DNA from: Candidatus Zixiibacteriota bacterium
Lineage (GTDB): Bacteria > Zixibacteria > MSB-5A5 > GN15 > FEB-12
Length of the DNA: 64,000 nucleotides
Direction of reading: 5' to 3'
Assembly (NCBI GenBank): GCA_040756055.1
Contig: JBFLZR010000004.1
Location: forward strand, 248,001 to 312,000
Shown here one piece after another: positions 1-64,000 of this stretch. The position numbers and the translations under genes are program-made. The stretch's first letter is position 1, and every line of letters starts with the position of its first letter. The notes beneath the pieces were generated by a model. The model worked only from the letters and a program-made list of their open reading frames with translations. It made no database searches and had not been told where the DNA came from.

Positions 1-24
1 CCGCAAATCTTTTTCATCAGCCAT
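1..24 (-). CDS. fliN: Flagellar motor switch protein FliN/FliY, first codons only
   Basis: An ATG at 24 opens a frame reading MADEKDLR and runs off the window edge. It starts three bases after the fliM stop. In most flagellar operons the gene directly after fliM encodes FliN (or FliY), the lower C-ring protein. Position alone supports the name, because only eight codons are visible. Confidence 0.5.
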
Positions 25-27
25 AAT

Positions 28-1026
28 TTATCCTACCTCCAGTTTTTCTTCTTCGGTATAGTCCACTATTTGCACCGCGCGTTTTTTCCCCGAAAGGCCG
101 GGCCGTCCGAGGTATTTCCTGCGGCGGTTAACATAAACCGATATGTCTTCAGATATTTTTGTTTCCGACGGTATGACGTCGTTAACTTTCAGTTCGAGGA
201 ATTCGCGCATCCTGATATTGGTCGTCAGAAGTTGGGCGGTCAGTTCGGCATCGACGCGCTTGATATTGTACAGGTTAACGTGGCGGTCGCTTTCGAGATT
301 CTTCTTCTTGGTAGCGTCAATCCAGTTCTGGGCCGACAGCTTGGTGATAATCGGTTCCAGCGACATGAACGGATAGCAGACCGTGAGAAGTCCCGTGGAC
401 TGAAAAAGTTTAACCTGGAACGAAACGACCACCACCGTTTCACCGGGAGCCACGATCTGGATGAATTGCGGGTTGGTTTCGAAGCTTTTATTTTCCGCGT
501 GGATTTTGACAATGTTTTCCCAGGCGCGCTCCAGGTCGCGATACAGTTTGTGGGCCAGGCGGGTCATGACCGAGCGCTCGATACCGGTGAGCTCTCTTTC
601 GGTCTCCAGAATCTTTCCGTTGCCACCGAACATGCGGTCGATAAACGAAAATGTCAGGGTCGGGTTGAAATCGACCAGACAGACGGCATCGAGCGGTTCG
701 GCCGAGAAAGTGTAGGTGCACGACGGCGTCACCAGGGACATAATGAACTCGGAATAGGTAATCTGGTCCACCGAAACGAGGTCAACATCGACGATCGTTC
801 GCATGATCGTAGATAGGGTTGAGCCGTAGTGACCGGCGAAGTTGTCGTGCATGTTTTCGAGCGTACGGATCTGGTCTTTGGACACCCGGTTGGGGTGTTT
901 GAAGTCGTACGCTATAATCGACTTCGCCTTGTCATCATCGAAACTGTCTTCTTCCGGAGCGGAGTCTCCGGAGGATACAGTCGTTAATAGGGCGTCTATC
1001 TCATCCTGAGAAAGTATCTTTGCCAC
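28..1026 (-). CDS. fliM: Flagellar motor switch protein FliM
   Basis: FliM is the middle component of the flagellar C-ring; it binds phospho-CheY and sets rotation direction. At 332 residues it has the family's usual length. The N-terminus holds LSQDEIDALL (about residues 5-14), the expected CheY-binding segment. A CheC-like middle domain follows, and the last ~80 residues form the SpoA domain that pairs with FliN. The start is GTG with AGGAT upstream, 13 bases after the fliL stop. It sits between fliL and the presumed fliN, as in many fla operons. Confidence 0.96.
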   Translation of the reverse strand: MAKILSQDEIDALLTTVSSGDSAPEEDSFDDDKAKSIIAYDFKHPNRVSKDQIRTLENMHDNFAGHYGSTLSTIMRTIVDVDLVSVDQITYSEFIMSLVTPSCTYTFSAEPLDAVCLVDFNPTLTFSFIDRMFGGNGKILETERELTGIERSVMTRLAHKLYRDLERAWENIVKIHAENKSFETNPQFIQIVAPGETVVVVSFQVKLFQSTGLLTVCYPFMSLEPIITKLSAQNWIDATKKKNLESDRHVNLYNIKRVDAELTAQLLTTNIRMREFLELKVNDVIPSETKISEDISVYVNRRRKYLGRPGLSGKKRAVQIVDYTEEEKLEVG

Positions 1027-1039
1027 GCTTGGGTATCCT

Positions 1040-1600
1040 CTATTGCATCACGAAATCGGTATAGTACACACCGGTTATGCCGTCGCTTTCCATCAACTGG
1101 CACAGCCGTTTTTTAATCTGGTAGCGGACGATTTCTTTTTCTTTCGGGTCGGTCAGCTGCTGGACGGTTTTGGACGAGAGAATCGTGATCAGAGCATCGC
1201 GAATAATCGGTTCCCGACGTTCGAACTGGGCCGCCAGCGCGGGTGAAGCGAGATCGAAACCGAACGAAACCGACAAAAATCTCGATCCTCCGGTACCGGC
1301 CGGATTGATCACGATATTGTTGATCTCGTGTATGAGCGCCTCGCCGGCTTCGCCGCTTTTCTTGTGTGGCTTTTTGGCATCTTTCTCGTGGCTGCTTTCG
1401 CTCTGTTCCACAGCAGCGCTGTCGCCGCCCGAGTCAGACATCATCGGTTTGACCACGAACAGGGCGAGGGCCACACCGACTATGACAGCTCCCAGGCCAA
1501 TACCGCCAAAGAGCATCAAGCCGCCTTTTTTCTTTGCGGGGGGCGGCGCTTCCGCCTGTCCTTTTCCGCCTTCAACTATGGTCTTATCATTATCTGGCAT
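1040..1600 (-). CDS. fliL: Flagellar basal body-associated protein FliL
   Basis: FliL is a single-pass inner-membrane protein that rings the stator and supports torque. A short Lys/Pro-rich cytoplasmic tail is followed by one membrane segment (about residues 27-50). A charged linker (EKDAKKPHKKS) leads to the periplasmic FliL domain, which contains SFGFDLASPALAAQFERRE and RDALITILSSKT. It is 186 residues long. The ATG start lies two bases after the flbD stop. The stop precedes fliM by 13 bases, so these genes are cotranscribed. Confidence 0.95.
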   Translation of the reverse strand: MPDNDKTIVEGGKGQAEAPPPAKKKGGLMLFGGIGLGAVIVGVALALFVVKPMMSDSGGDSAAVEQSESSHEKDAKKPHKKSGEAGEALIHEINNIVINPAGTGGSRFLSVSFGFDLASPALAAQFERREPIIRDALITILSSKTVQQLTDPKEKEIVRYQIKKRLCQLMESDGITGVYYTDFVMQ

Positions 1601-1602
1601 TT

Positions 1603-1827
1603 TTAACTCCCTTCCGGGGCGGAGGCGGTATCCGGGGTTTTAACCCGGATACCTGATTTCCGCTTGAACTCAGCTACCCGTTCTATGATCTCCTCGATAG
1701 ATTCCTTGACCATTATCTTCTTACCGGTCGTTAGAGAAATAATGGTATCCGGAATCGCCTCGACGAACTCTATCAGGTCCGCGTTTATTACGAGGTCGGT
1801 ATCGTTTAGTCGGGTAACCTTAATCAC
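1603..1827 (-). CDS. flbD: FlbD/SwrD family flagellar protein
   Basis: This is a 74-residue protein of the FlbD (SwrD/YlzI) family, found between flgE and fliL in many flagellar operons. In Bacillus the homologue raises motor power. It shows the family signature: MIKVTRLN at the start, a central VEAIPDTIISLTTGKK, then VKESIEEIIERV. The start is GTG, seven bases after the flgE stop. No motA/motB pair lies between it and fliL. Identity is firm from the sequence; the exact role in this organism is inferred. Confidence 0.92.
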   Translation of the reverse strand: MIKVTRLNDTDLVINADLIEFVEAIPDTIISLTTGKKIMVKESIEEIIERVAEFKRKSGIRVKTPDTASAPEGS

Positions 1828-1834
1828 TTACTTA

Positions 1835-3769
1835 TTACCTCTTTATGTTGACCAGGTCATCGAGCATGTTATCGGAGGTGGTGATAATCCGGGCGTTGGC
1901 CTGGAAACCACGCTGGGCGGTAATCATGCTGGTGAATTCCTGGGCGATATCAACGGAAGAAGCTTCCAGCGCTCCCGAGGAGAGAGTCGCGGCGACAGTT
2001 TCGCCCGCCACACCCTCAACAGCTTCGCCGGAGTTGGCTGATTCCTGATACATCGAGTTACCGGCCTTGTGCAGACCGGCCTGGTTTGAGAAGTCGGCCA
2101 GAATTATCTGGGCCAGAATTCTGGTCACACCATTGGAGAAGAATCCCGAGATATTGCCCTGCTGGTCAATGGAGATCTTCTCCAGAATTCCCAAACCGTA
2201 ACCATCCTGACCGATAATGGCGGCGGTATGGCTGGCCGTAGAGAATCCGGTGAGACCGTCAAAAGAGTTGACCGTACCGGCATCGATTTCGATGCTGAGT
2301 ACGGCGGCACCGTTGGCGGGATCCATGGTGATTGCCTGGGCGCCACCGTTATAGGTGAATGTATTCAACGAACCGTCGGAGTTGAACTGGACATAGCCGG
2401 TGGCACCGGAGCTGATAGTCTCGTTGCCGGTGGTGGAGGCAGTCCATTCCCAACGGTTGGTAATTGCGGACTTAAAGAACTCGAGCGACAGCGTATGCTT
2501 GGCGCCAAGAGAGTCGAAGATAGCGATGGACATGGAATGAGTCGTATCGTCTGTCTGAATGACGAGTTCGGACCCCGGGGCAGTGGCCATCAGGCCGCCG
2601 CTGAAGGTGGTGATTTCCACCCCGCCGCCGCCAAGGTTCGCCAAACCTTCGACAAGCCCGGTCTGGTCGTTAATGACGAGATCAAGCTGCGTTACGAAGG
2701 GACCGGCTGCGGCGCCAGTACCCTGTGAAGGCAGGAAGCTGTCAGTGGCCACGAAGGTTGTCGCGGCACCGCCGGAGGACACAAAGGCGCCACCGAACAC
2801 TTCCTGTACTATATTGCCGGCTGCTGCCGCCGAAGACGAGAAATTGTACTCGGCCGGGTCACCGGCAATATCGCGGGTGATGGTAATTTCACCGGAATCG
2901 AAATCGGCGGTGATTCCCGCAATCAGGTTGATGGCGTCGATGAGGTCGTTGACAGTGGAGATTGCGGTGAGTCCCATAATAGGCTCGGTGCGGGTGCCGT
3001 CAATCGTAATCGAGAAACCCGAGAAATCCGTAACGCCAAGGTCGGTGCCCAGCGTGTCGGTCAAAGCGAGCGTGCCGCCGGTGTTGGTGGTAAACGAATC
3101 GTTCAGCGCCTGGTTACCGGTGATGGTAATAGTGTGGGTACCTCCCACGCCATCAACAGCGGTTCCCGAAACGCCGTTGACGTTCGAAGTTCCGGACTGC
3201 ATCAGCGTCGCTACCGAGTCGGTCGCCGAGGCGTTCAGGTTATTGGCCAGTGTGATTGTCTCGGTGGCCTGCGCCGGATCCTGCTGACCGAACGGAATGG
3301 TAATCGGGCTGGTGGTGGCCAGCGACGGAATCTCGCCGGTCGAATCGGCCATACGTCCCATTACGAACAGGCCGGTGGCCGGATCAACCAGATTACTGTT
3401 GGCGTCGAAGCCGAAGGCTCCGGCGCGGGTGTAAAACCGGTTGTCGTTGGCGTCGCCAAGCACAAAGAAACCTGTTCCCTGGATTGCCAGGTCAGTTATC
3501 TGTCCGGTGGTCTCCAGACCACCCTGCTGGAACAGAGTGTCGATTGATGCTACCTGCATACCCAGACCCAACTGCACCGGGTTGGTACCGCCTGTCGTTG
3601 CCGACGGTCTCCCCGCTCCTTGAAGGGTCTGCACCAGGGCTTCCTGAAAGTTGACGCGACTGGCCTTAAAGCCAATAGTGTTAATGTTGGCAATGTTGTT
3701 ACCAATCACGTTCATTCTAACCTGATGATTCTTCAGTCCGGATACTCCGGAGAACAATGATGCCATCAT
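1835..3769 (-). CDS. flgE: Flagellar hook protein FlgE
   Basis: FlgE polymerises into the hook, the universal joint of the flagellum. The N-terminus (SLFSGVSGLKNHQVRMNVIG, then NNIANINTIGFKASR) is the rod/hook helix shared by axial proteins. The C-terminus (VDIAQEFTSMITAQRGFQAN, then ARIITTSDNMLDDLVNIKR) is the partner helix. At 644 residues it is much longer than the roughly 400 of enteric FlgE. The extra length is a Thr/Ser/Gly-rich middle, probably surface-exposed D2/D3-type domains. The start is ATGATG with GGAGG about 10 bases upstream. A 103-base leader separates it from the gene upstream. Confidence 0.96.
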   Translation of the reverse strand: MMASLFSGVSGLKNHQVRMNVIGNNIANINTIGFKASRVNFQEALVQTLQGAGRPSATTGGTNPVQLGLGMQVASIDTLFQQGGLETTGQITDLAIQGTGFFVLGDANDNRFYTRAGAFGFDANSNLVDPATGLFVMGRMADSTGEIPSLATTSPITIPFGQQDPAQATETITLANNLNASATDSVATLMQSGTSNVNGVSGTAVDGVGGTHTITITGNQALNDSFTTNTGGTLALTDTLGTDLGVTDFSGFSITIDGTRTEPIMGLTAISTVNDLIDAINLIAGITADFDSGEITITRDIAGDPAEYNFSSSAAAAGNIVQEVFGGAFVSSGGAATTFVATDSFLPSQGTGAAAGPFVTQLDLVINDQTGLVEGLANLGGGGVEITTFSGGLMATAPGSELVIQTDDTTHSMSIAIFDSLGAKHTLSLEFFKSAITNRWEWTASTTGNETISSGATGYVQFNSDGSLNTFTYNGGAQAITMDPANGAAVLSIEIDAGTVNSFDGLTGFSTASHTAAIIGQDGYGLGILEKISIDQQGNISGFFSNGVTRILAQIILADFSNQAGLHKAGNSMYQESANSGEAVEGVAGETVAATLSSGALEASSVDIAQEFTSMITAQRGFQANARIITTSDNMLDDLVNIKR

Positions 3770-3796
3770 GGTTAAACTACCTCCATGCTTTCGACC

Positions 3797-3828
3797 GGAA
3801 TCTCTCCATCAACATGGAGTCCAATTCC
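3797..3828 (-). promoter_or_regulatory. Hairpin in the flgE leader
   Basis: CTCCAT-CAAC-ATGGAG forms a perfect six-pair stem with a four-base loop (3804-3819). Outer GGAAT/ATTCC arms extend it with an internal loop. It lies in the short spacer before flgE, whose product is needed in large amounts. It could be an RNA-stability or processing element. No T-tract follows, so it is not a clear terminator. Confidence 0.3.
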
Positions 3829-3872
3829 AGTTATCTGATTGTTTATCGTTTTTTTCATTTCTATTCTCGAAC

Positions 3873-4277
3873 TCATATTATCACTGCCGAATCGATAGCT
3901 GTCACGACACCTTCGCGCAGATTGTCTCTATCGAAGGCGGTTATGACGGTGCGGTTTTTTACGGAGACGACGAAGGCCGCTTCATCGGAGAGAACCAGCG
4001 TTTCTTTTGAGCCTTTCAGCTCGGCCTTGTCGATCGCGTCGGCGATGCCATTGACCGTCTCTTCCGACAAGGTGATATTACGCGAAAACAGGCGTTCCTG
4101 GGCATGCCTGGAAAACGTGAGCTTGCGGTTGGAGGCCAGTTCGCGTGAGAACATATCTTTGAAGGATACATCGCTCGGGCGGGCCTCTTGCGGCGCCGCC
4201 TTACCCCGGTTGGCGATTTCTATCAAATCAACCGGTCTTTGATAATTGCCGATTCGCATTGCCTGTCCGTAACTCAT
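3873..4277 (-). CDS. TIGR02530-type flagellar operon protein
   Basis: This is a 134-residue cytosolic protein of the small family found between flgD and flgE in Firmicutes, Thermotogae and others (TIGR02530, flagellar operon protein). Its biochemical role is not established; a part in hook assembly is presumed. It has the family core SRHAQERLFSRNITLSEE, IDKAELKGSKETLVL, and the C-terminal KNRTVITAFDRDNL...IDSAVII. I placed the start at the ATG at 4277 (MSYGQAMRIG), which has AGGT seven bases upstream and lies just after the flgD stop. A longer frame to 4361 would overlap flgD by about 60 bases. Confidence 0.88.
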   Translation of the reverse strand: MSYGQAMRIGNYQRPVDLIEIANRGKAAPQEARPSDVSFKDMFSRELASNRKLTFSRHAQERLFSRNITLSEETVNGIADAIDKAELKGSKETLVLSDEAAFVVSVKNRTVITAFDRDNLREGVVTAIDSAVII

Positions 4278-4302
4278 TTTCTTACCTGACCTTTTCCTTT
4301 TT

Positions 4303-5010
4303 TCACTCGCTGTCATCGCTGTCTGATGCGTAGGCGCCTTTCTCGGCGATTGTAGACACATCGCCCAGCGCTATCTCGGTACCATTCACTCTCAAGTAGG
4401 CCGAGCCATCGCGATAAATGACGGCATCCACAGTTCCCTCCAACGACAGGCTGGGTGTCACCTTGTTGCCGGCCGCGGTGGTCGCAGTCGCTTCAACATA
4501 GTAATAGCCTTCATCGACCCGGTTGCCCATACTGTCGGTGCCATCCCAGGTGATGCTGTTAACGCCTCTGCTGACGCTGTCCTGCGTCAGGGTGGCAACC
4601 GTCATACCGCTGGAATCCTTGATGACGAATTCCACCGAATCGACAGCCGAATCGAGAGTGTATGTGATGGTCGGGTTGGTTTCGGCGTCGACATAAACGC
4701 CGCTGTATACCGCGCGAACGTCTTTGCCGATAAAGCTGGACGCCATAACATTATTAATGGACTGCATTTGCAGGTAGTCCCACTCGTTGGCACTGGCCAA
4801 CCCATCGGCGATGAAGTTGAGCTGTTCCAGTGACGAGAACTGCGCCAGCTGCGCGATATAGTCTTCATCGCTCATCGGATTGAGCGGGTCCTGGTTCTCG
4901 AGCTTGGTTATCATGAGCTGCAGGAAATCATCCTCACCGAGAATCTGCAGGCTTCCGGTTTGTTTCACGTTACCGTTAGTGTCAGTGCCTAATGGAGATA
5001 TAATTCCCAT
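4303..5010 (-). CDS. flgD: Flagellar hook capping protein FlgD
   Basis: FlgD caps the growing hook and guides FlgE polymerisation before being discarded. The N-terminal export and cap region contains LGEDDFLQLMITKLENQDP and LNPMSDEDYIAQLAQFSSLE, the classic FlgD signature. Two beta-rich domains follow (FlgD Ig-like, about residues 105-180, with WDGTDSMGNRVDEGYYYVEA). It is 235 residues long. The ATG start has GGAG about eight bases upstream, and the gene begins 13 bases after the fliK stop. Confidence 0.95.
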   Translation of the reverse strand: MGIISPLGTDTNGNVKQTGSLQILGEDDFLQLMITKLENQDPLNPMSDEDYIAQLAQFSSLEQLNFIADGLASANEWDYLQMQSINNVMASSFIGKDVRAVYSGVYVDAETNPTITYTLDSAVDSVEFVIKDSSGMTVATLTQDSVSRGVNSITWDGTDSMGNRVDEGYYYVEATATTAAGNKVTPSLSLEGTVDAVIYRDGSAYLRVNGTEIALGDVSTIAEKGAYASDSDDSE

Positions 5011-5022
5011 ACGATTCTTCTC

Positions 5023-6513
5023 CTATGCTAACAGATTAACTCCGGCCGGTCCGGCGTATTGTGCCGCTTTCGTTAATATGTCGGGGGCGACGATGTCCGG
5101 CTGGCCGAGATTAATGTCGTCGGATTGCGATGACCGGTAGGTGACCCGGTGATGCCAGTGCGGCTGACGCTGGAAGAATTCGTTGTGAGCGCTGTCTCCG
5201 GTGATCGTAATCTCTATCTGATCTACATTGATATCCGCCTTGGTCAACTGGGTGACCAGACGGTCAAGATTGCTTTCGAGGGCGGCTTTGGCCGGGGCGG
5301 ACTCGACACTGATTCGTGCCGTGAGTTTATCGTCTTTGAGCGACAGGCTGAGCCTTGCCGGTCCAAGATTTTCCGGCTCGATTCGCAGTGTCACTGACTG
5401 TCCGTTCGGCTTGAGCGATGTTTTGATATCGGCCGGCATTATGAAGCGAACATCGGACCGGATAACACGATTGCCGTTGGAATCGATAACGGTTCTGGTG
5501 TCCGTCGTCGCGAACGCCGTCTGTAAAGACTCATAGGCGTTTGAAGTATGACCTTTGTCTGTGCTGTCCTTGGCATAAGTGAAGAGATCCGGCTGAGCCG
5601 CGGCGATTCTGCTGCCGAGAAGGGTTGACGCTTTGGCGTTGCCACCGATCATGGCGCCGAGATAATAGTCATTCTGCGGCTGAAGCGTTATCGAGCCCTT
5701 GCCCTGCACGCCGTTTACGGCCTGCATTGTCTCGAGTATTTTCGGTATCTGCGACTTGTTGCTATCGGATGATTCGAGAATTCCGTCCGTGGTACTATTT
5801 ATGGAGCCGCTGCTGTAGGCTCTGATACGACTTTTATCAAGGCTGGCGCGAAGCTGAAGCTCTCCGGATGAGCTCTCCGCCAGCAGAGAAATCTGCATCG
5901 GCTGTTTGGCCTGCTGATCTGCGGCAGCGCTTTCGATTCTCAGCTCTTTGAGATTGAGCTGGGAGAGCATATTGTCCAGCTTGGCGGTATCAGCGGTGAT
6001 TCCGTCGAGGGCGACTCGCTGGCTCGCCGTGTTCGTCAGATTTGCCAGGCTGTCGGTCGGAAGGACCAGCTTGATGGTCTGTCCGGGAAGATTCTCATTT
6101 TCCAGATGCAGAGTCAACTTGCCGCCGGAGACATTAGAATCGAGAATACGATAGTTGCCTTCGGGAAGTTGACCCAGCTCTTCAGCCATCAAACCTTTCA
6201 TATGGTCCGCGTAAGCGCCTTCGGCTTGTGACATGATCTCCTGACCGAAATGCGCTGATTTGCTGTCGCTGCCGGCAGTTTCACCGATGGTTTTCCCCGC
6301 CAGTCCGAACAGCGCGTCAAATGCCGGTAATGAATTCTCTTCGCCCGAAGCCAGAAGCGCTTTCGCGCCCGGCTCGTTTATCCGGGAGAGATACTGGCCG
6401 AAGATATCGCCGAACAGTCCGGAAGCTTCCGAACCGGCGCTGTTCTGGCCCGTAGGCTGGGTACCGATGCTGCCCAGCAAGAGTTCAAATATGTTTACCG
6501 GCGTCTGGTTCAT
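5023..6513 (-). CDS. fliK: Flagellar hook-length control protein FliK
   Basis: FliK is the secreted ruler that measures hook length and switches export specificity. The 496 residues split into a long low-conservation ruler region and a compact C-terminal Flg_hook domain (about residues 355-445). That domain contains SVTLRIEPENLGPARLSLSL and LDRLVTQLTKADINVDQIEI. The Gln/Ser-rich ruler fits the family. The ATG directly follows the motE-like stop (6514), so the two are translationally linked. The name rests on the C-terminal domain plus the neighbour flgD. Confidence 0.9.
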   Translation of the reverse strand: MNQTPVNIFELLLGSIGTQPTGQNSAGSEASGLFGDIFGQYLSRINEPGAKALLASGEENSLPAFDALFGLAGKTIGETAGSDSKSAHFGQEIMSQAEGAYADHMKGLMAEELGQLPEGNYRILDSNVSGGKLTLHLENENLPGQTIKLVLPTDSLANLTNTASQRVALDGITADTAKLDNMLSQLNLKELRIESAAADQQAKQPMQISLLAESSSGELQLRASLDKSRIRAYSSGSINSTTDGILESSDSNKSQIPKILETMQAVNGVQGKGSITLQPQNDYYLGAMIGGNAKASTLLGSRIAAAQPDLFTYAKDSTDKGHTSNAYESLQTAFATTDTRTVIDSNGNRVIRSDVRFIMPADIKTSLKPNGQSVTLRIEPENLGPARLSLSLKDDKLTARISVESAPAKAALESNLDRLVTQLTKADINVDQIEITITGDSAHNEFFQRQPHWHHRVTYRSSQSDDINLGQPDIVAPDILTKAAQYAGPAGVNLLA

Positions 6514-7278
6514 TTAGTTATCCGCAAGTGAAATCATCTGTTTCGAAAGTTTGGCCGCTCTCTGCGGTGGCATGAGTTGAAGCACGGCTGAGGCGTTCTT
6601 CACTTTCATCCGCGGTAAAATCGAAACGACCGTCTTGTCGTCGAGATTGGCCAAAAGCTGCGCTACTGAGCGGGCATCCATACCGTCATATAGTTTTGCC
6701 AGCGAGGCTGTCCGCGACGATTCGACCTGCTCGACATTCAAAAGCTTCTTGTTTACCTGTTGTTCAAGTCGTTCGAGTTCTTTCTGGCGTACGTCGAGTT
6801 CTTTCGCTCTCGCGGCCAGAACCTGCTTTTCTTTTTCGATCCAGCTTATCTGCTCGATAGAATCCTCGACCGAAATTTCCCCTTCCTCTTTCATAAGCTC
6901 GCTGTCGTTTGGCTCGTAGTCGAGAAAGGCCAGGTTATCCATAATTTTATCTACGGCCGAAGCATCTTCTTCACTGAGTCCCAGGTCATCAGGAGAGGGT
7001 TCTGTCTGGATATTGGCTTCAGTCGGCTCGGTAGTTTCGTGGTTTTGGCCCGGTCTGGCGGGAGCTTCGATTGCGGAGTTCTCGTTGGCCGACTCCGCCT
7101 GCTCGACGGATTTGCCGTTGAACACGAAAGCCACCCCGATCGCGACGACTACAGCGACCACAATGGCCACACCGCCATAAAGGAGATACTTCATAAAGCC
7201 GCCCGATGACCCGGCTGTCTTGTCCGGCGTCTGTTGCTGATCGGCTTGTTCTTGGCTCTGTTTAGCTTGTTCAACCAT
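6514..7278 (-). CDS. MotE/YlxF-like flagellar protein with MgtE N-terminal domain
   Basis: This is a 254-residue membrane protein. A polar Gln-rich N-terminus is followed by one transmembrane segment (about residues 30-50), an acidic linker, a coiled coil (about 145-185), and a C-terminal MgtE-N-like helical domain (LAKLYDGMDARSVAQLLANL, ILPRMKVKNASAVLQLMPP). This is the layout of YlxF in the Bacillus fla/che operon and of alphaproteobacterial MotE, a MotC/stator-linked chaperone. It is the first gene after the sigma-54 promoter, with AGGA about ten bases before the ATG. A stator-assembly role is inferred from homology of layout. Confidence 0.8.
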   Translation of the reverse strand: MVEQAKQSQEQADQQQTPDKTAGSSGGFMKYLLYGGVAIVVAVVVAIGVAFVFNGKSVEQAESANENSAIEAPARPGQNHETTEPTEANIQTEPSPDDLGLSEEDASAVDKIMDNLAFLDYEPNDSELMKEEGEISVEDSIEQISWIEKEKQVLAARAKELDVRQKELERLEQQVNKKLLNVEQVESSRTASLAKLYDGMDARSVAQLLANLDDKTVVSILPRMKVKNASAVLQLMPPQRAAKLSKQMISLADN

Positions 7279-7330
7279 CGCAAAATTCCTAAAACGGTTT
7301 TATAGCTACTATTTCTCCATCGGGCTGTAA

Positions 7331-7347
7331 AGCAACGCCCGTGCCAG
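7331..7347 (-). promoter_or_regulatory. Sigma-54 (RpoN) promoter of the flagellar operon
   Basis: Read on the minus strand the bases are CTGGCACGGGCGTTGCT, a full match to the -24/-12 consensus YTGGCACG-N4-TTGCW. Transcription would begin near 7320, giving a leader of about 40 bases before the MotE-like gene. This ties hook gene expression to RpoN and an enhancer-binding activator, neither of which is encoded in the window. Confidence 0.9.
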
Positions 7348-7519
7348 ACTTGAGTCGCACCACGTAAGCGACTGTCTATTAGCGAATTACGTGACCGACC
7401 GGGTCGAAGAGAAAAACTTCGGCTTTTTAGAAAAGGGAATAATTTTCCGCTATTTCAAGGAATTATTAGGCCAAGATGCGCGGCTGGAACTACCTACTAT
7501 TAATGAGGAGGCCCAAGGC

Positions 7520-8818
7520 CTATATGACATGGGCCACGACATGGTCGTGGTCGGCCGAGTCAACCTTGACCCGGACTACATCCTTGCCCCAGATTCGGTT
7601 GCCGGGCAGAGCCACCTTGATATAGTTGCCGGAGACACCCCAAAAGCCACCCTGTTCATTTCGTAGGTGCTCGCTTATAACCTCAAGTTCCTTGCCAACT
7701 TGTCTTTGGTGAGCTTTGTGGCGAAGCCCGGCTGAGAGCTCGGCCAGAATATCGTGGCGCTTCTTTATAACGTCGGGGCGAACCTTGTCGGGCAGGTCGG
7801 CGGCTAGAGTCCCGGGACGATCCGAGTAGGAAAAGACATGAAGATAGTCTATTACGCCGGACTCTATCGCTAAACGGGTCATCTCGAAATCTTCATCGGT
7901 CTCCCCCGGAAATCCGACTATTACATCAGCGCCGATAACGGTGTCGGACGCCGCTTTCTTAACCGCCTCGATCCGCCTGAGATAGTACTCCCGTGTGTAC
8001 GGGCGACGCATCATCTTCAGTATGCGATTCGATCCTGATTGAAGCGGAACATGCATGTGGTGACAGATTCTCTTGTCGGCGTAGATCTCAAGCAGCTCAT
8101 CACGAATAGTCTGCGGCTCGATCGAGGAAAGCCTTAGGCGGTAGAGTCCTGTGTTCGCAAGAATAGCCCGACACAATGCGGCCAGATTTTTCGCCGGCGG
8201 CTCGGTTGTCCGGTGACGATAATGCCCGAGGTGGACGCCGGTGAGAACCACTTCCTTATAGCCGGCAGCGACGAGGTTGTCGATGTCGCTGATCACCTCG
8301 CTGACCGGACGGTTTCTCAGCGGCCCACGGACTTTGGTAACGATACAATACGAACAAGACTGGTTACATCCATCGGACACTTTCACCCACGCCCGGTTGT
8401 GCTCGAAAAAGTCACTCACGATGGGTGTGCATGTGGCCGGAGTGAAATTGGCGAAGAGTTCAGGGAATTCTTTGGGGAGTATGTTTGCGATATCATCTTT
8501 GTGGGCGTTATCGATTATCAGGTCAACACCGTCAATCGAAGTCAGCGATTCCGGGTCGGCATCGACATAGCATCCCACCACAACCACTTTTGCGTCGGGA
8601 TTTCGCCGTACCGCCTTTCTGATCATGTTGCGGCAACTGGAATCAGCCCGATGGGTGACAGTGCAGGTATTGATGATGTACAAGTCAGCCTGTTCAGACG
8701 GCATGACACGCTGAAAACCGTACGGGGCGAGCTGGGCCGCCATTCGCTCCGACTCATACTGATTGAGGCGACAGCCCACTGTCTGAATAGCGAGTTTTCT
8801 GTATCTGCCAGAATGCAT
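7520..8818 (-). CDS. mtaB: tRNA t6A37 methylthiotransferase MtaB
   Basis: A radical-SAM enzyme that adds a methylthio group to t6A at position 37 of ANN-decoding tRNAs. The N-terminal UPF0004 domain supplies three Cys for the auxiliary cluster (TVGCRLNQYESE, NTCTVTHRAD, VVGCY). The radical-SAM motif is CNQSCSYCIV, followed by GPLRNRPVSEVI. Later come GVHLGHYR and the CHHMHVPLQSGSNRILKMMR block. A TRAM-like C-terminus ends the 432 residues. The C-R-L-N-Q-Y-E-S spelling favours MtaB over MiaB or RimO. No clear ribosome site precedes the ATG. Confidence 0.93.
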   Translation of the reverse strand: MHSGRYRKLAIQTVGCRLNQYESERMAAQLAPYGFQRVMPSEQADLYIINTCTVTHRADSSCRNMIRKAVRRNPDAKVVVVGCYVDADPESLTSIDGVDLIIDNAHKDDIANILPKEFPELFANFTPATCTPIVSDFFEHNRAWVKVSDGCNQSCSYCIVTKVRGPLRNRPVSEVISDIDNLVAAGYKEVVLTGVHLGHYRHRTTEPPAKNLAALCRAILANTGLYRLRLSSIEPQTIRDELLEIYADKRICHHMHVPLQSGSNRILKMMRRPYTREYYLRRIEAVKKAASDTVIGADVIVGFPGETDEDFEMTRLAIESGVIDYLHVFSYSDRPGTLAADLPDKVRPDVIKKRHDILAELSAGLRHKAHQRQVGKELEVISEHLRNEQGGFWGVSGNYIKVALPGNRIWGKDVVRVKVDSADHDHVVAHVI

Positions 8819-8907
8819 GCCGGCAATATACCCAATTGTGAAAGGGGCAAGGTCGAATTTTTGGTTAAAATCTTATAGCTTTCCGCCGTGGACCGAAGGG
8901 CCGTTCT

Positions 8908-9753
8908 CTAATCTTGCTGTTCGATGTTGCGCCAGATATAGTTCGGCCGGACGTAAGCGGTTTGAAAACCGTAGCGTATCATGTTTCTAAAGGACGGAGC
9001 TTCGCGGTCGCGTGTCTGCTCGGCCGTTTCGACGATGATAGTGCGGCAGCCATCCCGGCGGGCATCTTCGATGCGACGGCGGAGCAGCGCAGCCTGAGCG
9101 CCCTTGCCGCGGGCGTCGGGCAACGTGCTGGCGAAATCGATCCAGCCAACTGTGCCGGATACGAAAAGAGCCGCCGTGGCTATCGCCCGCTTTTTATGAT
9201 AGGCCAGATAGAATCGCCATCGCGGCCGTCCTATGGCGCTTTCGATCCAGGGGCAGAGTGCCCGTGGCCAGTCGAAGCTGTCGACCAGTATTCTCGAGAA
9301 AACGCGGGCCTGACTTTTCGTAATTTCATCAACTACGACAGATGTTTCTAGGGGAGGCACAGGCGCGACATCACGGCACAACTTGACCCAGTTATTATAG
9401 TGGCTGAATCCGTTTGCCCGTAGCAACCGACTTACTTCATCGGTCACAACCGGTGGGCTCAATTGGACGAAGAAGCGCGGCACACCTGCCCTTTTGTAAG
9501 TCAGCGTAATCCTTTCAAGTGTTTCTCGCGAAATCGGCACGATCAGTCCCAGACCGAGCACTCTGTTGAAAGCGAGAATGTCCAACCGTGACGCGAGGGT
9601 GATGGTTTCCGAGGGATTAGTCGAAACGGCGATGCCGAGCGCTCTGGAGGCTCCGGCGCCGGCCGCGGAATAAAAGTCCGTCCATGCCTCGATTTCAGCC
9701 TGTTCGACCTGAGCGATCAAATCTGTAGTAACGTGAATATGTCCTGTCGTCAT
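8908..9753 (-). CDS. GNAT family N-acetyltransferase
   Basis: A 281-residue protein with a C-terminal GNAT fold. The acetyl-CoA pyrophosphate loop reads LPDARGKGAQAALLRRRIED (about residues 210-230), and a strand GCRTIIVETAEQ follows. The N-terminal ~120 residues look like a second, degenerate GNAT-like half. The substrate is unknown. Its ATG overlaps the stop of the upstream methyltransferase gene (ATGA), so the two are translated as a pair, and it precedes mtaB by 89 bases. Confidence 0.8.
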   Translation of the reverse strand: MTTGHIHVTTDLIAQVEQAEIEAWTDFYSAAGAGASRALGIAVSTNPSETITLASRLDILAFNRVLGLGLIVPISRETLERITLTYKRAGVPRFFVQLSPPVVTDEVSRLLRANGFSHYNNWVKLCRDVAPVPPLETSVVVDEITKSQARVFSRILVDSFDWPRALCPWIESAIGRPRWRFYLAYHKKRAIATAALFVSGTVGWIDFASTLPDARGKGAQAALLRRRIEDARRDGCRTIIVETAEQTRDREAPSFRNMIRYGFQTAYVRPNYIWRNIEQQD

Positions 9754-10826
9754 TGAAGCATCCCGATATAGAAGTTATTTTGAAAGTCATGTGCCAGTTT
9801 TCTGGTTTCGATTTTCTTAAACCCGGCCCGGCTGAGCAATTCCCTCGCCTTTTCTTCGCCCCACATGGCTCCAAGCCCCGCGCCCCCTTGCGCCAGGGAG
9901 ACCGGCACACAGTGCATACACGACACGGCGTACAAAAGCGGTCCGACGGGATGGTCAATATTTTGGTAATGGTGAGCGGAGCCGGCGATATCCTGCATGA
10001 GAAAGGTTCCACCGGGTTTTAGAGCGCCGGCAATATCGGCAAGGACTTTCTCCGGTTGAGCCTGGTCGTGGACAGCGTCAAAGGCCGTAATAAGGTCCCA
10101 TTTTTGACCGTTGGGTTCAAAATCGGTTAGGTCTTTTGTTTCAAAATAGACATTGAACAGCCCGGCCCTTCTTGACTCGTACCAGCCGACTTTTATGGCT
10201 TCTTCACTGATATCAAAGCCGTAGAATCGACTTTTCGGAAAGTGCTTAGCCATCAGATTAAGTGCCCGCCCCGCTCCGCAGCCGATATCCAGAACATCTA
10301 TGCCGCGCGACAGAGCCTCCGGCAGTTGTGGCACCAGAGGAAGAATGGAGTCTAACAGCGCGGATACCACGGTCTGGCCGCTGTCTTCGGCCATTACTTC
10401 ATGAAAGCGATTGTATTCCGAGTACGGTAAACCCTCTCCCGAGCGGAACCTTGCCACGATCTTGTCTTCGACCTGTCCCAGCAGAGGAATATACTGGGCG
10501 AACACTGCCATGTTGTTCGGTGATGAATCGCGGGTCAGGAAGGCGGAGTGTTCACGGGGCAGCGAATATCTCGGGCCATTCGGATCGCATTCCACGATCT
10601 TCCCTACTGTCATGGCTCCGAGCCATTCTCTTACATAGCGTTCACTCAGTCCGGCCCTGCGGGCGATCTCATAACTGGTGGCGGACGTCATGCCATCCAT
10701 GACATCGAACAACCCGGTGCGGTGTCCAATGGAGATCATAAGAGCAAGCCCACCGCCGTTATACAACTCTATCAATCGTCCGGCGAAGGCTTCGGCCCGG
10801 GCGGCATCGATACTTCCATTATTCAT
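9750..10826 (-). CDS. Class I SAM-dependent methyltransferase with winged-helix N-terminus
   Basis: A 358-residue protein in two parts. The N-terminal winged helix (about 1-110: TSYEIARRAGLSERYVREWL) resembles the dimerisation domain of O-methyltransferases and of Rv2258c. The Rossmann methyltransferase part has motif I DVLDIGCGAGRALNL, the acidic residue in FYGFDISEEAI, DLITAFDAVHDQ and LKPGGTFLMQDI. The methyl acceptor is unknown. It has a strong AGGAGG site and is coupled to the GNAT gene by a four-base overlap. The pair may act on one small molecule. Confidence 0.82.
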   Translation of the reverse strand: MNNGSIDAARAEAFAGRLIELYNGGGLALMISIGHRTGLFDVMDGMTSATSYEIARRAGLSERYVREWLGAMTVGKIVECDPNGPRYSLPREHSAFLTRDSSPNNMAVFAQYIPLLGQVEDKIVARFRSGEGLPYSEYNRFHEVMAEDSGQTVVSALLDSILPLVPQLPEALSRGIDVLDIGCGAGRALNLMAKHFPKSRFYGFDISEEAIKVGWYESRRAGLFNVYFETKDLTDFEPNGQKWDLITAFDAVHDQAQPEKVLADIAGALKPGGTFLMQDIAGSAHHYQNIDHPVGPLLYAVSCMHCVPVSLAQGGAGLGAMWGEEKARELLSRAGFKKIETRKLAHDFQNNFYIGMLQ

Positions 10827-10941
10827 GATTTCTCCTCCTGCGTTACGCCCGTATGAATTTCATACGCGCGTTCATTCCCTTTCAAAACGAGTGGATTGCC
10901 CTTTGGATAAGGCGCCCGGAGACCCCGGCCAGATCGAGCAG

Positions 10942-10960
10942 TCCTGCCCAAGAGGCAGGA
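10942..10960. repeat. Small GC-rich palindrome
   Basis: TCCTGCC-CAAGA-GGCAGGA is a perfect seven-pair hairpin in the 296-base spacer between the methyltransferase start and the endonuclease IV stop. It has no T-tract on either strand. Its shape (GTCC-GCC-loop-GGC-GGAC type) resembles the hairpin module in the tRNA-Asn-derived repeats at 41.5-44.7 kb. I see no gene in the rest of this spacer. Confidence 0.4.
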
Positions 10961-11122
10961 ACATGGATTATTAAAATCTATTATAGCATACGGGGCCGAT
11001 GGAGATTTGGTTGATTTTTTTTGCCTGCGTTGGCCGGGCCACGGGATCGGGCGGGGAATACGCTTAAGGTTGCGGTTCGGACGATATTGGCGGCTCTTCG
11101 GGGTCGAAGCGGCGGCTGAAGA

Positions 11123-11971
11123 TTACTTTTTGACCAGCCCTCTAAGGATTTTCAGATTCTCGATATCTTCCGCCAGGTCGTCGCCTTTGGGGGTCTCGAT
11201 AATCATCGGTATTTTGCCAAGTCTTTTATCGTTGACGAAATTGGCGAAACCTTTCAGGCCGATAAAACCCTTGCCGATGTGTTCGTGACGGTCGCGTTTG
11301 GAGCCGAGTTCTTTGAGGCTGTCGTTCATGTGGATTATTCTCAGTTTGTCCAGGCCGAGGATATCATCGAATTTCTTCATCGTGGCCTTGTAATCTTTTG
11401 GTTCGACGATTGCATAGCCGGCCGCGAAGATATGACAGGTGTCCAGGCAGACGCCGACTTTATCATCGTTTTCGATTCTGGCGATCATGAAGGCGAGTTG
11501 CTCGAAACTGTAACCGAGGTTGGTCCCCTGCCCGGCGGTTGCCTCCAGAAGCAAAGTGACGCCATTGTCGCCGAGTTCATCGAACAAACGATTGATCCGG
11601 TCGGCCACCATATTCATCCCTGCTTCTTCGCCGGAACCCACGTGTGAGCCGGGATGCATCACGAGGTTGGGAATTTTGAGAATATCGCAGCGCTCCATTT
11701 CTTCTTTAAGCGACTCGTAGGATTTTTCGTTCAACGCCGGCTCGGGGGAAGCGATATTTATGAGATAGCTGGTGTGGGACACCGAGACTGTGACGCCGGT
11801 TGATTCAATCGTATCGAAAAACTGAGCTATTTCTTTTTTGTCGAGTTTCTTGGCCCGCCACTGGTTGTTGGACTTGTTGAACATTTGAATGGTGTCGCAA
11901 GTAGCTATTTGGCCTCGCTCGACAGCGTTGAAGATTCCGCCGGAAATCGATTCGTGGGCTCCGAAAATCAT
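11123..11971 (-). CDS. nfo: Endonuclease IV
   Basis: A zinc-dependent AP endonuclease that cuts 5' of abasic sites in base excision repair. The 282 residues are full length, and the metal-ligand blocks are all present: MIFGAHESISGG, NLVMHPGSHVG, LLLEATAGQG, VCLDTCHIFAAGYA, HMNDSLKELGSKRDRHEHIG and MIIETP. The ATG has GAGGT four to five bases upstream. It stands alone on the minus strand, divergent from the DUF433-like pair. Confidence 0.96.
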   Translation of the reverse strand: MIFGAHESISGGIFNAVERGQIATCDTIQMFNKSNNQWRAKKLDKKEIAQFFDTIESTGVTVSVSHTSYLINIASPEPALNEKSYESLKEEMERCDILKIPNLVMHPGSHVGSGEEAGMNMVADRINRLFDELGDNGVTLLLEATAGQGTNLGYSFEQLAFMIARIENDDKVGVCLDTCHIFAAGYAIVEPKDYKATMKKFDDILGLDKLRIIHMNDSLKELGSKRDRHEHIGKGFIGLKGFANFVNDKRLGKIPMIIETPKGDDLAEDIENLKILRGLVKK

Positions 11972-12108
11972 AATACCTCAAATCCTGATAACTTAGCTCC
12001 AAATTCTCATTGCCCAAAATAGTCTATTTTGCTCTTTCGGGCAAGAGTAACCTTAAAGACCAAAATAATACTGACCGCCGCTGTCACAGGCCGGTATTAG
12101 TTTGAGTT

Positions 12109-12492
12109 ATGGCGGGCGAGGCAGACAGGCTAAATATTCGGGATACCGGCGTAAGCATTCTTGAGATTCTCGATCTTATGGCGCTGGGGCTTCGCTATGA
12201 AACCATATTGGGCAGGTATCCCGGACTGGTCGCCGAGGATATCGCTTACGCGGCCGCCACTGCCCGCTATCTGATAATACGGTACTGGGCCGCCTGCGGT
12301 GAGCCATTGACGGAGTCGATACCGGCAGGTGGCCGGCCGGGACGCGAGGGATGGTCCATTGATGAAGAGGCTGAACTGGTCAACCTTTATCGAAGCGGCG
12401 CGACTGTCGCCGAAATCGGTCGCATTTTGCGACGGTCGTCAGCCGAGGCAGAGAAACGACTCAAGGAATTGTTGGATAACAAACAAAGTTAA
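12109..12492 (+). CDS. DUF433-like/HTH protein, first of a tandem pair
   Basis: 127 residues. The N-terminal half (DTGVSILEILDLMALGLRYE, then ILGRYPGLVAEDIAYAAATA) follows the DUF433 pattern of a short winged helix seen in VapB-type antitoxins (COG2442). The C-terminal part (WSIDEEAELVNLYRSGATVA, EIGRILRRS) looks like a SANT/Myb-type or sigma-like helix-turn-helix. A DNA-binding regulator is the likely role. No PIN or other toxin gene adjoins it. There is no clear ribosome site before the ATG. The paralogue follows 14 bases later. Confidence 0.72.
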   Translation: MAGEADRLNIRDTGVSILEILDLMALGLRYETILGRYPGLVAEDIAYAAATARYLIIRYWAACGEPLTESIPAGGRPGREGWSIDEEAELVNLYRSGATVAEIGRILRRSSAEAEKRLKELLDNKQS

Positions 12493-12506
12493 CGGGAGGA
12501 AGAATT

Positions 12507-12974
12507 ATGTCGCAGGTCATGATCAGAGAAACCGGGGTGGCGATAACGGAGGTGCTGGAGCTTATCGCCGCCGGACATTCTTACAAACAGGTGCTCGAGA
12601 AGTATCCGCAGTTGTCTCTGGGAGACATTATGCTGTCGGCCCGGGTAGCCAAGGATCTGGTAGAAAAGATCATAATCGTTGACAAAGAGATCAAAGTGGA
12701 AGGCGCCATGAAGTTCACGGTCAAGGGCGGGCAATTCCGTTCTGTCGATGAAATGAAAAAGGACCATGCCAGAGCATTCGAGAAATGGACCGAACACGAA
12801 CTGGAAGAGGTTGTCCGCCTTCACAAGGGGGGTCGGAACATTTCGGAAATCTCCAGGCAGCTTCAGCGGAGCTACGGGTCAATCAAAGCCCGTCTGGAAC
12901 GTCTTGGTCTGATTGACCAGTCCGGCAGGGCGATTGTGCAGACACCGAACAAAGCGCCAGACGCGGGCCGATAA
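12507..12974 (+). CDS. DUF433-like/HTH protein, second of a tandem pair
   Basis: 155 residues with the same order as its neighbour: a DUF433-like half (ETGVAITEVLELIAAGHSYK, VLEKYPQLSLGDIMLSARVA), a linker, then an HTH half (WTEHELEEVVRLHKGGRNIS, EISRQLQRSYGSIKARLERL). The linker (IKVEGAMKFTVKGGQFRSVD) is longer than in the first copy. It has a strong GGAGG site nine bases before the ATG. The pair arose by duplication and then diverged. The target and any partner are unknown. It converges with the RidA-family gene. Confidence 0.75.
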   Translation: MSQVMIRETGVAITEVLELIAAGHSYKQVLEKYPQLSLGDIMLSARVAKDLVEKIIIVDKEIKVEGAMKFTVKGGQFRSVDEMKKDHARAFEKWTEHELEEVVRLHKGGRNISEISRQLQRSYGSIKARLERLGLIDQSGRAIVQTPNKAPDAGR

Positions 12975-12983
12975 CACTGTCGA

Positions 12984-13373
12984 TCAGGAGCCAATCACGC
13001 AATCGGCTTCGATTTCGACCAGCCAGTCATCGCGCACCAGTCCCTTGACGACGACCATGGTCGCGGCCGGCCGAATATCTTTAAAATATTCGCGGTGTGC
13101 CCGGCTAATCTGCGGTTGCGCTGACACATCGGTGATATATATGCGGGTCCGGATTATATCAGTGAGCCTGGCGCCGGCTTTTTCGACGGCATCTTCGATT
13201 ATCTCCAGGCATCGCATTGTCTGACCATAGGCATCCCCTTTCGCGGCGGTGGATCCATCGGGCGCTATCGGAGCCGTGCCCGACACGGCCAGAGCATTTC
13301 CGATTCTAACAGCTCTTGAGAAGCCAATCGTGCTTTCATAAGGTGAGCCGGAAGAAATGTTTTTTCGATCCAT
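12984..13373 (-). CDS. RidA/YjgF-family protein lacking the catalytic Arg
   Basis: A 129-residue trimeric-fold protein of the RidA (YjgF/YER057c) family, with FSRAVRIGNALAVSGTAPIA, CLEIIEDAVEKAGA and VEIEADCVI. RidA enamine/imine deaminases carry an Arg in a P-A-R motif. Here the site reads RPAATMVVV, so the Arg is replaced by Ala, which points to one of the non-deaminase Rid subfamilies. I chose the ATG at 13373, which has GGAGGT six bases upstream; a longer frame to 13400 has no such site. Confidence 0.85.
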   Translation of the reverse strand: MDRKNISSGSPYESTIGFSRAVRIGNALAVSGTAPIAPDGSTAAKGDAYGQTMRCLEIIEDAVEKAGARLTDIIRTRIYITDVSAQPQISRAHREYFKDIRPAATMVVVKGLVRDDWLVEIEADCVIGS

Positions 13374-13415
13374 GTAATTACCTCCAAAAAGTTTCGGCAA
13401 CTACTTGATAATACG

Positions 13416-13453
13416 CCAAAATAAACCCCCCGGTTCCAGCAGAGAACCGGGGG
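13416..13453 (-). terminator. Rho-independent terminator after the FG-GAP lipoprotein gene
   Basis: On the minus strand CCCCCGGTTC, a seven-base loop and GAACCGGGGG form a perfect ten-pair stem followed by a T-rich stretch (GTTTATTTTGG). It lies between the FG-GAP gene stop and the RidA-family gene start, so it ends the upstream transcript. Confidence 0.9.
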
Positions 13454-13506
13454 CCTAAACACTTCTTTAAGCAAAGGTATGGAAGTGTACTTTATTTGAG
13501 TATCGG

Positions 13507-15456
13507 CTATTCTATCGTTCTATTGAACAGAATCGATATGGTAGCATCGAGTTCATTCAGCACAGCGATGTCGTTGTCGCCGTCACCGTCAAAGTCACCC
13601 GCTCCAATAGCGCCCGGACCGTCGCCGACCGGGAACGTAACCGTATTAAACGAATAATACGGGAAGGGATCTTCATTCAACAGCACTGCCACGACATCTT
13701 CATCCATACTGGCGACAGCCAGATCAATGGCGCCGTTGCCGGTCAAATCTACGGCAGCTACGGCTGATGGTCCACGGCTGGTGTTGTACGCCCAGTTGAC
13801 TCCAAAGGCACCGCTTCCGTTATTTTTGAGTATGGAAACAGCGTTGCCTCCATAGCAGGCGGAAACGATGTCGAGATCGGCATCACCATCCACATCAGCG
13901 ATGCTGATCCACATGGGCGCCGTGGAGATCACATAAGTAACCGCTTCGGCGAAGGTTCCATTTTGCAGATTCCTGAAGACAAGAATCCTGCTCTGTGTCC
14001 GGCTGTTCGTCACGATATCATCGTAACCATCGCCATTGAGATCGGCGCTACAGATATAGAGCGGCTTGGCCATACCGCCATATCTTACCGGGTTGGCAAA
14101 AAAGCCAGAACCGTCATTCAAAAGCAACGAGAAGCTGGCGTCGCCTTCGTTGGCAACCGCTAAATCCATATCCCCATCATTGTCAACATCGATGGGGCAG
14201 CTGGCATAGGAACTGTCGTTAGCGTAGAAGAAACTGATAGTGGTATCGATGACCTCGATATCGTAGTCCGGGCAACCCCACGGGTTGTGATCGGGCTGAA
14301 GCGTAGTCGTGTCCCACCTGATACAGCGAAAGTACTGACAATATTCCCAGAAGGGCTGCTCCAGAGCCGTACACCAGTAGAAGCCGGTATCAATTTCCAT
14401 CAGGTTATCAAGTTCGAAGACATTGCCGTCCTGCTGAAGCAAACGATTCACCTTGGAATAGTTGAGTGTGCCGACTTTATAATCCGGTATATACTTCGTT
14501 GTCACCAAATCAACTCTGTCGTCGTTGTTGAAATCAGCCGCACAGACGGATGACGGCCCGCGGCGTGTGTAAAGGATCACCGGGTCCTGGAAGGTGCCGT
14601 CGCCGTTACCATAGAGGATGGATAGATTGTTGGTGTCACGCATATGTGTTACGACCAGATCGAGATAGTCGTCGTCGTTCAAGTCCGCCACGATCATATA
14701 ATTGGCGTTGCTTTCAACATCAAACGTCACCGCGGCATCGAACATATCGGGGGTTGTAACGCTGACACAGTTGGAAATTTCAGACCAGTTGCCGGAGGCG
14801 TCGCAGGTCTTAAGGGCAAAGTAATAAGTGGAACTCCGGTGCAGGTCGACAATATCAAAAGACTCTACGGTCCCTGCCGCGGAAGGCTCGGGTTCACCGG
14901 TCATTTGGGCTGCTGACACCCAGTTGTCGGCGGTAATCGAAGCCCAGTAGTATCTTATATCATAGAGAGTCGCAGTGCCGGTATTGCCATCTTCACCGGG
15001 AGCGGTCCAGGCCAAGGTAAGGTCGCCGGTCGGAGTGGGCTCGGTGGCTGCCAGGTCTTCCACCGCCGCAGGAGGGTAATTTTCGCAGGTTACAGTTACG
15101 GTCTGAGAAGTAGCGCTGTTGTTGGCTTCGTCGAAAGCCCTGGCATAAATCGTGTGCTCACCATTATCGTCCACCGTGGTTGTCCACAGGCACGCCCATG
15201 GAGAATACTCATCGGTGTAATACAGCTCTCCGTCAACATAGAACTCGACCTTGTTAACGCCATCGTTGTCGGTAGCCTCCGCTCGAACATCTACCGTGTT
15301 TGGCACGAAGCTGGCATCAACCGGATTCGTAATCGCAATCGTTGGATTTTCGTTGTCAACCGGGTCGCCCGGATTGTCACACGAAGAGATTGCCAACATT
15401 GAAAGTCCGACCACAAGAGCCATCAAAAATGCCAGCCTGATATCTTTGCGACGCAT
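13507..15456 (-). CDS. Secreted FG-GAP/VCBS repeat lipoprotein
   Basis: A 649-residue exported protein with a lipobox (LAISSC) at about residue 26. An Ig-like domain follows (NPTIAITNPVDASFVPNTVD...FYVDGELYY), then a fibronectin type III domain (PPAAVEDLAATEP...YYFALKTCDASGNWSE). Several FG-GAP repeats with calcium-binding DxDxDG loops (DLNDDDYLDLVV, DLNGDGYDDIVT, DFDGDGDNDIAV) predict an integrin-like beta-propeller. The ATG at 15456 has GAGGA about nine bases upstream; a longer frame is not supported. It is probably surface-exposed. The ligand is unknown. Compare the second such protein at 49370. Confidence 0.85.
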   Translation of the reverse strand: MRRKDIRLAFLMALVVGLSMLAISSCDNPGDPVDNENPTIAITNPVDASFVPNTVDVRAEATDNDGVNKVEFYVDGELYYTDEYSPWACLWTTTVDDNGEHTIYARAFDEANNSATSQTVTVTCENYPPAAVEDLAATEPTPTGDLTLAWTAPGEDGNTGTATLYDIRYYWASITADNWVSAAQMTGEPEPSAAGTVESFDIVDLHRSSTYYFALKTCDASGNWSEISNCVSVTTPDMFDAAVTFDVESNANYMIVADLNDDDYLDLVVTHMRDTNNLSILYGNGDGTFQDPVILYTRRGPSSVCAADFNNDDRVDLVTTKYIPDYKVGTLNYSKVNRLLQQDGNVFELDNLMEIDTGFYWCTALEQPFWEYCQYFRCIRWDTTTLQPDHNPWGCPDYDIEVIDTTISFFYANDSSYASCPIDVDNDGDMDLAVANEGDASFSLLLNDGSGFFANPVRYGGMAKPLYICSADLNGDGYDDIVTNSRTQSRILVFRNLQNGTFAEAVTYVISTAPMWISIADVDGDADLDIVSACYGGNAVSILKNNGSGAFGVNWAYNTSRGPSAVAAVDLTGNGAIDLAVASMDEDVVAVLLNEDPFPYYSFNTVTFPVGDGPGAIGAGDFDGDGDNDIAVLNELDATISILFNRTIE

Positions 15457-15846
15457 ATGCTTGGTTCCTCTATAATTGAATGTCGTCAAACAGAATTTAC
15501 TGCGTAAAATTTCCCTCAACTCCAGTTTAAGAGCCTAAACAATCGACGTTTAAGCCTCAAAATCAGTTCAAAGAAACTTGCCAGTTTTGTACGTTCTGGA
15601 TTTCTTGAGCCAAAACAAAAATCAATAATAACAGCCCTTCCCCGGCTTGGCAAGCACTTTTTGCCCGAACTCCCCGTCTAACGGCAAAACAACACAGATT
15701 TTGTGCTATTTTGGCTCAAAATTGTGAAAATAACCCGAGAATTCGCGAGCAAAGCGCAATGCGATCGGGCATTTGCCAATGCGAGCAAAACCCGCCGATG
15801 CCAGTGATCGGCAGGTTTTGGCAGTCATTTGATATTGCTGTATCAG
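15457..15846. other. Intergenic stretch with no gene seen
   Basis: 390 bases between the FG-GAP lipoprotein start and the DUF2892 gene stop. The first half is AT-rich, as a promoter region would be, but I cannot place -35/-10 boxes with confidence. A hairpin near 15787-15819 is listed separately. No coding frame shows plausible protein or a ribosome site. Confidence 0.5.
15787..15819 (-). terminator. Likely terminator after the DUF2892 gene
   Basis: AAAACCCGCCGAT and ATCGGCAGGTTTT form 12 of 13 pairs around a seven-base loop, and both flanks are short A/T runs. It lies 28 bases beyond the DUF2892 stop. The T-run is short (TTTT), so termination may be partial or bidirectional. Confidence 0.5.
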
Positions 15847-16050
15847 CTATTGAGAAGCGGTCTTTTCCTTCGCGGAACAGGTGGATACGCCTATAAGAGT
15901 ATAGGCGGGGCACCATCCTGAAAAAGCGGTGAGCAGAGGCACGAGCCCCACAAGACCCCACCAGGTGCCGAAATAATAGCCTAAGGCAAGGACAACGATT
16001 CCGATAATGATTCTGATTGTCCTGTCAGTTTTTCCCATGTTAGTGCGCAA
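15847..16050 (-). CDS. DUF2892 (YgaP-type) small membrane protein
   Basis: 67 residues that resemble the DUF2892/YgaP transmembrane domain: the opening TDRTIRIIIGIVVLALGYYF, a GTWWGLVGLVPLLTAFSGWC helix hairpin, then CPAYTLIGVSTCS. Such proteins often accompany rhodanese or persulfide metabolism, but no such gene adjoins. AGGAGG lies seven bases before a TTG at 16050, which I take as the start; an in-frame ATG at 16038 would sit about 19 bases from it. Confidence 0.8.
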   Translation of the reverse strand: MRTNMGKTDRTIRIIIGIVVLALGYYFGTWWGLVGLVPLLTAFSGWCPAYTLIGVSTCSAKEKTASQ

Positions 16051-16206
16051 AACTTGGCCTCCTTTTGTTCAGACATTCAAAGCCCGTCTGATGCGACCGC
16101 AGGGCCGGGTTCAACTGTACGATTACCTTATATAACAGAAGCCACAACCCCCAGGTTCCGATAGCCGGTCTGTTGGTTGCGGTTCTATGGCGGACATGGA
16201 CTCCAG

Positions 16207-17646
16207 TCAGCCGCGCGAGGCGGACTTGAAATTCATCGACAGAATCTTGATTTCGGTCATATCTTCGATTGAATACCGCACACCCTCACGACCAAGCCCC
16301 GAAGCTTTGGTGCCGCCGTAGGGTTGATGGTCAGCGCGATAGGTGGGAACATCATTTATGACCACGCCGCCGCACTGAACGTTTTTGAAGGCGTAATAGA
16401 CATCATCGAGACGGTTCGTAAAAATCCCGGCCTGGAGTCCATAGACCGAATCATTGATTTCGTCGACGACCTGCTTGAAGGTCTTATATTTCGAGACAAC
16501 CGCGAGCGGCGCGAACGCTTCTTTGGCGCACGCCTCCATGCTGCTTTTCACATTCACAAGCACAGTTGGTTGAAGAGTCATTCCGCTGGCTTTTCCACCC
16601 ACGAGGACTTTGGCGCCTTGTCGGACGGCATCATCAATGAGTTTTGCGGTTTTGGTCACCGCGTTTTCATCGACCATGGTGCCGATGTCCGTTGAAGGGT
16701 CAAGGGGATCACCGACTTTGAGGCTTCCAACTTTCTTCGCAAACATCTTGAGAAACGGGTCGTAGATTTTTTCCTGTACGAATATGCGCTGGACCGAGAT
16801 GCACGACTGCCCAGCGACCGCAAAAGCTCCGGTAACAAGGCGTGTGGTGGCCCAGTCGAGGTCAGCATCATCGGCCACCGCCACACCGGCATTGCCACCG
16901 AGTTCGAGGACAACCTGTTTGTTACCGCAGTTGCGCTTTATCCACCATCCGACCTCTGACGAGCCCGTGAACGTAATAAGCCTGACACGCGGATCCTCAA
17001 GCAACACCGAAGTGTCTTTTGATGAAGCCGGTAGAATCGATACCGCTCCTTTGGGGTGGTCCGTTTTATCAATAATCTCCGCCAGCATAAGCGCCAGAAT
17101 GGGTGTCTTCGAAGCGGGCTTAAGAACAATACTGTTTCCTGAGGCAATAGCGGGAGCCACCTTGTGTGCGACAAGGTTAAGCGGGAAGTTGAATGGGGAA
17201 ATGCCGCCCACGACACCGATGGGGAATCTTCGGATAAGGCCGACTCTCTGCTCGGCTCCCGGGGTCCAGTCGAGGTCCATGATTTCGCCGCCGATGCGCT
17301 TGGCTTCTTCGGCAGCTACTTTGAAAACGCCAATAGCCCGGTTGACCTCGAGCATGGAGTCTTTGAAAGCCTTGCCCAGCTCAAGCGACATCATACGGGC
17401 CAGTTTCGCGGCGTTTTTTTCGATTTCAAACGCGATCTTGCGGCAGGTTTCCTCCCGCTTGTAACACGGCAGTTCGCGGGTGATCTTGAAACTGGACTGG
17501 GCCAGGTCGATTGCTCTGGTGAAATCGGCTTTTGAAGCCATGGCGACTTTGCCGACCATGGATCCATCGTAGGGGTTGATGACTGTCAGTTTCTCTCTGC
17601 GGTCAACCCACTCTCCGCCGAGATACATTTTATAATTTTTGGCCAT
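16207..17646 (-). CDS. NAD(P)-dependent aldehyde dehydrogenase
   Basis: A 479-residue ALDH superfamily enzyme oxidising an aldehyde to its acid in the cytosol. It has NPYDGSMVGKVAMAS near the N-terminus, FNFPLNLVAHKVAPAIASGN and LKPASKTP (cofactor Lys), FTGSSEVGWWIKR, the general-base Glu in VLELGGNAGVAV, and the nucleophile Cys in GQSCISVQRI. NDVPTYRADHQPYGGTKASG lies near the end. The length and motifs fit the lactaldehyde/short-chain group, but the substrate is not fixed. The ATG at 17646 has GGAG seven to eight bases upstream. Confidence 0.92.
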   Translation of the reverse strand: MAKNYKMYLGGEWVDRREKLTVINPYDGSMVGKVAMASKADFTRAIDLAQSSFKITRELPCYKREETCRKIAFEIEKNAAKLARMMSLELGKAFKDSMLEVNRAIGVFKVAAEEAKRIGGEIMDLDWTPGAEQRVGLIRRFPIGVVGGISPFNFPLNLVAHKVAPAIASGNSIVLKPASKTPILALMLAEIIDKTDHPKGAVSILPASSKDTSVLLEDPRVRLITFTGSSEVGWWIKRNCGNKQVVLELGGNAGVAVADDADLDWATTRLVTGAFAVAGQSCISVQRIFVQEKIYDPFLKMFAKKVGSLKVGDPLDPSTDIGTMVDENAVTKTAKLIDDAVRQGAKVLVGGKASGMTLQPTVLVNVKSSMEACAKEAFAPLAVVSKYKTFKQVVDEINDSVYGLQAGIFTNRLDDVYYAFKNVQCGGVVINDVPTYRADHQPYGGTKASGLGREGVRYSIEDMTEIKILSMNFKSASRG

Positions 17647-17754
17647 GATATGCTCCATCGGTTCAGGGTTACCGGGTTTCCTCCCGGAGATATTATAAGC
17701 CAATGCCCGGCAGGTTTCAAGTCTGTTGGTGTGGATGCCTTTGCGGAGTTATCG

Positions 17755-20178
17755 CTATTCGATTTCGATATCGAACGGCAGGCGCGCCAGGATTCCTTCG
17801 GTAGCCAGAATTGACGGGTCTTCACCCGGCTCACTCGCCCGGGCGCCGCCGAGGCCAAGAAGTCGAGAGATATCGCCCAGCACGGAGATGCCCGGCAGGA
17901 TAATGAAGGGCCGTTTATCCGGGAGTATTTCGATGCGGTAGTCTTTCAGACCGACCCTTTCGGCGGTAAAATCAATGGCCTGCTTGATGCCTCCGGCCCG
18001 GTCCACCAAACCGTTGCCGAGAGCTTCCCGCCCGGTCCATACCCGTCCCCGGGAAAGATTGTCTACCGAATCTACGCTCATGTTGCGATTGTCCGAGACC
18101 AGCTCAAGGAAATGCTGATACATCGCATTCATACTGGAGAAATATTTTTCGCGTTCTTCGGGGGTGAAGGGTCGCATGGTGGTGAGCATACCGGCGAATC
18201 GGCCCCTCACAAAAAGCTCTTTGCCCATACCGATCTTTTCGTACAATCCGCTCAGGTCGGCTTTGCCGCCGTAGATCCCAATGGAACCGGTGATGCTTGC
18301 CGGATTGGCAAACAGATATTTTGCCGGCATGGCGATATAATACCCGCCGGATGCAGCCACGTTTGCCATTGACACCACCATCGGCTTGTCATCGGCGGCT
18401 CTCTCGACTTCACGATAGACATCTTCACCGGCCAGCGCGAATCCTCCCGGTGAATTGATACGAAAGATAATGCCTTTTATAGTCTGGTCTTTACGGGTGC
18501 GGGTAAAGGCTCCGGCCATTTTGCGCGGGGTGACATCGGACTCCGCCTCAAACGGGATCACACCTTCGCCGTCGAAAGCAACATCCCCCTCAGCTACCAC
18601 CACAGCAATAGCCGGTTTCACGCCCCAGATATCATTGATCACGGTGTCGCTGACGTATTTGCGAAGAGAAATCTCCGGCATTTTCGTAAGAACCCCGCTG
18701 TTCAATTCATCACGATAACTGAGCCCGTCAACCAACCCGTATTCAAGGGCCTGGGCCGAGGTAAACGGCCCATTGTCGATGAGTTTCTTTACCGAATCGA
18801 TAGTGATAGCGCGGCCTTCGGCGATCCCGCTGACAAACTGGTCGAAAAGGTCATCCAGGAGTCTGTTTACCTGCTGCCGGTTTTCTTCTGATGCCGCGGT
18901 TTGCGTGTAGGGCTCGGCGCCGCTTTTGTAGTCGCCGATTCGAAGCAGGTCGGCCCTTACGCCAATCTTCTCCAGTGTCCCGCCGTAGAAAGTGAGTTCG
19001 GCCCTCAGACCGACGAGGTTCAATTGACTGACGGGTGGAATGAGGATTCTGTCACAGGCGCTGCCGATGTAATAGGCGATATTGTTTGGGTAAGAAATGT
19101 GACAGGTGACGGCCTTGCCTTTTCCGCGGAAAAATTTCACAGCCTCGCGTAGCTCCTGGGCCTGACCGAAACCGAGAGCGAGACGGTCGAGCGCGAGGAC
19201 CATCTCCCCTACATACGGATCCTCCGCGGCGCGATAAATGCTCAGCAGGGTGGTCAGAAATGATGTCTGCTTCTTTCCGATTATCGGCCGGGGGGGATTT
19301 TCGCTGGGGCGTCCCGCGAGACTGACCGAAAGCCGTTTTGCCTTCGGTTCGATAATCGACGGTTGCCGTGAACTGGTCGCTCCGAAAAAGACTGTCGAAC
19401 CCTTATGGTTACCGTCGCTATCCGACTGACGCCTGCTTCCCACGAAGTACTGCAGCAGGTTTGCCCGTACGCCTATTTCGAAATTTCGGTCGTCATCAAT
19501 GAGCGCATTCAGATATAATCCTTTGAGCGGTGTAACTTCGACCTGATACACGAAATCCGCGTTGCTCAGACGTGTTTTGGTCGACAGAAACATGTCGACA
19601 GCCAGCGTTATTTCGTCCTTGAGCGGCCGGTATGCGAACGAGTATCTTTGCTCCGTTTCGGTCCTGACGCCATCGATCTTGCCTCTATTGAGGTTCGAGA
19701 ATACGGCGGCCCAGCTGAAACGCTTATCCGGCTGATAGAGAAGACCGAGATTCCAGAAGTGGCGATTGTCGTAGATGCCGGGGCCGTCGGTAAAATACCG
19801 GTAGGAGGCGCCGAAGGAGAGCTGTCGTCCGACAGGTACTGAGCCCGCGAGTATGTACTCTTTGTAATTATCGCCGTCCGGGTTGTGCAGTGTTCGATAG
19901 CCGATAGAGAGCGCCTCGCGGCTTAGCACCGAGCCCCAGCTTTTGGCGTAGTTGCCGTCGTAATAGTCCGCCATGAATTGGAAGCCGAGGACGCGGTACC
20001 TTGCGAGCGCCGCGGGGTTTACCCAGGTGGCCTCGGAACCGAACACCGATGCCGCGGGCTGGTAATAAAAAACACCGCCCGGTATTTCGATTCTCTCACC
20101 GCGGACGGTTGAAGTTGCCACTGCTCCCACGAATATGACAGTTATTAACAGGACAAATATTAACGTGGCTTTTCTCAA
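17755..20178 (-). CDS. sppA: SppA-type signal peptide peptidase fused to an N-terminal barrel-like domain
   Basis: 807 residues. Residues 1-25 are a signal or anchor. Residues ~35-275 are rich in alternating beta strands (WVNPAALARYRVLGFQFMAD, AGSVPVGRQLSFGASYRYFT) like a PorV/PorQ-type outer-membrane barrel. Residues ~320-790 hold two SppA (S49) domains. The catalytic dyad is visible: Lys418 in RIGDYKSGAEPYT and Ser610 in ANVAASGGYYIAMP, as in the long SppA form that degrades leftover signal peptides. TTG start with GGAGG eight to nine bases upstream, four bases after the DUF4097 stop. The fusion raises the question of which membrane it occupies. Confidence 0.85.
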   Translation of the reverse strand: MRKATLIFVLLITVIFVGAVATSTVRGERIEIPGGVFYYQPAASVFGSEATWVNPAALARYRVLGFQFMADYYDGNYAKSWGSVLSREALSIGYRTLHNPDGDNYKEYILAGSVPVGRQLSFGASYRYFTDGPGIYDNRHFWNLGLLYQPDKRFSWAAVFSNLNRGKIDGVRTETEQRYSFAYRPLKDEITLAVDMFLSTKTRLSNADFVYQVEVTPLKGLYLNALIDDDRNFEIGVRANLLQYFVGSRRQSDSDGNHKGSTVFFGATSSRQPSIIEPKAKRLSVSLAGRPSENPPRPIIGKKQTSFLTTLLSIYRAAEDPYVGEMVLALDRLALGFGQAQELREAVKFFRGKGKAVTCHISYPNNIAYYIGSACDRILIPPVSQLNLVGLRAELTFYGGTLEKIGVRADLLRIGDYKSGAEPYTQTAASEENRQQVNRLLDDLFDQFVSGIAEGRAITIDSVKKLIDNGPFTSAQALEYGLVDGLSYRDELNSGVLTKMPEISLRKYVSDTVINDIWGVKPAIAVVVAEGDVAFDGEGVIPFEAESDVTPRKMAGAFTRTRKDQTIKGIIFRINSPGGFALAGEDVYREVERAADDKPMVVSMANVAASGGYYIAMPAKYLFANPASITGSIGIYGGKADLSGLYEKIGMGKELFVRGRFAGMLTTMRPFTPEEREKYFSSMNAMYQHFLELVSDNRNMSVDSVDNLSRGRVWTGREALGNGLVDRAGGIKQAIDFTAERVGLKDYRIEILPDKRPFIILPGISVLGDISRLLGLGGARASEPGEDPSILATEGILARLPFDIEIE

Positions 20179-20181
20179 TCG

Positions 20182-21240
20182 CTAATCCTCCGGTTGATAT
20201 CCTCTGACATAGAGATTCCCTTTACCTCTCACCGAACCCGTAATGGAAGCTTTCCCATCTCCGGCGACTAGGCTGAGGCGGTTTTTCTGCACCAGGTCGG
20301 CTTTGAAAGAAAAGTTGGAAACCTCGATCTTGCCATCTTCTTCGACAACAAGGGCCAGAAACGCGGAGACGTTCGACGGAACTGACAGTTCGATATCTTC
20401 GTAGCGGTTAGTCAGGCTCAGCCGGGCGTCACCGATCTTCGAGACGAAAATTTCGACCGGACCGTACTGACCGTTAACGAAACTGTTGTCGCCGGTGGCC
20501 TCGAATTGATCGATCTCAATGCGTCCATAGCTGTTTTTGACGTTAATTTCTCCGCTTATGCCAAGGATGCTGATGTCACCGTTTTCGTTGCGGAAGGAGG
20601 CCTGACCGTTGGTACCGCGGATATTTCGCGCCATCAGTTCGGAGTTGGTTGTCGCGACCTTTATCTTGCCGCTGATATTTTCGACATTAACGCGACGGTT
20701 GGCGGTGATCAGTTGAAGTTCTTCCGTGACATAGGCGACATTCAGCCTTCCCATCGACGACGGCACCTTGAATGATTCGAACGGTCCGTCGGCTTGTATG
20801 TCAAAATACGCAGCTTCCACCTCAACCTGACAGAATTCCGGAACTATCACGACTGCCTCAATCAGGCCCACTTCGGTCTCACCCCACGGAGCCGGGTTGG
20901 GAGCCCTTAACTCCAGACGAGCGCCTCCAGACATTTTCGAGAGGTTTATGGCGATCTGATCGATATAATCGATGGCGGTGGATTTGCTTTTGGTCCTGGC
21001 TTTCTTGGTGTAGACGACACTTACATTTGGGTCGGTTGAAGTGCTGATGCGAAGTTCGCCGCGCAAAGTTAACGCGGACTTGATGAGGATTTTCGCGCCG
21101 GATGGCGCCGGCACCCGGGTCTTAAGCTCCCTTGTCGAGAACAGGTTGGATTCCTGTTCGAAAATCTCCTGGGCCGTCGCGGAAGAGATACATACCAGAA
21201 GTATAGCCAGAGATGTTAATACTTGCCTGAAGTTTTTCAT
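20182..21240 (-). CDS. Exported DUF4097-like beta-helix protein
   Basis: A 352-residue protein with a clear signal peptide (LTSLAILLVCISSATAQE). The body is a run of short repeating strands (VNVENISGKIKVATTNSELM, ARNIRGTNGQASFRNENGDI, INVKNSYGRIEIDQFEATGD), typical of DUF4097 putative adhesin right-handed beta folds. It is probably periplasmic or outer-leaflet. It sits in an operon between the SpoU methyltransferase (ATGA overlap) and the SppA fusion, so it may serve cell-envelope quality control. Function unknown. Confidence 0.75.
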   Translation of the reverse strand: MKNFRQVLTSLAILLVCISSATAQEIFEQESNLFSTRELKTRVPAPSGAKILIKSALTLRGELRISTSTDPNVSVVYTKKARTKSKSTAIDYIDQIAINLSKMSGGARLELRAPNPAPWGETEVGLIEAVVIVPEFCQVEVEAAYFDIQADGPFESFKVPSSMGRLNVAYVTEELQLITANRRVNVENISGKIKVATTNSELMARNIRGTNGQASFRNENGDISILGISGEINVKNSYGRIEIDQFEATGDNSFVNGQYGPVEIFVSKIGDARLSLTNRYEDIELSVPSNVSAFLALVVEEDGKIEVSNFSFKADLVQKNRLSLVAGDGKASITGSVRGKGNLYVRGYQPED

Positions 21241-22034
21241 TGTCCTGCTCCGGTGCCTTCGTACAACATATTCATAAGAATCGAGCCGGCAACGGCGGCG
21301 TTCAGCGATTCAACCTCGCCCGAGTGGTCTATTCTGACGAAAAGGCCGGCTTTCCGCTTGACTTCCTCGGATAAACCGTCGGCCTCGCTGCCAACTGCCA
21401 GAATCAATTTGGCCTTTTCAAACTGCTTTTTCAAGGAATAATCCAGTTTTTTGCCTTTTACTCCGGTAGCTACAATTGCGAACTTGTTGCGGTCGGCAAA
21501 GGCGAGCGCTTCATCGGTGGTTTCCCTGGTCAGGTGAAGTCCGAAAATGGCGCCCGCTGAAGCCCGCACCACCTTTGGCGACCAGGGGTCCGCTGAATTT
21601 CCGGTCAGGATTACCGGGTCAAAACCGAAAGCAAGCGCCGAACGAGCCAGTGTGCCGAGATTACCCGGGTCGGATATATTTTCGCACCATAGTATTTTAC
21701 GATAGTTGGGGCGGTAAAGTTGTGCGAGACGGCAATCCGGGATGGAAAAAGCAGCGATAATCCCCTGGGGTGTCTGTGTCGCGGACATTGAATTCAGCTC
21801 GCGAGCGCTTGTTTCAAACATCGTAATCTTCTTGCGGCCAAACTCTTCGACCAGGGCCTTGCCCCTCTCCGACAACAGCGAGGGCGCAAAGTAAAGCTGG
21901 ACCGGCTTGATCCGGTGGCGAACGGCCTCCTCGATCAGCCGTACTCCCTCGGCGACAAAAAGACCGGTCTGCTTTCGACCTTTACTGGTGGACAGGGCTT
22001 TGATGCTCTTAAGCTGACTCTTTGTAATTGACAC
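21237..22034 (-). CDS. TrmH/SpoU family RNA 2'-O-methyltransferase
   Basis: A 265-residue SPOUT enzyme that methylates ribose 2'-OH in rRNA or tRNA. It has an N-terminal substrate-binding part (KGRKQTGLFVAEGVRLIEEA), then the knot domain with motif 1 ISDPGNLGTLARSALAFGFD, motif 2 LAVGSEADGLSEEV and motif 3 IDHSGEVESLNAAVAGSILM. The length and N-domain fit the RlmB/TsnR-like group; the exact nucleotide is unknown. GTG start. It heads the operon with the DUF4097 protein and SppA, divergent from the patatin gene. Confidence 0.92.
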   Translation of the reverse strand: MSITKSQLKSIKALSTSKGRKQTGLFVAEGVRLIEEAVRHRIKPVQLYFAPSLLSERGKALVEEFGRKKITMFETSARELNSMSATQTPQGIIAAFSIPDCRLAQLYRPNYRKILWCENISDPGNLGTLARSALAFGFDPVILTGNSADPWSPKVVRASAGAIFGLHLTRETTDEALAFADRNKFAIVATGVKGKKLDYSLKKQFEKAKLILAVGSEADGLSEEVKRKAGLFVRIDHSGEVESLNAAVAGSILMNMLYEGTGAGQ

Positions 22035-22098
22035 TTGTCATCACCCACAAATAATTGCAACTTTGCACAATGAACCGATTGTGGTGACTGGTTGGCAA

Positions 22099-24708
22099 GT
22101 GAAAACTAAGAGCGCATTTTTACTCATTATTCTTCTGGCGACTACGTGTCTGGCGGCTGTCGACGACGCCATTGTCGTTGGAGGGATTGACGATCTGGGT
22201 CCTTACCGCGGCGACAGTGATTATCCTGTATCACTGGCTCTGTCCGGCGGAGGAGCCCGCGGCTTCAGCGTCATCGGCATATTGAAGGCGTTTGAGGAAA
22301 AAGGCATTGCCGTGAGGGCCATCACCGGAACGTCGATGGGCGGCATAATCGGCGGCTTGTATGCGGCGGGCTACACCCCCGACCAACTGGATTCGATAGC
22401 CACACAGATAAACTTCAATGAGTTGTTTTCGAACGCGCCCGCGCGCAGGTCCATGCTCGTAACGCGGCGACAGGAACACGACCGACATCTGCTGTCGGTA
22501 CGATTCGACGGTCTCCGTCCGGTGATTCCCCAGGCTCTTACGGCCGGTCAAAAGCTGACGGAGTTGATGACGAACCTTACCACACGCGCCAATTATCAGT
22601 CTGGCGCCAATTTCTCCCGTCTTCCCATACCCTTCAAGACCATAAGCACCGATATTGTGTCTGGTCGGGAGGTGGTCCTTGACACCGGGTCGATAGCCGA
22701 CGCCCTTCGCGCCACCATGGCTTTTCCTCTGGCGTTTACGGGACTGGAGAAAGAGAACCAGGTGCTCATGGATGGCGGCATGGTCACACCGATTCCCGTT
22801 GAGCTTGTTCGCGGCATGAGTAATCCGGCGGGGCTGGTGATTGCCATAAACACCGCCAGCAAGCTGCTGCCCAAAGAGGAGCTCGTTACGCCCGTTGATA
22901 TCGCCAACCAGGTGACATCGATTATGACCGCCGATCAGTTAAAAGCCGAGCTTGCAAAAGCCGATTATGTGATCGAACCGCCTATCGATGATTTCGCTTC
23001 CAGTGATTTTGAATACAAAGACAGCATCATCGCTCTCGGGTACCGCTGCGGACTCGAGCAAGCCGACAGTATCATCGCCATAATCGAGCGAGGCCGCGAG
23101 ACGATAACTTACGATATAGAAGTTGTCGAAGTGGTTGACCTGCCGCAGGGCGTAAGTGAAGCCATCCGGGAGAGTCTTCTGGGGCGCGTTATCACCCGCG
23201 GCGAATTGACCAAACAACTCAGGCGGATGGTGTCGGAATTCAATCTCTTTCGCCTTCAGGCGGATATCGAACCAGTTCAGCAGCCGACGAACGGTAGTGT
23301 CGGCGCGGCCCTTGTGATAATGGCCTATGAGAACCTCACCATTCCCGAGACGGAAATAAGTTTTGCCGGCAATAGCATTTTCGATGAGCAGAGGCTGATT
23401 CGCGAACTGCTGGCTCCCGATTCAGTAATCACCCCGCGCAGTGTGAGGCAGGGTCTGGAGAGAATTCTCGCGCTATATCACGACGAGGGATATGACCTGG
23501 CCAATATTCGAAGTGTCGCAATTGACAAGGACAATCGCCGCATAGGTATTACTATCGACGAAGCCGTCATACGGAGAATCGATGTTGAGCACAACAAGCG
23601 CACCCGCGATTGGTACATAAGGTCATACTTTACCCTCAAAATCGGAGAACCTTACTCGACCTCGCGCGCCAGCACCGGTATTACCAATATTTACGGAACT
23701 GACCTGTTCGATCGAGTGACGGTCGGAGTACTGCCGTCACCCGAAGGCGCCGTTGTAAAAATCGGCGTGGATGAGAGGAAAAACAGTCAGCTTCGACTCG
23801 GCTGGCACTGGGATGACGAGTATGAATCGGAGGAGTTCGCGGAGTTTCTCGACGACAATATCGGGGGCATCGGCCTGCAATATCTTCTTCACGCCCGTTA
23901 TTCCCCGAGACGGCAGGAGTATCTCGGGACTTTCAAGGCTGACCGTATAGTGAGCACGTACCTAACATCGAGGCTCAACCTGTTTCACCGCTATATCGAC
24001 CGTCGGGTTTATGTTGGCGATGAGCAGGTGGGGACCCGTGAGGAGCGAAAGACAGGCTTCGAACTTACCGTTGGACAGCAGATCGCCCGGCTTGGTACGG
24101 TTTCGGCCGGTCTGACTATGGAGCGAGTCGAGTACGAAAACAGCAATACCGGCACCGGCAGAGTGTTTGACCTGAGAGTAGTGACTTTTGAATCGATGGT
24201 AGAGAATTTTGACCGGCTGCCGTTTCCGAGCACCGGCAACAGATACCTGTTTCAGCTTCAGTTGGCGGGTAAATACCTTGGCGGTGAGGAAGAGTTCACC
24301 CGGTTTTACTCTTCGCTCGAGATTTTTTTGCCCTTAGGAAAGTTCCTCAATTATCACCCGAGTTTCCAGCTCGGGGTGTCGCGGTCGGGTTTGCCGCCAT
24401 CGGAACAGTTCTTTCTGGGGGGTATGCATTCTTTCGCCGGCTTCAGGACACACCAACTCGCCGGGGACAAGATGTTTATCTTTTCCAACGAGATCAGGGT
24501 GAAGCTGCCGCTGCGACTGTATTTGACCGGCCGTCACGATCTGGGAGAGGTATATGTGAGTTCCGATGAGATTAAACTCCGCAATCTCCGCAACGGCGTC
24601 GGCGTCTGTCTTGCCTTTGATTCTCCGCTGGGGCCATTCGAATTCGGTTATGGTATCGCCGACAGCGACTTCGACCGCTTCTATGTCAACATTGGTTTCG
24701 CGTTCTGA
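22099..24708 (+). CDS. Patatin-like phospholipase with BamA-type C-terminal barrel
   Basis: An exported lipase/autotransporter-like protein of about 869 residues. The patatin domain has the oxyanion loop LSGGGARG, the Ser nucleophile in GTSMGG and the Asp in LMDGGM, a Ser-Asp dyad phospholipase. A POTRA-like segment follows (ETEISFAGNSIFDEQRLIRE), then a surface-antigen/BamA-type barrel ending in a strand with terminal Phe (FYVNIGFAF). This is the PlpD (type Vd) layout. I prefer the GTG at 22099, which gives a standard signal peptide (KTKSAFLLIILLATTCLA); the frame opens earlier, at TTG 22063. Confidence 0.87.
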   Translation: MKTKSAFLLIILLATTCLAAVDDAIVVGGIDDLGPYRGDSDYPVSLALSGGGARGFSVIGILKAFEEKGIAVRAITGTSMGGIIGGLYAAGYTPDQLDSIATQINFNELFSNAPARRSMLVTRRQEHDRHLLSVRFDGLRPVIPQALTAGQKLTELMTNLTTRANYQSGANFSRLPIPFKTISTDIVSGREVVLDTGSIADALRATMAFPLAFTGLEKENQVLMDGGMVTPIPVELVRGMSNPAGLVIAINTASKLLPKEELVTPVDIANQVTSIMTADQLKAELAKADYVIEPPIDDFASSDFEYKDSIIALGYRCGLEQADSIIAIIERGRETITYDIEVVEVVDLPQGVSEAIRESLLGRVITRGELTKQLRRMVSEFNLFRLQADIEPVQQPTNGSVGAALVIMAYENLTIPETEISFAGNSIFDEQRLIRELLAPDSVITPRSVRQGLERILALYHDEGYDLANIRSVAIDKDNRRIGITIDEAVIRRIDVEHNKRTRDWYIRSYFTLKIGEPYSTSRASTGITNIYGTDLFDRVTVGVLPSPEGAVVKIGVDERKNSQLRLGWHWDDEYESEEFAEFLDDNIGGIGLQYLLHARYSPRRQEYLGTFKADRIVSTYLTSRLNLFHRYIDRRVYVGDEQVGTREERKTGFELTVGQQIARLGTVSAGLTMERVEYENSNTGTGRVFDLRVVTFESMVENFDRLPFPSTGNRYLFQLQLAGKYLGGEEEFTRFYSSLEIFLPLGKFLNYHPSFQLGVSRSGLPPSEQFFLGGMHSFAGFRTHQLAGDKMFIFSNEIRVKLPLRLYLTGRHDLGEVYVSSDEIKLRNLRNGVGVCLAFDSPLGPFEFGYGIADSDFDRFYVNIGFAF

Positions 24709-24801
24709 CGGCTGATCACGGAGCAATGGTTGACCGGTTCGGTATTAATGGTTAGATTATTCCAATACACGTAACAGATTTGTCTGTACAAAGGAGGGTT
24801 T

Positions 24802-25428
24802 ATGCGAACTGCGTTGGTTCTTCTGATGAGCAGCTTTTTGCTTTTCTCCTGCGGCAAGAAGGCCGACACCGATACGTCCTCTGCCACCACAAGCGATAAT
24901 GATCTGCTGGTCGATGCCTCGAACCGTCTGATAGCCAAATTCGGCAAGGAGCTGAAGAGTGAACTGATGGCGGCTATGTCTGATGGCGGTGCGGAGAACG
25001 CCATTTCAGTGTGCCAGTTGAAGGCGCCCGAGATCGCCAAGGCCAACTCCGGCCAGTACTGGTCGATTGTCCGCGTCAGCGACAAAAACCGCAACCCGGA
25101 GAATTTTGCCGATGACCACCAGATGGCTATTCTGGCTCGCTTCGCCGATACTACCGGTCAGACGGCAGCTTATTCATACGAGTGGTCCGAACAGCAGCCG
25201 AAAATCTTCCGCTATTACAAACCCATTATGACCGCGCCACTCTGCCTGAAATGCCATGGACCGATCGATCAGTTAGAGCCGGGAGTAAAAGCCGCGCTGC
25301 AGGAAAAATATCCTGATGACAAAGCTACCGGCTATGATGCTGATCAACTGCGGGGAATGTTCGTGGTCGAAGTGCTTTGGCCGGAAGGTAAAGAGTTTGC
25401 CGAGCAGCTTGCGGCTGACACATTGTAA
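24802..25428 (+). CDS. DUF3365 (Tll0287-like) haem lipoprotein
   Basis: A 208-residue lipoprotein with lipobox LFSC near residue 17. The body matches the DUF3365/Tll0287-like haem domain: AISVCQLKAPEIAKANS, RVSDKNRNPENFADDHQ, FRYYKPIMTAPLCLKCHGP with one covalent c-haem motif (CLKCH), and GYDADQLRGMFVVEV. Such domains sit in the periplasm and sense redox state or gases, sometimes as stand-alone cytochromes. A good AAGGAGG site precedes the ATG. No obvious operon partner. Confidence 0.86.
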   Translation: MRTALVLLMSSFLLFSCGKKADTDTSSATTSDNDLLVDASNRLIAKFGKELKSELMAAMSDGGAENAISVCQLKAPEIAKANSGQYWSIVRVSDKNRNPENFADDHQMAILARFADTTGQTAAYSYEWSEQQPKIFRYYKPIMTAPLCLKCHGPIDQLEPGVKAALQEKYPDDKATGYDADQLRGMFVVEVLWPEGKEFAEQLAADTL

Positions 25429-25455
25429 AAGTCTTAAACGGCTCTGGAAAGGTAT

Positions 25456-26418
25456 TTAGAAGCGGTATCCGGCGCTGACACGATAAGTTTCATCGAGGGC
25501 GTCGTGTTTGAGAAAGGCGAAGTCGACCGTGATGTTTTTGACATCGACTCCCCCCCCAAGCGTAAGGTTGCCGATATCGAATCCGGCCCGGCCAAACAGC
25601 ATCTTTTTGTAGGCGACTTCCCAGCCGAAGTGAGTATCCATCGAGACCGGCCCGCTCCAGTATTGAGCCGCATATTTGATGTCCTCAAATTTGATGTCGC
25701 CGCTCATCATGAAACGTCCGGTTATAGTCCGGTAGGTGTGACTTAACATCAGACCGGGCTTGACCGTGGGATAGATCGATTCCGTATTGGCGCCGTCATC
25801 GAATGTCTCCCCCGAGTATCTGATAAAACCGGTGGTGATGTCCGTAACCATCAGACCAACATCCAGCCATTGCTTTAAATCGTAAAGCAACCCCGCGTCC
25901 ATAGTGAGACCTTTGCCCGTTTCCGTTCCGATGTCACGATAAATAATTTTGGCGGTCAGTCCGAAGTCGATGCGGCCTGACAGCTTGCCCGACATTGATG
26001 CCGCAAAGAGATAGTCGCCGTGGGATTCTTCGCGTACCACATACGGGCGATCGAATTCGTTGAGGGCGGTGATTTTGATGCCTCCCCCGCCGAGATAATA
26101 GAAATAAAATCCGAACGAGCGAATGAGCGATGCATCTTTGTCGCGGGCGACTACGTAGGATACGAAGTCGTGGTTGAGCAGTGACCCGAATGTTTCGGCG
26201 TGCATGGCCGTGATAAATTTGCCGTCCAGCCTGTTCATACCCGCCGGGTTCCAGTATGGTGCGGAGCCGTCAAACGGTCCAGCCACGACGGCACCCCCGA
26301 GAGCCAAGCCGCGACCTCCGACCCCGAGCGAGAACGCCTCCCCGGCATACTTGGCCGGAAAAACCTCAGCCGATAAGAGCAGAGTTATAAGCGCGATGTA
26401 CGTTACTATTTGCCGCAT
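25456..26418 (-). CDS. PorV/PorQ-type outer-membrane protein (UPF0164-like)
   Basis: A 320-residue exported beta-barrel protein. After the signal peptide (YIALITLLLSAEVFPA) comes the family opening FSLGVGGRGLALGGAVVAGP, then SAPYWNPAGMNRLDG, and alternating strands to a terminal YRVSAGYRF. PorV-like proteins shuttle type IX secretion cargo or carry lipids and hydrocarbons. This fits the sorting tail on the M28 peptidase at 52596. I chose the ATG at 26418; the frame upstream to 26487 lacks a signal-like start. Confidence 0.8.
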   Translation of the reverse strand: MRQIVTYIALITLLLSAEVFPAKYAGEAFSLGVGGRGLALGGAVVAGPFDGSAPYWNPAGMNRLDGKFITAMHAETFGSLLNHDFVSYVVARDKDASLIRSFGFYFYYLGGGGIKITALNEFDRPYVVREESHGDYLFAASMSGKLSGRIDFGLTAKIIYRDIGTETGKGLTMDAGLLYDLKQWLDVGLMVTDITTGFIRYSGETFDDGANTESIYPTVKPGLMLSHTYRTITGRFMMSGDIKFEDIKYAAQYWSGPVSMDTHFGWEVAYKKMLFGRAGFDIGNLTLGGGVDVKNITVDFAFLKHDALDETYRVSAGYRF

Positions 26419-26493
26419 TGCAGTATAAGTTAAGCAAATCCTGTTCAAAACAAAGTCAAAACTGCTACTCGTCCAACCGGGCCTCATTCATTA

Positions 26494-26527
26494 TACAAAA
26501 AAAGCGGGAGCCAAAGCTCCCGCTTTT
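26494..26527 (-). terminator. Rho-independent terminator of the HMA protein gene
   Basis: On the minus strand AGCGGGAG, a six-base loop and CTCCCGCT are followed by TTTTTTTG. It lies 26 bases past the HMA gene stop. A short T-run on the plus strand could also make it work for opposing transcription. Confidence 0.9.
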
Positions 26528-26552
26528 AGGTGAGGTTATATCGACAAAACGG

Positions 26553-27131
26553 TTATTTGGTTTCTTCGGGTTTCTTTTCTTCGGTCGTGGTGTGAGTGGC
26601 GCTGTCGCAAGCAGCGTTGTCCATAGCGTTCTTAACACTCAAACCACAGGTTGAATTGACGCCGGTCGATGTTGCCACGGCGGGAATAATTTTAGCTTCG
26701 TAGCCTTCACTGGCAACAGCAGTGGTTATCTCGCTCTCCTTGATTTTGGCAGGATCTACCTTGACAACGGCCTCGCCCTTCTGATAGCTGATGCTGACCA
26801 CCTCAACAACACCGGGGACCTTGACCAAAGCGGCGGAAATACTGTTTTCGCAACCGGTACAGGTCATGCCTTTGATGGAAATAGTGCGGGTCACCATGCC
26901 ATCAGCGGTAGCCGTCTGAGCGGCGGCCTTATCAGCCCCCCCACAGAGCGGACTTCCGGCCAACGGACAGCCTCCGCTCTTGGCGGTCTTGGATGAAACC
27001 ATCTTGGCGGAAGCTTCGGTGGTTTTGGCTGTCTGGTCAGTTTTACATTTTTCGTCGCAAGCGAAAGCGGCGGCCGAAAAGGCAAACAGGACAGCGATTA
27101 CGAGTATAATCGTCTTTGCTGGTTTTCTCAC
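26553..27131 (-). CDS. Exported heavy-metal-associated (HMA) domain protein
   Basis: 192 residues. A signal peptide ends near AAAFA. Cys-rich segments follow (CDEKC; GGCPLAGSPLCGG). One HMA domain (about residues 80-150) has the metal-binding GMTCTGCENSI and SEGYEAKII, as in MerP and CopZ. The Thr/Glu/Lys-rich tail is disordered. It is probably a periplasmic metal binder. The start is GTG with AAGGAG upstream. It is divergent from the arsR-acr3-arsC operon across 257 bases. The link to arsenic is positional only; copper, mercury or a thiol-binding role are all possible. Confidence 0.82.
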   Translation of the reverse strand: MRKPAKTIILVIAVLFAFSAAAFACDEKCKTDQTAKTTEASAKMVSSKTAKSGGCPLAGSPLCGGADKAAAQTATADGMVTRTISIKGMTCTGCENSISAALVKVPGVVEVVSISYQKGEAVVKVDPAKIKESEITTAVASEGYEAKIIPAVATSTGVNSTCGLSVKNAMDNAACDSATHTTTEEKKPEETK

Positions 27132-27351
27132 GTGTTACTCCTTAAGGATCCCGAGTTTTTTCTAATATGCCCGGAATATACACTTTTCTGTTTTACGCAC
27201 AATGGTGGATTTTGTTGCAGTCCCGGGAAATTTCTCATAAATGGTTTTAAGTCAGCTTGTTAGGTTCTAAAACAAATCCTGGAAGCGCGGAGTTCCCTGT
27301 GCGTAAAAAAATACCTCACAACCGGTCCTCCGAAAGAGTACGAATCTCTGC

Positions 27352-27389
27352 TTGACAAAGAGAGTTATATATCTGTATATCCGGATATA
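27352..27389 (+). promoter_or_regulatory. arsR promoter with overlapping operator palindrome
   Basis: TTGACA (27352-27357), a 17-base spacer and GTATAT (27375-27380) make a sigma-70-type promoter. A perfect 14-base palindrome, TATATCCGGATATA (27376-27389), overlaps the -10 box and runs into the arsR ATG, a good place for ArsR self-repression. The predicted start site (about 27387) leaves almost no leader. Confidence 0.75.
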
Positions 27390-27745
27390 TGAATTTTAAC
27401 TTGCCATCGAATATCGACCATGAGATTTTCAAGGCGCTTTCTGAACCGATTAGACTGAGAATCGTCGCCCTTCTGACGGAGGGGGAACTTTGTGTCTGTG
27501 ACATTCAGAATGTTTTGTCGCTGCCTCAATCTACGGTTTCACGACACATGTCACGGCTTAAAACATCCGGCGTGGTGCGGGATTCGCGGCGCGGGAAGTG
27601 GATTTATTACCAATTGTCATTTACCGGCCGACCCCTGATGACGGCGCTTGCGGACTATTTCGGCACACTGAAAAATAAAGAACCCTTCGCCGGCGATAGC
27701 AAACGGCTGGCTCAACGACACTTGAAGGAGGATCGTTGCGGGTGA
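27389..27745 (+). CDS. arsR: ArsR-family metalloregulator
   Basis: A 118-residue winged-helix repressor that leaves DNA on binding arsenite or antimonite. It shows [20 protein letters not shown], the metal-sensing LCVCDI (alpha-3 CxC/CVC motif) and the recognition helix [20 protein letters not shown], then [10 protein letters not shown]. The promoter and palindrome sit immediately upstream, so the mRNA may be nearly leaderless. The stop overlaps the acr3 start as GTGA. First gene of a three-gene arsenic resistance operon. Confidence 0.93.
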
Positions 27746-28821
27746 ACACGGGACTATCGTTTTTTGAAAGGTACCTTACCGTCTGGGTCCTGCTGGCGAT
27801 TATAGCGGGAACGCTTATAGGTTTCGCCTGGCCTTCATTGGCGGTATTTCTTGACAGGTTTTCCTATGCGCAGGTTTCGATTCCCATCGCGATCTGCCTT
27901 TTCTTCATGATGTACCCGATCATGGTGAAGATTGATTTCTCCAGGGTTAAGGCTGCGGCCAAGACTCCCAAACCGGTTGTTCTCACACTGGTCATCAACT
28001 GGTTGATCAAGCCGTTTACGATGTATGTCATAGCCTATCTGTTTTTGGGTTTTCTGTTCAGGGACTTGATCGAAGGCACGGAGGTTATCAAGGGTGGCGA
28101 AGTCGAGATATATCGGTCATACATCTCCGGCGCCATCTTGCTCGGCATAGCGCCGTGCACGGCGATGGTCCTTATGTGGAGCTATCTCTCAAGGGGAAAC
28201 GATGCTCTGACGCTGGTAATGGTAGCGGTTAACTCGCTTACGATGCTGGTGCTTTATGCTCCCCTCGGCGGGCTGTTACTATCGGTAAACAAGATGCCTA
28301 TCCCCTGGCAGACGATCTTTCTTTCGGTTTTAGTCTATGTCGGGCTTCCGTTGGTCAGCGGCTACTATACGCGAAAGAGTATCATCGGAAGAAAAGGGAT
28401 TGACTATTTTAACAGCGTCTTTTTGCACAAACTTACGCCGATAGCGATTACGGCGCTGCTGGTGACGCTGGTAGTGTTATTCATCCTTAAAGGCGAGGTG
28501 ATCATAAAACAGCCGCTCGATATCGGTCTCATAGCCGTGCCGTTGTTCATCCAGACCATATTTATATTCGCGATTGGATATGCCGCTTCGAGATTGATCA
28601 AGCTCAAGTACGAAGATGCCGCTCCCGCGGCTATCATTGGCGCCTCGAATCATTTTGAAGTTGCCATCGCCACAGCGGTGGTGCTCTTCGGCCTTAACTC
28701 AGGCGCAGCCGTGGCCACGGTAGTTGGGGTGTTGATTGAGGTCCCGGTGATGCTCATGCTGGTGAGGTTCTGCCTGCGCACGCAGTCGTGGTTCCCTGTA
28801 AGAGAAAGCAGATCAAAATGA
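27742..28821 (+). CDS. acr3: Arsenite efflux permease Acr3
   Basis: A 359-residue, roughly ten-helix membrane protein that exports arsenite using the proton gradient. The family marks are present: [16 protein letters not shown], the conserved Cys in [19 protein letters not shown], and [18 protein letters not shown] with the buried Glu. The GTG at 27742 overlaps the arsR stop (GTGA) and lies ten bases after GGAGG; a TTG two codons earlier is possible. The stop overlaps arsC as ATGA. Confidence 0.94.
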
Positions 28822-29270
28822 AAATACTCGTCCTTTGCACGGGGAATTCCTGCCGTTCTCAGATGGCGGAAGGTTTCTTTCGGCATTATTTTCTCAAAGC
28901 GGGAGATAATGAATCAGCCTATGCCGTCCGTTCGGCCGGATTAGAGCCACACGGTCTCAATCCAATGGCGGTAAGAGTGATGGCCGAAGCAGGTATCGAC
29001 ATTTCCGGACATTCATCGGACCACCTGGACAAATATGCCAAAGATAAGTTCGATTACGTGATTACGGTTTGCGATAACGCCGCCGCCAACTGTCCCGTTT
29101 TTCCCGGCAAAGCGAAGCGTCTACACTGGCCGTTTGATGATCCTGCCAAGGTAACCGGCAGCGAGGCTGATATTTTGACTGAATTCCGTCGTATCCGCGA
29201 TGAAATAGAAGGTACAGTCCGACGATGGCTATCTGGTTTGGATAGACTCGCCCCTGACGCCATCAGTTAA
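28818..29270 (+). CDS. arsC: Thioredoxin-coupled arsenate reductase (LMW-phosphatase type)
   Basis: A 150-residue enzyme reducing arsenate to arsenite for export by Acr3. The P-loop is LCTGNSCRS with the nucleophile Cys. The two further redox Cys appear in [13 protein letters not shown], as expected for the thioredoxin-coupled class. [14 protein letters not shown] also fits. The ATG lies within the acr3 stop (ATGA); a longer upstream frame inside acr3 is not needed. Confidence 0.94.
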
Positions 29271-29280
29271 ACGGTGAGGC

Positions 29281-29490
29281 CTACTTTTTGGCGTTGTCGA
29301 AAAGCCCCGGCTGGTGGGCGGCCCAGGACTGAGGATCTATCTTATATTCGTATTTGTATTTACACTCACCCTTTTTACAGGTCGCAGGACGGCGCTTGGA
29401 TGGATAATCGAAAGTCTCGCCGCAAACCTCACAGGTCGCCTGTTTCCAGTTCAATTTGGGAAGAGTGGGAATTCTTATTTCTTTGCTCAT
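29281..29490 (-). CDS. Small zinc-ribbon-like protein
   Basis: 69 residues with paired Cys suited to one zinc site: ATCEVCGETFDYPSKRRPAT and CKKGECKYKYEYK. The tail contains WAAHQPGLFD. No family is recognised with certainty. Only a weak ribosome site (GGGTG) precedes the ATG. The Cys spacing and charged, structured look argue for a real gene. It converges with arsC and follows the VWA gene on the same strand with a 113-base gap in which I see nothing. Confidence 0.6.
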   Translation of the reverse strand: MSKEIRIPTLPKLNWKQATCEVCGETFDYPSKRRPATCKKGECKYKYEYKIDPQSWAAHQPGLFDNAKK

Positions 29491-29603
29491 AGATCTTACA
29501 CCCGCGATGAAAATTCAGGTTCTCACAATTGCTTTTCAGCCAGCGTAAGAAGTTCAACGCTTTTTGGCAATCACTTTTTTGGTATTGGCCGTCGCGATTG
29601 AGT

Positions 29604-30698
29604 TCAGCCGGTCTTTCTCTTTCGATTGGCAACAAAATCCCAGATAACGTAGCTTCCAAGATTGTCTACCGATGAGAAGTAGGCTCTCCCCCGGTTAAGT
29701 TCAGTCAGGCGTTGCACGAATTTCTGAAGATATGGATCGTCGGTCACCATGAAGGTCGTGATAGGTATTTTCTTTTTGCGGCAAATGACCGCTTCATCCA
29801 GGGTGCGGTTGACGATTATCGGATCCAATCCCATCGGGTTGCGATACAATTGTCCGTTCTTGCGGGTAATCATCGATGGTTTACCATCGGTAATCATGAA
29901 GATTTGCTTATTGACATGTTTGCGGGAGAGAAGAATCTGCCTGGCCATGCGAAGACCCGCCTGCGTGTTGGTGTGATAGGGACCTACGCCTATGTAAGGA
30001 AGATCCTTGATTTGTACCTGCTCGGCCGTATCGCCGAACAATACGATCGAAAGATCATCCTTGGGATATTTGGTCAGAATCAGCTCGGTAAACGCCATCG
30101 CCACCTGCTTTGCGGGCGTAATGCGGTCTTCGCCGTAGAGTATCATCGAATGGGAAACATCAATCATAAGCACCGTGGCGCACGAGGTTGATCGCTCCGA
30201 CTCATAAACCTCGAGGTCTTTTTCGGATATGTTCAAACCGAAGTCGCCGCTTCTTTTGATGGAATTGAACAGGGAGCTGTTGTAATCGATGGACCGGTAG
30301 CTGTCGCCGAAGTTGAAGTTTCGCTTCTCCGGCAACGTTTCTTCGGACGACCCGCCTTCGTAAGGCAACGCGTGCTGTCCCTTGCCGGCCGCCTTCATGC
30401 GCTGGAATATCTGCTCGAACGCATCCTGCCTCAATTGCTTCTCTCCCCTGGCGCCGAGTTTCAGACCTTGCGCGGTTTGTTTGACTATCCGTGATTGCTT
30501 CAACTGGCGTTTGAATTCTTCCAGGTCCAGGTCGGGATCGATATACCCCTGCTGCTGAAGGCGCTCCATCATCTTGAGAGTCTCTTCGACATCGCCGTTA
30601 AAACGAACGAGCAGGTAGTTGAAGATAGCCATCAGGCTGGCGAGGCTCTTCAAAGTCCGGTAGAGCTCATCATCGAATTCAGTATAGGTGAATTTCAA
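29604..30698 (-). CDS. VWA-domain protein paired with the MoxR-type ATPase
   Basis: A 364-residue cytosolic protein. The N-terminal ~160 residues are helical and charged. The C-terminal von Willebrand A domain has an intact MIDAS: DVSHSM (about residues 180-185), a later Thr in HTNTQAGLRMARQ and MITDGKPS. Such VWA proteins work with a MoxR/ChlI-like AAA+ partner to remodel target complexes. The TTG start overlaps the ATPase stop (TTGA), consistent with coupled translation. The target is unknown. Confidence 0.84.
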   Translation of the reverse strand: MKFTYTEFDDELYRTLKSLASLMAIFNYLLVRFNGDVEETLKMMERLQQQGYIDPDLDLEEFKRQLKQSRIVKQTAQGLKLGARGEKQLRQDAFEQIFQRMKAAGKGQHALPYEGGSSEETLPEKRNFNFGDSYRSIDYNSSLFNSIKRSGDFGLNISEKDLEVYESERSTSCATVLMIDVSHSMILYGEDRITPAKQVAMAFTELILTKYPKDDLSIVLFGDTAEQVQIKDLPYIGVGPYHTNTQAGLRMARQILLSRKHVNKQIFMITDGKPSMITRKNGQLYRNPMGLDPIIVNRTLDEAVICRKKKIPITTFMVTDDPYLQKFVQRLTELNRGRAYFSSVDNLGSYVIWDFVANRKRKTG

Positions 30699-32185
30699 CG
30701 GGCGCCCCCCATGCCTCTTAGCATATCGGAGAATATATCGCCATATCGGAAAGTGGTGTCCTCCATTTCGCGCGATATCAGGTTATTGTGGTGCAGTCCT
30801 TCGAGGACGAATTCCATGCGCAGGATGGTCTCACGCTCGTCTTTGGTACCAAAGTAGCGCGAGACTATTTCTTTAAGGCCGGGAATCTTCTTGAGTTGAC
30901 CCTGATAGGCGTTTTCGTCCATGTCATCGGATATCTCAAGTCTGGTTCCGCCGGAGAAGTAGTCAATGACGGCCTCGTACGGGTTATCGCGCATCGGTTC
31001 ATCGGGTTTCTGACGTTCTTTGTTGGGACGTGGAAAGTGCTTGAGAAACTCCTTGTTTATCGCCTGGGAAATCAGGTTGTGCGCGACCACGACAGCCCCT
31101 TCCTGCTCACCTTCGTAAACAAGCTCTATCTTGCCGCTCACCGACGGGATAACGGAGTACAGGTCGCACATGCGCGGGTAGTTGTCTTTCTCGCCGTTTC
31201 TGGCGGCGCGGCGCTCGACATTGGAGAGGAAATTTTCCAGCGCCGAGATAGACACGCGCGCCGACACGCCTGATGACTGGTCCACATACTCGCTCGTGCG
31301 CGCCTCGAAAGCCACTTCTTCGAGAATATTGCGAAGAAACTCCGGGATGTAGGCGGCGGCATTGTCGTGGGAAACCTCGCCCGAGGTAATAGCCCGTGCA
31401 TCGGACAAAGTGCGCGGGTAGTGCGTGACAACCTGGGAGTCGATTCTGTCCTTAAGCGGAGTGATAATGTTGCCGCGGTTGGTGTAGTCTTCGGGATTGG
31501 CCGTAAACACAAGCATCATGTCGAGCGGTACTCGCAGCGGGAAGCCCCGCACCTGGATGTCGTTTTCTTCGAGGATATTCAACAAACCCACCTGTATGCG
31601 CGGCTGAAGATCGGGCAATTCGTTTATGGCGAAGATGCCCCGGTTGGTGCGTGGAATAATCCCCCAGTGAATGACCTCTTCATTGGAGATATCGAGTTTT
31701 TCACGGGCGGCTTTGATCGGGTCGATATCACCGATCAAATCGGCTATAGAAACATCGGGCGTGGCCAATTTCTCGTGGAATCGCTCGTGGGGCTGCAGCC
31801 ATTCAATCGGCATGTCGTCGCCCATTTCGGCAACCATTCGCTTACCCATGGGCGAAATAGGGTTGAGAGGATCTTCGTTTAGCTGGGTGCCCGGAATGAC
31901 CGGAATGTAGTCATCGAGCAACCGGTAGAGCTGGCGGATAAGGCGGCTTTTGGCCTGTCCGCGAAGACCGAGCAGAATGAAATTGTGCCTTGAAAGAATG
32001 GCGTTCTCTATCTGTGGAATGACCGTGCGGTCGTAACCGATGATTCCGGGAAAGACCGCTTCGGAAGATCTGATTTTGTTCAGCAGGTTCTGCCGCAACT
32101 CCTCCTTGACCGTCTTGCTTTTCCATCCCGATTTCTTAAGGGCGCCCAGGGTTGCGGCCCTGGCATCGCTATTGGTCTTAGTCAT
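30695..32185 (-). CDS. MoxR/ChlI-like AAA+ ATPase
   Basis: 496 residues. The AAA+ core has Walker A LGLRGQAKSRL, a Walker-B-like stretch GIFAINELPDLQPRIQVGLL with Asn where Asp is usual (as I recall for this subfamily), and the sensor segment VFTANPEDYTNRGNIITPLK. The lid and C-terminal part contain RRAARNGEKDNYPRMCDLYS. It resembles magnesium-chelatase I-type and RavA/MoxR ATPases that act with VWA proteins. The ATG has AGGA upstream. The downstream VWA gene overlaps by four bases. Confidence 0.86.
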   Translation of the reverse strand: MTKTNSDARAATLGALKKSGWKSKTVKEELRQNLLNKIRSSEAVFPGIIGYDRTVIPQIENAILSRHNFILLGLRGQAKSRLIRQLYRLLDDYIPVIPGTQLNEDPLNPISPMGKRMVAEMGDDMPIEWLQPHERFHEKLATPDVSIADLIGDIDPIKAAREKLDISNEEVIHWGIIPRTNRGIFAINELPDLQPRIQVGLLNILEENDIQVRGFPLRVPLDMMLVFTANPEDYTNRGNIITPLKDRIDSQVVTHYPRTLSDARAITSGEVSHDNAAAYIPEFLRNILEEVAFEARTSEYVDQSSGVSARVSISALENFLSNVERRAARNGEKDNYPRMCDLYSVIPSVSGKIELVYEGEQEGAVVVAHNLISQAINKEFLKHFPRPNKERQKPDEPMRDNPYEAVIDYFSGGTRLEISDDMDENAYQGQLKKIPGLKEIVSRYFGTKDERETILRMEFVLEGLHHNNLISREMEDTTFRYGDIFSDMLRGMGGAR

Positions 32186-32321
32186 GGCCTGATATCCTCA
32201 TAGTGTTTTATAGGCTATAACAAAAGGAAACAGGATTAGTTCTGGGGGATTTCTCGACCGACTAAAGTCCAAGCGGCAAAATAGAATGCGACAGGCGCAC
32301 AGCTACAGAAAGTGCAGCAGG

Positions 32322-32570
32322 CTATTCTACTTTTAGCTCTTTGTAATAATTTTCGCGGTCGGTTTTCGCGATCGAGCCCGAAGGCAGCTCGAGTACTTCG
32401 ACAGCCAGGGCGTTTTTGCCCTTCAACTGGATAATGTCTTTAGGTTTGACCTGATAGGCGGGCTTAACGACGCGACCATTGACGGTGATCATACCGTTGT
32501 GGGCAAGTTCTTTGGCGACGGTTCGACGCTTAATCAGCCCGACAGTGGACAGATAGTCATCTATGCGCAT
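32322..32570 (-). CDS. S4-domain RNA-binding protein (Hsp15/RqcP type)
   Basis: 82 residues almost entirely an S4 domain: MRIDDYLSTVGLIKRRTVAK, NGMITVNGRVVKPAYQVKPK, DIIQLK. Small S4 proteins of this kind (Hsp15, RqcP) bind 50S subunits carrying stalled nascent chains. It begins five bases after the SurA-like gene, so it ends the chaperone operon. Ribosome rescue is inferred from family; the neighbours speak more of envelope folding. Confidence 0.84.
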   Translation of the reverse strand: MRIDDYLSTVGLIKRRTVAKELAHNGMITVNGRVVKPAYQVKPKDIIQLKGKNALAVEVLELPSGSIAKTDRENYYKELKVE

Positions 32571-32575
32571 GGCGA

Positions 32576-33874
32576 TCAGTCTTCAAGACGGTAGCTTATA
32601 TATGTTTTGTCTTTCAATTGCTCGATCCATTTGTCAACCATCTTGCCCGTTTTATCCTGACGCGCCAATTCTTTTATGCGGTCGTAGTCTTCATCGAAGG
32701 TGTACTCTTTTTCCGGCTGGTAATCGAGGAGCTTGAGAATGTGGATTCCGTAGCGCGACGTAACGGGACCGCGGTATTCACCGGGGGTGTCCCAACCCTG
32801 CACCGCATCGGCAAACTCCTGGGGCATATCCGCGACGGCAAACCAGCCAAGTTCGCCGCCCTGGGCCCGCGTATCGTTATCAGCGGAAAACGCTTTGGCC
32901 AGTTGGGCGAAATCATCCCCTTCGCGGGCCACCTGAAGCAGAGAGTCGGCCAGCTGGTAGGTCATGGAGGAATCTTCGAGCGTCGCCGGAACTTCGACCA
33001 GAACGTGTCTCAGCCGGGAACGCTCACCTTCTTTTCCCTCGCACTTTATGACGTGGTAACCGAACTGGGTTCTGATGACGCCGGAGATATCTCCGATGTT
33101 CAGATTGAAGGCGGCCCGGGCGAATTCCGGGACAACGTCCTCTGGCGACAGATAACCCAGATCGCCTCCGTTGACCCCGGCTCCGCCGGTCGAGTATTGC
33201 GAGGAGATCGTGGCGAAATCGGCGCCATCGAGTATTCGCTGCCTCAGGTCGGTCACATATTGACGTATCGAATCCTCCACCTTCTGTGAAGGCCGAACGG
33301 TCAACAGTATGTGAGCCAGTTTGACACCTTCGGGCTGACTCGGTATCGAGTCTTTGAACGTATCGTAAAATTCCTTGACTTCCTGTCGGGACACCGAAAC
33401 GGTGGCGAGCTTTGACTGGATGAAGCGCTGCTTGAGCATCTGATTCTCGACGTCAGTGCGGTATCTCCTTTTCAGATCACGGAGACTGAGGCCCTCGGAG
33501 GCAAGCGCCGCCATGAATTCATCGTAGCTGTCGAAATTCTGAGAGATGCGGGTGACCTGCTCCTCAAGGGCGTCATCGATCTCTTCCTCGCGCACGGAGA
33601 TGCTCGTGTCTTCCCTGGCTGCGAGCAGAAAAAGTCTGTCGGAGACCATCTGGTCGAGAACGTCTTTTTGGAGCTGTTCGATTTCCTGTTGATTTTTCGG
33701 CCGTGTGCCGGACTGAAGCACGAGCAACTGCATCTGCCCGGCCAGTTCCGAAGCGAGTATGACCTGGTCGCCGACCACCGCGACGATCCTGTCGATCACT
33801 TCCCGCTGAGCGGTCGCGGGGCTCGCGAACACCGCAACCGCTGTCAGGATCAATACGAGTTTCAGAAGTCTCAT
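32576..33874 (-). CDS. surA: SurA-like periplasmic chaperone/peptidyl-prolyl isomerase
   Basis: A 432-residue exported protein for outer-membrane protein folding. Signal peptide (LVLILTAVAVFASPATAQ), then a SurA N-terminal helical domain (IDRIVAVVGDQVILASELAG). Two parvulin domains follow: HILLTVRPSQKVEDS...GGDLGYLSPEDVVPEFARAA...FGYHVIK and RHVLVEVPATLEDSS...GGELGWFAVADMPQEFADAV...YGIHILK. The start at 33874 follows GGAG and lies ten bases after the upstream gene; a longer frame would overlap that gene. Confidence 0.9.
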   Translation of the reverse strand: MRLLKLVLILTAVAVFASPATAQREVIDRIVAVVGDQVILASELAGQMQLLVLQSGTRPKNQQEIEQLQKDVLDQMVSDRLFLLAAREDTSISVREEEIDDALEEQVTRISQNFDSYDEFMAALASEGLSLRDLKRRYRTDVENQMLKQRFIQSKLATVSVSRQEVKEFYDTFKDSIPSQPEGVKLAHILLTVRPSQKVEDSIRQYVTDLRQRILDGADFATISSQYSTGGAGVNGGDLGYLSPEDVVPEFARAAFNLNIGDISGVIRTQFGYHVIKCEGKEGERSRLRHVLVEVPATLEDSSMTYQLADSLLQVAREGDDFAQLAKAFSADNDTRAQGGELGWFAVADMPQEFADAVQGWDTPGEYRGPVTSRYGIHILKLLDYQPEKEYTFDEDYDRIKELARQDKTGKMVDKWIEQLKDKTYISYRLED

Positions 33875-33884
33875 AAGCTCCGTC

Positions 33885-35624
33885 TTAGTTCCCCGCGGTA
33901 CTATCAGCTCCAGCCACCGGCTCGGGATATTTGTCCATTTCGATCGTGGCCCAGATAGCGTCCTCGTCGACCTCCACATTAGTGTTCTTCAAGCGTTCGT
34001 CTACCCACGCCTGTATAGCTTCGCCCTTTGCCTGTTTTGTCAGGCGGTCATTGATGAGGCGTTTTACCTCGAGGAAATCCCTGACCTCGGGTTCGACTTT
34101 ATCAACGACCCAGTAGATCGAGTATTTACCGCCCACCATAACCGGGCCGCCCATACGGCCTTTGGAAGTCTTCATCGCGGCTTCGAACAACTCGGGATAC
34201 CACTTGGCTTCGATAAAGCCCATATCACCTTGCCGGCTGCGACGACCGGGACGTTCGGTCAGTTCCGCCGCGGCTTGCTTGAACATGTCGAGCGATTTGA
34301 TTTCTTTGAGCAACCGGGTAGCTCTCATCTCATCGCTCAGCATAATTTCATAGACATGGACTTTGGCCGGAGTCGTAAACTCGTCGATATGCTCGTCGTA
34401 ATAGGCCCGCAGAGCATCTTCATCCGGCGGGGGCGGCGCCTGAATGGAGTCATTTTTCATGATGTCGGCCATGTTGAACTCTTTGAACATGCGCATATTC
34501 TCCAGGTACTCATCGTTTTTGTCCATACCCTCGGCAAGCGCCTCTTCTTTGAGCATATCGGGCTTGAGCAGTTCAAAGGCGACGGCTCCAATCGAGTCGT
34601 AGTTATCGAAATCCGGCCTGAAGTTAGCCGGGATGTTTTTGATCTGGGTGAGATACTGCATAAGCGATACCTGACCACCACTCCAGCTGGCTACCACCAG
34701 CTCCTTCTCATTGCGGTCGAGCTGCTCCAGGTCGAAATCGTTGCGCGGCAGGGTGGGCAGAAGCTGCGGGGGATATACCTGCTCTCTCTTGTGAAGAACA
34801 TAATCGCACGTTGAAGTATCGACCGTGATAGGGTATTTTCCTTTAAGAACCTCGAAATACTCCCGGGTGAGATCCATTGCTTTGCGACGCATAATCTGGT
34901 TTTTGATGGCATCTTTCATAGCGCCGTATTCGCCACGGGAATCATTGGGAATCTTGTCGATCAATTTGATCACGTGATAGCCGAACTGCGATTTAATCGG
35001 GGGTGAAATTTCGCCGGGCTGCATCGCAAAAGCGGCGTCCTGGAACTCATCGACGGTGGCGCCCCAGAGAAAATAACCGAGGTCACCTTTGTTACGCTTG
35101 GCGTCGGGATCGATGGAGTATTCGAAAGCGAGCTGTTCGAAATTTTCGCCGCTCTTCACTCTCTCGAAAAGCGCCTGGGCCGTATCCAGCTCACTGACCA
35201 CGATATGCGCGGCTCTTACTTTATATTCGAGGTGATTGTAAAAATCCTTGATTTCGGCCTCGGTGGGCTCGGCTTTGTCGGCGATACGCAGTTTATAAAG
35301 GGTTGAAATAAGGAACTTGTCTTTGTTGGCAGCTACCGCCCGGGCGAGCTCCTCAACCTTATCAACATTCTTCTCATAGGCACCCTGAATCAGAAGCCGG
35401 GTGACTATCATGGAATCCAGGATTTCACGCTTTTTGTTGTACTCTTCCTGAGCGTTGGCAAACGACATATTGGCGCGGGTGAAGTAGTCACTGAATTCGT
35501 CCATGGTAATATCGTAATCGCCAACGGTGGCAACGGGTGTGTCTCCGGATTTACCGCAACCGCTGAAAACCAGTACCATCAGCGAAAACACCACCAGAAT
35601 TAAACTCAAAGTTCTGCTGTTCAT
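33885..35624 (-). CDS. PpiC-type peptidyl-prolyl isomerase lipoprotein
   Basis: 579 residues with lipobox LVFSGC at about residue 23. Two parvulin domains are visible: AAHIVVSELDTAQALFERVK...KGDLGYFLWGATVDEFQDAA...FGYHVIKLID and a second, more divergent one (VHVYEIMLSDEMRATRLLKE...QGDMGFIEAKWYPELFEAAM). SurA/PrsA-like N-terminal helices carry VATVGDYDITMDEFSDYF. It is presumably a membrane-anchored folding helper in the periplasm, made with the SurA-like protein. GGAGGT lies about 11 bases before the ATG. Confidence 0.88.
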   Translation of the reverse strand: MNSRTLSLILVVFSLMVLVFSGCGKSGDTPVATVGDYDITMDEFSDYFTRANMSFANAQEEYNKKREILDSMIVTRLLIQGAYEKNVDKVEELARAVAANKDKFLISTLYKLRIADKAEPTEAEIKDFYNHLEYKVRAAHIVVSELDTAQALFERVKSGENFEQLAFEYSIDPDAKRNKGDLGYFLWGATVDEFQDAAFAMQPGEISPPIKSQFGYHVIKLIDKIPNDSRGEYGAMKDAIKNQIMRRKAMDLTREYFEVLKGKYPITVDTSTCDYVLHKREQVYPPQLLPTLPRNDFDLEQLDRNEKELVVASWSGGQVSLMQYLTQIKNIPANFRPDFDNYDSIGAVAFELLKPDMLKEEALAEGMDKNDEYLENMRMFKEFNMADIMKNDSIQAPPPPDEDALRAYYDEHIDEFTTPAKVHVYEIMLSDEMRATRLLKEIKSLDMFKQAAAELTERPGRRSRQGDMGFIEAKWYPELFEAAMKTSKGRMGGPVMVGGKYSIYWVVDKVEPEVRDFLEVKRLINDRLTKQAKGEAIQAWVDERLKNTNVEVDEDAIWATIEMDKYPEPVAGADSTAGN

Positions 35625-35768
35625 TACAAATAGACCTCCAAATATCTCACAACATTTTACTTCAGTTACAGGGAATTGTTCCTTAAATCATTACCGGACA
35701 TAAAGTCGTATAGTATAACCCGGTCCGGTCAATTCTCCAAGCTCTTTTTGATTGTGGGAAAAAGGCTG

Positions 35769-36740
35769 CTACTCGTAGTCGGATTCGAGATAGTCTTTTG
35801 TTACCGATTGACGGCTCAGGGTCTGTGACAGCTTCTTTGTGAATTCGACCGCGGAATTCTCACCGTAAACCTTCAACATATGGTTCATGGCAATGACTTC
35901 CGAAATCACCGTGATATTTTTCCCCGGCGATATAGGCACCCTGACAACGGGGATACCCACGCCGAGCAGATTGGTTTTGTGGTCTTCAATTCCAAGCCGC
36001 TCATAATCTTCGGCCTCCGACCACAGAGTCAAATTTACTTCCACCTCGATTCTTTTCTGAAGACGAATCGAGCGGATTCCGAAGAGTTCTTCAATGTCAA
36101 TTATACCTACCCCGCGAATCTCCATGTGATGTCCGAGAAGCTCCGATCCGGTTCCGATGATAACATCGGGCGTCGTGCGGGTAATTTTCACGACATCGTC
36201 GGCAACCAACCGGTGGCCGCGTTCGACAAGATCCAGCGCGACCTCGGATTTACCGATACCTGATTTACCGGTATAGAGCAAGCCGACACCATAGACATCC
36301 ATCAGGGTTCCGTGGACATTGATCGAAGGCGCGAAGACGTGGTCGAGGTAGGCCGACAGCCGGTTGGTGAGTTCGGCTGTGCTGAGGCGGCTTGAGAATA
36401 CCCCCGTATTGTGTCGGTCGGCGGCCTCGATAACCTCGAACGGCGGCGTTATGCCCTTCGAGATTATCAGCATGGGGATATCGAACTCAAACAGTTTGTA
36501 CGAAATCTCTTTAAGTCGTTCGGTCGAGAGCCGGCTGATATAGGCCATTTCGGTCTCGCCGAGGATTTGGACGCGTTTACTGGCGAAGCGCTCGAAAAAA
36601 CCCGTTAGAGCCAGTCCCGGGCGGTTCAACTCGGCATTGTGAATCTTCTTTTTCAGCCCGGCTTCGTTGCCGTTGAGAAGAGTCAACTCCAGTTCCTGGG
36701 CGCGGCTCTGGAACAGTTTTTCGACCGTCATATTGATCAT
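35769..36740 (-). CDS. hprK: HPr kinase/phosphorylase
   Basis: A 323-residue bifunctional enzyme that phosphorylates and dephosphorylates Ser46 of HPr. The N-domain is followed by the P-loop TGKSGIGKSEVALDLVERG, the VADDVVKI segment, and the signature GVGIIDIEELFGIRSIRLQK. C-terminally come PVVRVPISPGKNITVISEVI and AMNHMLKVYG. Length and motifs are complete. No HPr or PTS gene is nearby. The ATG at 36740 lacks a clear ribosome site; an ATG three codons later is possible. In Gram-negative bacteria such enzymes often serve regulation and not sugar transport. Confidence 0.93.
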   Translation of the reverse strand: MINMTVEKLFQSRAQELELTLLNGNEAGLKKKIHNAELNRPGLALTGFFERFASKRVQILGETEMAYISRLSTERLKEISYKLFEFDIPMLIISKGITPPFEVIEAADRHNTGVFSSRLSTAELTNRLSAYLDHVFAPSINVHGTLMDVYGVGLLYTGKSGIGKSEVALDLVERGHRLVADDVVKITRTTPDVIIGTGSELLGHHMEIRGVGIIDIEELFGIRSIRLQKRIEVEVNLTLWSEAEDYERLGIEDHKTNLLGVGIPVVRVPISPGKNITVISEVIAMNHMLKVYGENSAVEFTKKLSQTLSRQSVTKDYLESDYE

Positions 36741-36789
36741 GGCGAGCTAAATATAAGAGAGACACAACAAAGCGGGCAAGAAAGAAAAA

Positions 36790-36823
36790 ACAAAAAAGCC
36801 CCGAAGACGGGGCTTTTTGTGCT
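36790..36823 (-). terminator. Rho-independent terminator after the PDZ protein gene
   Basis: On the minus strand AAAAAGCCCCG-TCTT-CGGGGCTTTTTT, a strong stem with a tetraloop and T-run, followed by more T. It lies 30 bases past the PDZ gene stop. The symmetric A and T runs would let it act on both strands. Confidence 0.92.
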
Positions 36824-36852
36824 GTTTGAGGATTTCCTCAAGGAGGGGTGAT

Positions 36853-38019
36853 TCAGTCGAGCTTTCGGCTCATATCCCTTAGCTCTTTTTGCATTTCCCT
36901 AATTTCGTCACGTAACTCTTCTCTGGCCTCCCGCTGCGCCTCGCGAACTTCTTCGCCCTGGTCAAGCCGGAGCGCCTCCAATTCTTCCCTCAATTCCTCC
37001 ATTGCCTCCCGATAATCTTCCATCGCCTCGCGGTAGTCCTCCGCAAAATCCTCGGACTCGAAGTAAACTTCGCCGTCGTCGGAATAGACTCCGTAATGCA
37101 AACCATCCATATCGGGCAGATCGATATCAATATCGGGACCGCTGAAGTGGTAACTTTTTCCGTGCCGCGAACCTTTGCGCTCCGCTATCTCGACTTCGAC
37201 CGACTGTTCTTTCTTGTCACGGACTATGACAATGTTGATTTTCTCGCCTTTTTCGAAGTCATTGATAACTTCATGAAGGTCATCCCTCTCAAAGATGCGC
37301 TGGTTGTCAGCTTTGGTGATGACATCACCGGCCTTGATTCCCGCCTTGGCGGCCGGGGAATCATCTTCAACCGATGTTACCAGCATACCGCGGCCCTTCT
37401 CGACCCCAAAGAATTCGCCGAGTTGTGTGGTGAGCATCGTGACCTGTACCCCTATATAGGACCGGTCGAAATAACTGTTCGCGAGAACGAGCTTGTCGAT
37501 TTCGGGAATCGCCAGCACTCTGGGGACATCGGGCACCCCGGGAACAGCGGGCACTCTCGGCACCGACGGCACCCTGGGCACGTAAACAATGTGGTCGTCA
37601 TCATCGTACCAGCGCCAACTGGAGTGGTAATCGCGCGGCCGACCCTCGAGTGTAACTTCCAGCTCCATCTCTTTGCCGTCACGATTGATTTTCAATTTGA
37701 CCTTTTCATCCGGCTTGCGCTCTTCGAGCATATCAAGCAGGTCATCGTAGTCTTCGACTCTCGAGCCGCCGAAAGCGATAATGATGTCACCTTCCTCCAG
37801 ACCGGCGGCCTCAGCCGGGGAATCATCGACTATCTCGTTCACTACCGCGCCATATTCGATGTCGAGATCAAAAGCGTCGGCCAAATCTTCCGTAACCGAC
37901 TGGCCATAGATTCCGATCCAGGGGTACTTGCCGGATTTTGATGATCTGCTCAAACCGATAGAAACCAGTACCGCCAGGGTTACTATCGTGACCAATGAGA
38001 TTTTCAAAACGCTGTGCAT
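36853..38019 (-). CDS. Two-PDZ-domain envelope protein without protease domain
   Basis: 388 residues. An N-terminal signal/anchor (LKISLVTIVTLAVLVSIGL) and a first PDZ domain (about 33-125: WIGIYGQSVTEDLADAFDLD, AAGLEEGDIIIAFGGSRVED) come first. A Val-Pro-x repeat linker (about 150-172) follows, then a second PDZ (about 190-285: GRGMLVTSVEDDSPAAKAGI, KAGDVITKADNQRIFERDDL). The acidic/basic C-terminal coiled coil is about 315-388. No HtrA or other catalytic domain is present, so it is likely a scaffold or substrate-binding partner. Good GGAGG site before the ATG. Confidence 0.83.
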   Translation of the reverse strand: MHSVLKISLVTIVTLAVLVSIGLSRSSKSGKYPWIGIYGQSVTEDLADAFDLDIEYGAVVNEIVDDSPAEAAGLEEGDIIIAFGGSRVEDYDDLLDMLEERKPDEKVKLKINRDGKEMELEVTLEGRPRDYHSSWRWYDDDDHIVYVPRVPSVPRVPAVPGVPDVPRVLAIPEIDKLVLANSYFDRSYIGVQVTMLTTQLGEFFGVEKGRGMLVTSVEDDSPAAKAGIKAGDVITKADNQRIFERDDLHEVINDFEKGEKINIVIVRDKKEQSVEVEIAERKGSRHGKSYHFSGPDIDIDLPDMDGLHYGVYSDDGEVYFESEDFAEDYREAMEDYREAMEELREELEALRLDQGEEVREAQREAREELRDEIREMQKELRDMSRKLD

Positions 38020-38137
38020 CGCTTCCTCCGTACTGCTGATATGATGAGATGTTTTTCTTTGTATACGGAAGTTTTATGAGGATAGTTTCCATCCCCGCAA
38101 GGGATGTGGCCACATAGGCTAAGCTGTTGTGGACGTG

Positions 38138-38968
38138 TTAATTGGAAGGATACAAGGAAAATCCGCCGCCGATCGCGACGACACGGCGATAAGGCAATTC
38201 TACCCGCTCACCGCGCAGAGTGATATGCCAGGTGAGTTTGTTGCTGATTGGGAAAAACATGGTCAGGTCGCCGAAAACGCCGTTCTCGGAGCCCCCGCCG
38301 CTGAGATGGAAAGCAGCATTACCCACCTGTCCATCGGGATTGGTATAAGCCGAATCGGCGTTATACGGAGACAGGTAAAAATTGAAACCGCCGTAGGCCT
38401 GTTGAACATCGGCCTGTTCAATCGCCTCGAACAGACGCATTCCGGCCAGAATGGACAGTCTTCGCGACACCGGCACCAGGAGGGTAAAGTCGCCGACCGT
38501 CTTCGCATCCTCAACCGCCAGATCGGAATATCTGATTCCACCCGACGCGGTGAGAACCGGCCCGCCCACAGGGCCATCGGGATTGTGCGCCTTGTCCTTG
38601 CGTTCCGGATTGACAGTATAGAGCCTCAGGCCAAAAGCGAGCCCATAGCGGGAGCTGTCTTCGGATATACCGCGAAAGCTTCCCATGAAGTTGACGCTGG
38701 GGTGAGCCACCCAACCCAGCGAAGCGTTGAATTTCTGAATATCCACGACAGGGACATTCGGTGGTTTGGTCACGAACTGGTACTGCAGCGACCCGTGAAA
38801 CGATGCCGCGCCGACGGCTCCGTCGGGGTGCGCTCTGACGGCTTTGCCGACGTAATAGTGAACGGTAGTTGAGTCAATCTGGGCCATCGCCGGATTTGCG
38901 GTCATCAGGCATAGTGACAGCGCCAGGCTTGTAACCATTAACGATATTTTTGCGATTTGACTGAACAT
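38138..38968 (-). CDS. Exported barrel-like protein with PDG repeats
   Basis: A 276-residue exported protein. Signal peptide (SLMVTSLALSLCLMTANPAMA), then amphipathic strands ending in VVAIGGGFSLYPSN, suggesting an outer-membrane barrel. A short motif occurs three times: HPDGAVGAASFH, NPDGPVGGPVL, NPDGQVGNAAFHLSGG. These may be equivalent loops. No family recognised. I chose the ATG at 38968 because it opens a signal peptide; an upstream frame to 39064 is unlikely. Confidence 0.65.
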   Translation of the reverse strand: MFSQIAKISLMVTSLALSLCLMTANPAMAQIDSTTVHYYVGKAVRAHPDGAVGAASFHGSLQYQFVTKPPNVPVVDIQKFNASLGWVAHPSVNFMGSFRGISEDSSRYGLAFGLRLYTVNPERKDKAHNPDGPVGGPVLTASGGIRYSDLAVEDAKTVGDFTLLVPVSRRLSILAGMRLFEAIEQADVQQAYGGFNFYLSPYNADSAYTNPDGQVGNAAFHLSGGGSENGVFGDLTMFFPISNKLTWHITLRGERVELPYRRVVAIGGGFSLYPSN

Positions 38969-39370
38969 CCTTGTACCGTGCCAATCCCTTACAACGTGGT
39001 CGGTAATGTAATACTTTTGCCAGCGCAAGAAAAGCAACAAATTAGCTTGTTGCCAAAAAAGCACTCAGGGGAGCAAGTCCGCATTTGCAATCGCGGCCGG
39101 ACGTTACCGGCACGGACCGGTCAAGGGCACAGATTTTACAGGGCTAATAAACATGCAGCCTCGGGCAACAGCCTTTTGACGGTTGACACGGCGAGCAATT
39201 CTGTTATATTAAAGTCGTCCCTCGCAGATATTCATATCATTTCAGACGGAATATCGCTGTGCATATATTGTTGATTACGACCCTCACGAACACCCAGGAG
39301 AAGGCCGTACCGGCGGTTGTGTCGGTGCGCAATTTCGAACAAACCACCTTTAGTAAGCATTGGAGGATGT
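38969..39370. other. Divergent promoter region
   Basis: 402 bases between two divergent genes. It holds the C25 peptidase promoter listed separately. I see no coding frame with a ribosome site. The presumed promoter of the PDG-repeat gene on the minus strand is not identifiable. Confidence 0.5.
39183..39210 (+). promoter_or_regulatory. Sigma-70-type promoter of the C25 peptidase gene
   Basis: TTGACA, a 16-base spacer and TATATT. The start would be near 39217, giving a leader of about 150 bases before the ATG at 39371. Confidence 0.65.
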
Positions 39371-41398
39371 ATGAACCGCACCTTAATGTCAGTGGCGCAA
39401 CTGCTGACACTCTTGGTATTCGGCTCTGTGGTAACTGTTTATGGTGAAGCGAACTGGATTTCGCTTGAGGGCAATTCACTCATAGAAACCCCTTCCGCCG
39501 AAGTCCTTCAGTCAAACCAAAACGAAACCGTCATCAAGTTTACTATAAGCGGTTTCTTTTCGGAGGACATTACTGAAAACGGCGTTACTTACCAGAAGCT
39601 GCAATTCCCCGGATACGCCACCACGGTTGACATCAGTAAACCGGAACTTCCTGTAATATCCGAACTCGTGGGCATTCCCGGCAACGCCAATGTTTCGGTC
39701 AGCATTGTCGATTACAAAGAGACAACGCTTCCCGGCTACAAAGTTCATCCTTTTCAGACGCCACTTCTGGAAGGCGAGAAAAGAGTGCGGTTTGATATTG
39801 ATGAAGCATTTTACCGGCAGAACGCGTTTTATCCGGGCGCGATGGCAAGCGTCGGCGATCCCGGTATCTGGCGCGACCTGAGGGTTGTCAGCCTCAAGGT
39901 CAATCCTCTGGCCTTCAATCCGGCAACGGGAGAGCTCAACGTTCGGTCGGAAATTACGGTCAGACTGGATTATACCGGTATCAGCGATAAAAACGTCAAG
40001 GCCCCCCTTCGCAGACCAATCGCGACAAATTACGATAGAATGTATGGCTCAACGGTTCTGAATTACGGCCAGATGAACCTTGAGGTTAACGATGCCTACA
40101 CGACCGAGCCTGAAACCGATGGGGTTTACGACTACCTGATCATTGCCAACGATGCCTTCATGGACAACATGGCACCTTTCGTAAATTGGAAAAACTCTAA
40201 CGGTCTGGCCACGACGATGGTCCCGATTTCATCCATTGGCGCCAACGATGCTTTGATCAAGGCCTACATCGCCAACGAATACGCCACCAACGGAATCCGC
40301 TATGTTCTGCTGGTTGGTGACCATGCCGATGTACCCAGCCACATCGTGGAAGCCGAAGGGCCGGGCCACTTTATAGACAGTTCGGTCAGCGATTATTGGT
40401 ATGCGCTCCTGGAGGGCGATGACGATTACGCTGATCTGGCCATCGGTCGTTTCAGCGTCACCAGCGCCACCCATGTCGACAACATGGTCAACAAGAGCAT
40501 GGTTTTCGGATCCAACCCGCCCGGAGGCGACTGGCTGGAAAAATCGCTACTGGTCGCAAACTGGGAGGATGCTCCCGATAAGTATCAGCTTTGCTGTGAA
40601 CAGATCAGGACTGCCGCCGAGATTCCGTTCAACAACTACAGCGTGCTTTATCCCAATTTCACCACCTGCTATGGCGCCTCTTTTGCCAACGGTGGTGACG
40701 AAGCCTCGAACGCCGACGTTATCAATTATTTCAACCAGGGTTTTCGCCTGATAAATTATCGCGGCCATGGTGATCCGGAAAGCTGGCAGTACTGGAACGT
40801 TTACGGCGAGTATTTCAGGATTGCCCAGGCAGAGGCTATTGACAACGGTCAACTGACTCCGGTGGTATTCGCTATCAATTGTCTGAACAACGACCTCCTC
40901 TACAGCACCGCCACAATCGGTGAGACCTTCACGCGGAGCGATGACGCCGCGGTGGCTTACCTCGGCGCGTCGGACCCATCGTACACGACGCCAAATCATG
41001 ACTATGACAAAGCCCTTTATGCCTGTGTTTTTGACGAGGGAATCAACGCTCTCGGAGACGCCTCCAACGAAGCTTCGGTGAGGGTAATCGATCTCTGGGG
41101 CACCTACGGCGTGGCCAATGCCATGATGTATCTGTGGCTCGGTGATCCATCGCTGCAGCTCATTTACGATGACGGGTCTGTTTCCTGTTGCCGGGTTCCG
41201 GGCGACGTAGATCACAGCGGTGAGTTTGATCCGCTTGATATAACCTTCTTCGTCAAATGGGTGTGGCAGCAGGGAGCTGAACCGCCGTGCCTGGACGAAG
41301 CTGACGCCGACGGCGATGGCGAAGTTTCTGTATTGGACCTCGAGTACCTGATTAATTATATCTGGAAAGATGGTCCGGCGCCGGCCGCGTGCCCGTAG
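39371..41398 (+). CDS. Gingipain-like C25 cysteine peptidase with C-terminal dockerin
   Basis: A 675-residue secreted protease. Signal peptide, then a propeptide-like region, then the C25 caspase-like fold. The catalytic His is at residue 466 (NYRGHGDPESW) and Cys at 504 (VVFAINCLNND). The C-terminus is a dockerin type I pair of calcium loops: GDVDHSGEFDPLDITFFVKW and DADGDGEVSVLDLEYLINYI. The ATG follows GGAGG; a Rho-independent terminator follows the stop. The dockerin implies docking to a cohesin-bearing surface protein, none of which is in the window. Confidence 0.88.
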   Translation: MNRTLMSVAQLLTLLVFGSVVTVYGEANWISLEGNSLIETPSAEVLQSNQNETVIKFTISGFFSEDITENGVTYQKLQFPGYATTVDISKPELPVISELVGIPGNANVSVSIVDYKETTLPGYKVHPFQTPLLEGEKRVRFDIDEAFYRQNAFYPGAMASVGDPGIWRDLRVVSLKVNPLAFNPATGELNVRSEITVRLDYTGISDKNVKAPLRRPIATNYDRMYGSTVLNYGQMNLEVNDAYTTEPETDGVYDYLIIANDAFMDNMAPFVNWKNSNGLATTMVPISSIGANDALIKAYIANEYATNGIRYVLLVGDHADVPSHIVEAEGPGHFIDSSVSDYWYALLEGDDDYADLAIGRFSVTSATHVDNMVNKSMVFGSNPPGGDWLEKSLLVANWEDAPDKYQLCCEQIRTAAEIPFNNYSVLYPNFTTCYGASFANGGDEASNADVINYFNQGFRLINYRGHGDPESWQYWNVYGEYFRIAQAEAIDNGQLTPVVFAINCLNNDLLYSTATIGETFTRSDDAAVAYLGASDPSYTTPNHDYDKALYACVFDEGINALGDASNEASVRVIDLWGTYGVANAMMYLWLGDPSLQLIYDDGSVSCCRVPGDVDHSGEFDPLDITFFVKWVWQQGAEPPCLDEADADGDGEVSVLDLEYLINYIWKDGPAPAACP

Positions 41399-41457
41399 GC
41401 CTCAGATGTAGATAAAGGAAATGCCGCCGAGGGCGGCAATCGATTTGTGACTTTATA

Positions 41458-41488
41458 GGCTCCGGGCTTTATGTCCGGAGCCTTTTTT
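41458..41488 (+). terminator. Rho-independent terminator of the C25 peptidase gene
   Basis: GGCTCCGG, a nine-base loop, CCGGAGCC, then TTTTTT. It lies 60 bases after the stop. A second small hairpin, TGCCGCC-GAG-GGCGGCA (41422-41438), sits between. Confidence 0.92.
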
Positions 41489-41493
41489 ACATC

Positions 41494-41587
41494 TGTTACA
41501 ATACAACAAAAGCTCCCCCGGTCCCGCCAAGATCGGGACGACCCGCTGATTGACCCCGCCACAGGCGGGACTCTACCGACTGAGCTG
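41494..41587 (-). repeat. tRNA-Asn-derived repeat, copy 1 (tandem to the tRNA)
   Basis: On the minus strand this begins GCAGCTCAGTCGGTAGAG, exactly as the tRNA-Asn D-arm. Then comes a hairpin TCCCGCCTGTGGCGGG in place of the 5' anticodon stem and loop, then CAATCAGCGGGTCG. A second hairpin, GTCCCGATCTTGGCGGGAC, stands where the T-arm should be, then CCGGGGGAGCTTTT and a TTGTAACA tail. It directly follows the real tRNA gene's 3' flank. It cannot be a working tRNA. Confidence 0.85.
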
Positions 41588-41598
41588 CAATAAAAAAG

Positions 41599-41671
41599 CT
41601 CCCCCGGCTAGACTCGAACTAGCGACCCGCTGATTAACAGTCAGCTGCTCTACCGACTGAGCTACAGGGGA
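41599..41671 (-). tRNA. tRNA-Asn (GTT)
   Basis: A 73-base cloverleaf on the minus strand. The acceptor stem TCCCCTG/CGGGGGA has seven pairs with G as discriminator, and the D-arm is GCTC/GAGC. The anticodon stem GCTGA/TCAGC frames the loop CTGTTAA, giving anticodon GTT. The T-arm GCTAG/CTAGC holds loop TTCGAGT. CCA is not encoded. The 3' flank (CTTTTTTATTGCA) is shared by the derived repeats nearby. Confidence 0.97.
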
Positions 41672-41740
41672 GTGTGATGCCTTTTGGCAGGCTCTATATA
41701 TACACGATTTACCGATTATGTCAATTATTTTCTGATGGCC

Positions 41741-41792
41741 GACCCGCTGATTAATCCCGCCGGAGGCGGCACGCCACCGAATGAGCTAAGCG
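41741..41792 (-). repeat. tRNA-Asn-derived repeat, copy 2
   Basis: On the minus strand it reads TTAGCTCATTCGGT, then the hairpin GCCGCCTCCGGCGG, then ATTAATCAGCGGGTCGG. The D-arm-like part, the hairpin and the 3' anticodon-arm part are in the same order as copy 1, so the hairpin stands at the same spot. It breaks off before the T-arm. Confidence 0.75.
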
Positions 41793-41901
41793 AGAATGTA
41801 AACCTTTCGGCACCGCACACGTTAAGATTTCGCCAAGATAAGTCTGACTCCGCAATAACCTTGTATGACTGCTCGTTGGCCCCGGCGGTGGCAAATTTGG
41901 C

Positions 41902-42105
41902 TCATTCCAACGGTTCAAAATAGTCCTCTTCAATAATTCCCGTCCCAATCAAGTTTTGACATAGCTTAGGTGCCTTTGCAAGCAGTTCGAACAGAACCTC
42001 GTTCAGCAGCAGAGCGTCCTGCGGAAATTCATCTTTACCCCACCACTCATCGGATAATCGCCCTGCTATTGCCGCGGCCCAGTGAGTATTTTCTGATTCG
42101 ATCAT
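41902..42105 (-). CDS. Small hypothetical protein
   Basis: A 67-residue acidic soluble protein (contains LSDEWWGKDEFPQDALLLNE and LLAKAPKLCQNLIGTGIIEE). No family recognised. A good GGAG site about eight to nine bases before the ATG and an amphipathic helical pattern support a real gene. It lies in the tRNA-Asn repeat region, upstream (by transcription) of repeat copy 2 and the tRNA. Confidence 0.6.
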   Translation of the reverse strand: MIESENTHWAAAIAGRLSDEWWGKDEFPQDALLLNEVLFELLAKAPKLCQNLIGTGIIEEDYFEPLE

Positions 42106-42440
42106 TTAGGATCTCCTGTCATAAGCGCTCAACCCATCTTTAAGCTCACCCTGCTCTTTTTAAACGATCGTACCCCTACCCCACTCTTTTGTCAAGGTTA
42201 ACCGCGTCACTTTTCAACCCTCCTGGCTGACCCGACTCTTACCGGGGGAGCTTTTTTATTGCATTGTAAGAGGTTACAAGAGTTGACGCCGTAATTCTGC
42301 ATGTTCTAGCGGGTTGAGGTTACCGGAGGGGCGGTCGGTTAATTGTTGGACTGACACCCATCCTAAGGCCGGGTAACGCTGGCCCAGTGATCTTCTCACA
42401 CAATATCCAAAAAAGTAAGGGTATCTTACTCGCACTTGGG
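42106..42440. other. Gap holding repeat copy 3
   Basis: 335 bases between two minus-strand genes. The only structure is the tRNA-derived repeat at 42226-42279. No credible gene is seen. Confidence 0.5.
42226..42279 (+). repeat. tRNA-Asn-derived repeat, copy 3 (3' part)
   Basis: On the plus strand, a degenerate T-arm region then ACCGGGGGAGCTTTTTTA, TTGCATTGTAAGAGGTTACA. The CCGGGGGAGCTTTTTTATTGCA part equals the 3' end and flank of the real tRNA-Asn, in the opposite orientation. The TTGTAA...TTACAA tail is a palindrome. Similarity to copy 4 continues about 45 bases further (GGGTTGAGG). Confidence 0.8.
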
Positions 42441-43022
42441 CTAGGACTTATCATCTGAGTCCTGAGGGTTGACACTCTCGCCGGCTGTAAAACCCTTTTC
42501 CCGGAGCCGGGCCACCACAGCAGTTCCCATAGCAGTTACCATGAACATTTGTTCCTTGCCCGCACTGGAAATTGAGTCATGGTCGACTGTTAACCCAACT
42601 ATGCAAGTGGCTCCCATCTCCTCAGCTTGTTCCTGAAGTAACGCTATCGCCTCTTCGTGGATAGAACGAAGCTGCTTCTGATAAGATCTGCTTCTACCTC
42701 CGACGATATCTCTAACGGCGGCGAATAGATCCGCAAAAATGTTAGTCCCGGCAACCACATGTGAAGAGATTACTCCAAGGTACTTATCGATCTCCCATCC
42801 TTCGAGTGTCGGCGTGGTTGAAACGACTACTGAAGACCTTGACGGTTCGCACTCATCAAAGTCTTCGTCCGGATCGGGTTCCCAAACTTCAAGTTGGACT
42901 TTCCTCAACTCCGCTTCACTGCCGAACTTGTCCTCTTTCTTGATTTCGTTTCCGCACTTCGGGCACACCCGAGTCTTGTAGGTTATCCTGGCATAACAAT
43001 TCGGGCACTCAAATAAGGCCAT
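42441..43022 (-). CDS. Zinc-ribbon plus YbjQ-type (UPF0145) protein
   Basis: 193 residues. The N-terminal zinc ribbon has CPNCYARITYKTRVCPKCG. After an acidic linker comes a YbjQ/UPF0145 domain: TPTLEGWEIDKYLGVISSHV, VAGTNIFADLFAAVRDIVGG, RSRSYQKQLRSIHEEAIALL, GATCIVGLTVDHDSI. YbjQ domains form pentamers of unknown function. It lies within the repeat-rich accessory stretch between copies 3 and 4. Confidence 0.87.
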   Translation of the reverse strand: MALFECPNCYARITYKTRVCPKCGNEIKKEDKFGSEAELRKVQLEVWEPDPDEDFDECEPSRSSVVVSTTPTLEGWEIDKYLGVISSHVVAGTNIFADLFAAVRDIVGGRSRSYQKQLRSIHEEAIALLQEQAEEMGATCIVGLTVDHDSISSAGKEQMFMVTAMGTAVVARLREKGFTAGESVNPQDSDDKS

Positions 43023-43135
43023 AGTCTTGTTACCTCCCTACGCTAAAGGCCAGATCGGAAATATTCTCTCAGCAAGACACACACTCAAATATGAGACTGG
43101 TTTGGCTCTCTGTCAAGCGACGGTCTGAATGGACC

Positions 43136-43208
43136 TTGTTAATCAGCGGGTCGTCCCGCCATAGGCGGGACCGGGCGAGCTTTCTTATTGCATAGTAATG
43201 GGTTACAA
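43136..43208 (+). repeat. tRNA-Asn-derived repeat, copy 4
   Basis: On the plus strand TTGTTAATCAGCGGGTCG (the 3' anticodon arm and variable region), then the hairpin GTCCCGCCATAGGCGGGAC in place of the T-arm, then CGGGCGAGCTTTCTTATTGC, ATAGTAATGGGTTACAA. Opposite in orientation to the real tRNA. Confidence 0.85.
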
Positions 43209-43279
43209 CAATTGCCCCACTGGTTCTTAGGGTTGAGGGCGGGTTGACTATAGATGATGTGATTAAGATGATGCGTTTT

Positions 43280-43723
43280 TCATTCTTCATCGAACCGATT
43301 TTCATCAAAACTGCCTGCCTCTGCAAAATCCAGACTCCTCAAAAGCATATGCACTTCTTTTAAGAAACTGTTAAATCTCATTGATCCTTCATCCCCAGCA
43401 GATACTTCAGGAGGGTCCCCTGGATATGCGTTACACCCTGAACTGTTGATAGATCGATCAGCATATTCAAGTTTCAGTGCCCAACTAGTACCATCAAGGG
43501 CAGGGATCTCATATCTGGTTTGCCAGTCCCATATATTTAGTTTGTCTATAGCCTCTCTAAAAGAACGCCACTCCTCTCCCGATAGCTTGATGACAGCTTG
43601 AGCTTTTGGCTCAAAGTGATCGGCAAAGGTTCTGTAGTGTAGCTCGCCGGATTTCAGTGAAAATTCGTAGGACGGACCAAAGTACCCACCGATTGAAAAT
43701 TCAAATAATTGTGGAATATGCAC
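43280..43723 (-). CDS. Hypothetical accessory protein
   Basis: A 147-residue soluble protein of unknown family. It has a Trp-rich middle (LNIWDWQTRYEIPALDGTSW, ALKLEYADRSINSSGCNAYP) and an acidic tail. This pattern recalls small proteins found in accessory regions, some with immunity-like roles, but I cannot assign one. Codons are AT-richer than in the surrounding genes, suggesting acquisition. Confidence 0.7.
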   Translation of the reverse strand: MHIPQLFEFSIGGYFGPSYEFSLKSGELHYRTFADHFEPKAQAVIKLSGEEWRSFREAIDKLNIWDWQTRYEIPALDGTSWALKLEYADRSINSSGCNAYPGDPPEVSAGDEGSMRFNSFLKEVHMLLRSLDFAEAGSFDENRFDEE

Positions 43724-43784
43724 TTATACTCCTTACTTTTCATTACAGCCGAATACCAGGCACTCGTAAGTATGCATCCCAAAG

Positions 43785-44420
43785 CTATCTTGATGCCACC
43801 CACAGAACCATATCTATTTTTCGTGGCGTCCACTTGTCGGTTGAAAACACAGTGTTTAGCTCTTTTGCCTTCTGTCTCATAATTTTGATCAGTACCGCTC
43901 CTTCGCTAACCCTTATTTGCTCAGGATTCATCTTTGTAATTGCATACTTCTCTTGTAGTCCGCTAACTTCCGAAAGAGCTTTGACAGCAAATTGATCGAC
44001 TGTGGCAAAGTGAGAGGGAAAGAGAACTGCCAACAATCCAGATGCTCCAGCTGTACCTAGCCCCCTGATCTCACACGCTATATTTAGCCCATCAGCAATA
44101 TCATCTTTGTTCATCTCAAAAATTCTCTGTTTTATCGAAAAGAGATTATCCAGGTTATCTTTGGGACCAAGGTACTTTTTTAACTGACTTGTTGTGGTAA
44201 CGTATCGGTTTCTCGCGGTATACTTCCAGAAGAAGTATTTGTTTAGAAGGAATTCATACCACTGCATCGCATTCATTTGCTCAATCTGCTGAACGTCAAG
44301 GGAATTGAATTCTCTCTCTATATCAAGATGGGTCGGCTTTACGTAACTCCAATATTTATCCAACGCTGTTAGCCAACTGCGCTCGTCCCTACTGCTCCAC
44401 AATTTGTTCGTTGCCGACAT
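43785..44420 (-). CDS. Hypothetical protein with helix-hairpin-helix-like segment
   Basis: A 211-residue basic protein. The N-terminal half is helical and aromatic-rich (MQWYEFLLNKYFFWKYTARN). The C-terminal half has EIRGLGTAGASGLLAVLFPS, HFATVDQFAVKALSEV, which looks like a GxG helix-hairpin-helix of a DNA glycosylase-type fold. The protein ends LWVASR. It may bind DNA; no catalytic Asp can be pinned. It is AT-rich compared with the flanking core genes and lies between repeat copies 4 and 5. Confidence 0.7.
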   Translation of the reverse strand: MSATNKLWSSRDERSWLTALDKYWSYVKPTHLDIEREFNSLDVQQIEQMNAMQWYEFLLNKYFFWKYTARNRYVTTTSQLKKYLGPKDNLDNLFSIKQRIFEMNKDDIADGLNIACEIRGLGTAGASGLLAVLFPSHFATVDQFAVKALSEVSGLQEKYAITKMNPEQIRVSEGAVLIKIMRQKAKELNTVFSTDKWTPRKIDMVLWVASR

Positions 44421-44628
44421 TATAAGGTGTCCTCTACCAATTGTTCTCTACAAAATACACACCAAGTGAATGTACAATAATAGCAAGAAGATCGGTGAAG
44501 TCAATTGAATCAATGGATAACCATTCGTTCAAAAATACCGTTTGTACAGTCTGAGTATTTTCCTTTAGCGAACCTGCGGATCGAATTGAAAAGTGGTCGA
44601 AATATATCTGGTACTTGCCACGACACTC

Positions 44629-44704
44629 CGACTGTTAACCAGCGGGTCGTCCCGCTCTTGGCGGGACCGGGGGAGCTTTATTATTGCATTGTAACGGGTT
44701 ACAG
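44629..44704 (+). repeat. tRNA-Asn-derived repeat, copy 5
   Basis: On the plus strand CGACTGTTAACCAGCGGG (anticodon loop and 3' stem), then the hairpin GTCCCGCTCTTGGCGGGAC where the T-arm belongs, then CGGGGGAGCTTTATTATTGC, ATTGTAACGGGTTACAG. Its hairpin differs from the second hairpin of copy 1 by one base. Confidence 0.88.
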
Positions 44705-44832
44705 ACAAGGCCAAGAGAAAAAACCGTCTTGCCAAATCGCCGCCATGTTTTATATTTAGATTGGAACCGGAGAGTATAGTCACCGGGTTAAAGAATATAT
44801 GAATTATAGCGTAACCATCCGACCCAATCACA

Positions 44833-44858
44833 CAAGTGGCGTCCAGAGAAGCCACTTG
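44833..44858 (+). promoter_or_regulatory. Hairpin upstream of cysK
   Basis: CAAGTGGC, a ten-base loop and GCCACTTG make a perfect eight-pair stem about 180 bases before the cysK start. With the terminator-like hairpin at 44946 it could form a leader that attenuates cysK-cysE. There is no T-box sequence. Confidence 0.35.
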
Positions 44859-44945
44859 AGTTGTTGTTGTTGCCTTCTGTCGAGCCGGAGAGGTACGCGC
44901 TAATCTATGTAAACTGTACTTGTTACACATATAGCCAAGCTCGCG

Positions 44946-44979
44946 GAGCCTCTTCAAACCGAAGCAGGCTCTTTTTTTT
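44946..44979 (+). terminator. Terminator-like hairpin just upstream of cysK
   Basis: GAGCCTCTTC, loop AAACC and GAAGCAGGCTC (one bulged C) are followed by eight T. It sits about 58 bases before the cysK ATG, so it either ends a short leader transcript (attenuation) or insulates cysK from upstream transcription. Confidence 0.7.
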
Positions 44980-45036
44980 GCACCTGCTTCTCGGTATTGA
45001 AAACGGCACACCGTGGACTCGGAAAGGATGTTCGAA

Positions 45037-45963
45037 ATGAGATTCCAAAATGTTATCGAAGCTGTCGGCCGAACGCCGCTGATCAAGCTCAACCGGATAG
45101 TCCCCCCCGGCTCGGCCACTGTGCTGGCGAAGATGGAGAGCTACAATCCGGGCGGCTCGGTGAAAGACCGAATCGGCGTTGCCATGATTCTGGCGGCCGA
45201 GAAATCGGGTGACCTGAGACCGGGAATGACCATCGTAGAGCCGACCTCCGGCAACACCGGAATAGCGCTGGCGATGGTAGCGGCGGCCCGGGGCTACCGG
45301 TGCGTGTTTACGATGCCGGAGACGATGTCGCTGGAACGTCGCTCACTGCTGAAACATTACGGCGCCCAAATAGTCCTCACCCCGGGCGATAAAGGGATGA
45401 CCGGCGCGATTGAAAAGGCGCTTGAGCTGGCCAATGAAGACGGCATGTTTGTCCCCTCCCAGTTTGACAACCCGGCCAATCCGGATATCCACCGCCGGAC
45501 AACCGGCCCCGAAATTGCCGCAGACCTTGGCGAGGATCATCTCGATGCCTTCGTGGCGGGCGTGGGAACCGGCGGCACTGTTACCGGAGCCGGCGGCTTC
45601 TTAAAGGACAAATATGGCTGCATGGTCGTTGCCGTGGAGCCGAAAGCCTCCCCCGTTCTCTCCGGGGGTGAGCGTGGACCACATCCGCTTCAGGGAATCG
45701 GGGCCGGCTTCGTGCCCGCCAACTATGACCCGTCGGTGGTCGACCGGGTCATTACGGTGGATGAATCCGATGCTTTCGAGACCGCCAGACTACTGGCCAC
45801 CAAAGAGGGTCTGCTGGCCGGTATATCGTCGGGGGCTATCGTGTGGGCGGCTCTTCAGATAGCCCGGGAAATCGGGGAAGGCAAATCGGTGGTAACGTTC
45901 GTCTGCGACACGGGTGAGCGGTATATCAGCACCAAGCTGTTTGAACATGAAGTCGAAAAGTGA
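45037..45963 (+). CDS. cysK: Cysteine synthase (O-acetylserine sulfhydrylase)
   Basis: A 308-residue PLP enzyme making cysteine from O-acetylserine and sulfide. It has VGRTPLIKL, the PLP Lys in [14 protein letters not shown], the substrate loop [18 protein letters not shown], the phosphate-binding [16 protein letters not shown], and [10 protein letters not shown] with [13 protein letters not shown] at the end. I chose the ATG at 45037 ([11 protein letters not shown]) with AAAGGA nine bases upstream; earlier in-frame starts (GTG 45013, ATG 45028) are less like the family. cysE follows 22 bases later. Confidence 0.94.
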
Positions 45964-45985
45964 GTCTCACGAAAGGACAATCAGT

Positions 45986-46561
45986 ATGCTGGCAATAATA
46001 GAAGATATCAAAGCTATCTACCGCAACGATCCGGCGGCGCGGAATATCGAATTTCTGCTTTATCCGGGATTTCACGCGATCACCCTCCATCGGTTCAGTC
46101 ATTTGCTGTACAGGCTGCGCATCCCGTTCGTTCCCCGTCTGTTGTCGCAGATTGGCAGGTTTCTCACCGGAGTGGAAATCCATCCCGGAGCGACTATCGG
46201 CAAGGGTTTTTTCTGTGACCACGGCGCCGGGGTTGTTATTGGAGAAACGTCCGTAATCGGTGACAATGCGGTGCTCTTTCACAACGTCACGCTGGGCGGC
46301 ACCGGCAAGCACCAGGGCAAGCGTCACCCGACCCTGGGCAACAATGTATTGGTGGGAACCGGAGCGGTTTTGCTGGGGCCTATCACCGTAGGAGACAATG
46401 TCCGCATCGGGGCCAACAGTTTTGTCGTCATGCGCGATATACCTTCCGACTGCACCGTGGCCGGCACTCCGGCCCGGATCATAAGCCGGCAGGGCGAACC
46501 GGTTGGGCAGGAACTTCCCCGGACCAACCATATCAGCTCAATCCCCGGTTTCGGGGGGTGA
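45986..46561 (+). CDS. cysE: Serine O-acetyltransferase
   Basis: A 191-residue hexapeptide-repeat enzyme that acetylates serine with acetyl-CoA, feeding CysK. It has the short N-terminus of the Bacillus-type enzyme (DPAARNIEFLLYPGFHAITL, HRFSHLLYR). The left-handed beta-helix follows (IHPGATIGKGFFCDHGAGVV, IGETSVIGDNAVLFHNVTLG with its catalytic His, GTGKHQGKRHPTLGNNVLVG) and VAGTPARII. The ATG at 45986 has AAAGGA upstream. It forms an operon with cysK. Confidence 0.94.
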   Translation: MLAIIEDIKAIYRNDPAARNIEFLLYPGFHAITLHRFSHLLYRLRIPFVPRLLSQIGRFLTGVEIHPGATIGKGFFCDHGAGVVIGETSVIGDNAVLFHNVTLGGTGKHQGKRHPTLGNNVLVGTGAVLLGPITVGDNVRIGANSFVVMRDIPSDCTVAGTPARIISRQGEPVGQELPRTNHISSIPGFGG

Positions 46562-46627
46562 GTGACCTGAAGCAGCGGCATCCGCCCCGGCGGTTACCAA
46601 CCGGGGAAATCGGGTGCGTTAAAATCA

Positions 46628-46656
46628 TTGACCTATTATGGGTCTGCGATTATATT
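46628..46656 (+). promoter_or_regulatory. Promoter of the small Cys-rich secreted protein gene
   Basis: TTGACC, 17 bases, TATATT. The predicted start is near 46663, giving a leader of about 178 bases with no recognised riboswitch. Confidence 0.7.
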
Positions 46657-46840
46657 TAGCTCAAGAGAGATCCCCTCACCCGGCATTTAGAATCACAGTC
46701 GAATCAAGCCGTGCTTTCCTTAAAATGAGCGCTATTCTGTCAACCGGGGATACTCGCCTTTTACGTGAGTCCGAGGTTGATAAAAACGATACCGGAATTT
46801 CGGGAAAACCACAAGGGTAGCCGTGAAAGGAGGCATCCTG

Positions 46841-47089
46841 ATGAGAGGTAATTCGAAAGCTATTTTGTCGAGCATTCTGCTGGTAGTGTTCGTGCTGTCA
46901 ATGGTCGGCACCGTGTACACCAAGGCCGACGCCGCCGCGAGTCCCAGACTGTTTGTATGCTGCACCAAGGTGCTGGCCAACGGTACGGTAATAGAGGGCT
47001 TGAAGCGTTACGGCGCGCCGGACGCGACCTGCTCCTATGATCTTTGCGTGGAAGTTGGCGAGTTCTGCAACTGTTCTATCACGAGGTAA
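46841..47089 (+). CDS. Small secreted Cys-rich protein
   Basis: An 82-residue precursor. The signal peptide (AILSSILLVVFVLSMVGTVY) ends near ADA-A. The mature part is about 50 residues with six Cys: FVCCTKVLANG, DATCSYDLCVEVGEFCNCSI. Disulfides, or metal or haem-free Cys binding, are possible; there is no CxxCH. No family recognised. AGGAGG seven bases before the ATG, its own promoter and its own terminator show a strongly organised, single-gene transcript. Confidence 0.78.
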   Translation: MRGNSKAILSSILLVVFVLSMVGTVYTKADAAASPRLFVCCTKVLANGTVIEGLKRYGAPDATCSYDLCVEVGEFCNCSITR

Positions 47090-47145
47090 GTTAGCGAATC
47101 TTTTTATTGTCCCCTGAATTTCCCGAAAACCGGTAGCAAGCACAT

Positions 47146-47173
47146 CAGGCCCCGCAGTGGGGCCTGTTTTTTT
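47146..47173 (+). terminator. Rho-independent terminator of the small Cys-rich gene
   Basis: CAGGCCCC-GCAGT-GGGGCCTG followed by seven T, 57 bases after the stop. Confidence 0.95.
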
Positions 47174-47200
47174 GTGTACCGAGTACGGTCTCTTGTCATT

Positions 47201-48259
47201 CTACCTCGAAACGAGCGCGAGCATATCTTCGCCGACGGCTATAATCCTGCCGGCGCTGATATAGGCGACGTGCGTCAGGTGGGAACCACCCTGATATGAC
47301 CTGTCGGTCCAGGTGTTTCCCCCATCTTCGGTCACGAGCACTTTCCCGGCATCGCCGACAGCCACACCGTTGTAACCGTCGAGAAACGAAACACTCCGAA
47401 GCGAGCTGTTCACGGTACTGTCTATATTTTGCAGAACCCAGCTGGTACCACCATCTTCGGTTTGGAAAATAGCGTCAAAAGAGCCTACGCACCAGCCGAG
47501 CGACTCATCGACCATATCGACGCTATACAATTGTATGGTATATTGAGCGCTATCTCCAGGGCGTGTCACCTGACAATTCGACGGATTTTCGCACCGGTTG
47601 AAGACCATCTGCTCGCTATCATACTTGAAGACGGCGGCGTTGGCCCCAACGATGCACCCGCTCGTGCTGCTTCCGAAATCAAGATCGTGGAGTCTACAAC
47701 TGTCTTGCGAGCACTGCAACAGGCTCCAGGTCTGACCGCGGTCGGTGGTGCGCAGAAGCACCTGGCTCGACTGATCGTCGGACCAGCTGCCTCCGATAGC
47801 GAAGCCACTCTGAAGGTCGCAGAATTCCACGGATGTCAACTGAGCGTTAACATCGAAGTGTTTTTGCAGGTAAGCCATAATCGAATCGCATTGCTCGGTT
47901 GAGTACACCAAAACGGCCTCATACGGATAGAGGCCCGACATCCCGGCGGCCCAGAAATTGAGGCTGTCGACGGGACACACGTCATAAAGCCACAGGCCTG
48001 ATCGATGGAAGACGCGCTCCCATGTCGCGCCGCCATCGATTGTCTTAAAGATATTTCCGCCGTACCCAACGATCCAGCCGGTGTTTTCGTCATAAAAAGA
48101 AACGGCCTGAAGGTTCGAGATGGCGATATTCTCTGTGGGTAAGCTGATGACATCCCAACCACCCTCGTCTGTCACGGGTCCGACACTATCGTCATCGCAT
48201 CCTATCGGTCCGATGACAGCGGCCAGGACGGCAATCGTCACGATAATACTCTTTTTCAT
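47201..48259 (-). CDS. YCF48/BNR-type beta-propeller lipoprotein
   Basis: 352 residues with lipobox GPIGC near residue 20. Repeats of the YCF48/BNR kind are plain: AVSFYDENTGWIVGYGGNIF, KTIDGGATWERVF, LLRTTDRGQTWSLL, GWCVGSFDAIFQTEDGGTSW, GVAVGDAGKVLVTEDGGNTW. They predict a six- or seven-bladed propeller at the cell surface. Function unknown. The ATG at 48259 has GGAGG upstream. Confidence 0.87.
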   Translation of the reverse strand: MKKSIIVTIAVLAAVIGPIGCDDDSVGPVTDEGGWDVISLPTENIAISNLQAVSFYDENTGWIVGYGGNIFKTIDGGATWERVFHRSGLWLYDVCPVDSLNFWAAGMSGLYPYEAVLVYSTEQCDSIMAYLQKHFDVNAQLTSVEFCDLQSGFAIGGSWSDDQSSQVLLRTTDRGQTWSLLQCSQDSCRLHDLDFGSSTSGCIVGANAAVFKYDSEQMVFNRCENPSNCQVTRPGDSAQYTIQLYSVDMVDESLGWCVGSFDAIFQTEDGGTSWVLQNIDSTVNSSLRSVSFLDGYNGVAVGDAGKVLVTEDGGNTWTDRSYQGGSHLTHVAYISAGRIIAVGEDMLALVSR

Positions 48260-48364
48260 ATTTCCTCCGTTTAAAGTCAAGTGGACGTCAGTTGATGTTG
48301 TGCGATCTATCTCAAGCGCGCGTCGATTTCCCGGCCGCCGCCCGCACCTTTGCGGCTTGACCTG

Positions 48365-48961
48365 TCAGAACCGCATCGAAACCCGCACCCCGGCGGCCGT
48401 TTGGTCTGGGTAGAAGGCCGGGGCGACGGACAATTTTTTTGGTCCGCAATTTCTATTAAAATCCCGGGCCGATTTCTCAGCGTCTTTGATGTCGCGGATG
48501 GCGCTATGCTCAATCAGAACCACCGATATCAGCAAAAACCCGCCGGCGATATAGTCTTCAAGGCCGGGCTGAATTTCAAAATTGCCGCCTGATTCATCGC
48601 CACCCGACTCGAGCGCGGCGATCATAAGAGCACTCAACCCTGCGATAGCGACGCGGGCGCCGATACCCTGCCACAGACGGCGGTTGTTACCGGCATAAGC
48701 ATGCCCGGCGCCAGGGCCCGCGATGACACCAACCGCAAGGCTCACAGTTCCCGCGATCAGCCAGGGACTTTGTCCGCTTTCGCGGCCGGAACCGTAACCT
48801 ATAGCGGCAACGCCGAGACCAATCGGCACTAAATGGCCGTAGGTCGACAGAGCCGTGGCCTTAGAGGTCGATTTATATTTGTGCGGCGCGGCGCTGTCTG
48901 TCGCCACGGAGTTGCCCGCGAACAGCACGAACGAGACGACTATGATTATCAGCCTTTTCAT
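48365..48961 (-). CDS. Hypothetical membrane protein
   Basis: 198 residues. A signal peptide (LIIIVVSFVLFAGNSVA) is followed by Gly/Ala-rich hydrophobic segments (VPIGLGVAAIGYGSG, LIAGTVSLAVGVIAGPGAGH, IAGLSALMIAALESGG, DYIAGGFLLISVVLIEHSAI), then a charged tail. The pattern suggests three to four membrane helices. No family recognised. AGGAAA precedes the ATG at 48961. It follows the propeller gene's direction but has its own spacer. Confidence 0.65.
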   Translation of the reverse strand: MKRLIIIVVSFVLFAGNSVATDSAAPHKYKSTSKATALSTYGHLVPIGLGVAAIGYGSGRESGQSPWLIAGTVSLAVGVIAGPGAGHAYAGNNRRLWQGIGARVAIAGLSALMIAALESGGDESGGNFEIQPGLEDYIAGGFLLISVVLIEHSAIRDIKDAEKSARDFNRNCGPKKLSVAPAFYPDQTAAGVRVSMRF

Positions 48962-49369
48962 AAACTGTTTCCTGTTTATCAGTATGTTTATTGGTACTTT
49001 TAACAGCCTGTTAAACAAAGGGTGTGCCACGTCATCCGGCGCGGGCCATCTCAGGGCAAGTGGCTATGAGACAGTTGTTTGATCTGTGGGAGTTGGAACT
49101 AAAGAAAGGTAGTGAGGCGGTTAGGAGGTTATCAGCGTGATAGCGGCTATCCACCTTGGACGATGTTACGACCCCAAGGAAATTACCGTCTGAGACATGA
49201 ATCAACCCGTGCCGGCATGATAGACCTGTCTTTGAGTTATGCGTCAAGCAATGAAAGTGTGCGATTTGGCTCCGAAAAACGATGCTCGACGGGCATCAAT
49301 CAAAAATCGGGCCCGGCAGTTTCAATTCCGGGCCCGACTGGAGTTCATTTTCCTTTGGGTGTGCCGCAC
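48962..49369. other. Intergenic stretch with terminator
   Basis: 408 bases. It contains the terminator of the upstream FG-GAP gene (49301-49337). The remainder shows no gene; the promoter of the hypothetical membrane protein must lie here but is not clear. Confidence 0.5.
49301..49337 (-). terminator. Rho-independent terminator after the second FG-GAP lipoprotein gene
   Basis: On the minus strand TCGGGCCCGG, an 11-base loop and CCGGGCCCGA are followed by TTTTTG. It lies 33 bases past the stop at 49370. Confidence 0.92.
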
Positions 49370-51358
49370 CTATTTGGTGTTGTTTATAATTACCAGCACC
49401 GCGCCGGCGGTCTCGTTGGTCACCGCCAGATCGACATCGGTGTCACCATCAAAATCACCCGCGCAAATATCGTTCATATATTCAGCGGTCGGCCCCAACT
49501 CGATCGCCGATGCAAACACACCACCGCCGGCGTTAACCAGAACCGAGATTCCCCACCCTGATGCCGCTATATCGGTGTCGCCATCGGCATCGAGATCCGC
49601 GGAGCAGATCGAATTGGGCTCGCTGACAACGGGGAGAACGCCCGCGTTGGTGAACCGCGCCGCTCCGCTGGTTCCGGTATTTTGCATTATGCGCACGCTG
49701 CCGGCACCTTTGCATACCACGGCAGCGTCGGCCCGCGTATCAGCGTTGAAGTCCCCGCTGCACAGCGAAACAGGCTGATCTTCGACGAGAAACTTGACGG
49801 CGGTGTTGTAGGTCAGCAACCCTGAACTTGTCAGCATCGAAACGCTATCGCTACTGGTATTGGCAGAGAGTATATCGAGGTAACCGGCGTTGTTGATATC
49901 GAACACACAGACATTTTCCGGAGCCGCGCCGAGACTTTTTCGCACCAGTTGCGAAAAGGTACCGGTACCGTCGTTGACAAGCACGAGAGCGTCACCGGTC
50001 ACTCTGTTTGTAGTCACAAGATCCCTGTCGCCGTCGTTATCGCAGTCCGCCAGGGCCATCCTTGTCAGGTTCTCATTCAGAGTCGTGCTGACCGAAGTAA
50101 AGGTTCCGCTTCCCGCATTGAACAGAATCACATACCCGCTGCCGGATGCCAGGATACACGCCAGGTCGACATCGCCGTCATTGTCGAGGTCGGCTGCCCG
50201 GACCCATTTGGCCGCTCCGCTTATGGCGAAGTTGCTGGCGGCGCCAAAAGTGCCATCACCGGCATTGGCAAAGATTGAAACATAAGCCGCATCGCTGTGT
50301 ACCACGGCCAGGTCCTTATCGCCGTCACCATCGAAATCGGCCGTACACACCGATATCGGGGTACCGGTCGCCGAATAGCTCACCGGTGTCCGGAAAGGTC
50401 TGTCCTGAGTGATCGTGATAACATCGGCCGGCTCCACAAGACCGACTGGCGTGATAGATATCTGGCAGCTCCTGGCGGCGCCGGTGCGATTGGGCTGGGC
50501 CACAAGTGACAGGTCGGTCGGCGAAGCACCGGAATCGGGTAAAACTGTCAGCCAGTCGGCGTCACTCTCGGCAACCCAGTTGCAGATCGGCACGCCCGAA
50601 CAGCTGAACACTGATAACTCAGGATTCGTCCCTCCGAGCGGCGGCGTGGCGAGTTCGTCGGCAGACGGGCACAGAATGTTACCGGCAACGGGCTGTACCA
50701 CTCGCAATGTCTGGGGTGATTCCCCGATACCGTCAGCCGTCACCGTAACAGTGGCGCTGCGGTCCGAGCCGGTGGTGTTGGCCAGGGCATCGATCGCGAA
50801 ACCTTCCGGGGTCGTACCCGAAGCAGCCGTAAGACTGAACCAGTCGGAGGACTCGGTGGCGGTCCAGTCGAAGGTGGCTCTGACTGTTCCGTTGAGAACG
50901 TTGATTGAGGGACTCTCTCCCCCACCGCTCGCAAAAATAAGGGCTGTATCCGATAAAAGCAGGGTCGAGCCGGACACAATTGCGGTGTCGAGGTTGCTGA
51001 CAATGGTTTGATTATTGTCGTTATCCAGGGCAATCAGACGGTAACGGTAGGTGGCATTGGCAACCAGTGCTCTGTCAACGCAGGCGCATTCAAATGCGTC
51101 CAGGGTGTCAGTAGTTACAAAATCGCCATCGAGCGTCTCGCTTCGCTGTACGAGATATGCCGAGCATATTGCCCGGTCGAGCCTGTTCCATGTAAGGACA
51201 ACTCCCGTCCACGAGAACTCGGCTTCAAGAAGCAGCTGATCGGATGCGGTTTCCTTATCAGGTGCTTCGGGATTATTGCTGCAGTTGATCAATAGAGCCG
51301 CAGCACACAAAGCGGTTACAAACGTGAGGCGCAGAACTTTTTTTTGAATCGACCTCAT
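49370..51358 (-). CDS. Secreted FG-GAP repeat lipoprotein with BACON-like domains
   Basis: 662 residues. Lipobox ALLINC is near residue 26. A fibronectin-like domain follows (ELEAEFSWTGVVLTWNRLDR-type segment, YRYRLIALDNDNNQT), then two BACON-like domains (FDWTATESSDWFSLTAASGT, GESPQTLRVVQP; CNWVAESDADWLTVLPDSGA, VITITQDRPF). At least six FG-GAP repeats come after (DFDGDGDKDLAVV, DLDNDGDVDLACI, DCDNDGDRDLVTT, DFDGDTDVDLAVT). It is a propeller-type surface protein, similar in build to the one at 13507. GAGGAG before the ATG; likely promoter at 51471-51499. Confidence 0.87.
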   Translation of the reverse strand: MRSIQKKVLRLTFVTALCAAALLINCSNNPEAPDKETASDQLLLEAEFSWTGVVLTWNRLDRAICSAYLVQRSETLDGDFVTTDTLDAFECACVDRALVANATYRYRLIALDNDNNQTIVSNLDTAIVSGSTLLLSDTALIFASGGGESPSINVLNGTVRATFDWTATESSDWFSLTAASGTTPEGFAIDALANTTGSDRSATVTVTADGIGESPQTLRVVQPVAGNILCPSADELATPPLGGTNPELSVFSCSGVPICNWVAESDADWLTVLPDSGASPTDLSLVAQPNRTGAARSCQISITPVGLVEPADVITITQDRPFRTPVSYSATGTPISVCTADFDGDGDKDLAVVHSDAAYVSIFANAGDGTFGAASNFAISGAAKWVRAADLDNDGDVDLACILASGSGYVILFNAGSGTFTSVSTTLNENLTRMALADCDNDGDRDLVTTNRVTGDALVLVNDGTGTFSQLVRKSLGAAPENVCVFDINNAGYLDILSANTSSDSVSMLTSSGLLTYNTAVKFLVEDQPVSLCSGDFNADTRADAAVVCKGAGSVRIMQNTGTSGAARFTNAGVLPVVSEPNSICSADLDADGDTDIAASGWGISVLVNAGGGVFASAIELGPTAEYMNDICAGDFDGDTDVDLAVTNETAGAVLVIINNTK

Positions 51359-51898
51359 AGACTCCTCCGCAAAACGGTACTACTTCACCCTGACCGGGCG
51401 CAACCGCTGCGTCCGGCCTGTTGTATTTCCTATTGTCTAGATAGGTATTTCGGACGATTGTCCGCTCTCGGAATTAATAGACGCTGGACGGGTTGTCAAT
51501 ATCAAAAGCAAAAGAAAGATAACAATTGGAGCTTCAGGTCCCTTTTCTGGGGGAGGTCTTTGTGCCGTGAGACCGATGGCACCGACGATGGATTGGGGGT
51601 AATTTTCACGATTCGATAAGGACCACCAGCACAAACTCATTGTTGGTCAAGGTGATGTCAGGCCCAGAAGAAGGCTTCTTCTAAAGGCAAGAGCGTGCCT
51701 AGGCACCAACTTTTTTCGGTAAGCCAAAGTGTCGGCTGGTGTATCTCATAACCAGCTGCCGGTAAAACAAAAAACCCAAGAATTCCGTTGCCATACCGCA
51801 TCGCAAAAGATTAATATTGTCTTCCGCCTGCACGGGGTACTTTTGCAATGCCCGCGAAAGGTGGTTACAGAGTCTTGTCAACGCTTGGAGAATTGTAT
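51359..51898. other. Divergent intergenic region
   Basis: 540 bases between the FG-GAP lipoprotein gene and the DUF486 gene. It holds the minus-strand promoter listed next. Several short open frames lack ribosome sites and protein-like composition. I see no RNA gene. Confidence 0.5.
51471..51499 (-). promoter_or_regulatory. Likely promoter of the second FG-GAP lipoprotein gene
   Basis: Read on the minus strand: TTGACA, 17 bases, TAATTC. The leader would be about 105 bases. Confidence 0.5.
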
Positions 51899-52249
51899 AT
51901 GCGAATAGTCCCGATTGTTATGCTGGTGTTCTCGAATCTCTTCATGACCTACGCATGGTACGGTCATCTGAAGGATTTTCGCGCGAAGCCGCTGCTGATT
52001 GTGATAGCCCTAAGCTGGGGTGTCGCCTTCTTTGAATACTGCCTTCAGGTTCCGGCCAATCGCATCGGCTTCGATTATTTCAGTCTCGGGCAGTTGAAGG
52101 TCATTCAGGAAGTCTTGACGATGATTGTCTTTGCGGGCTTTGCTTATTTCTACATGAAACAGCAATTGACCTGGGATTTCCTGTGGGCGGGTTTGTGTTT
52201 GGTCGGCGCCGCCTATTTCATGTTCCGGCATTTACCGTCAGGCAATTAG
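51899..52249 (+). CDS. DMT-type small membrane protein (DUF486)
   Basis: 116 residues with four membrane helices: IVPIVMLVFSNLFMTYAWYG, LLIVIALSWGVAFFEYCLQV, VIQEVLTMIVFAGFAYFYM, FLWAGLCLVGAAYFMF. PANRIGFDYFSLGQLK is the recognisable DUF486 block. These belong to the drug/metabolite transporter fold; the substrate is unknown. The ATG at 51899 has GGAGA upstream. Confidence 0.88.
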   Translation: MRIVPIVMLVFSNLFMTYAWYGHLKDFRAKPLLIVIALSWGVAFFEYCLQVPANRIGFDYFSLGQLKVIQEVLTMIVFAGFAYFYMKQQLTWDFLWAGLCLVGAAYFMFRHLPSGN

Positions 52250-52271
52250 CCGGGTGCGTCCGAGCGGACTC

Positions 52272-52496
52272 TCAGTTGAAAAAGATTCCGAATATCAGGG
52301 CTGCCAGCGCCATCGCGGCCAATACCAGCCGGGCATATTTCACCAGACCGTCAAAGTTTCGCTGATGCCAGTCGGCGAGGCCGCGCAGATGCAAAAACTT
52401 AAGGACGCGGATTCTGAGCGTCAGCATCTGCGGTGTTATCACCGCCATGAATACAAAGACCAGCCCCAGAGCTACAAATACAACCTGCTGAGTCAT
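52272..52496 (-). CDS. Small two-helix membrane protein
   Basis: 74 residues: a helix VFVALGLVFVFMAVITPQML, a basic loop (RIRVLKFLHLRGLADWHQRN), then a helix YARLVLAAMALAALIFGIFF. GGGAGG lies about five bases before the ATG. No family recognised. It converges with the DUF486 gene. Confidence 0.7.
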   Translation of the reverse strand: MTQQVVFVALGLVFVFMAVITPQMLTLRIRVLKFLHLRGLADWHQRNFDGLVKYARLVLAAMALAALIFGIFFN

Positions 52497-52595
52497 GTGA
52501 CCTCCCTGCTGTATCCAAATATTATACTCCCATGTACAGGTAGTTATTCAACAGATGTCAACTCTGAATCGATGGAATCCTGCCGAATCGATCCT

Positions 52596-55523
52596 TCAGC
52601 GAACCAGGATCATTTTCTTGGACTGTTCGAAGGAGCCGGCCCTGAGACGATATAAATAAAGCCCGCTGGCAACCCCGCTGCCATCCCAGTAAACATCATA
52701 ATTGCCCGGTTGCATTTCTCGGTCGAGAAGCCTGGCTACTCGCTGGCCAAGAATATTGAACACTTCGAGCCTGACATGGCAGGCTTGAGGCAGAGCAATG
52801 TCGATTCTGGTCGACGGGTTAAAGGGATTCGGGTAATTTTGCGAAAGCGCGAACGACACCGGCAATTCTCCGGTTCCGGGGTCGTCCGGGTTTTCCCCGT
52901 CAGAGGGAGCGCCCGAAAGTATTTCATCCACCGCCTGTCTGAGGGCGGCCGTAGCCATGTCCCGCCCGAAGAACGACAGAGGGATATCGAAAAACACGTA
53001 GGAATAATCGTCGCCGAAATAGCGCCATGCAACCGGTTGACCTTCCCAGTCGGAATTATTGCGCGAGTGATACCTGTAGATTATATCCGCTTTGGAGGAG
53101 TCCACCCTCACGTACGTGGCACACGGGATACCCGCAACATCCGTGATAGCGATATCCTGCGATGTCGAGTGCGACACTGTCGCCAATGAGTCCCACACCA
53201 GATGCGGATAGGCTGTTAGACGGGAACGCGCCCCCACAAGATCGGCCGGCAGGTAGGAACTTCCATATTCCCAAGGCGTTGGCGTTAAGAAGCGGCCGCC
53301 GATGTGAAACAGGTCGTGGTAGCCGTCGTCATACGTCCAGGCCGTGGTAGTGTAGTCACAGAAATTGATACCGCCGACAGTACCCCATCGACCGAAAATA
53401 ATCACCTTTCCACCGATGGACAGGTAATAACCAAGGGTGTCGAGAAGTCCGTGCAGCACGGGGTTTACGCCAATGTCTTCGTAACGGGCGGTTTCGGCGC
53501 CGATTACCACAAGCTCGTAGTCAATCATGTCGTTCAACTCCACGCTGTTGCAGTCACGATAGCCCGAGACGGCGGTGGTGTCGGAGAAGTAATCGTAGTC
53601 GTAGCCGTCAAGGACCAGGCGCATGTACTCCCCCGTTTCTTTCTCGTCAACGAAATCATTGGAGTAGACCTGCGTTCGATTTACCGCCAGGATTCGGCCG
53701 AGGGCCAGCGTAGCGGCCCTGGCTCCAAACGGAGCGATTGACAACGTATCGGACAGGTTCCCGTCGGTATCAACAGCCACGACACGATAGTCGTGCAGGG
53801 AGCTTCCAAGGGCGGCATCGTCATCGACGAAAAACGTATCGAGAGTCTGTGTAATTTCGACGCCGTCACGCAAAACCGCGCAGTGGTCAAAATCCAGCTC
53901 GGCATTGCTGTACGCCCACGTAAGCCGGACCGCATCCTTTAGAGGCATCGCCAGGACATCGAACGGCGCCGCGGGCAGTGAGCGAGGCGTAAAGTAATAG
54001 GATCTTGTCTTTATCGAGGTCAGGTCGGAATTATCGTATGCCAGCACAGAGACGCAATATTCCTGACCTTCGGTAAGACCGTCAATGACGAAACTGGTAT
54101 CTTCCGGTCCGAAATCGATGGCAGTGATATCCAGCGGTGACAACATCGAATAATACGACAACTCGTAACGGGCAATCGTCGGCGCATCAATGCGGTTCCA
54201 GTGCACCACGAACGAATGACCGTCCCCCGGTTCCTCCAGAGCGGCAATTCTCACGGGCGGCGGCGATGCATTCGTCGAATAAGCCGTGGCCAGTGTAGCC
54301 TTAACCATACGCGTCATATACTCGAAATCCATATAAGCGGTCTTGTCATTTTCGGTGTGATAGACAGTGGAGAATATCTTTTCCTGCACGAAAATGACAT
54401 CGTACCCGGCCATCTGGAACGGCCAGTGATCCGAGGCGCCCATGCCACCGAGATCCGCGTCGATACCCACATAAGCATTGCCGAGTTGATCCCAGAGTTG
54501 AGCATAGACATTCTGACCGTTGGAGTAGACATCGGCTTTATCGGAATTTTCGAAATGCGCGATCATGTCGGCGTTGATCATCAGCACTATGTCGTCGTTT
54601 CTCTCTACCGCGCCCTCGACATAATGTGTGGCTCCAAGCAGACCGGATTCCTCGGAGTCAAAAGCGATAAATATGATAGTCATGTTGGTCTCAATATCTG
54701 CCAGGATGCGCGCGCACTCCAGGACAGCGGCGGTGCCGGAAGCATTGTCGTCGGCCCCCGGACTCTCCGGGACGGCGTCGAAATGGCCGCCGATTATAAT
54801 ATGCTGGTTCGGATATACCGTCCCCGGCTTATAAGCGATCACATTGGCGGCCGCGCACGGTGTCCGATCCCACAGTCGTGCCCCGGTGAACGGATCGGTG
54901 ACGACCGAATCATAGCCAAACTCTCTGAATTTCGAAGAGATCCAATCACGGGCGGCGTAATTCGAAGTCGTCCCGGTAAGCCGTCGATAAAAAGCCACCA
55001 GCCGGCCAACATACGATTCGAGTGAATCCTGGCTCACTCGATCCATGAGGAGCTGAAGATCCTCAAGTGCTGAAAAAGCCATCTGCGGAGTGACACCTAA
55101 GACCGGCTCTTGGTATTTGACGTCGACTTCCATATCTGGCAGGGGGAAAATCTCTACCTTACTCCCGGCGATCTTGGCCGCATCCCAATCGACTAGAAGC
55201 AGACGGAACTGATCCTTTTCGTAAAGAACTTTGAAAACAGCGGCGTTCTTGCGGTCGGAACGACGGTCTATTGCCAGTTGGTTGCGATGGATGTCTGTGG
55301 CGAGCAACGAGTGCTCGAGGCCAGAAGTGTTTAAAAAGTGAGCCTCGTGTTTTTCCACAAGCAGTAAGCAAGTGTTGTCTGCCCGCAACAAGACATTGAC
55401 ATTCATAGATTTAACGACAGCGGCATCGAGGGGAGACTTTAACTCCACACGATATAGATCACCGGCAGACGCAGCGGATGCGAAGATGATGCAGGCTGTA
55501 AATATGGCTGTCAGCGTTCTCAT
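52596..55523 (-). CDS. Secreted M28-family zinc aminopeptidase with fibronectin and sorting domains
   Basis: 975 residues. Signal peptide (LTAIFTACIIFASAASA), an N-terminal prodomain, then the M28 zinc-peptidase core with metal ligands in GGHFDAVPESPGADDNASGT, FDSEESGLLGATHYVEGA, MINADMIAHFEN and GASDHWPFQMAGYD. Fibronectin-like domains follow (VHWNRIDAPTIARYELSYYS; VRLTWAYSNAELDFDHCAVL), then a cell-surface-like region. The C-terminal sorting/FlgD-like tail is FALSQNYPNPFNPSTRIDIA...GLYLYRLRAGSFEQSKKMIL. The tail type suggests type IX-like export. The ATG at 55523 has AGGAAA upstream. Confidence 0.9.
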   Translation of the reverse strand: MRTLTAIFTACIIFASAASAGDLYRVELKSPLDAAVVKSMNVNVLLRADNTCLLLVEKHEAHFLNTSGLEHSLLATDIHRNQLAIDRRSDRKNAAVFKVLYEKDQFRLLLVDWDAAKIAGSKVEIFPLPDMEVDVKYQEPVLGVTPQMAFSALEDLQLLMDRVSQDSLESYVGRLVAFYRRLTGTTSNYAARDWISSKFREFGYDSVVTDPFTGARLWDRTPCAAANVIAYKPGTVYPNQHIIIGGHFDAVPESPGADDNASGTAAVLECARILADIETNMTIIFIAFDSEESGLLGATHYVEGAVERNDDIVLMINADMIAHFENSDKADVYSNGQNVYAQLWDQLGNAYVGIDADLGGMGASDHWPFQMAGYDVIFVQEKIFSTVYHTENDKTAYMDFEYMTRMVKATLATAYSTNASPPPVRIAALEEPGDGHSFVVHWNRIDAPTIARYELSYYSMLSPLDITAIDFGPEDTSFVIDGLTEGQEYCVSVLAYDNSDLTSIKTRSYYFTPRSLPAAPFDVLAMPLKDAVRLTWAYSNAELDFDHCAVLRDGVEITQTLDTFFVDDDAALGSSLHDYRVVAVDTDGNLSDTLSIAPFGARAATLALGRILAVNRTQVYSNDFVDEKETGEYMRLVLDGYDYDYFSDTTAVSGYRDCNSVELNDMIDYELVVIGAETARYEDIGVNPVLHGLLDTLGYYLSIGGKVIIFGRWGTVGGINFCDYTTTAWTYDDGYHDLFHIGGRFLTPTPWEYGSSYLPADLVGARSRLTAYPHLVWDSLATVSHSTSQDIAITDVAGIPCATYVRVDSSKADIIYRYHSRNNSDWEGQPVAWRYFGDDYSYVFFDIPLSFFGRDMATAALRQAVDEILSGAPSDGENPDDPGTGELPVSFALSQNYPNPFNPSTRIDIALPQACHVRLEVFNILGQRVARLLDREMQPGNYDVYWDGSGVASGLYLYRLRAGSFEQSKKMILVR

Positions 55524-55632
55524 AGAATATTTCCTAAAGTAAGATACGTACAAACAGCCAAACTGTAAAGACGCAAGCAGACTTTGCTCGACTATTGGAT
55601 CATGGGAGGCGGTAAAGCCGGCGAGTGGCGTC

Positions 55633-57285
55633 TCAAGTGCGTAGCTTTCCGATCTCGTCGCGAAGGTGATCCTCGCGCATATCCTGGCAGATATCCTCGA
55701 TCTGGAAAACGATGCGCTCGAGGTCGCCGACATTTGCCGGAATCAAAGCTTCCTCGGCCTTGTCCATCGCACCCGCGAACTCGCTGGACAGGAACTCATA
55801 GGAATCCTGGATTTCATCGGCAGCCAACTGGAAAGTCATCGTGATGAAATCGTATATCCGCTGCTCGATACCCTTGAGGTCGGGACAGGATCTGAGAATG
55901 CCGCTGACGACATCACCGATAGTCAACAGAAAGTCGCTGACTTCGCCCACGTCGAATCCCTCGACAAAGCGACGGCGCGCTATTGTTTCGGCATAATGAC
56001 GCATCAGGGTCCTGTCTCGGGTGCGGACCACGGCGCAGAGAATTTGATAAATCAAGGCAATGTACCAGTGCAGGGCCTTTTCGCCGAGTTTCCGATAGCG
56101 CGGGAAACGTGAGCTCGGGGATGCTTGCCAAATATGGCGAAAGATTTCATCGATTATGGCCTCGCGGTTTTCAACCAGGTGATTATAGATCACGAAGTTG
56201 GGTCTTTGGGCCACCCTGCGAAGAGCCGCTTCATTGCGGATGTGCCAGGCATCGGCGTGGTTTTTCATATTTTCCACGAGGAACAACAACCGGCGCAGGA
56301 TGTCGTAGCGCGGTGTCGGTGTCCAATGAAGCTTGCTATGGGTCGCCGACGCATCCACGTTGAGAATCTTGTCGATATATGAGGCCATCCACAGCCTTTC
56401 AAAAGGAAGATCACCGGTAATTCTTCCGATCGCCTGCCGCGAAGCCATTCCCGGATATACCAGAAACTTCGGCATCAAAAGCGGCCTGACATCTCGACCG
56501 AAAAAATAACGCGTGGCAGTCTTGTACAACTCGATATGAGTGGTGAATCCATTGGGGCTGGCGTTCAGAGTGCACAGTCTCGGCAATGAATCGGTCTTTT
56601 CTATCACCTTCAGAAAAAATCTGATCAGGTCTTGAACGTGAAGATACGGAACAGCGCTGTGACCACGTCCTCCCAGTACGCGTGAGTTCCATTTTGATGC
56701 GGTCCAGGTGTTGATAAAAACATAGAGTGGCGGATACTCGCACCAGTCGCTGTAGATGGCCGCCATTCGGACTATTGCGCTCGGGAACCATTCCTGGTGC
56801 TCCTTGATCAGTTCTTCACCGGCGCGTTTGCTGATAGCATAAGGATACTGCGCCACCGGGGGGCTGCTCTCGTCGATAGTCTTGCCTCTTGCGGGAAACT
56901 TGCAGGCGGCCAGCGAGCTGGCAAAAAGAAAACGCCGCGTTCCTATCTGCTTGGCAAGTTTGAGAATGTTGCGGGTCCCCTGCACGTTGGTGCGCTGGTA
57001 TTCTTCGTTGTCTTCATTGGTGAAGTCATAATAACCGGCCAGGTGCAGCACGAAATCGGCGCCGCCGTGCTCGAGAATGCACCGAACCGGTTCCCTGAGA
57101 GAGTCAAAGTGCGCTATATCAACCTGGGTCCAGCGGATATTTTCGTGCGAGGGAATTTCAGACTCTTTCTGAGAGCGGCGGGCAAGACAGAAAAGTCGAA
57201 ATTTACCCTTAACGGCGTCGACAAAGTGCCGCCCAATGAAACCGGAGGCACCGGTAACAACGATTCCGGGCAGGTTAGAGTGCAT
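55633..57285 (-). CDS. NAD-dependent epimerase/dehydratase fused to an RsbRD-like helical domain
   Basis: 550 residues. An extended SDR part (residues ~1-330) has the NAD motif TGASGFIG (11-18), LHLAGYYDF, and the catalytic YPYAISK (Tyr149, Lys153). The C-terminal ~200 residues are helical; about 368-463 (LVENREAIIDEIFRHIW, MRHYAETIARRRFVEGFDVG, EVSDFLLTIGDVVSGIL) resemble the RsbRD N-terminal sensor domain of stress signalling proteins. The last part is a further coiled region. GGGAGG lies about seven bases before the ATG at 57285. Substrate unknown. It precedes the M28 peptidase gene on the same strand. Confidence 0.8.
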   Translation of the reverse strand: MHSNLPGIVVTGASGFIGRHFVDAVKGKFRLFCLARRSQKESEIPSHENIRWTQVDIAHFDSLREPVRCILEHGGADFVLHLAGYYDFTNEDNEEYQRTNVQGTRNILKLAKQIGTRRFLFASSLAACKFPARGKTIDESSPPVAQYPYAISKRAGEELIKEHQEWFPSAIVRMAAIYSDWCEYPPLYVFINTWTASKWNSRVLGGRGHSAVPYLHVQDLIRFFLKVIEKTDSLPRLCTLNASPNGFTTHIELYKTATRYFFGRDVRPLLMPKFLVYPGMASRQAIGRITGDLPFERLWMASYIDKILNVDASATHSKLHWTPTPRYDILRRLLFLVENMKNHADAWHIRNEAALRRVAQRPNFVIYNHLVENREAIIDEIFRHIWQASPSSRFPRYRKLGEKALHWYIALIYQILCAVVRTRDRTLMRHYAETIARRRFVEGFDVGEVSDFLLTIGDVVSGILRSCPDLKGIEQRIYDFITMTFQLAADEIQDSYEFLSSEFAGAMDKAEEALIPANVGDLERIVFQIEDICQDMREDHLRDEIGKLRT

Positions 57286-57371
57286 GTGACTGCCTCCCTG
57301 ACAAAGCGCACCGAGGTTGTCGCCGACCCGCAACACCGGTTGGCGTCGGCCGGCTGAATCTATCTGAAAAC

Positions 57372-59468
57372 CTACTGTCCTGCTTTGGCGGCTTCCTGCT
57401 CCGCGAGCATTCTCGCCTCGAGGTCATGATCGTAACAGTATATACCGCAGTTCAGACACCGACCGGATTCGTATGCGGCGTCTTCCTCGTCGATCGTTCC
57501 CTCAACCTCTTTGAACGTACCCAGCCTGTCTTCAAGGGTAACGACAGGTTCATGGACGCGCGGTTTGGCCTCGACACCCACTATGGACTTGTGAAGCGAG
57601 TCCTCTATAAACCCCTTCTGCCTGTCGCGGATGGGTGGTATTTTACCTTCCATCATATAGTAATGAATCGAGCGTGCGGCAAAGCGTCCGGCCGCGATAG
57701 CCTCAACCACCAATCCCGGACCGGTAAAACAGTCACCGCCGGTGAAAACATACGGCACGTCCGTCTGCAAAGTATCTTCTTTGGCATCGATAGTGTTCCA
57801 TTTGGTGGTCTGAAGGTTCGGTTGCCCCTTCTCCTTGAGGAAGTCGAGGTTCGGGAACTGGCCGACAGCCTGAATCACCAGATCACAGCCTATTATTTCT
57901 TCAGTCCCTTCGACCGCTACGGGACGGCGGCGTCCGCTCGGGTCCGGCTCGCCCAGCTTCATTCCCTGAATTTCCAGTCCGCTGACAAAACCATCATTGC
58001 CGACAATCTTCAGCGGTGCGCTGAGGAATCTGAACTGCACTCCCTCTTCTTCGGCTGCGACAATCTCGGCCGGGTTGGCCGGCATTTCGTCGCGGGAACG
58101 ACGATACACAATCGTCACTCTCTTCGCACCCATCCTCAGCGAACTGCGGGCGGCATCGATAGCGGTATTACCGCCCCCGATGACTATTACATGATCACCG
58201 ATACGCAGCTCCTCGCCCGACTGCATACGCTCGAGGAAAGCGATACCGCTGAAGACGCCGTGGAGATCAGCGCCTTCTATGTTCAACTGCTGTTCGCTCC
58301 ATGCGCCCACGGCGACGAAGATGGCATCATACTTTTCAGCCCGGAGGAAATCCATGCTGAAGTCTTCGCCGAACTCGACGCTGGTGGTAGCAGATATTCC
58401 CAGGTCGAGAATCCCCTGAATCTCCCAGTCCAGAACCTTTTTCGGCAGACGGTATTCGGGGATTCCATAGCGGAGCATACCGCCCAGAGCCGGCATTTTT
58501 TCGAATATGGCGACTTCGTGTCCCAGACGACGCAGATAGTAAGCTGCCGAAAGTCCGCCGGGTCCGCCACCTATGATAGCCACCTTCTTGCCCGTCGCCG
58601 GCGCCACCGGAATGCGCAGACGTCTTCCGGAATTCATCTCCCAGTCGGCGGCGAAGCGTTTGAGATAGTTGATAGCCACCGGTTCGTCGTTGATAGTACG
58701 CCGGCAGGCCAGGGCGCAGGGCTCGGGACAGACGCGCCCGCAGGTGAGCGGGAGGGGGTTACGTTCCTTGATAGTCAAAAGCGCCTCGGCATACTCGCCG
58801 CGCTTGATGTGCTGGATATATTTCGGGATATTTATCTGAGCCGGACACTTTTGGCGGCACGGCGCCAGACATTCGGTATACTGGTTCCAATGCAGAATTT
58901 TCGTCTTCTCGGAGATGAGCGATATTATCCCCTTCGGGCACGCTCTGGAACAGGCGCCGCAGCCGACGCACAGTTCGGGGTGGAATTTGGGAAGACCGTT
59001 CTCCCCCATACTTATGGCGCCGAACTTGCACGACTTGACGCATGTTCCCAGACCGAGGCAACCATGGTTGCAGATCAAGTGGCCATGAAAGTACAGCACC
59101 GCCGCGCGGCAGTCATCGAATCCAGCGTATTCGTACTTTTTCGTGGCGCGCAAACCGCCCTGACAATCCGGACAGGCGATTTGCGGTTCGGTATCCATGA
59201 GTTTCATACCCAGAAACTCGGCCACCTGGTTGGCGACTTCCGTTTGACCCACCACACATGCGTTAGCCTCGGCCTGTCCCTGCACCATCGCCTCGGCGCA
59301 CGCTGCGCAGCCGGCAAATCCGCAACCGCCACAGTTGGCGCCGGGGAGTATATCGAGGACGCCTTTTATACGCGGATCCTCTTTCACATAAAATACACGG
59401 GCGGCAATACCCAATCCGACGGCGGCTATAAACCCGATCCCCGAAAGCACTATGATCGGTAACAACAT
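57372..59468 (-). CDS. rnfB: RnfB fused to a GltD-like NAD(P)H oxidoreductase
   Basis: 698 residues, against roughly 190-330 for ordinary RnfB. Residues 1-25 are a membrane anchor. 46-71 hold the RnfB cluster (ANCGGCGFAGCAACAEAMV), and 133-180 two ferredoxin clusters (CNHGCLGLGTCVKSC; CVGCGACSRACP). From ~195 it becomes a glutamate-synthase small-subunit-like module: Cys blocks CLAPCRQKCPAQINIPKYI and CGRVCPEPCALACRR, FAD site IIGGGPGGLSAAYYLRRLG (~298-317), NAD(P) site VIVIGGGNTAIDAARSSLRM (~427-446), and FTGGDCFTGPGLVVEA. A final Cys pair reads CLNCGIYC. It is the last gene of the rnf operon here. Confidence 0.93.
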   Translation of the reverse strand: MLLPIIVLSGIGFIAAVGLGIAARVFYVKEDPRIKGVLDILPGANCGGCGFAGCAACAEAMVQGQAEANACVVGQTEVANQVAEFLGMKLMDTEPQIACPDCQGGLRATKKYEYAGFDDCRAAVLYFHGHLICNHGCLGLGTCVKSCKFGAISMGENGLPKFHPELCVGCGACSRACPKGIISLISEKTKILHWNQYTECLAPCRQKCPAQINIPKYIQHIKRGEYAEALLTIKERNPLPLTCGRVCPEPCALACRRTINDEPVAINYLKRFAADWEMNSGRRLRIPVAPATGKKVAIIGGGPGGLSAAYYLRRLGHEVAIFEKMPALGGMLRYGIPEYRLPKKVLDWEIQGILDLGISATTSVEFGEDFSMDFLRAEKYDAIFVAVGAWSEQQLNIEGADLHGVFSGIAFLERMQSGEELRIGDHVIVIGGGNTAIDAARSSLRMGAKRVTIVYRRSRDEMPANPAEIVAAEEEGVQFRFLSAPLKIVGNDGFVSGLEIQGMKLGEPDPSGRRRPVAVEGTEEIIGCDLVIQAVGQFPNLDFLKEKGQPNLQTTKWNTIDAKEDTLQTDVPYVFTGGDCFTGPGLVVEAIAAGRFAARSIHYYMMEGKIPPIRDRQKGFIEDSLHKSIVGVEAKPRVHEPVVTLEDRLGTFKEVEGTIDEEDAAYESGRCLNCGIYCYDHDLEARMLAEQEAAKAGQ

Positions 59469-59489
59469 ATTACAATTCCACCTTCATTG

Positions 59490-60065
59490 CTAATTAACCA
59501 TTCCCGAAAACCCGAGAAAGGCCAGCGACATAATGCCGGCCGTCACCAGCGCGATCGCCGTACCCTGCATAGCCCGTGGCACCGGCGATACCAGCAGTCG
59601 TTCCCGAAGTCCGGCAAACAATACGATGGCCAAGCCGAACCCGAACGCCGCCGAAAACGAATAAACGACCATATCGACAAAACCAAAATCATTCTTGATA
59701 TTCAAAAGGGCGACACCCATAACGGCGCAGTTGGTGGTGATCAGCGGCAGGTAAATTCCCAGAGCGTTGTAGAGAGCCGGGCTCTGTTTCTTCAAGAAGA
59801 TCTCGACAAATTGAACCAGCGCGGCGATGATGAGAATGAACACCAGCGTGGAAATGAACTCCAGGTCATATGGCTTGAGGATGAAGTGATAAGCCGACCA
59901 GGTGAAAATGGAAGCCAGGGTTACCACGAAAACAACCGCCGCTCCCATACCTATCGACGTACCCAATTTCTTGGAAACACCGCAGAACGGACAGTTGCCG
60001 AGGTACTGCGCCAGAAGAATATTATTTACGAAAATGGCGGCTATCGCTAACAGAAGCAATTCCAT
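59490..60065 (-). CDS. rnfA: Rnf complex subunit RnfA
   Basis: 191 residues, six membrane helices. RnfA and RnfE are inverted homologues that hold a [2Fe-2S] cluster and form the ion path. It has NNILLAQYLGNCPFCGVSKK and LGIYLPLITTNCAVMGVALL, each with the conserved Cys. I prefer the ATG at 60065, which has GGAG at good distance; an ATG two codons earlier abuts that site. It starts 15 bases after the rnfE stop. Confidence 0.95.
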   Translation of the reverse strand: MELLLLAIAAIFVNNILLAQYLGNCPFCGVSKKLGTSIGMGAAVVFVVTLASIFTWSAYHFILKPYDLEFISTLVFILIIAALVQFVEIFLKKQSPALYNALGIYLPLITTNCAVMGVALLNIKNDFGFVDMVVYSFSAAFGFGLAIVLFAGLRERLLVSPVPRAMQGTAIALVTAGIMSLAFLGFSGMVN

Positions 60066-60080
60066 TGTCATCTCCTACGC

Positions 60081-60692
60081 CTAAGTCTGTATAAACGTCT
60101 CGCCGCGCATACGGCTGTACGCGTTCATCAACCCCAGCATGATTCCGAGGCAAATAAACGCACCGGGGGCTTTCACCATGAACTCAAACGGCTCAAAACT
60201 GTTCCACATCACTTGCATTCCGAGCCATGATCCGGATCCGAGTATCTCCCTTATCGACCCGACCAGGGTCAGCGAAATGGTAAAACCGATTCCCACACTC
60301 AAACCATCCGTCATCGAAAGCAGCATGCCGTTACGCGAGGCAAAGGCCTCGGCGCGTCCCAGAATGATACAGTTCACCACGATCAGTGGAATATATATGC
60401 CGAGCTGCTGTGACAGCGGGAAGAAGAACGCCCTCATGACCATCTCGACAATAACCACCAGCGTGGCGATGATTACGATATAGCTGGCTATGCGAACCTT
60501 GTCGGGAATCACCTTGCGAAGGGCCGAGATGAACAGGTTGGAGAATATCAGCACGAAAGTTACCGCCAGTCCCATACCCAGCCCGTTCTCGGCCGCCGAG
60601 GTCACTGCCAGCGAGGGACACAAACCTAAAACCAGTCTGAACGGCGGAAGGTCACGCCATAAGCCGTGTACAAGTACCTTTTTAAACTCCAT
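60081..60692 (-). CDS. rnfE: Rnf complex subunit RnfE
   Basis: 203 residues, six membrane helices, homologous to RnfA in inverted topology. It has LVLGLCPSLAVTSAAENGLG and YIPLIVVNCIILGRAEAFAS, with the two conserved Cys that share the membrane iron-sulfur cluster. GAGGG before the ATG. It lies between rnfG and rnfA. Confidence 0.95.
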   Translation of the reverse strand: MEFKKVLVHGLWRDLPPFRLVLGLCPSLAVTSAAENGLGMGLAVTFVLIFSNLFISALRKVIPDKVRIASYIVIIATLVVIVEMVMRAFFFPLSQQLGIYIPLIVVNCIILGRAEAFASRNGMLLSMTDGLSVGIGFTISLTLVGSIREILGSGSWLGMQVMWNSFEPFEFMVKAPGAFICLGIMLGLMNAYSRMRGETFIQT

Positions 60693-60722
60693 GGTATCCC
60701 TCTATCGAATTTGAATCTATCG

Positions 60723-61310
60723 TCATTGATGCTTTTCCTGTTCGATGGCAGCCAGGATATCCTGCCGGTGCGATGTCATCAAATCTACAACGACATTGGT
60801 TCCGGCGACGACCGCTCTGGAGGAATATGTCGCGCCGCTGATAGCGTCGATTTGCTGGCCAAGCTGCACCGGCTGTTCAACCGACAAGCCGCTCCACTGC
60901 CTGCGGAAAGACATTTTCTCGACCTGTGATCCGACACCGGGCGTTTCCTTGTGCTCGATGATTTCGATCCCGATAATTTTTTCGGCTTTCAGATCAACGC
61001 CGATCATGATCATTATATCGCCACCATAGCCGCCCTGGCCGGCTGCTTCGATGGCAAGCCCGGCGACATCGTCGCCTTCTTTCCAATAAAAGATCGGATA
61101 GAGACGTCCGTCCGAAGCATACGTAATCTTGTTAACCAGCAACTCGGCTGCCGGGCGGTTGAACAGACGTTCCAAGGCCGGACCCCGCACGTAGAAATCG
61201 CTCTGAAGCTCAATACGCTCCGAGAGTGTTTGCCGGGCCAGTGTCAAAGCTCCGGCGGCAACCCCGCAAATGACGCTCAGAACGATTACCAGTCTGATTA
61301 TCTCACGCAC
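60723..61310 (-). CDS. rnfG: Rnf complex subunit RnfG (covalent FMN)
   Basis: 195 residues: an N-terminal membrane helix and a periplasmic FMN-binding domain. The flavinylation motif is intact, DAISGATYSSRAVV, with Thr161 as the expected FMN-linked residue; ApbE would be needed to attach it and is not in the window. ETPGVGSQVEK is also present. I placed the start at the GTG at 61310, with GGAGG six bases upstream, overlapping the rnfD stop; a GTG six codons earlier is possible. Confidence 0.93.
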   Translation of the reverse strand: MREIIRLVIVLSVICGVAAGALTLARQTLSERIELQSDFYVRGPALERLFNRPAAELLVNKITYASDGRLYPIFYWKEGDDVAGLAIEAAGQGGYGGDIMIMIGVDLKAEKIIGIEIIEHKETPGVGSQVEKMSFRRQWSGLSVEQPVQLGQQIDAISGATYSSRAVVAGTNVVVDLMTSHRQDILAAIEQEKHQ

Positions 61311-62286
61311 GGGACACCTCCGTGACACCCTTCACCTTCGGGGCAATCCTGTCCAAGAGCGGGTTGCACAGATTTATGAGAAGAACGGCAAACGCCGCGC
61401 CATCGACATATATGGAAAACGCGCGAATCAGCATAAGCAGCACTCCCCCCAGAAAACCATATATCAGCATGGGAATCCTGTTCACGGGCGAGGTGGTGTA
61501 CTCGGTAGCCAGAAAGAACGCCGCGAAAACGGTACCTCTGGCCAGCAGGTAAAACCACGGGGAGGCATACTGAGCCGGGTCGGCAAGATGCAGTACGCCG
61601 GCCATGAAGAGCTGCCCGCCTATGAACGCCACCGGAATATGCCAGGTTATCTGCCGGGCGAGCAGAAGGATTATCCCGCCTATGAGCAAATACAGAACCA
61701 ATCCATTGCCGATGCCGGCGACCTGTCGTCCCAGAAGAAGATCTTTCCAGTAATAGGCACTTTCCATGCTGCTTCCAAGTGTTTTTACCAGCCTGAGCGG
61801 TTCAACCATTTTCTGCGACCATTCAATCGTAACCATCGAGGCCGTGAAATCGAACCGTTGCGGCCATGAAACCCGCATTATCGCATAGCTCAACAGGACC
61901 GGGTGAACCGGATAGGCGCCGTAGCCGCCGAAGAGCTTCTTGCCGATCACAATCATGATAAAGCTGCCAACGACCAGCAACCACCAGGGGGCGTTATAAG
62001 GCATAGTGAAAGCCAGCAAAACGGCCATGGTAACGCTGCTCCAGTTGGCGGTTTTGTCCTTTGACGGTACCACCATATTTGACAGCGCGTCAAAAGACAC
62101 CGAACACACTACGGTCATACCGATAATGCGCAGACTGTTGAAGCCGAACAACCAGACGCTGGCGATCATGGCCGGAAGGAGAGCTATCAGCCAGACCTGC
62201 TGCGAACGCGCTATCGAACTGCCGTCACGCCAGTGAGGACTGGAGGCGACATTTAGAGGGTTCGGATTCAGTGTAACAACGTTCAC
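61303..62286 (-). CDS. rnfD: Rnf complex subunit RnfD, missing the flavin Thr
   Basis: 327 residues, about ten membrane helices (e.g. VWLIALLPAMIASVWLFGFN, YNAPWWLLVVGSFIMIVIGK). Canonical RnfD carries FMN on a Thr in a short S/T-x-A-T-P-L motif. The aligned stretch here is WSQKMVEPLRLVKT (residues 156-169), with Glu162 where Thr is expected. The rest of the fold, including GGYGAYPVHPVLLSYAIMRV, is normal. The GTG start overlaps the rnfC stop (GTGA). Confidence 0.9.
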   Translation of the reverse strand: MNVVTLNPNPLNVASSPHWRDGSSIARSQQVWLIALLPAMIASVWLFGFNSLRIIGMTVVCSVSFDALSNMVVPSKDKTANWSSVTMAVLLAFTMPYNAPWWLLVVGSFIMIVIGKKLFGGYGAYPVHPVLLSYAIMRVSWPQRFDFTASMVTIEWSQKMVEPLRLVKTLGSSMESAYYWKDLLLGRQVAGIGNGLVLYLLIGGIILLLARQITWHIPVAFIGGQLFMAGVLHLADPAQYASPWFYLLARGTVFAAFFLATEYTTSPVNRIPMLIYGFLGGVLLMLIRAFSIYVDGAAFAVLLINLCNPLLDRIAPKVKGVTEVSRA

Positions 62287-63575
62287 AGTTCTATCCTATC
62301 ATATTGAATGCTCATTTTGATCAGCTGCACCAGCGGCCGGTGAGCGGGGCATACATAAGTGCAGAGACCACAGGCGTTGCAGGCTTCGGGATGAAACGTT
62401 TTCGACTCAGCCAGAAGACCGTGCTCAACATAGCGGCCGATAAGGTGAACCTGCAGCCGCACCGGACAGGCCCGCGTACACCTGCCGCAATTTATGCACG
62501 TCAGGTTGACTTCCTCGGGAATGGCCTCTCGCGGCACCAGGTATATTCCATGACTCGATTTCGTCAGCGGGGTTTCATCGGTAAACTGGGCATTGCCCTT
62601 CATCGGGCCGCCGACAACTATCCTGCCATAGGAATTGCCGTTGGTACCGACTCCCGCTAAAACAGACTTAATGGTCGTGCCAACCGGAAACGCTACCGTC
62701 ACTGGCGCCTGTCCATCACCCGACGACACCGTGAGATGTTTGGTCACGAACGGCCCGACACCATCAAGAGCATCCACCATACTCAACAGATACTCAGCCG
62801 AAACAACGGCTATTCCCTTTTTGCGATAGGGTTCCGTATTGGGAACATCGATCCCGGTGATCTTCGGCACCACGAGCCGCTCGATGCGATCTTTGTACTC
62901 ATCGGAGAGCACCACGACCTTAAGCTGACTACCGAACAGCTTTTTCGCCCAGCTTTCCAGCCGACGGGGCACTGTCAGCCACTTCTGAGCCTTCGGAGCC
63001 AGATTGCCAAGCCGATTGAGCCCCTTGAGAACCTTTTCCGCCTGCCGCTGAAGGAGAATTTCGAAGATAAAAACGGATGGTTCCTCGTTCACTCCCTTGA
63101 TGATGATATGCTGGACATCGGGAAAATCGCCCACATCCTCTTCCTGATGGAACCGTCCCGGCAAAGTCCACGGAGAGACAACCCCCGCCGCTTTGAGACG
63201 CTGAAGCCTGGTAGCCGACTGATACTGGACACCGTACTGTTCGAAAAGGTCATCCATCGTCCAGGCCGGCTCGTCGTTTCGGTCGATGACGACTGCCGGG
63301 ACGTTGAAACTGCGAGCGGTCCAGATCGGCTTAATTTCTCTGACCGTGCCGCTTACGGATGCGTGGACACAGTTGCCGAGCGCCGACTTGCCTATAATCT
63401 GGTTTTTTCGGACTTTTGTACCCGCCTTGACCAGCGGCTTGTAAAGAACCTGTCCCGGGTATTCCAGCGGAATGATAACATACTCGGGCTCCAGCATGCG
63501 GGCAACAGTGTCCTCGAACCCGGTCATTCTCGGTACATGAGCAAAGGGTCTCAATATGGTGCTAAGGAAATCCAT
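62283..63575 (-). CDS. rnfC: Rnf complex subunit RnfC, divergent flavin/NADH region
   Basis: 430 residues. An N-terminal barrel-sandwich part (PLEYPGQVLYKPLVKAGTKV) is followed by the region that normally carries the GGAGFPTHVK-type FMN/NADH loop. Here it reads LKAAGVVSPWTLPGRF, and the later NGAECEPY-type segment is KGVNEEPSVF. An SLBB-like part follows (VTVAFPVGTTIKSVLAGVGT). Two intact [4Fe-4S] sites end the protein (CINCGRCTRACP; CNACGLCTYVCP). I chose the ATG at 63575; a TTG five codons earlier abuts the ribosome-like site. It begins 22 bases after the cytochrome gene. Confidence 0.9.
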   Translation of the reverse strand: MDFLSTILRPFAHVPRMTGFEDTVARMLEPEYVIIPLEYPGQVLYKPLVKAGTKVRKNQIIGKSALGNCVHASVSGTVREIKPIWTARSFNVPAVVIDRNDEPAWTMDDLFEQYGVQYQSATRLQRLKAAGVVSPWTLPGRFHQEEDVGDFPDVQHIIIKGVNEEPSVFIFEILLQRQAEKVLKGLNRLGNLAPKAQKWLTVPRRLESWAKKLFGSQLKVVVLSDEYKDRIERLVVPKITGIDVPNTEPYRKKGIAVVSAEYLLSMVDALDGVGPFVTKHLTVSSGDGQAPVTVAFPVGTTIKSVLAGVGTNGNSYGRIVVGGPMKGNAQFTDETPLTKSSHGIYLVPREAIPEEVNLTCINCGRCTRACPVRLQVHLIGRYVEHGLLAESKTFHPEACNACGLCTYVCPAHRPLVQLIKMSIQYDRIEL

Positions 63576-63596
63576 TGAAGACTCAATCAATCCTTA

Positions 63597-64000
63597 TCAT
63601 TTCAGGTGGCACACGTTACAACGCGAATTGCCGTTTTCATCGACAAACAATTTCGGATTTTCACGGGCATGGCAGCGGTCACACTGCTCGTGGTAAACAT
63701 CGGCCGCTGACCTAACCACATGGCAGGCATCGCAAGTATGCCCCTCAATAGCCAGCATCTCGTCATGAGTGATTGTGTCCTCGGTATACTCATCGCTGTG
63801 ACATTCCGGGCAGGCCACGATGCGGTTTTCTTCGTCCTGTGTTTTGGGGTGACACTCCCGGCAATTCTGGATAGGCATCGATTCATCCTTGAGATGGCAC
63901 AACCCGCACTCGTGCGACTCAATCGCCATCAGGTCCGCGTGGTCAAAATCCTTGGCGTCGAAATCTTCCCCGTGGCATTCGCTGCAATCGCGCTCGACAT
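63597..64000 (-). CDS. Multihaem cytochrome c (3' part)
   Basis: The frame is open to the window edge, so the protein continues upstream. The visible 134 residues hold seven CxxCH haem sites: CSECH, CGLCH, CRECH, CPECH, CDACH, CDRCH and CNVCH, spaced like cytochrome c3/c7-type chains. It is presumably periplasmic; the signal peptide would be outside the window. It is the gene before rnfC, separated by 21 bases, the same order as the multihaem cytochrome-rnf operons known from Desulfovibrio and, in principle, Methanosarcina. Confidence 0.93.
   Translation of the reverse strand, partial: VERDCSECHGEDFDAKDFDHADLMAIESHECGLCHLKDESMPIQNCRECHPKTQDEENRIVACPECHSDEYTEDTITHDEMLAIEGHTCDACHVVRSAADVYHEQCDRCHARENPKLFVDENGNSRCNVCHLK

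Follow-up and report, generated by a model that had tools for sequence, protein, structure and literature searches.

An RnfB-GltD fusion in Zixibacteria belongs to a Rnf2-type complex whose RnfC and RnfD have lost their flavin motifs

In the published canonical route, electrons travel through the Rnf complex from RnfB to RnfA/E, then to the FMN of RnfG, the FMN of RnfD and the FMN of RnfC, and finally to NAD. A second type of complex was described in 2016 from D. multivorans, where the passages on the Rnf cluster define the Tol2-type complex by an RnfB of ~700 aa with NAD-binding sites, an RnfC without NADH domains and a cytochrome in the cluster, report detection of its proteins by proteomics and propose a different mode of action, with verification pending (PMC5109826). 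In its account of the complex, a 2025 study names it Rnf2, places it in the core genome of the Desulfobacteraceae, assigns Rnf1 to the Desulfovibrionaceae, reports that Rnf2 is abundantly formed and draws it as a link between ferredoxin and the NADH pool (PMC11887813). The fused frames that we found in Desulfovibrionaceae contradict the Rnf1 assignment for many members of that family. A 'loss of rnfB' has also been reported in Desulfovibrionaceae (PMC11434368); where the last gene of an operon is an FAD-dependent oxidoreductase, its frame also contains RnfB, and the reported loss is best explained as this fusion, the match being one of operon form, not of strain. In the literature we found neither a description of an RnfB fusion under the names GltD, NfnB or glutamate synthase nor biochemistry on any Rnf2. 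Here we describe this arrangement, already known as Tol2-type or Rnf2, in Zixibacteria; new are the loss of the RnfC FMN and RnfD covalent-FMN motifs throughout the fused operons, the retention of the RnfG and RnfA/E sites, the grouping of all degenerate operons, fused and unfused, in a single clade, the affinity of the module to StnC/NfnABC, and an NAD(P)H site that is intact in the window yet altered in roughly half of its relatives.

The window, a stretch of 64,000 nucleotides from a Candidatus Zixiibacteriota bacterium, carries the fused rnfB as the last gene of an operon with the order cytochrome (eight haems)-rnfC-D-G-E-A-B, in which it starts 21 bases after rnfA (Table 1). The initial annotation had read this gene as one frame in which RnfB continues into an FAD- and NAD(P)H-binding module of GltD type with intact dinucleotide motifs, and both points are borne out. 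Pfam places an FeS domain at residues 41-72, Fer4 pairs at ~133-183, Fer4_20 at 200-280 and Pyr_redox_2 at 294-594, and NCBIfam matches RnfB models over residues 1-260 and the GltD-like model PRK12771 over residues 195-682, above its cut-off. The wider search for such fusions that had been advised yielded fused proteins in three groups, Zixibacteria, Desulfobacterota and Eisenbacteria, 81 in all. These conserved fusions, which include those of cultured isolates, rule out a frameshift or an assembly join as the source of the fusion. Invariant among the 81 are the cysteines of the RnfB CGGCG cluster (46, 49, 54 and 71), those of the two ferredoxin clusters (133-177) and those of the module (204, 208, 247, 251, 255, 671, 674 and 678), and the FAD loop glycines G300, G302 and G305 are likewise kept in every protein. 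In the window protein, the second loop (G431/G433/A436) is intact, as is the pair R456-R457, which we take from family knowledge to be the likely contact for the 2'-phosphate of NADPH. The AlphaFold model of the fused protein is of moderate quality (pLDDT 73, pTM 0.68) and poor around residues 94-200.

Table 1. Coordinates of the fused gene, its parts and the other genes of the operon in the window
Feature	Position	Strand	Basis or remark
RnfB-GltD fusion (Rnf2-type large RnfB)	57372..59468	-	ATG start, 698 aa, no internal stop; Pfam, NCBIfam
RnfB part, residues 1-190: TM anchor, CGGCG cluster, two ferredoxin clusters	58899..59468	-	Pfam; matches 9eri_B, 7zc6_B; conserved cysteines
GltD/StnC-like module, residues 197-680: two 4Fe-4S sites, FAD and NAD(P)H folds, C-terminal CxxCxxxC	57429..58880	-	Pfam; Z 44 to 9bov_A, 43 to 8oh5_C
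FAD loop GxGxxG, residues 300-305	58554..58571	-	kept in 81/81 fused proteins
Lys270, aligned with StnC K170 (Glu in bifurcating NfnB)	58659..58661	-	alignment
NAD(P) loop GGGNTA, residues 431-436	58161..58178	-	motif comparison
R456-R457 of YRRSRDEMPA	58098..58103	-	motif comparison
rnfA	59490..60071	-	Pfam, NCBIfam
rnfE	60081..60692	-	Pfam, NCBIfam
rnfG, FMN attachment motif SGAT present	60723..61328	-	NCBIfam, motif survey
rnfD, covalent-FMN motif gone (MVEPLR replaces S/TxATPL)	61303..62286	-	NCBIfam, motif survey
rnfC, TTG start, FMN/NADH motifs gone, both 4Fe-4S motifs present	62283..63590	-	NCBIfam, motif survey
Membrane-anchored 8-haem c-type cytochrome, cut by window edge	63597..64000	-	full gene L008:8598-9233

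Fused frames of ~700 aa occur in three other Zixibacteria genomes, and close relatives of the same family (Candidatus Zixiibacteriota) share the operon including its eight-haem cytochrome. A scan of named genomes recovered the fusion in Desulfobulbales isolates, among them Desulfopila aestuarii DSM 18488 and Desulfofustis glycolicus DSM 9705 and also in Eisenbacteria and other MAGs; matches with fused frames numbered about 60 in Desulfobacterota (668-799 aa) and 38 in Desulfovibrionaceae (698-762 aa). One 3.6-Mb Desulfovibrionaceae genome has three separate fused rnf operons on a single chromosome (L136, L137 and L138); in one of them the cytochrome has five haems and the NAD(P) site has decayed. 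Because 64 of the 81 fused proteins are encoded in an rnf operon or in what is left of one, usually by the last gene, we consider it highly improbable that RnfB-GltD acts alone as a membrane-anchored NADPH:ferredoxin oxidoreductase for which its place in the rnf operon is only supportive, even though the loci of the other 17 lack a complete rnf operon (L053 and L075 may be contig-end cuts) and some of these proteins lie beside DsrMKJOP-like, RseC or NuoF-like genes. Fusions without an rnf operon that adjoin DsrMKJOP-like genes, RseC or a NuoE/F-like fusion (L054, L056, L068, L076, L087 and L090) indicate that the module can be used elsewhere.

Within the window operon, Pfam finds only RnfC_N and ferredoxin-type models in RnfC, the NADH-oxidoreductase (FMN) and SLBB domains being absent, and both the intramembrane-cluster cysteines of RnfA and RnfE and the covalent-FMN threonine of RnfG are present. 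The full-length cytochrome, of 211 aa, starts with a hydrophobic anchor and contains eight CxxCH motifs, and a gene for an ApbE flavin transferase adjoins the operon just past it. In most fused operons rnfC is directly preceded by a cytochrome gene whose product has between 4 and 10 haem motifs, and about ten have no cytochrome adjoining rnfC. No second RnfB was found in the genome of the window at E 1e-20. The next gene downstream of the fusion (55633-57336, minus strand) is that of an NAD-dependent epimerase whose C-terminal part is long and helical, has no Pfam match and is reminiscent of RsbRD-type domains.

The degeneration of RnfC and RnfD that the initial annotation had noted in the window recurs throughout the fused operons. 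We scored the RnfC FMN motif (G.GGAxFP), the RnfD covalent-flavin motif (S/TxATP) and the RnfG motif ([S/A/G]GAT) across the 110 loci where RnfA, RnfD and RnfE could be read. The RnfC motif is present in 33/33 canonical operons and in 0/58 fused operons, so that the normal RnfC NADH site whose survival in fusion-bearing genomes had been named as grounds for rejecting the initial interpretation is kept in none of the fused operons. The RnfD motif is likewise present in all 33 canonical operons, in one of which (L124) it reads ATATP, and absent from all fused operons, the single apparent match (L055) lying elsewhere in the protein. The two losses coincide: 72 loci lack both motifs, 33 have both and 2 lack only that of RnfC. 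L109 and L126 are unfused operons with the order D-C-B-A-E-G on one strand in which the RnfC FMN motif is lost and the RnfD flavin motif kept, and they represent a different, partial degeneration. Fusion-bearing genomes often have a second, canonical Rnf, and in eight genomes with both types RnfC is intact in the unfused operon only and degenerate in the fused one (unfused/fused pairs L044/L025, L045/L029+L048, L046/L024, L047/L038, L115/L069, L116/L060, L118/L071 and L119/L067). As a separate observation on canonical rnfB, the unfused genes of L116, L117, L118 and L119 from Desulfobacterota carry an in-frame TGA at the first Cys of the CGGCG motif (AGAQ*GGCGFAGC), where sister loci have TGC or TGT; this codon is a candidate for a selenocysteine ligand of the RnfB [4Fe-4S] cluster, and downstream hairpins can form.

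The remaining sites of the complex are retained. The FMN threonine of RnfG is kept in nearly every readable row, with GAS replacing GAT in several Desulfobulbales; RnfA has both cysteines in all rows; of the two in RnfE, one is invariant and the second is found in 96% of the degenerate rows. Among columns conserved to at least 90% in canonical Rnf, the degenerate clade retains 33 of 41 in RnfA and 32 of 42 in RnfE, as against 19 of 67 in RnfD and 20 of 100 in RnfC. A complex that keeps everything up to RnfG and has lost the flavin motifs of RnfD and RnfC is most simply read as one in which RnfG is the point of electron exit or entry, on the periplasmic side, for which the operon provides a cytochrome. 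Our main reading, to which we give a probability of roughly 0.5, is a Rnf2-type NADP(H)/ferredoxin-linked complex that passes electrons via RnfA/E and RnfG to a periplasmic cytochrome and whose return leg through RnfC and RnfD is dismantled. RnfB has a StnC-like NADP(H):FAD module that is linked to its ferredoxin clusters by [4Fe-4S] motifs, and in our reading NADP(H) and ferredoxin would trade electrons with this subunit in the cytoplasm, with no bifurcation; electrons would then cross via the RnfA/E cluster to the FMN of RnfG and on to the periplasmic cytochrome, or in reverse, with ion movement presumably coupled at RnfA/E. The U-turn through RnfD and RnfC to NAD would be dismantled, leaving these two subunits a mainly structural part.

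Against this main reading stands the retention of both 4Fe-4S motifs of RnfC, whose eight cysteines are kept in every full-length row and would be unneeded in a purely structural subunit. They favor an alternative, also put forward in the published passages on Tol2-type Rnf, in which RnfC still conducts, its two [4Fe-4S] clusters being fed via RnfD, perhaps by a non-covalent flavin, and passing electrons to a cytoplasmic partner other than NAD; we judge this unlikely, given that the RnfD covalent-FMN motif is missing in every fused operon, that RnfD conservation has collapsed and that no candidate partner gene common to the operons was seen. Also against the main reading are the roughly ten fused operons that have no cytochrome beside rnfC, and the case of D. 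alaskensis: its rnf operon starts with the decahaem gene dhcA, and mutants in rnf fail on H2, on formate and on ethanol, whereas dhcA proved unimportant (PMC4215793). The operon's own cytochrome is therefore not always needed, and in D. alaskensis another periplasmic cytochrome could serve.

By sequence and fold, the best solved relatives of the module are the GltD-like parts of NfnABC (9bov_A; Z 44.3, 2.1 A over 464 residues) and StnABC (8oh5_C; Z 43.4), with NfnB (Z about 35) and glutamate synthase ranking behind them. Lys270 aligns with K170 of StnC, where T. maritima NfnB has Glu, and is Lys in 76/81 fused proteins. According to the StnABC paper, the FAD of StnC is a non-bifurcating flavin and the proximal cluster has Glu in NfnB. 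The initial annotation had suggested that the complex may bifurcate, and a flavin that sends NADPH electrons both to the ferredoxin clusters and along a higher-potential route, as in NfnB, would be in keeping with the homology of the module to NfnB and with an Arg near FAD N5 (R340, by alignment R239 of StnC) in 81/81 fused proteins. The module is nevertheless of the StnC/NfnABC kind, with Lys at the proximal-cluster position, and the operon encodes no NfnA partner. The same genome has a separate NfnAB-like pair (L010 8631-10963) and a StnABC-like locus (L009 7546-14068), so NADPH/ferredoxin exchange is already covered elsewhere. We therefore regard bifurcation as quite improbable; judged from the closest relatives of the module and from Lys270, a linear, non-bifurcating NADPH site appears likelier.

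A wider motif test of the NAD(P) site divided the 81 fused proteins into 37 with an intact site, 11 of an RF type (Desulfobulbales), 1 partial and 32 altered or lost; RR is present in 38. Among the proteins with altered or lost sites, 27 form one clade and five, from Desulfovibrionaceae, another. This would suit a vestigial or regulatory module and a complex that is in effect a ferredoxin:cytochrome oxidoreductase, but we think such a module most doubtful, since the window protein and those closely related to it have conserved and intact copies of the two loops and of RR. With the site altered or lost in 32 proteins and of RF type in 11 more, NAD(P) chemistry cannot be the clade-wide function. 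The four-haem cytochrome operons L057, L059, L060, L067, L069, L071, L072, L078 and L083 are fused, yet their NAD(P) site is altered; they are similar to Rnf2 as published, whose cytochrome is of 15 kDa, and this makes the assumed NAD link of Rnf2 doubtful.

A tree of RnfA plus RnfE splits canonical (35 rows) from degenerate (75 rows) complexes with an SH-aLRT of 100. Only RnfC has decayed in 2 of the 35 canonical rows, and the degenerate clade comprises 59 fused and 14 unfused rows and two that are cut by contig ends. The unfused degenerate rows form two groups, the Desulfovibrio piger type and a clade of eight operons; the former is nested among fused Desulfovibrionaceae, which suggests that these operons secondarily lost the GltD module. 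RnfC/RnfD decay follows clade rather than fusion: unfused operons of the same clade are equally decayed, and the fusion as cause of RnfC decay is not supported. Fusion and RnfC loss are associated by Fisher test (p = 8e-16), a value that counts operons, not independent events; a phylogenetically corrected test gave no significance, there being only 2-3 independent pairs, and the association has the statistical weight of a few events. The proposal that nicotinamide chemistry moved from RnfC to RnfB fits the window; for the group at large it has to be qualified, as many fused relatives have a decayed NAD(P) site and unfused kin share the decay of RnfC.

For the whole clade (Zixibacteria, Eisenbacteria and Desulfobacterota including many Desulfovibrionaceae), we tentatively entertain, at somewhat less than an even chance, that these Rnf complexes are transmembrane NADP(H)/ferredoxin:periplasmic-cytochrome oxidoreductases instead of ferredoxin:NAD+ oxidoreductases, with a dead RnfD/RnfC return leg; they would then make up a third branch, distinct in function from both Rnf and Nqr. 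Should the return leg be gone and the nicotinamide site lie on RnfB, or be absent as in many relatives, the energy accounting of the sulfate reducers that carry Rnf2 would need revision, and Rnf in Desulfovibrio fitness studies might also have to be reinterpreted.

Compared with the Tol2-type/Rnf2 complexes of Desulfobacula toluolica and Desulfococcus multivorans, as far as their clusters are described in PMC5109826 and PMC11887813, the window complex shares the ~700-aa RnfB with an NAD-binding domain, an RnfC without NADH domains and a cytochrome in the cluster. It differs from what is described there in belonging to Zixibacteria instead of Desulfobacterota, in an eight-haem instead of a 15-kDa cytochrome, in a fully intact NAD(P) site and in the loss of the RnfD motif, of which the passages on the Tol2-type cluster make no mention. 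A multihaem cytochrome is also associated with the Methanosarcina Rnf with MmcA, and no report of a fused RnfB in Methanosarcina was found in the literature. With canonical Rnf (Acetobacterium woodii, 9eri; Clostridium tetanomorphum, 7zc6), the complex has in common the RnfA/E core and its cysteines, the ferredoxin part of RnfB and the FMN motif of RnfG, whereas the FMN/NADH motifs of RnfC and the covalent-FMN motif of RnfD are lost and a GltD module and a cytochrome gene are added. StnABC (8oh5) and NfnABC (9bov, 9n5u) share with the fusion the fold over residues 198-677, the FAD and NADPH loops, the proximal-cluster Lys and the C-terminal CxxCxxxC, but the module of the window is fused to a membrane-anchored RnfB and not to a NuoG-like part, lacks a HydBC-type partner in its operon and has Ile at the position of C114 of StnC. 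Bifurcating NfnB has the same GltD fold with FAD and NADPH loops and Glu in place of Lys270. Like the window complex, Na+-NQR takes in NAD(P)H electrons through a flavin on the subunit in the RnfB position and has an RnfC homologue without flavin, but its NqrF module is of the unrelated FNR type and it delivers electrons to quinone.
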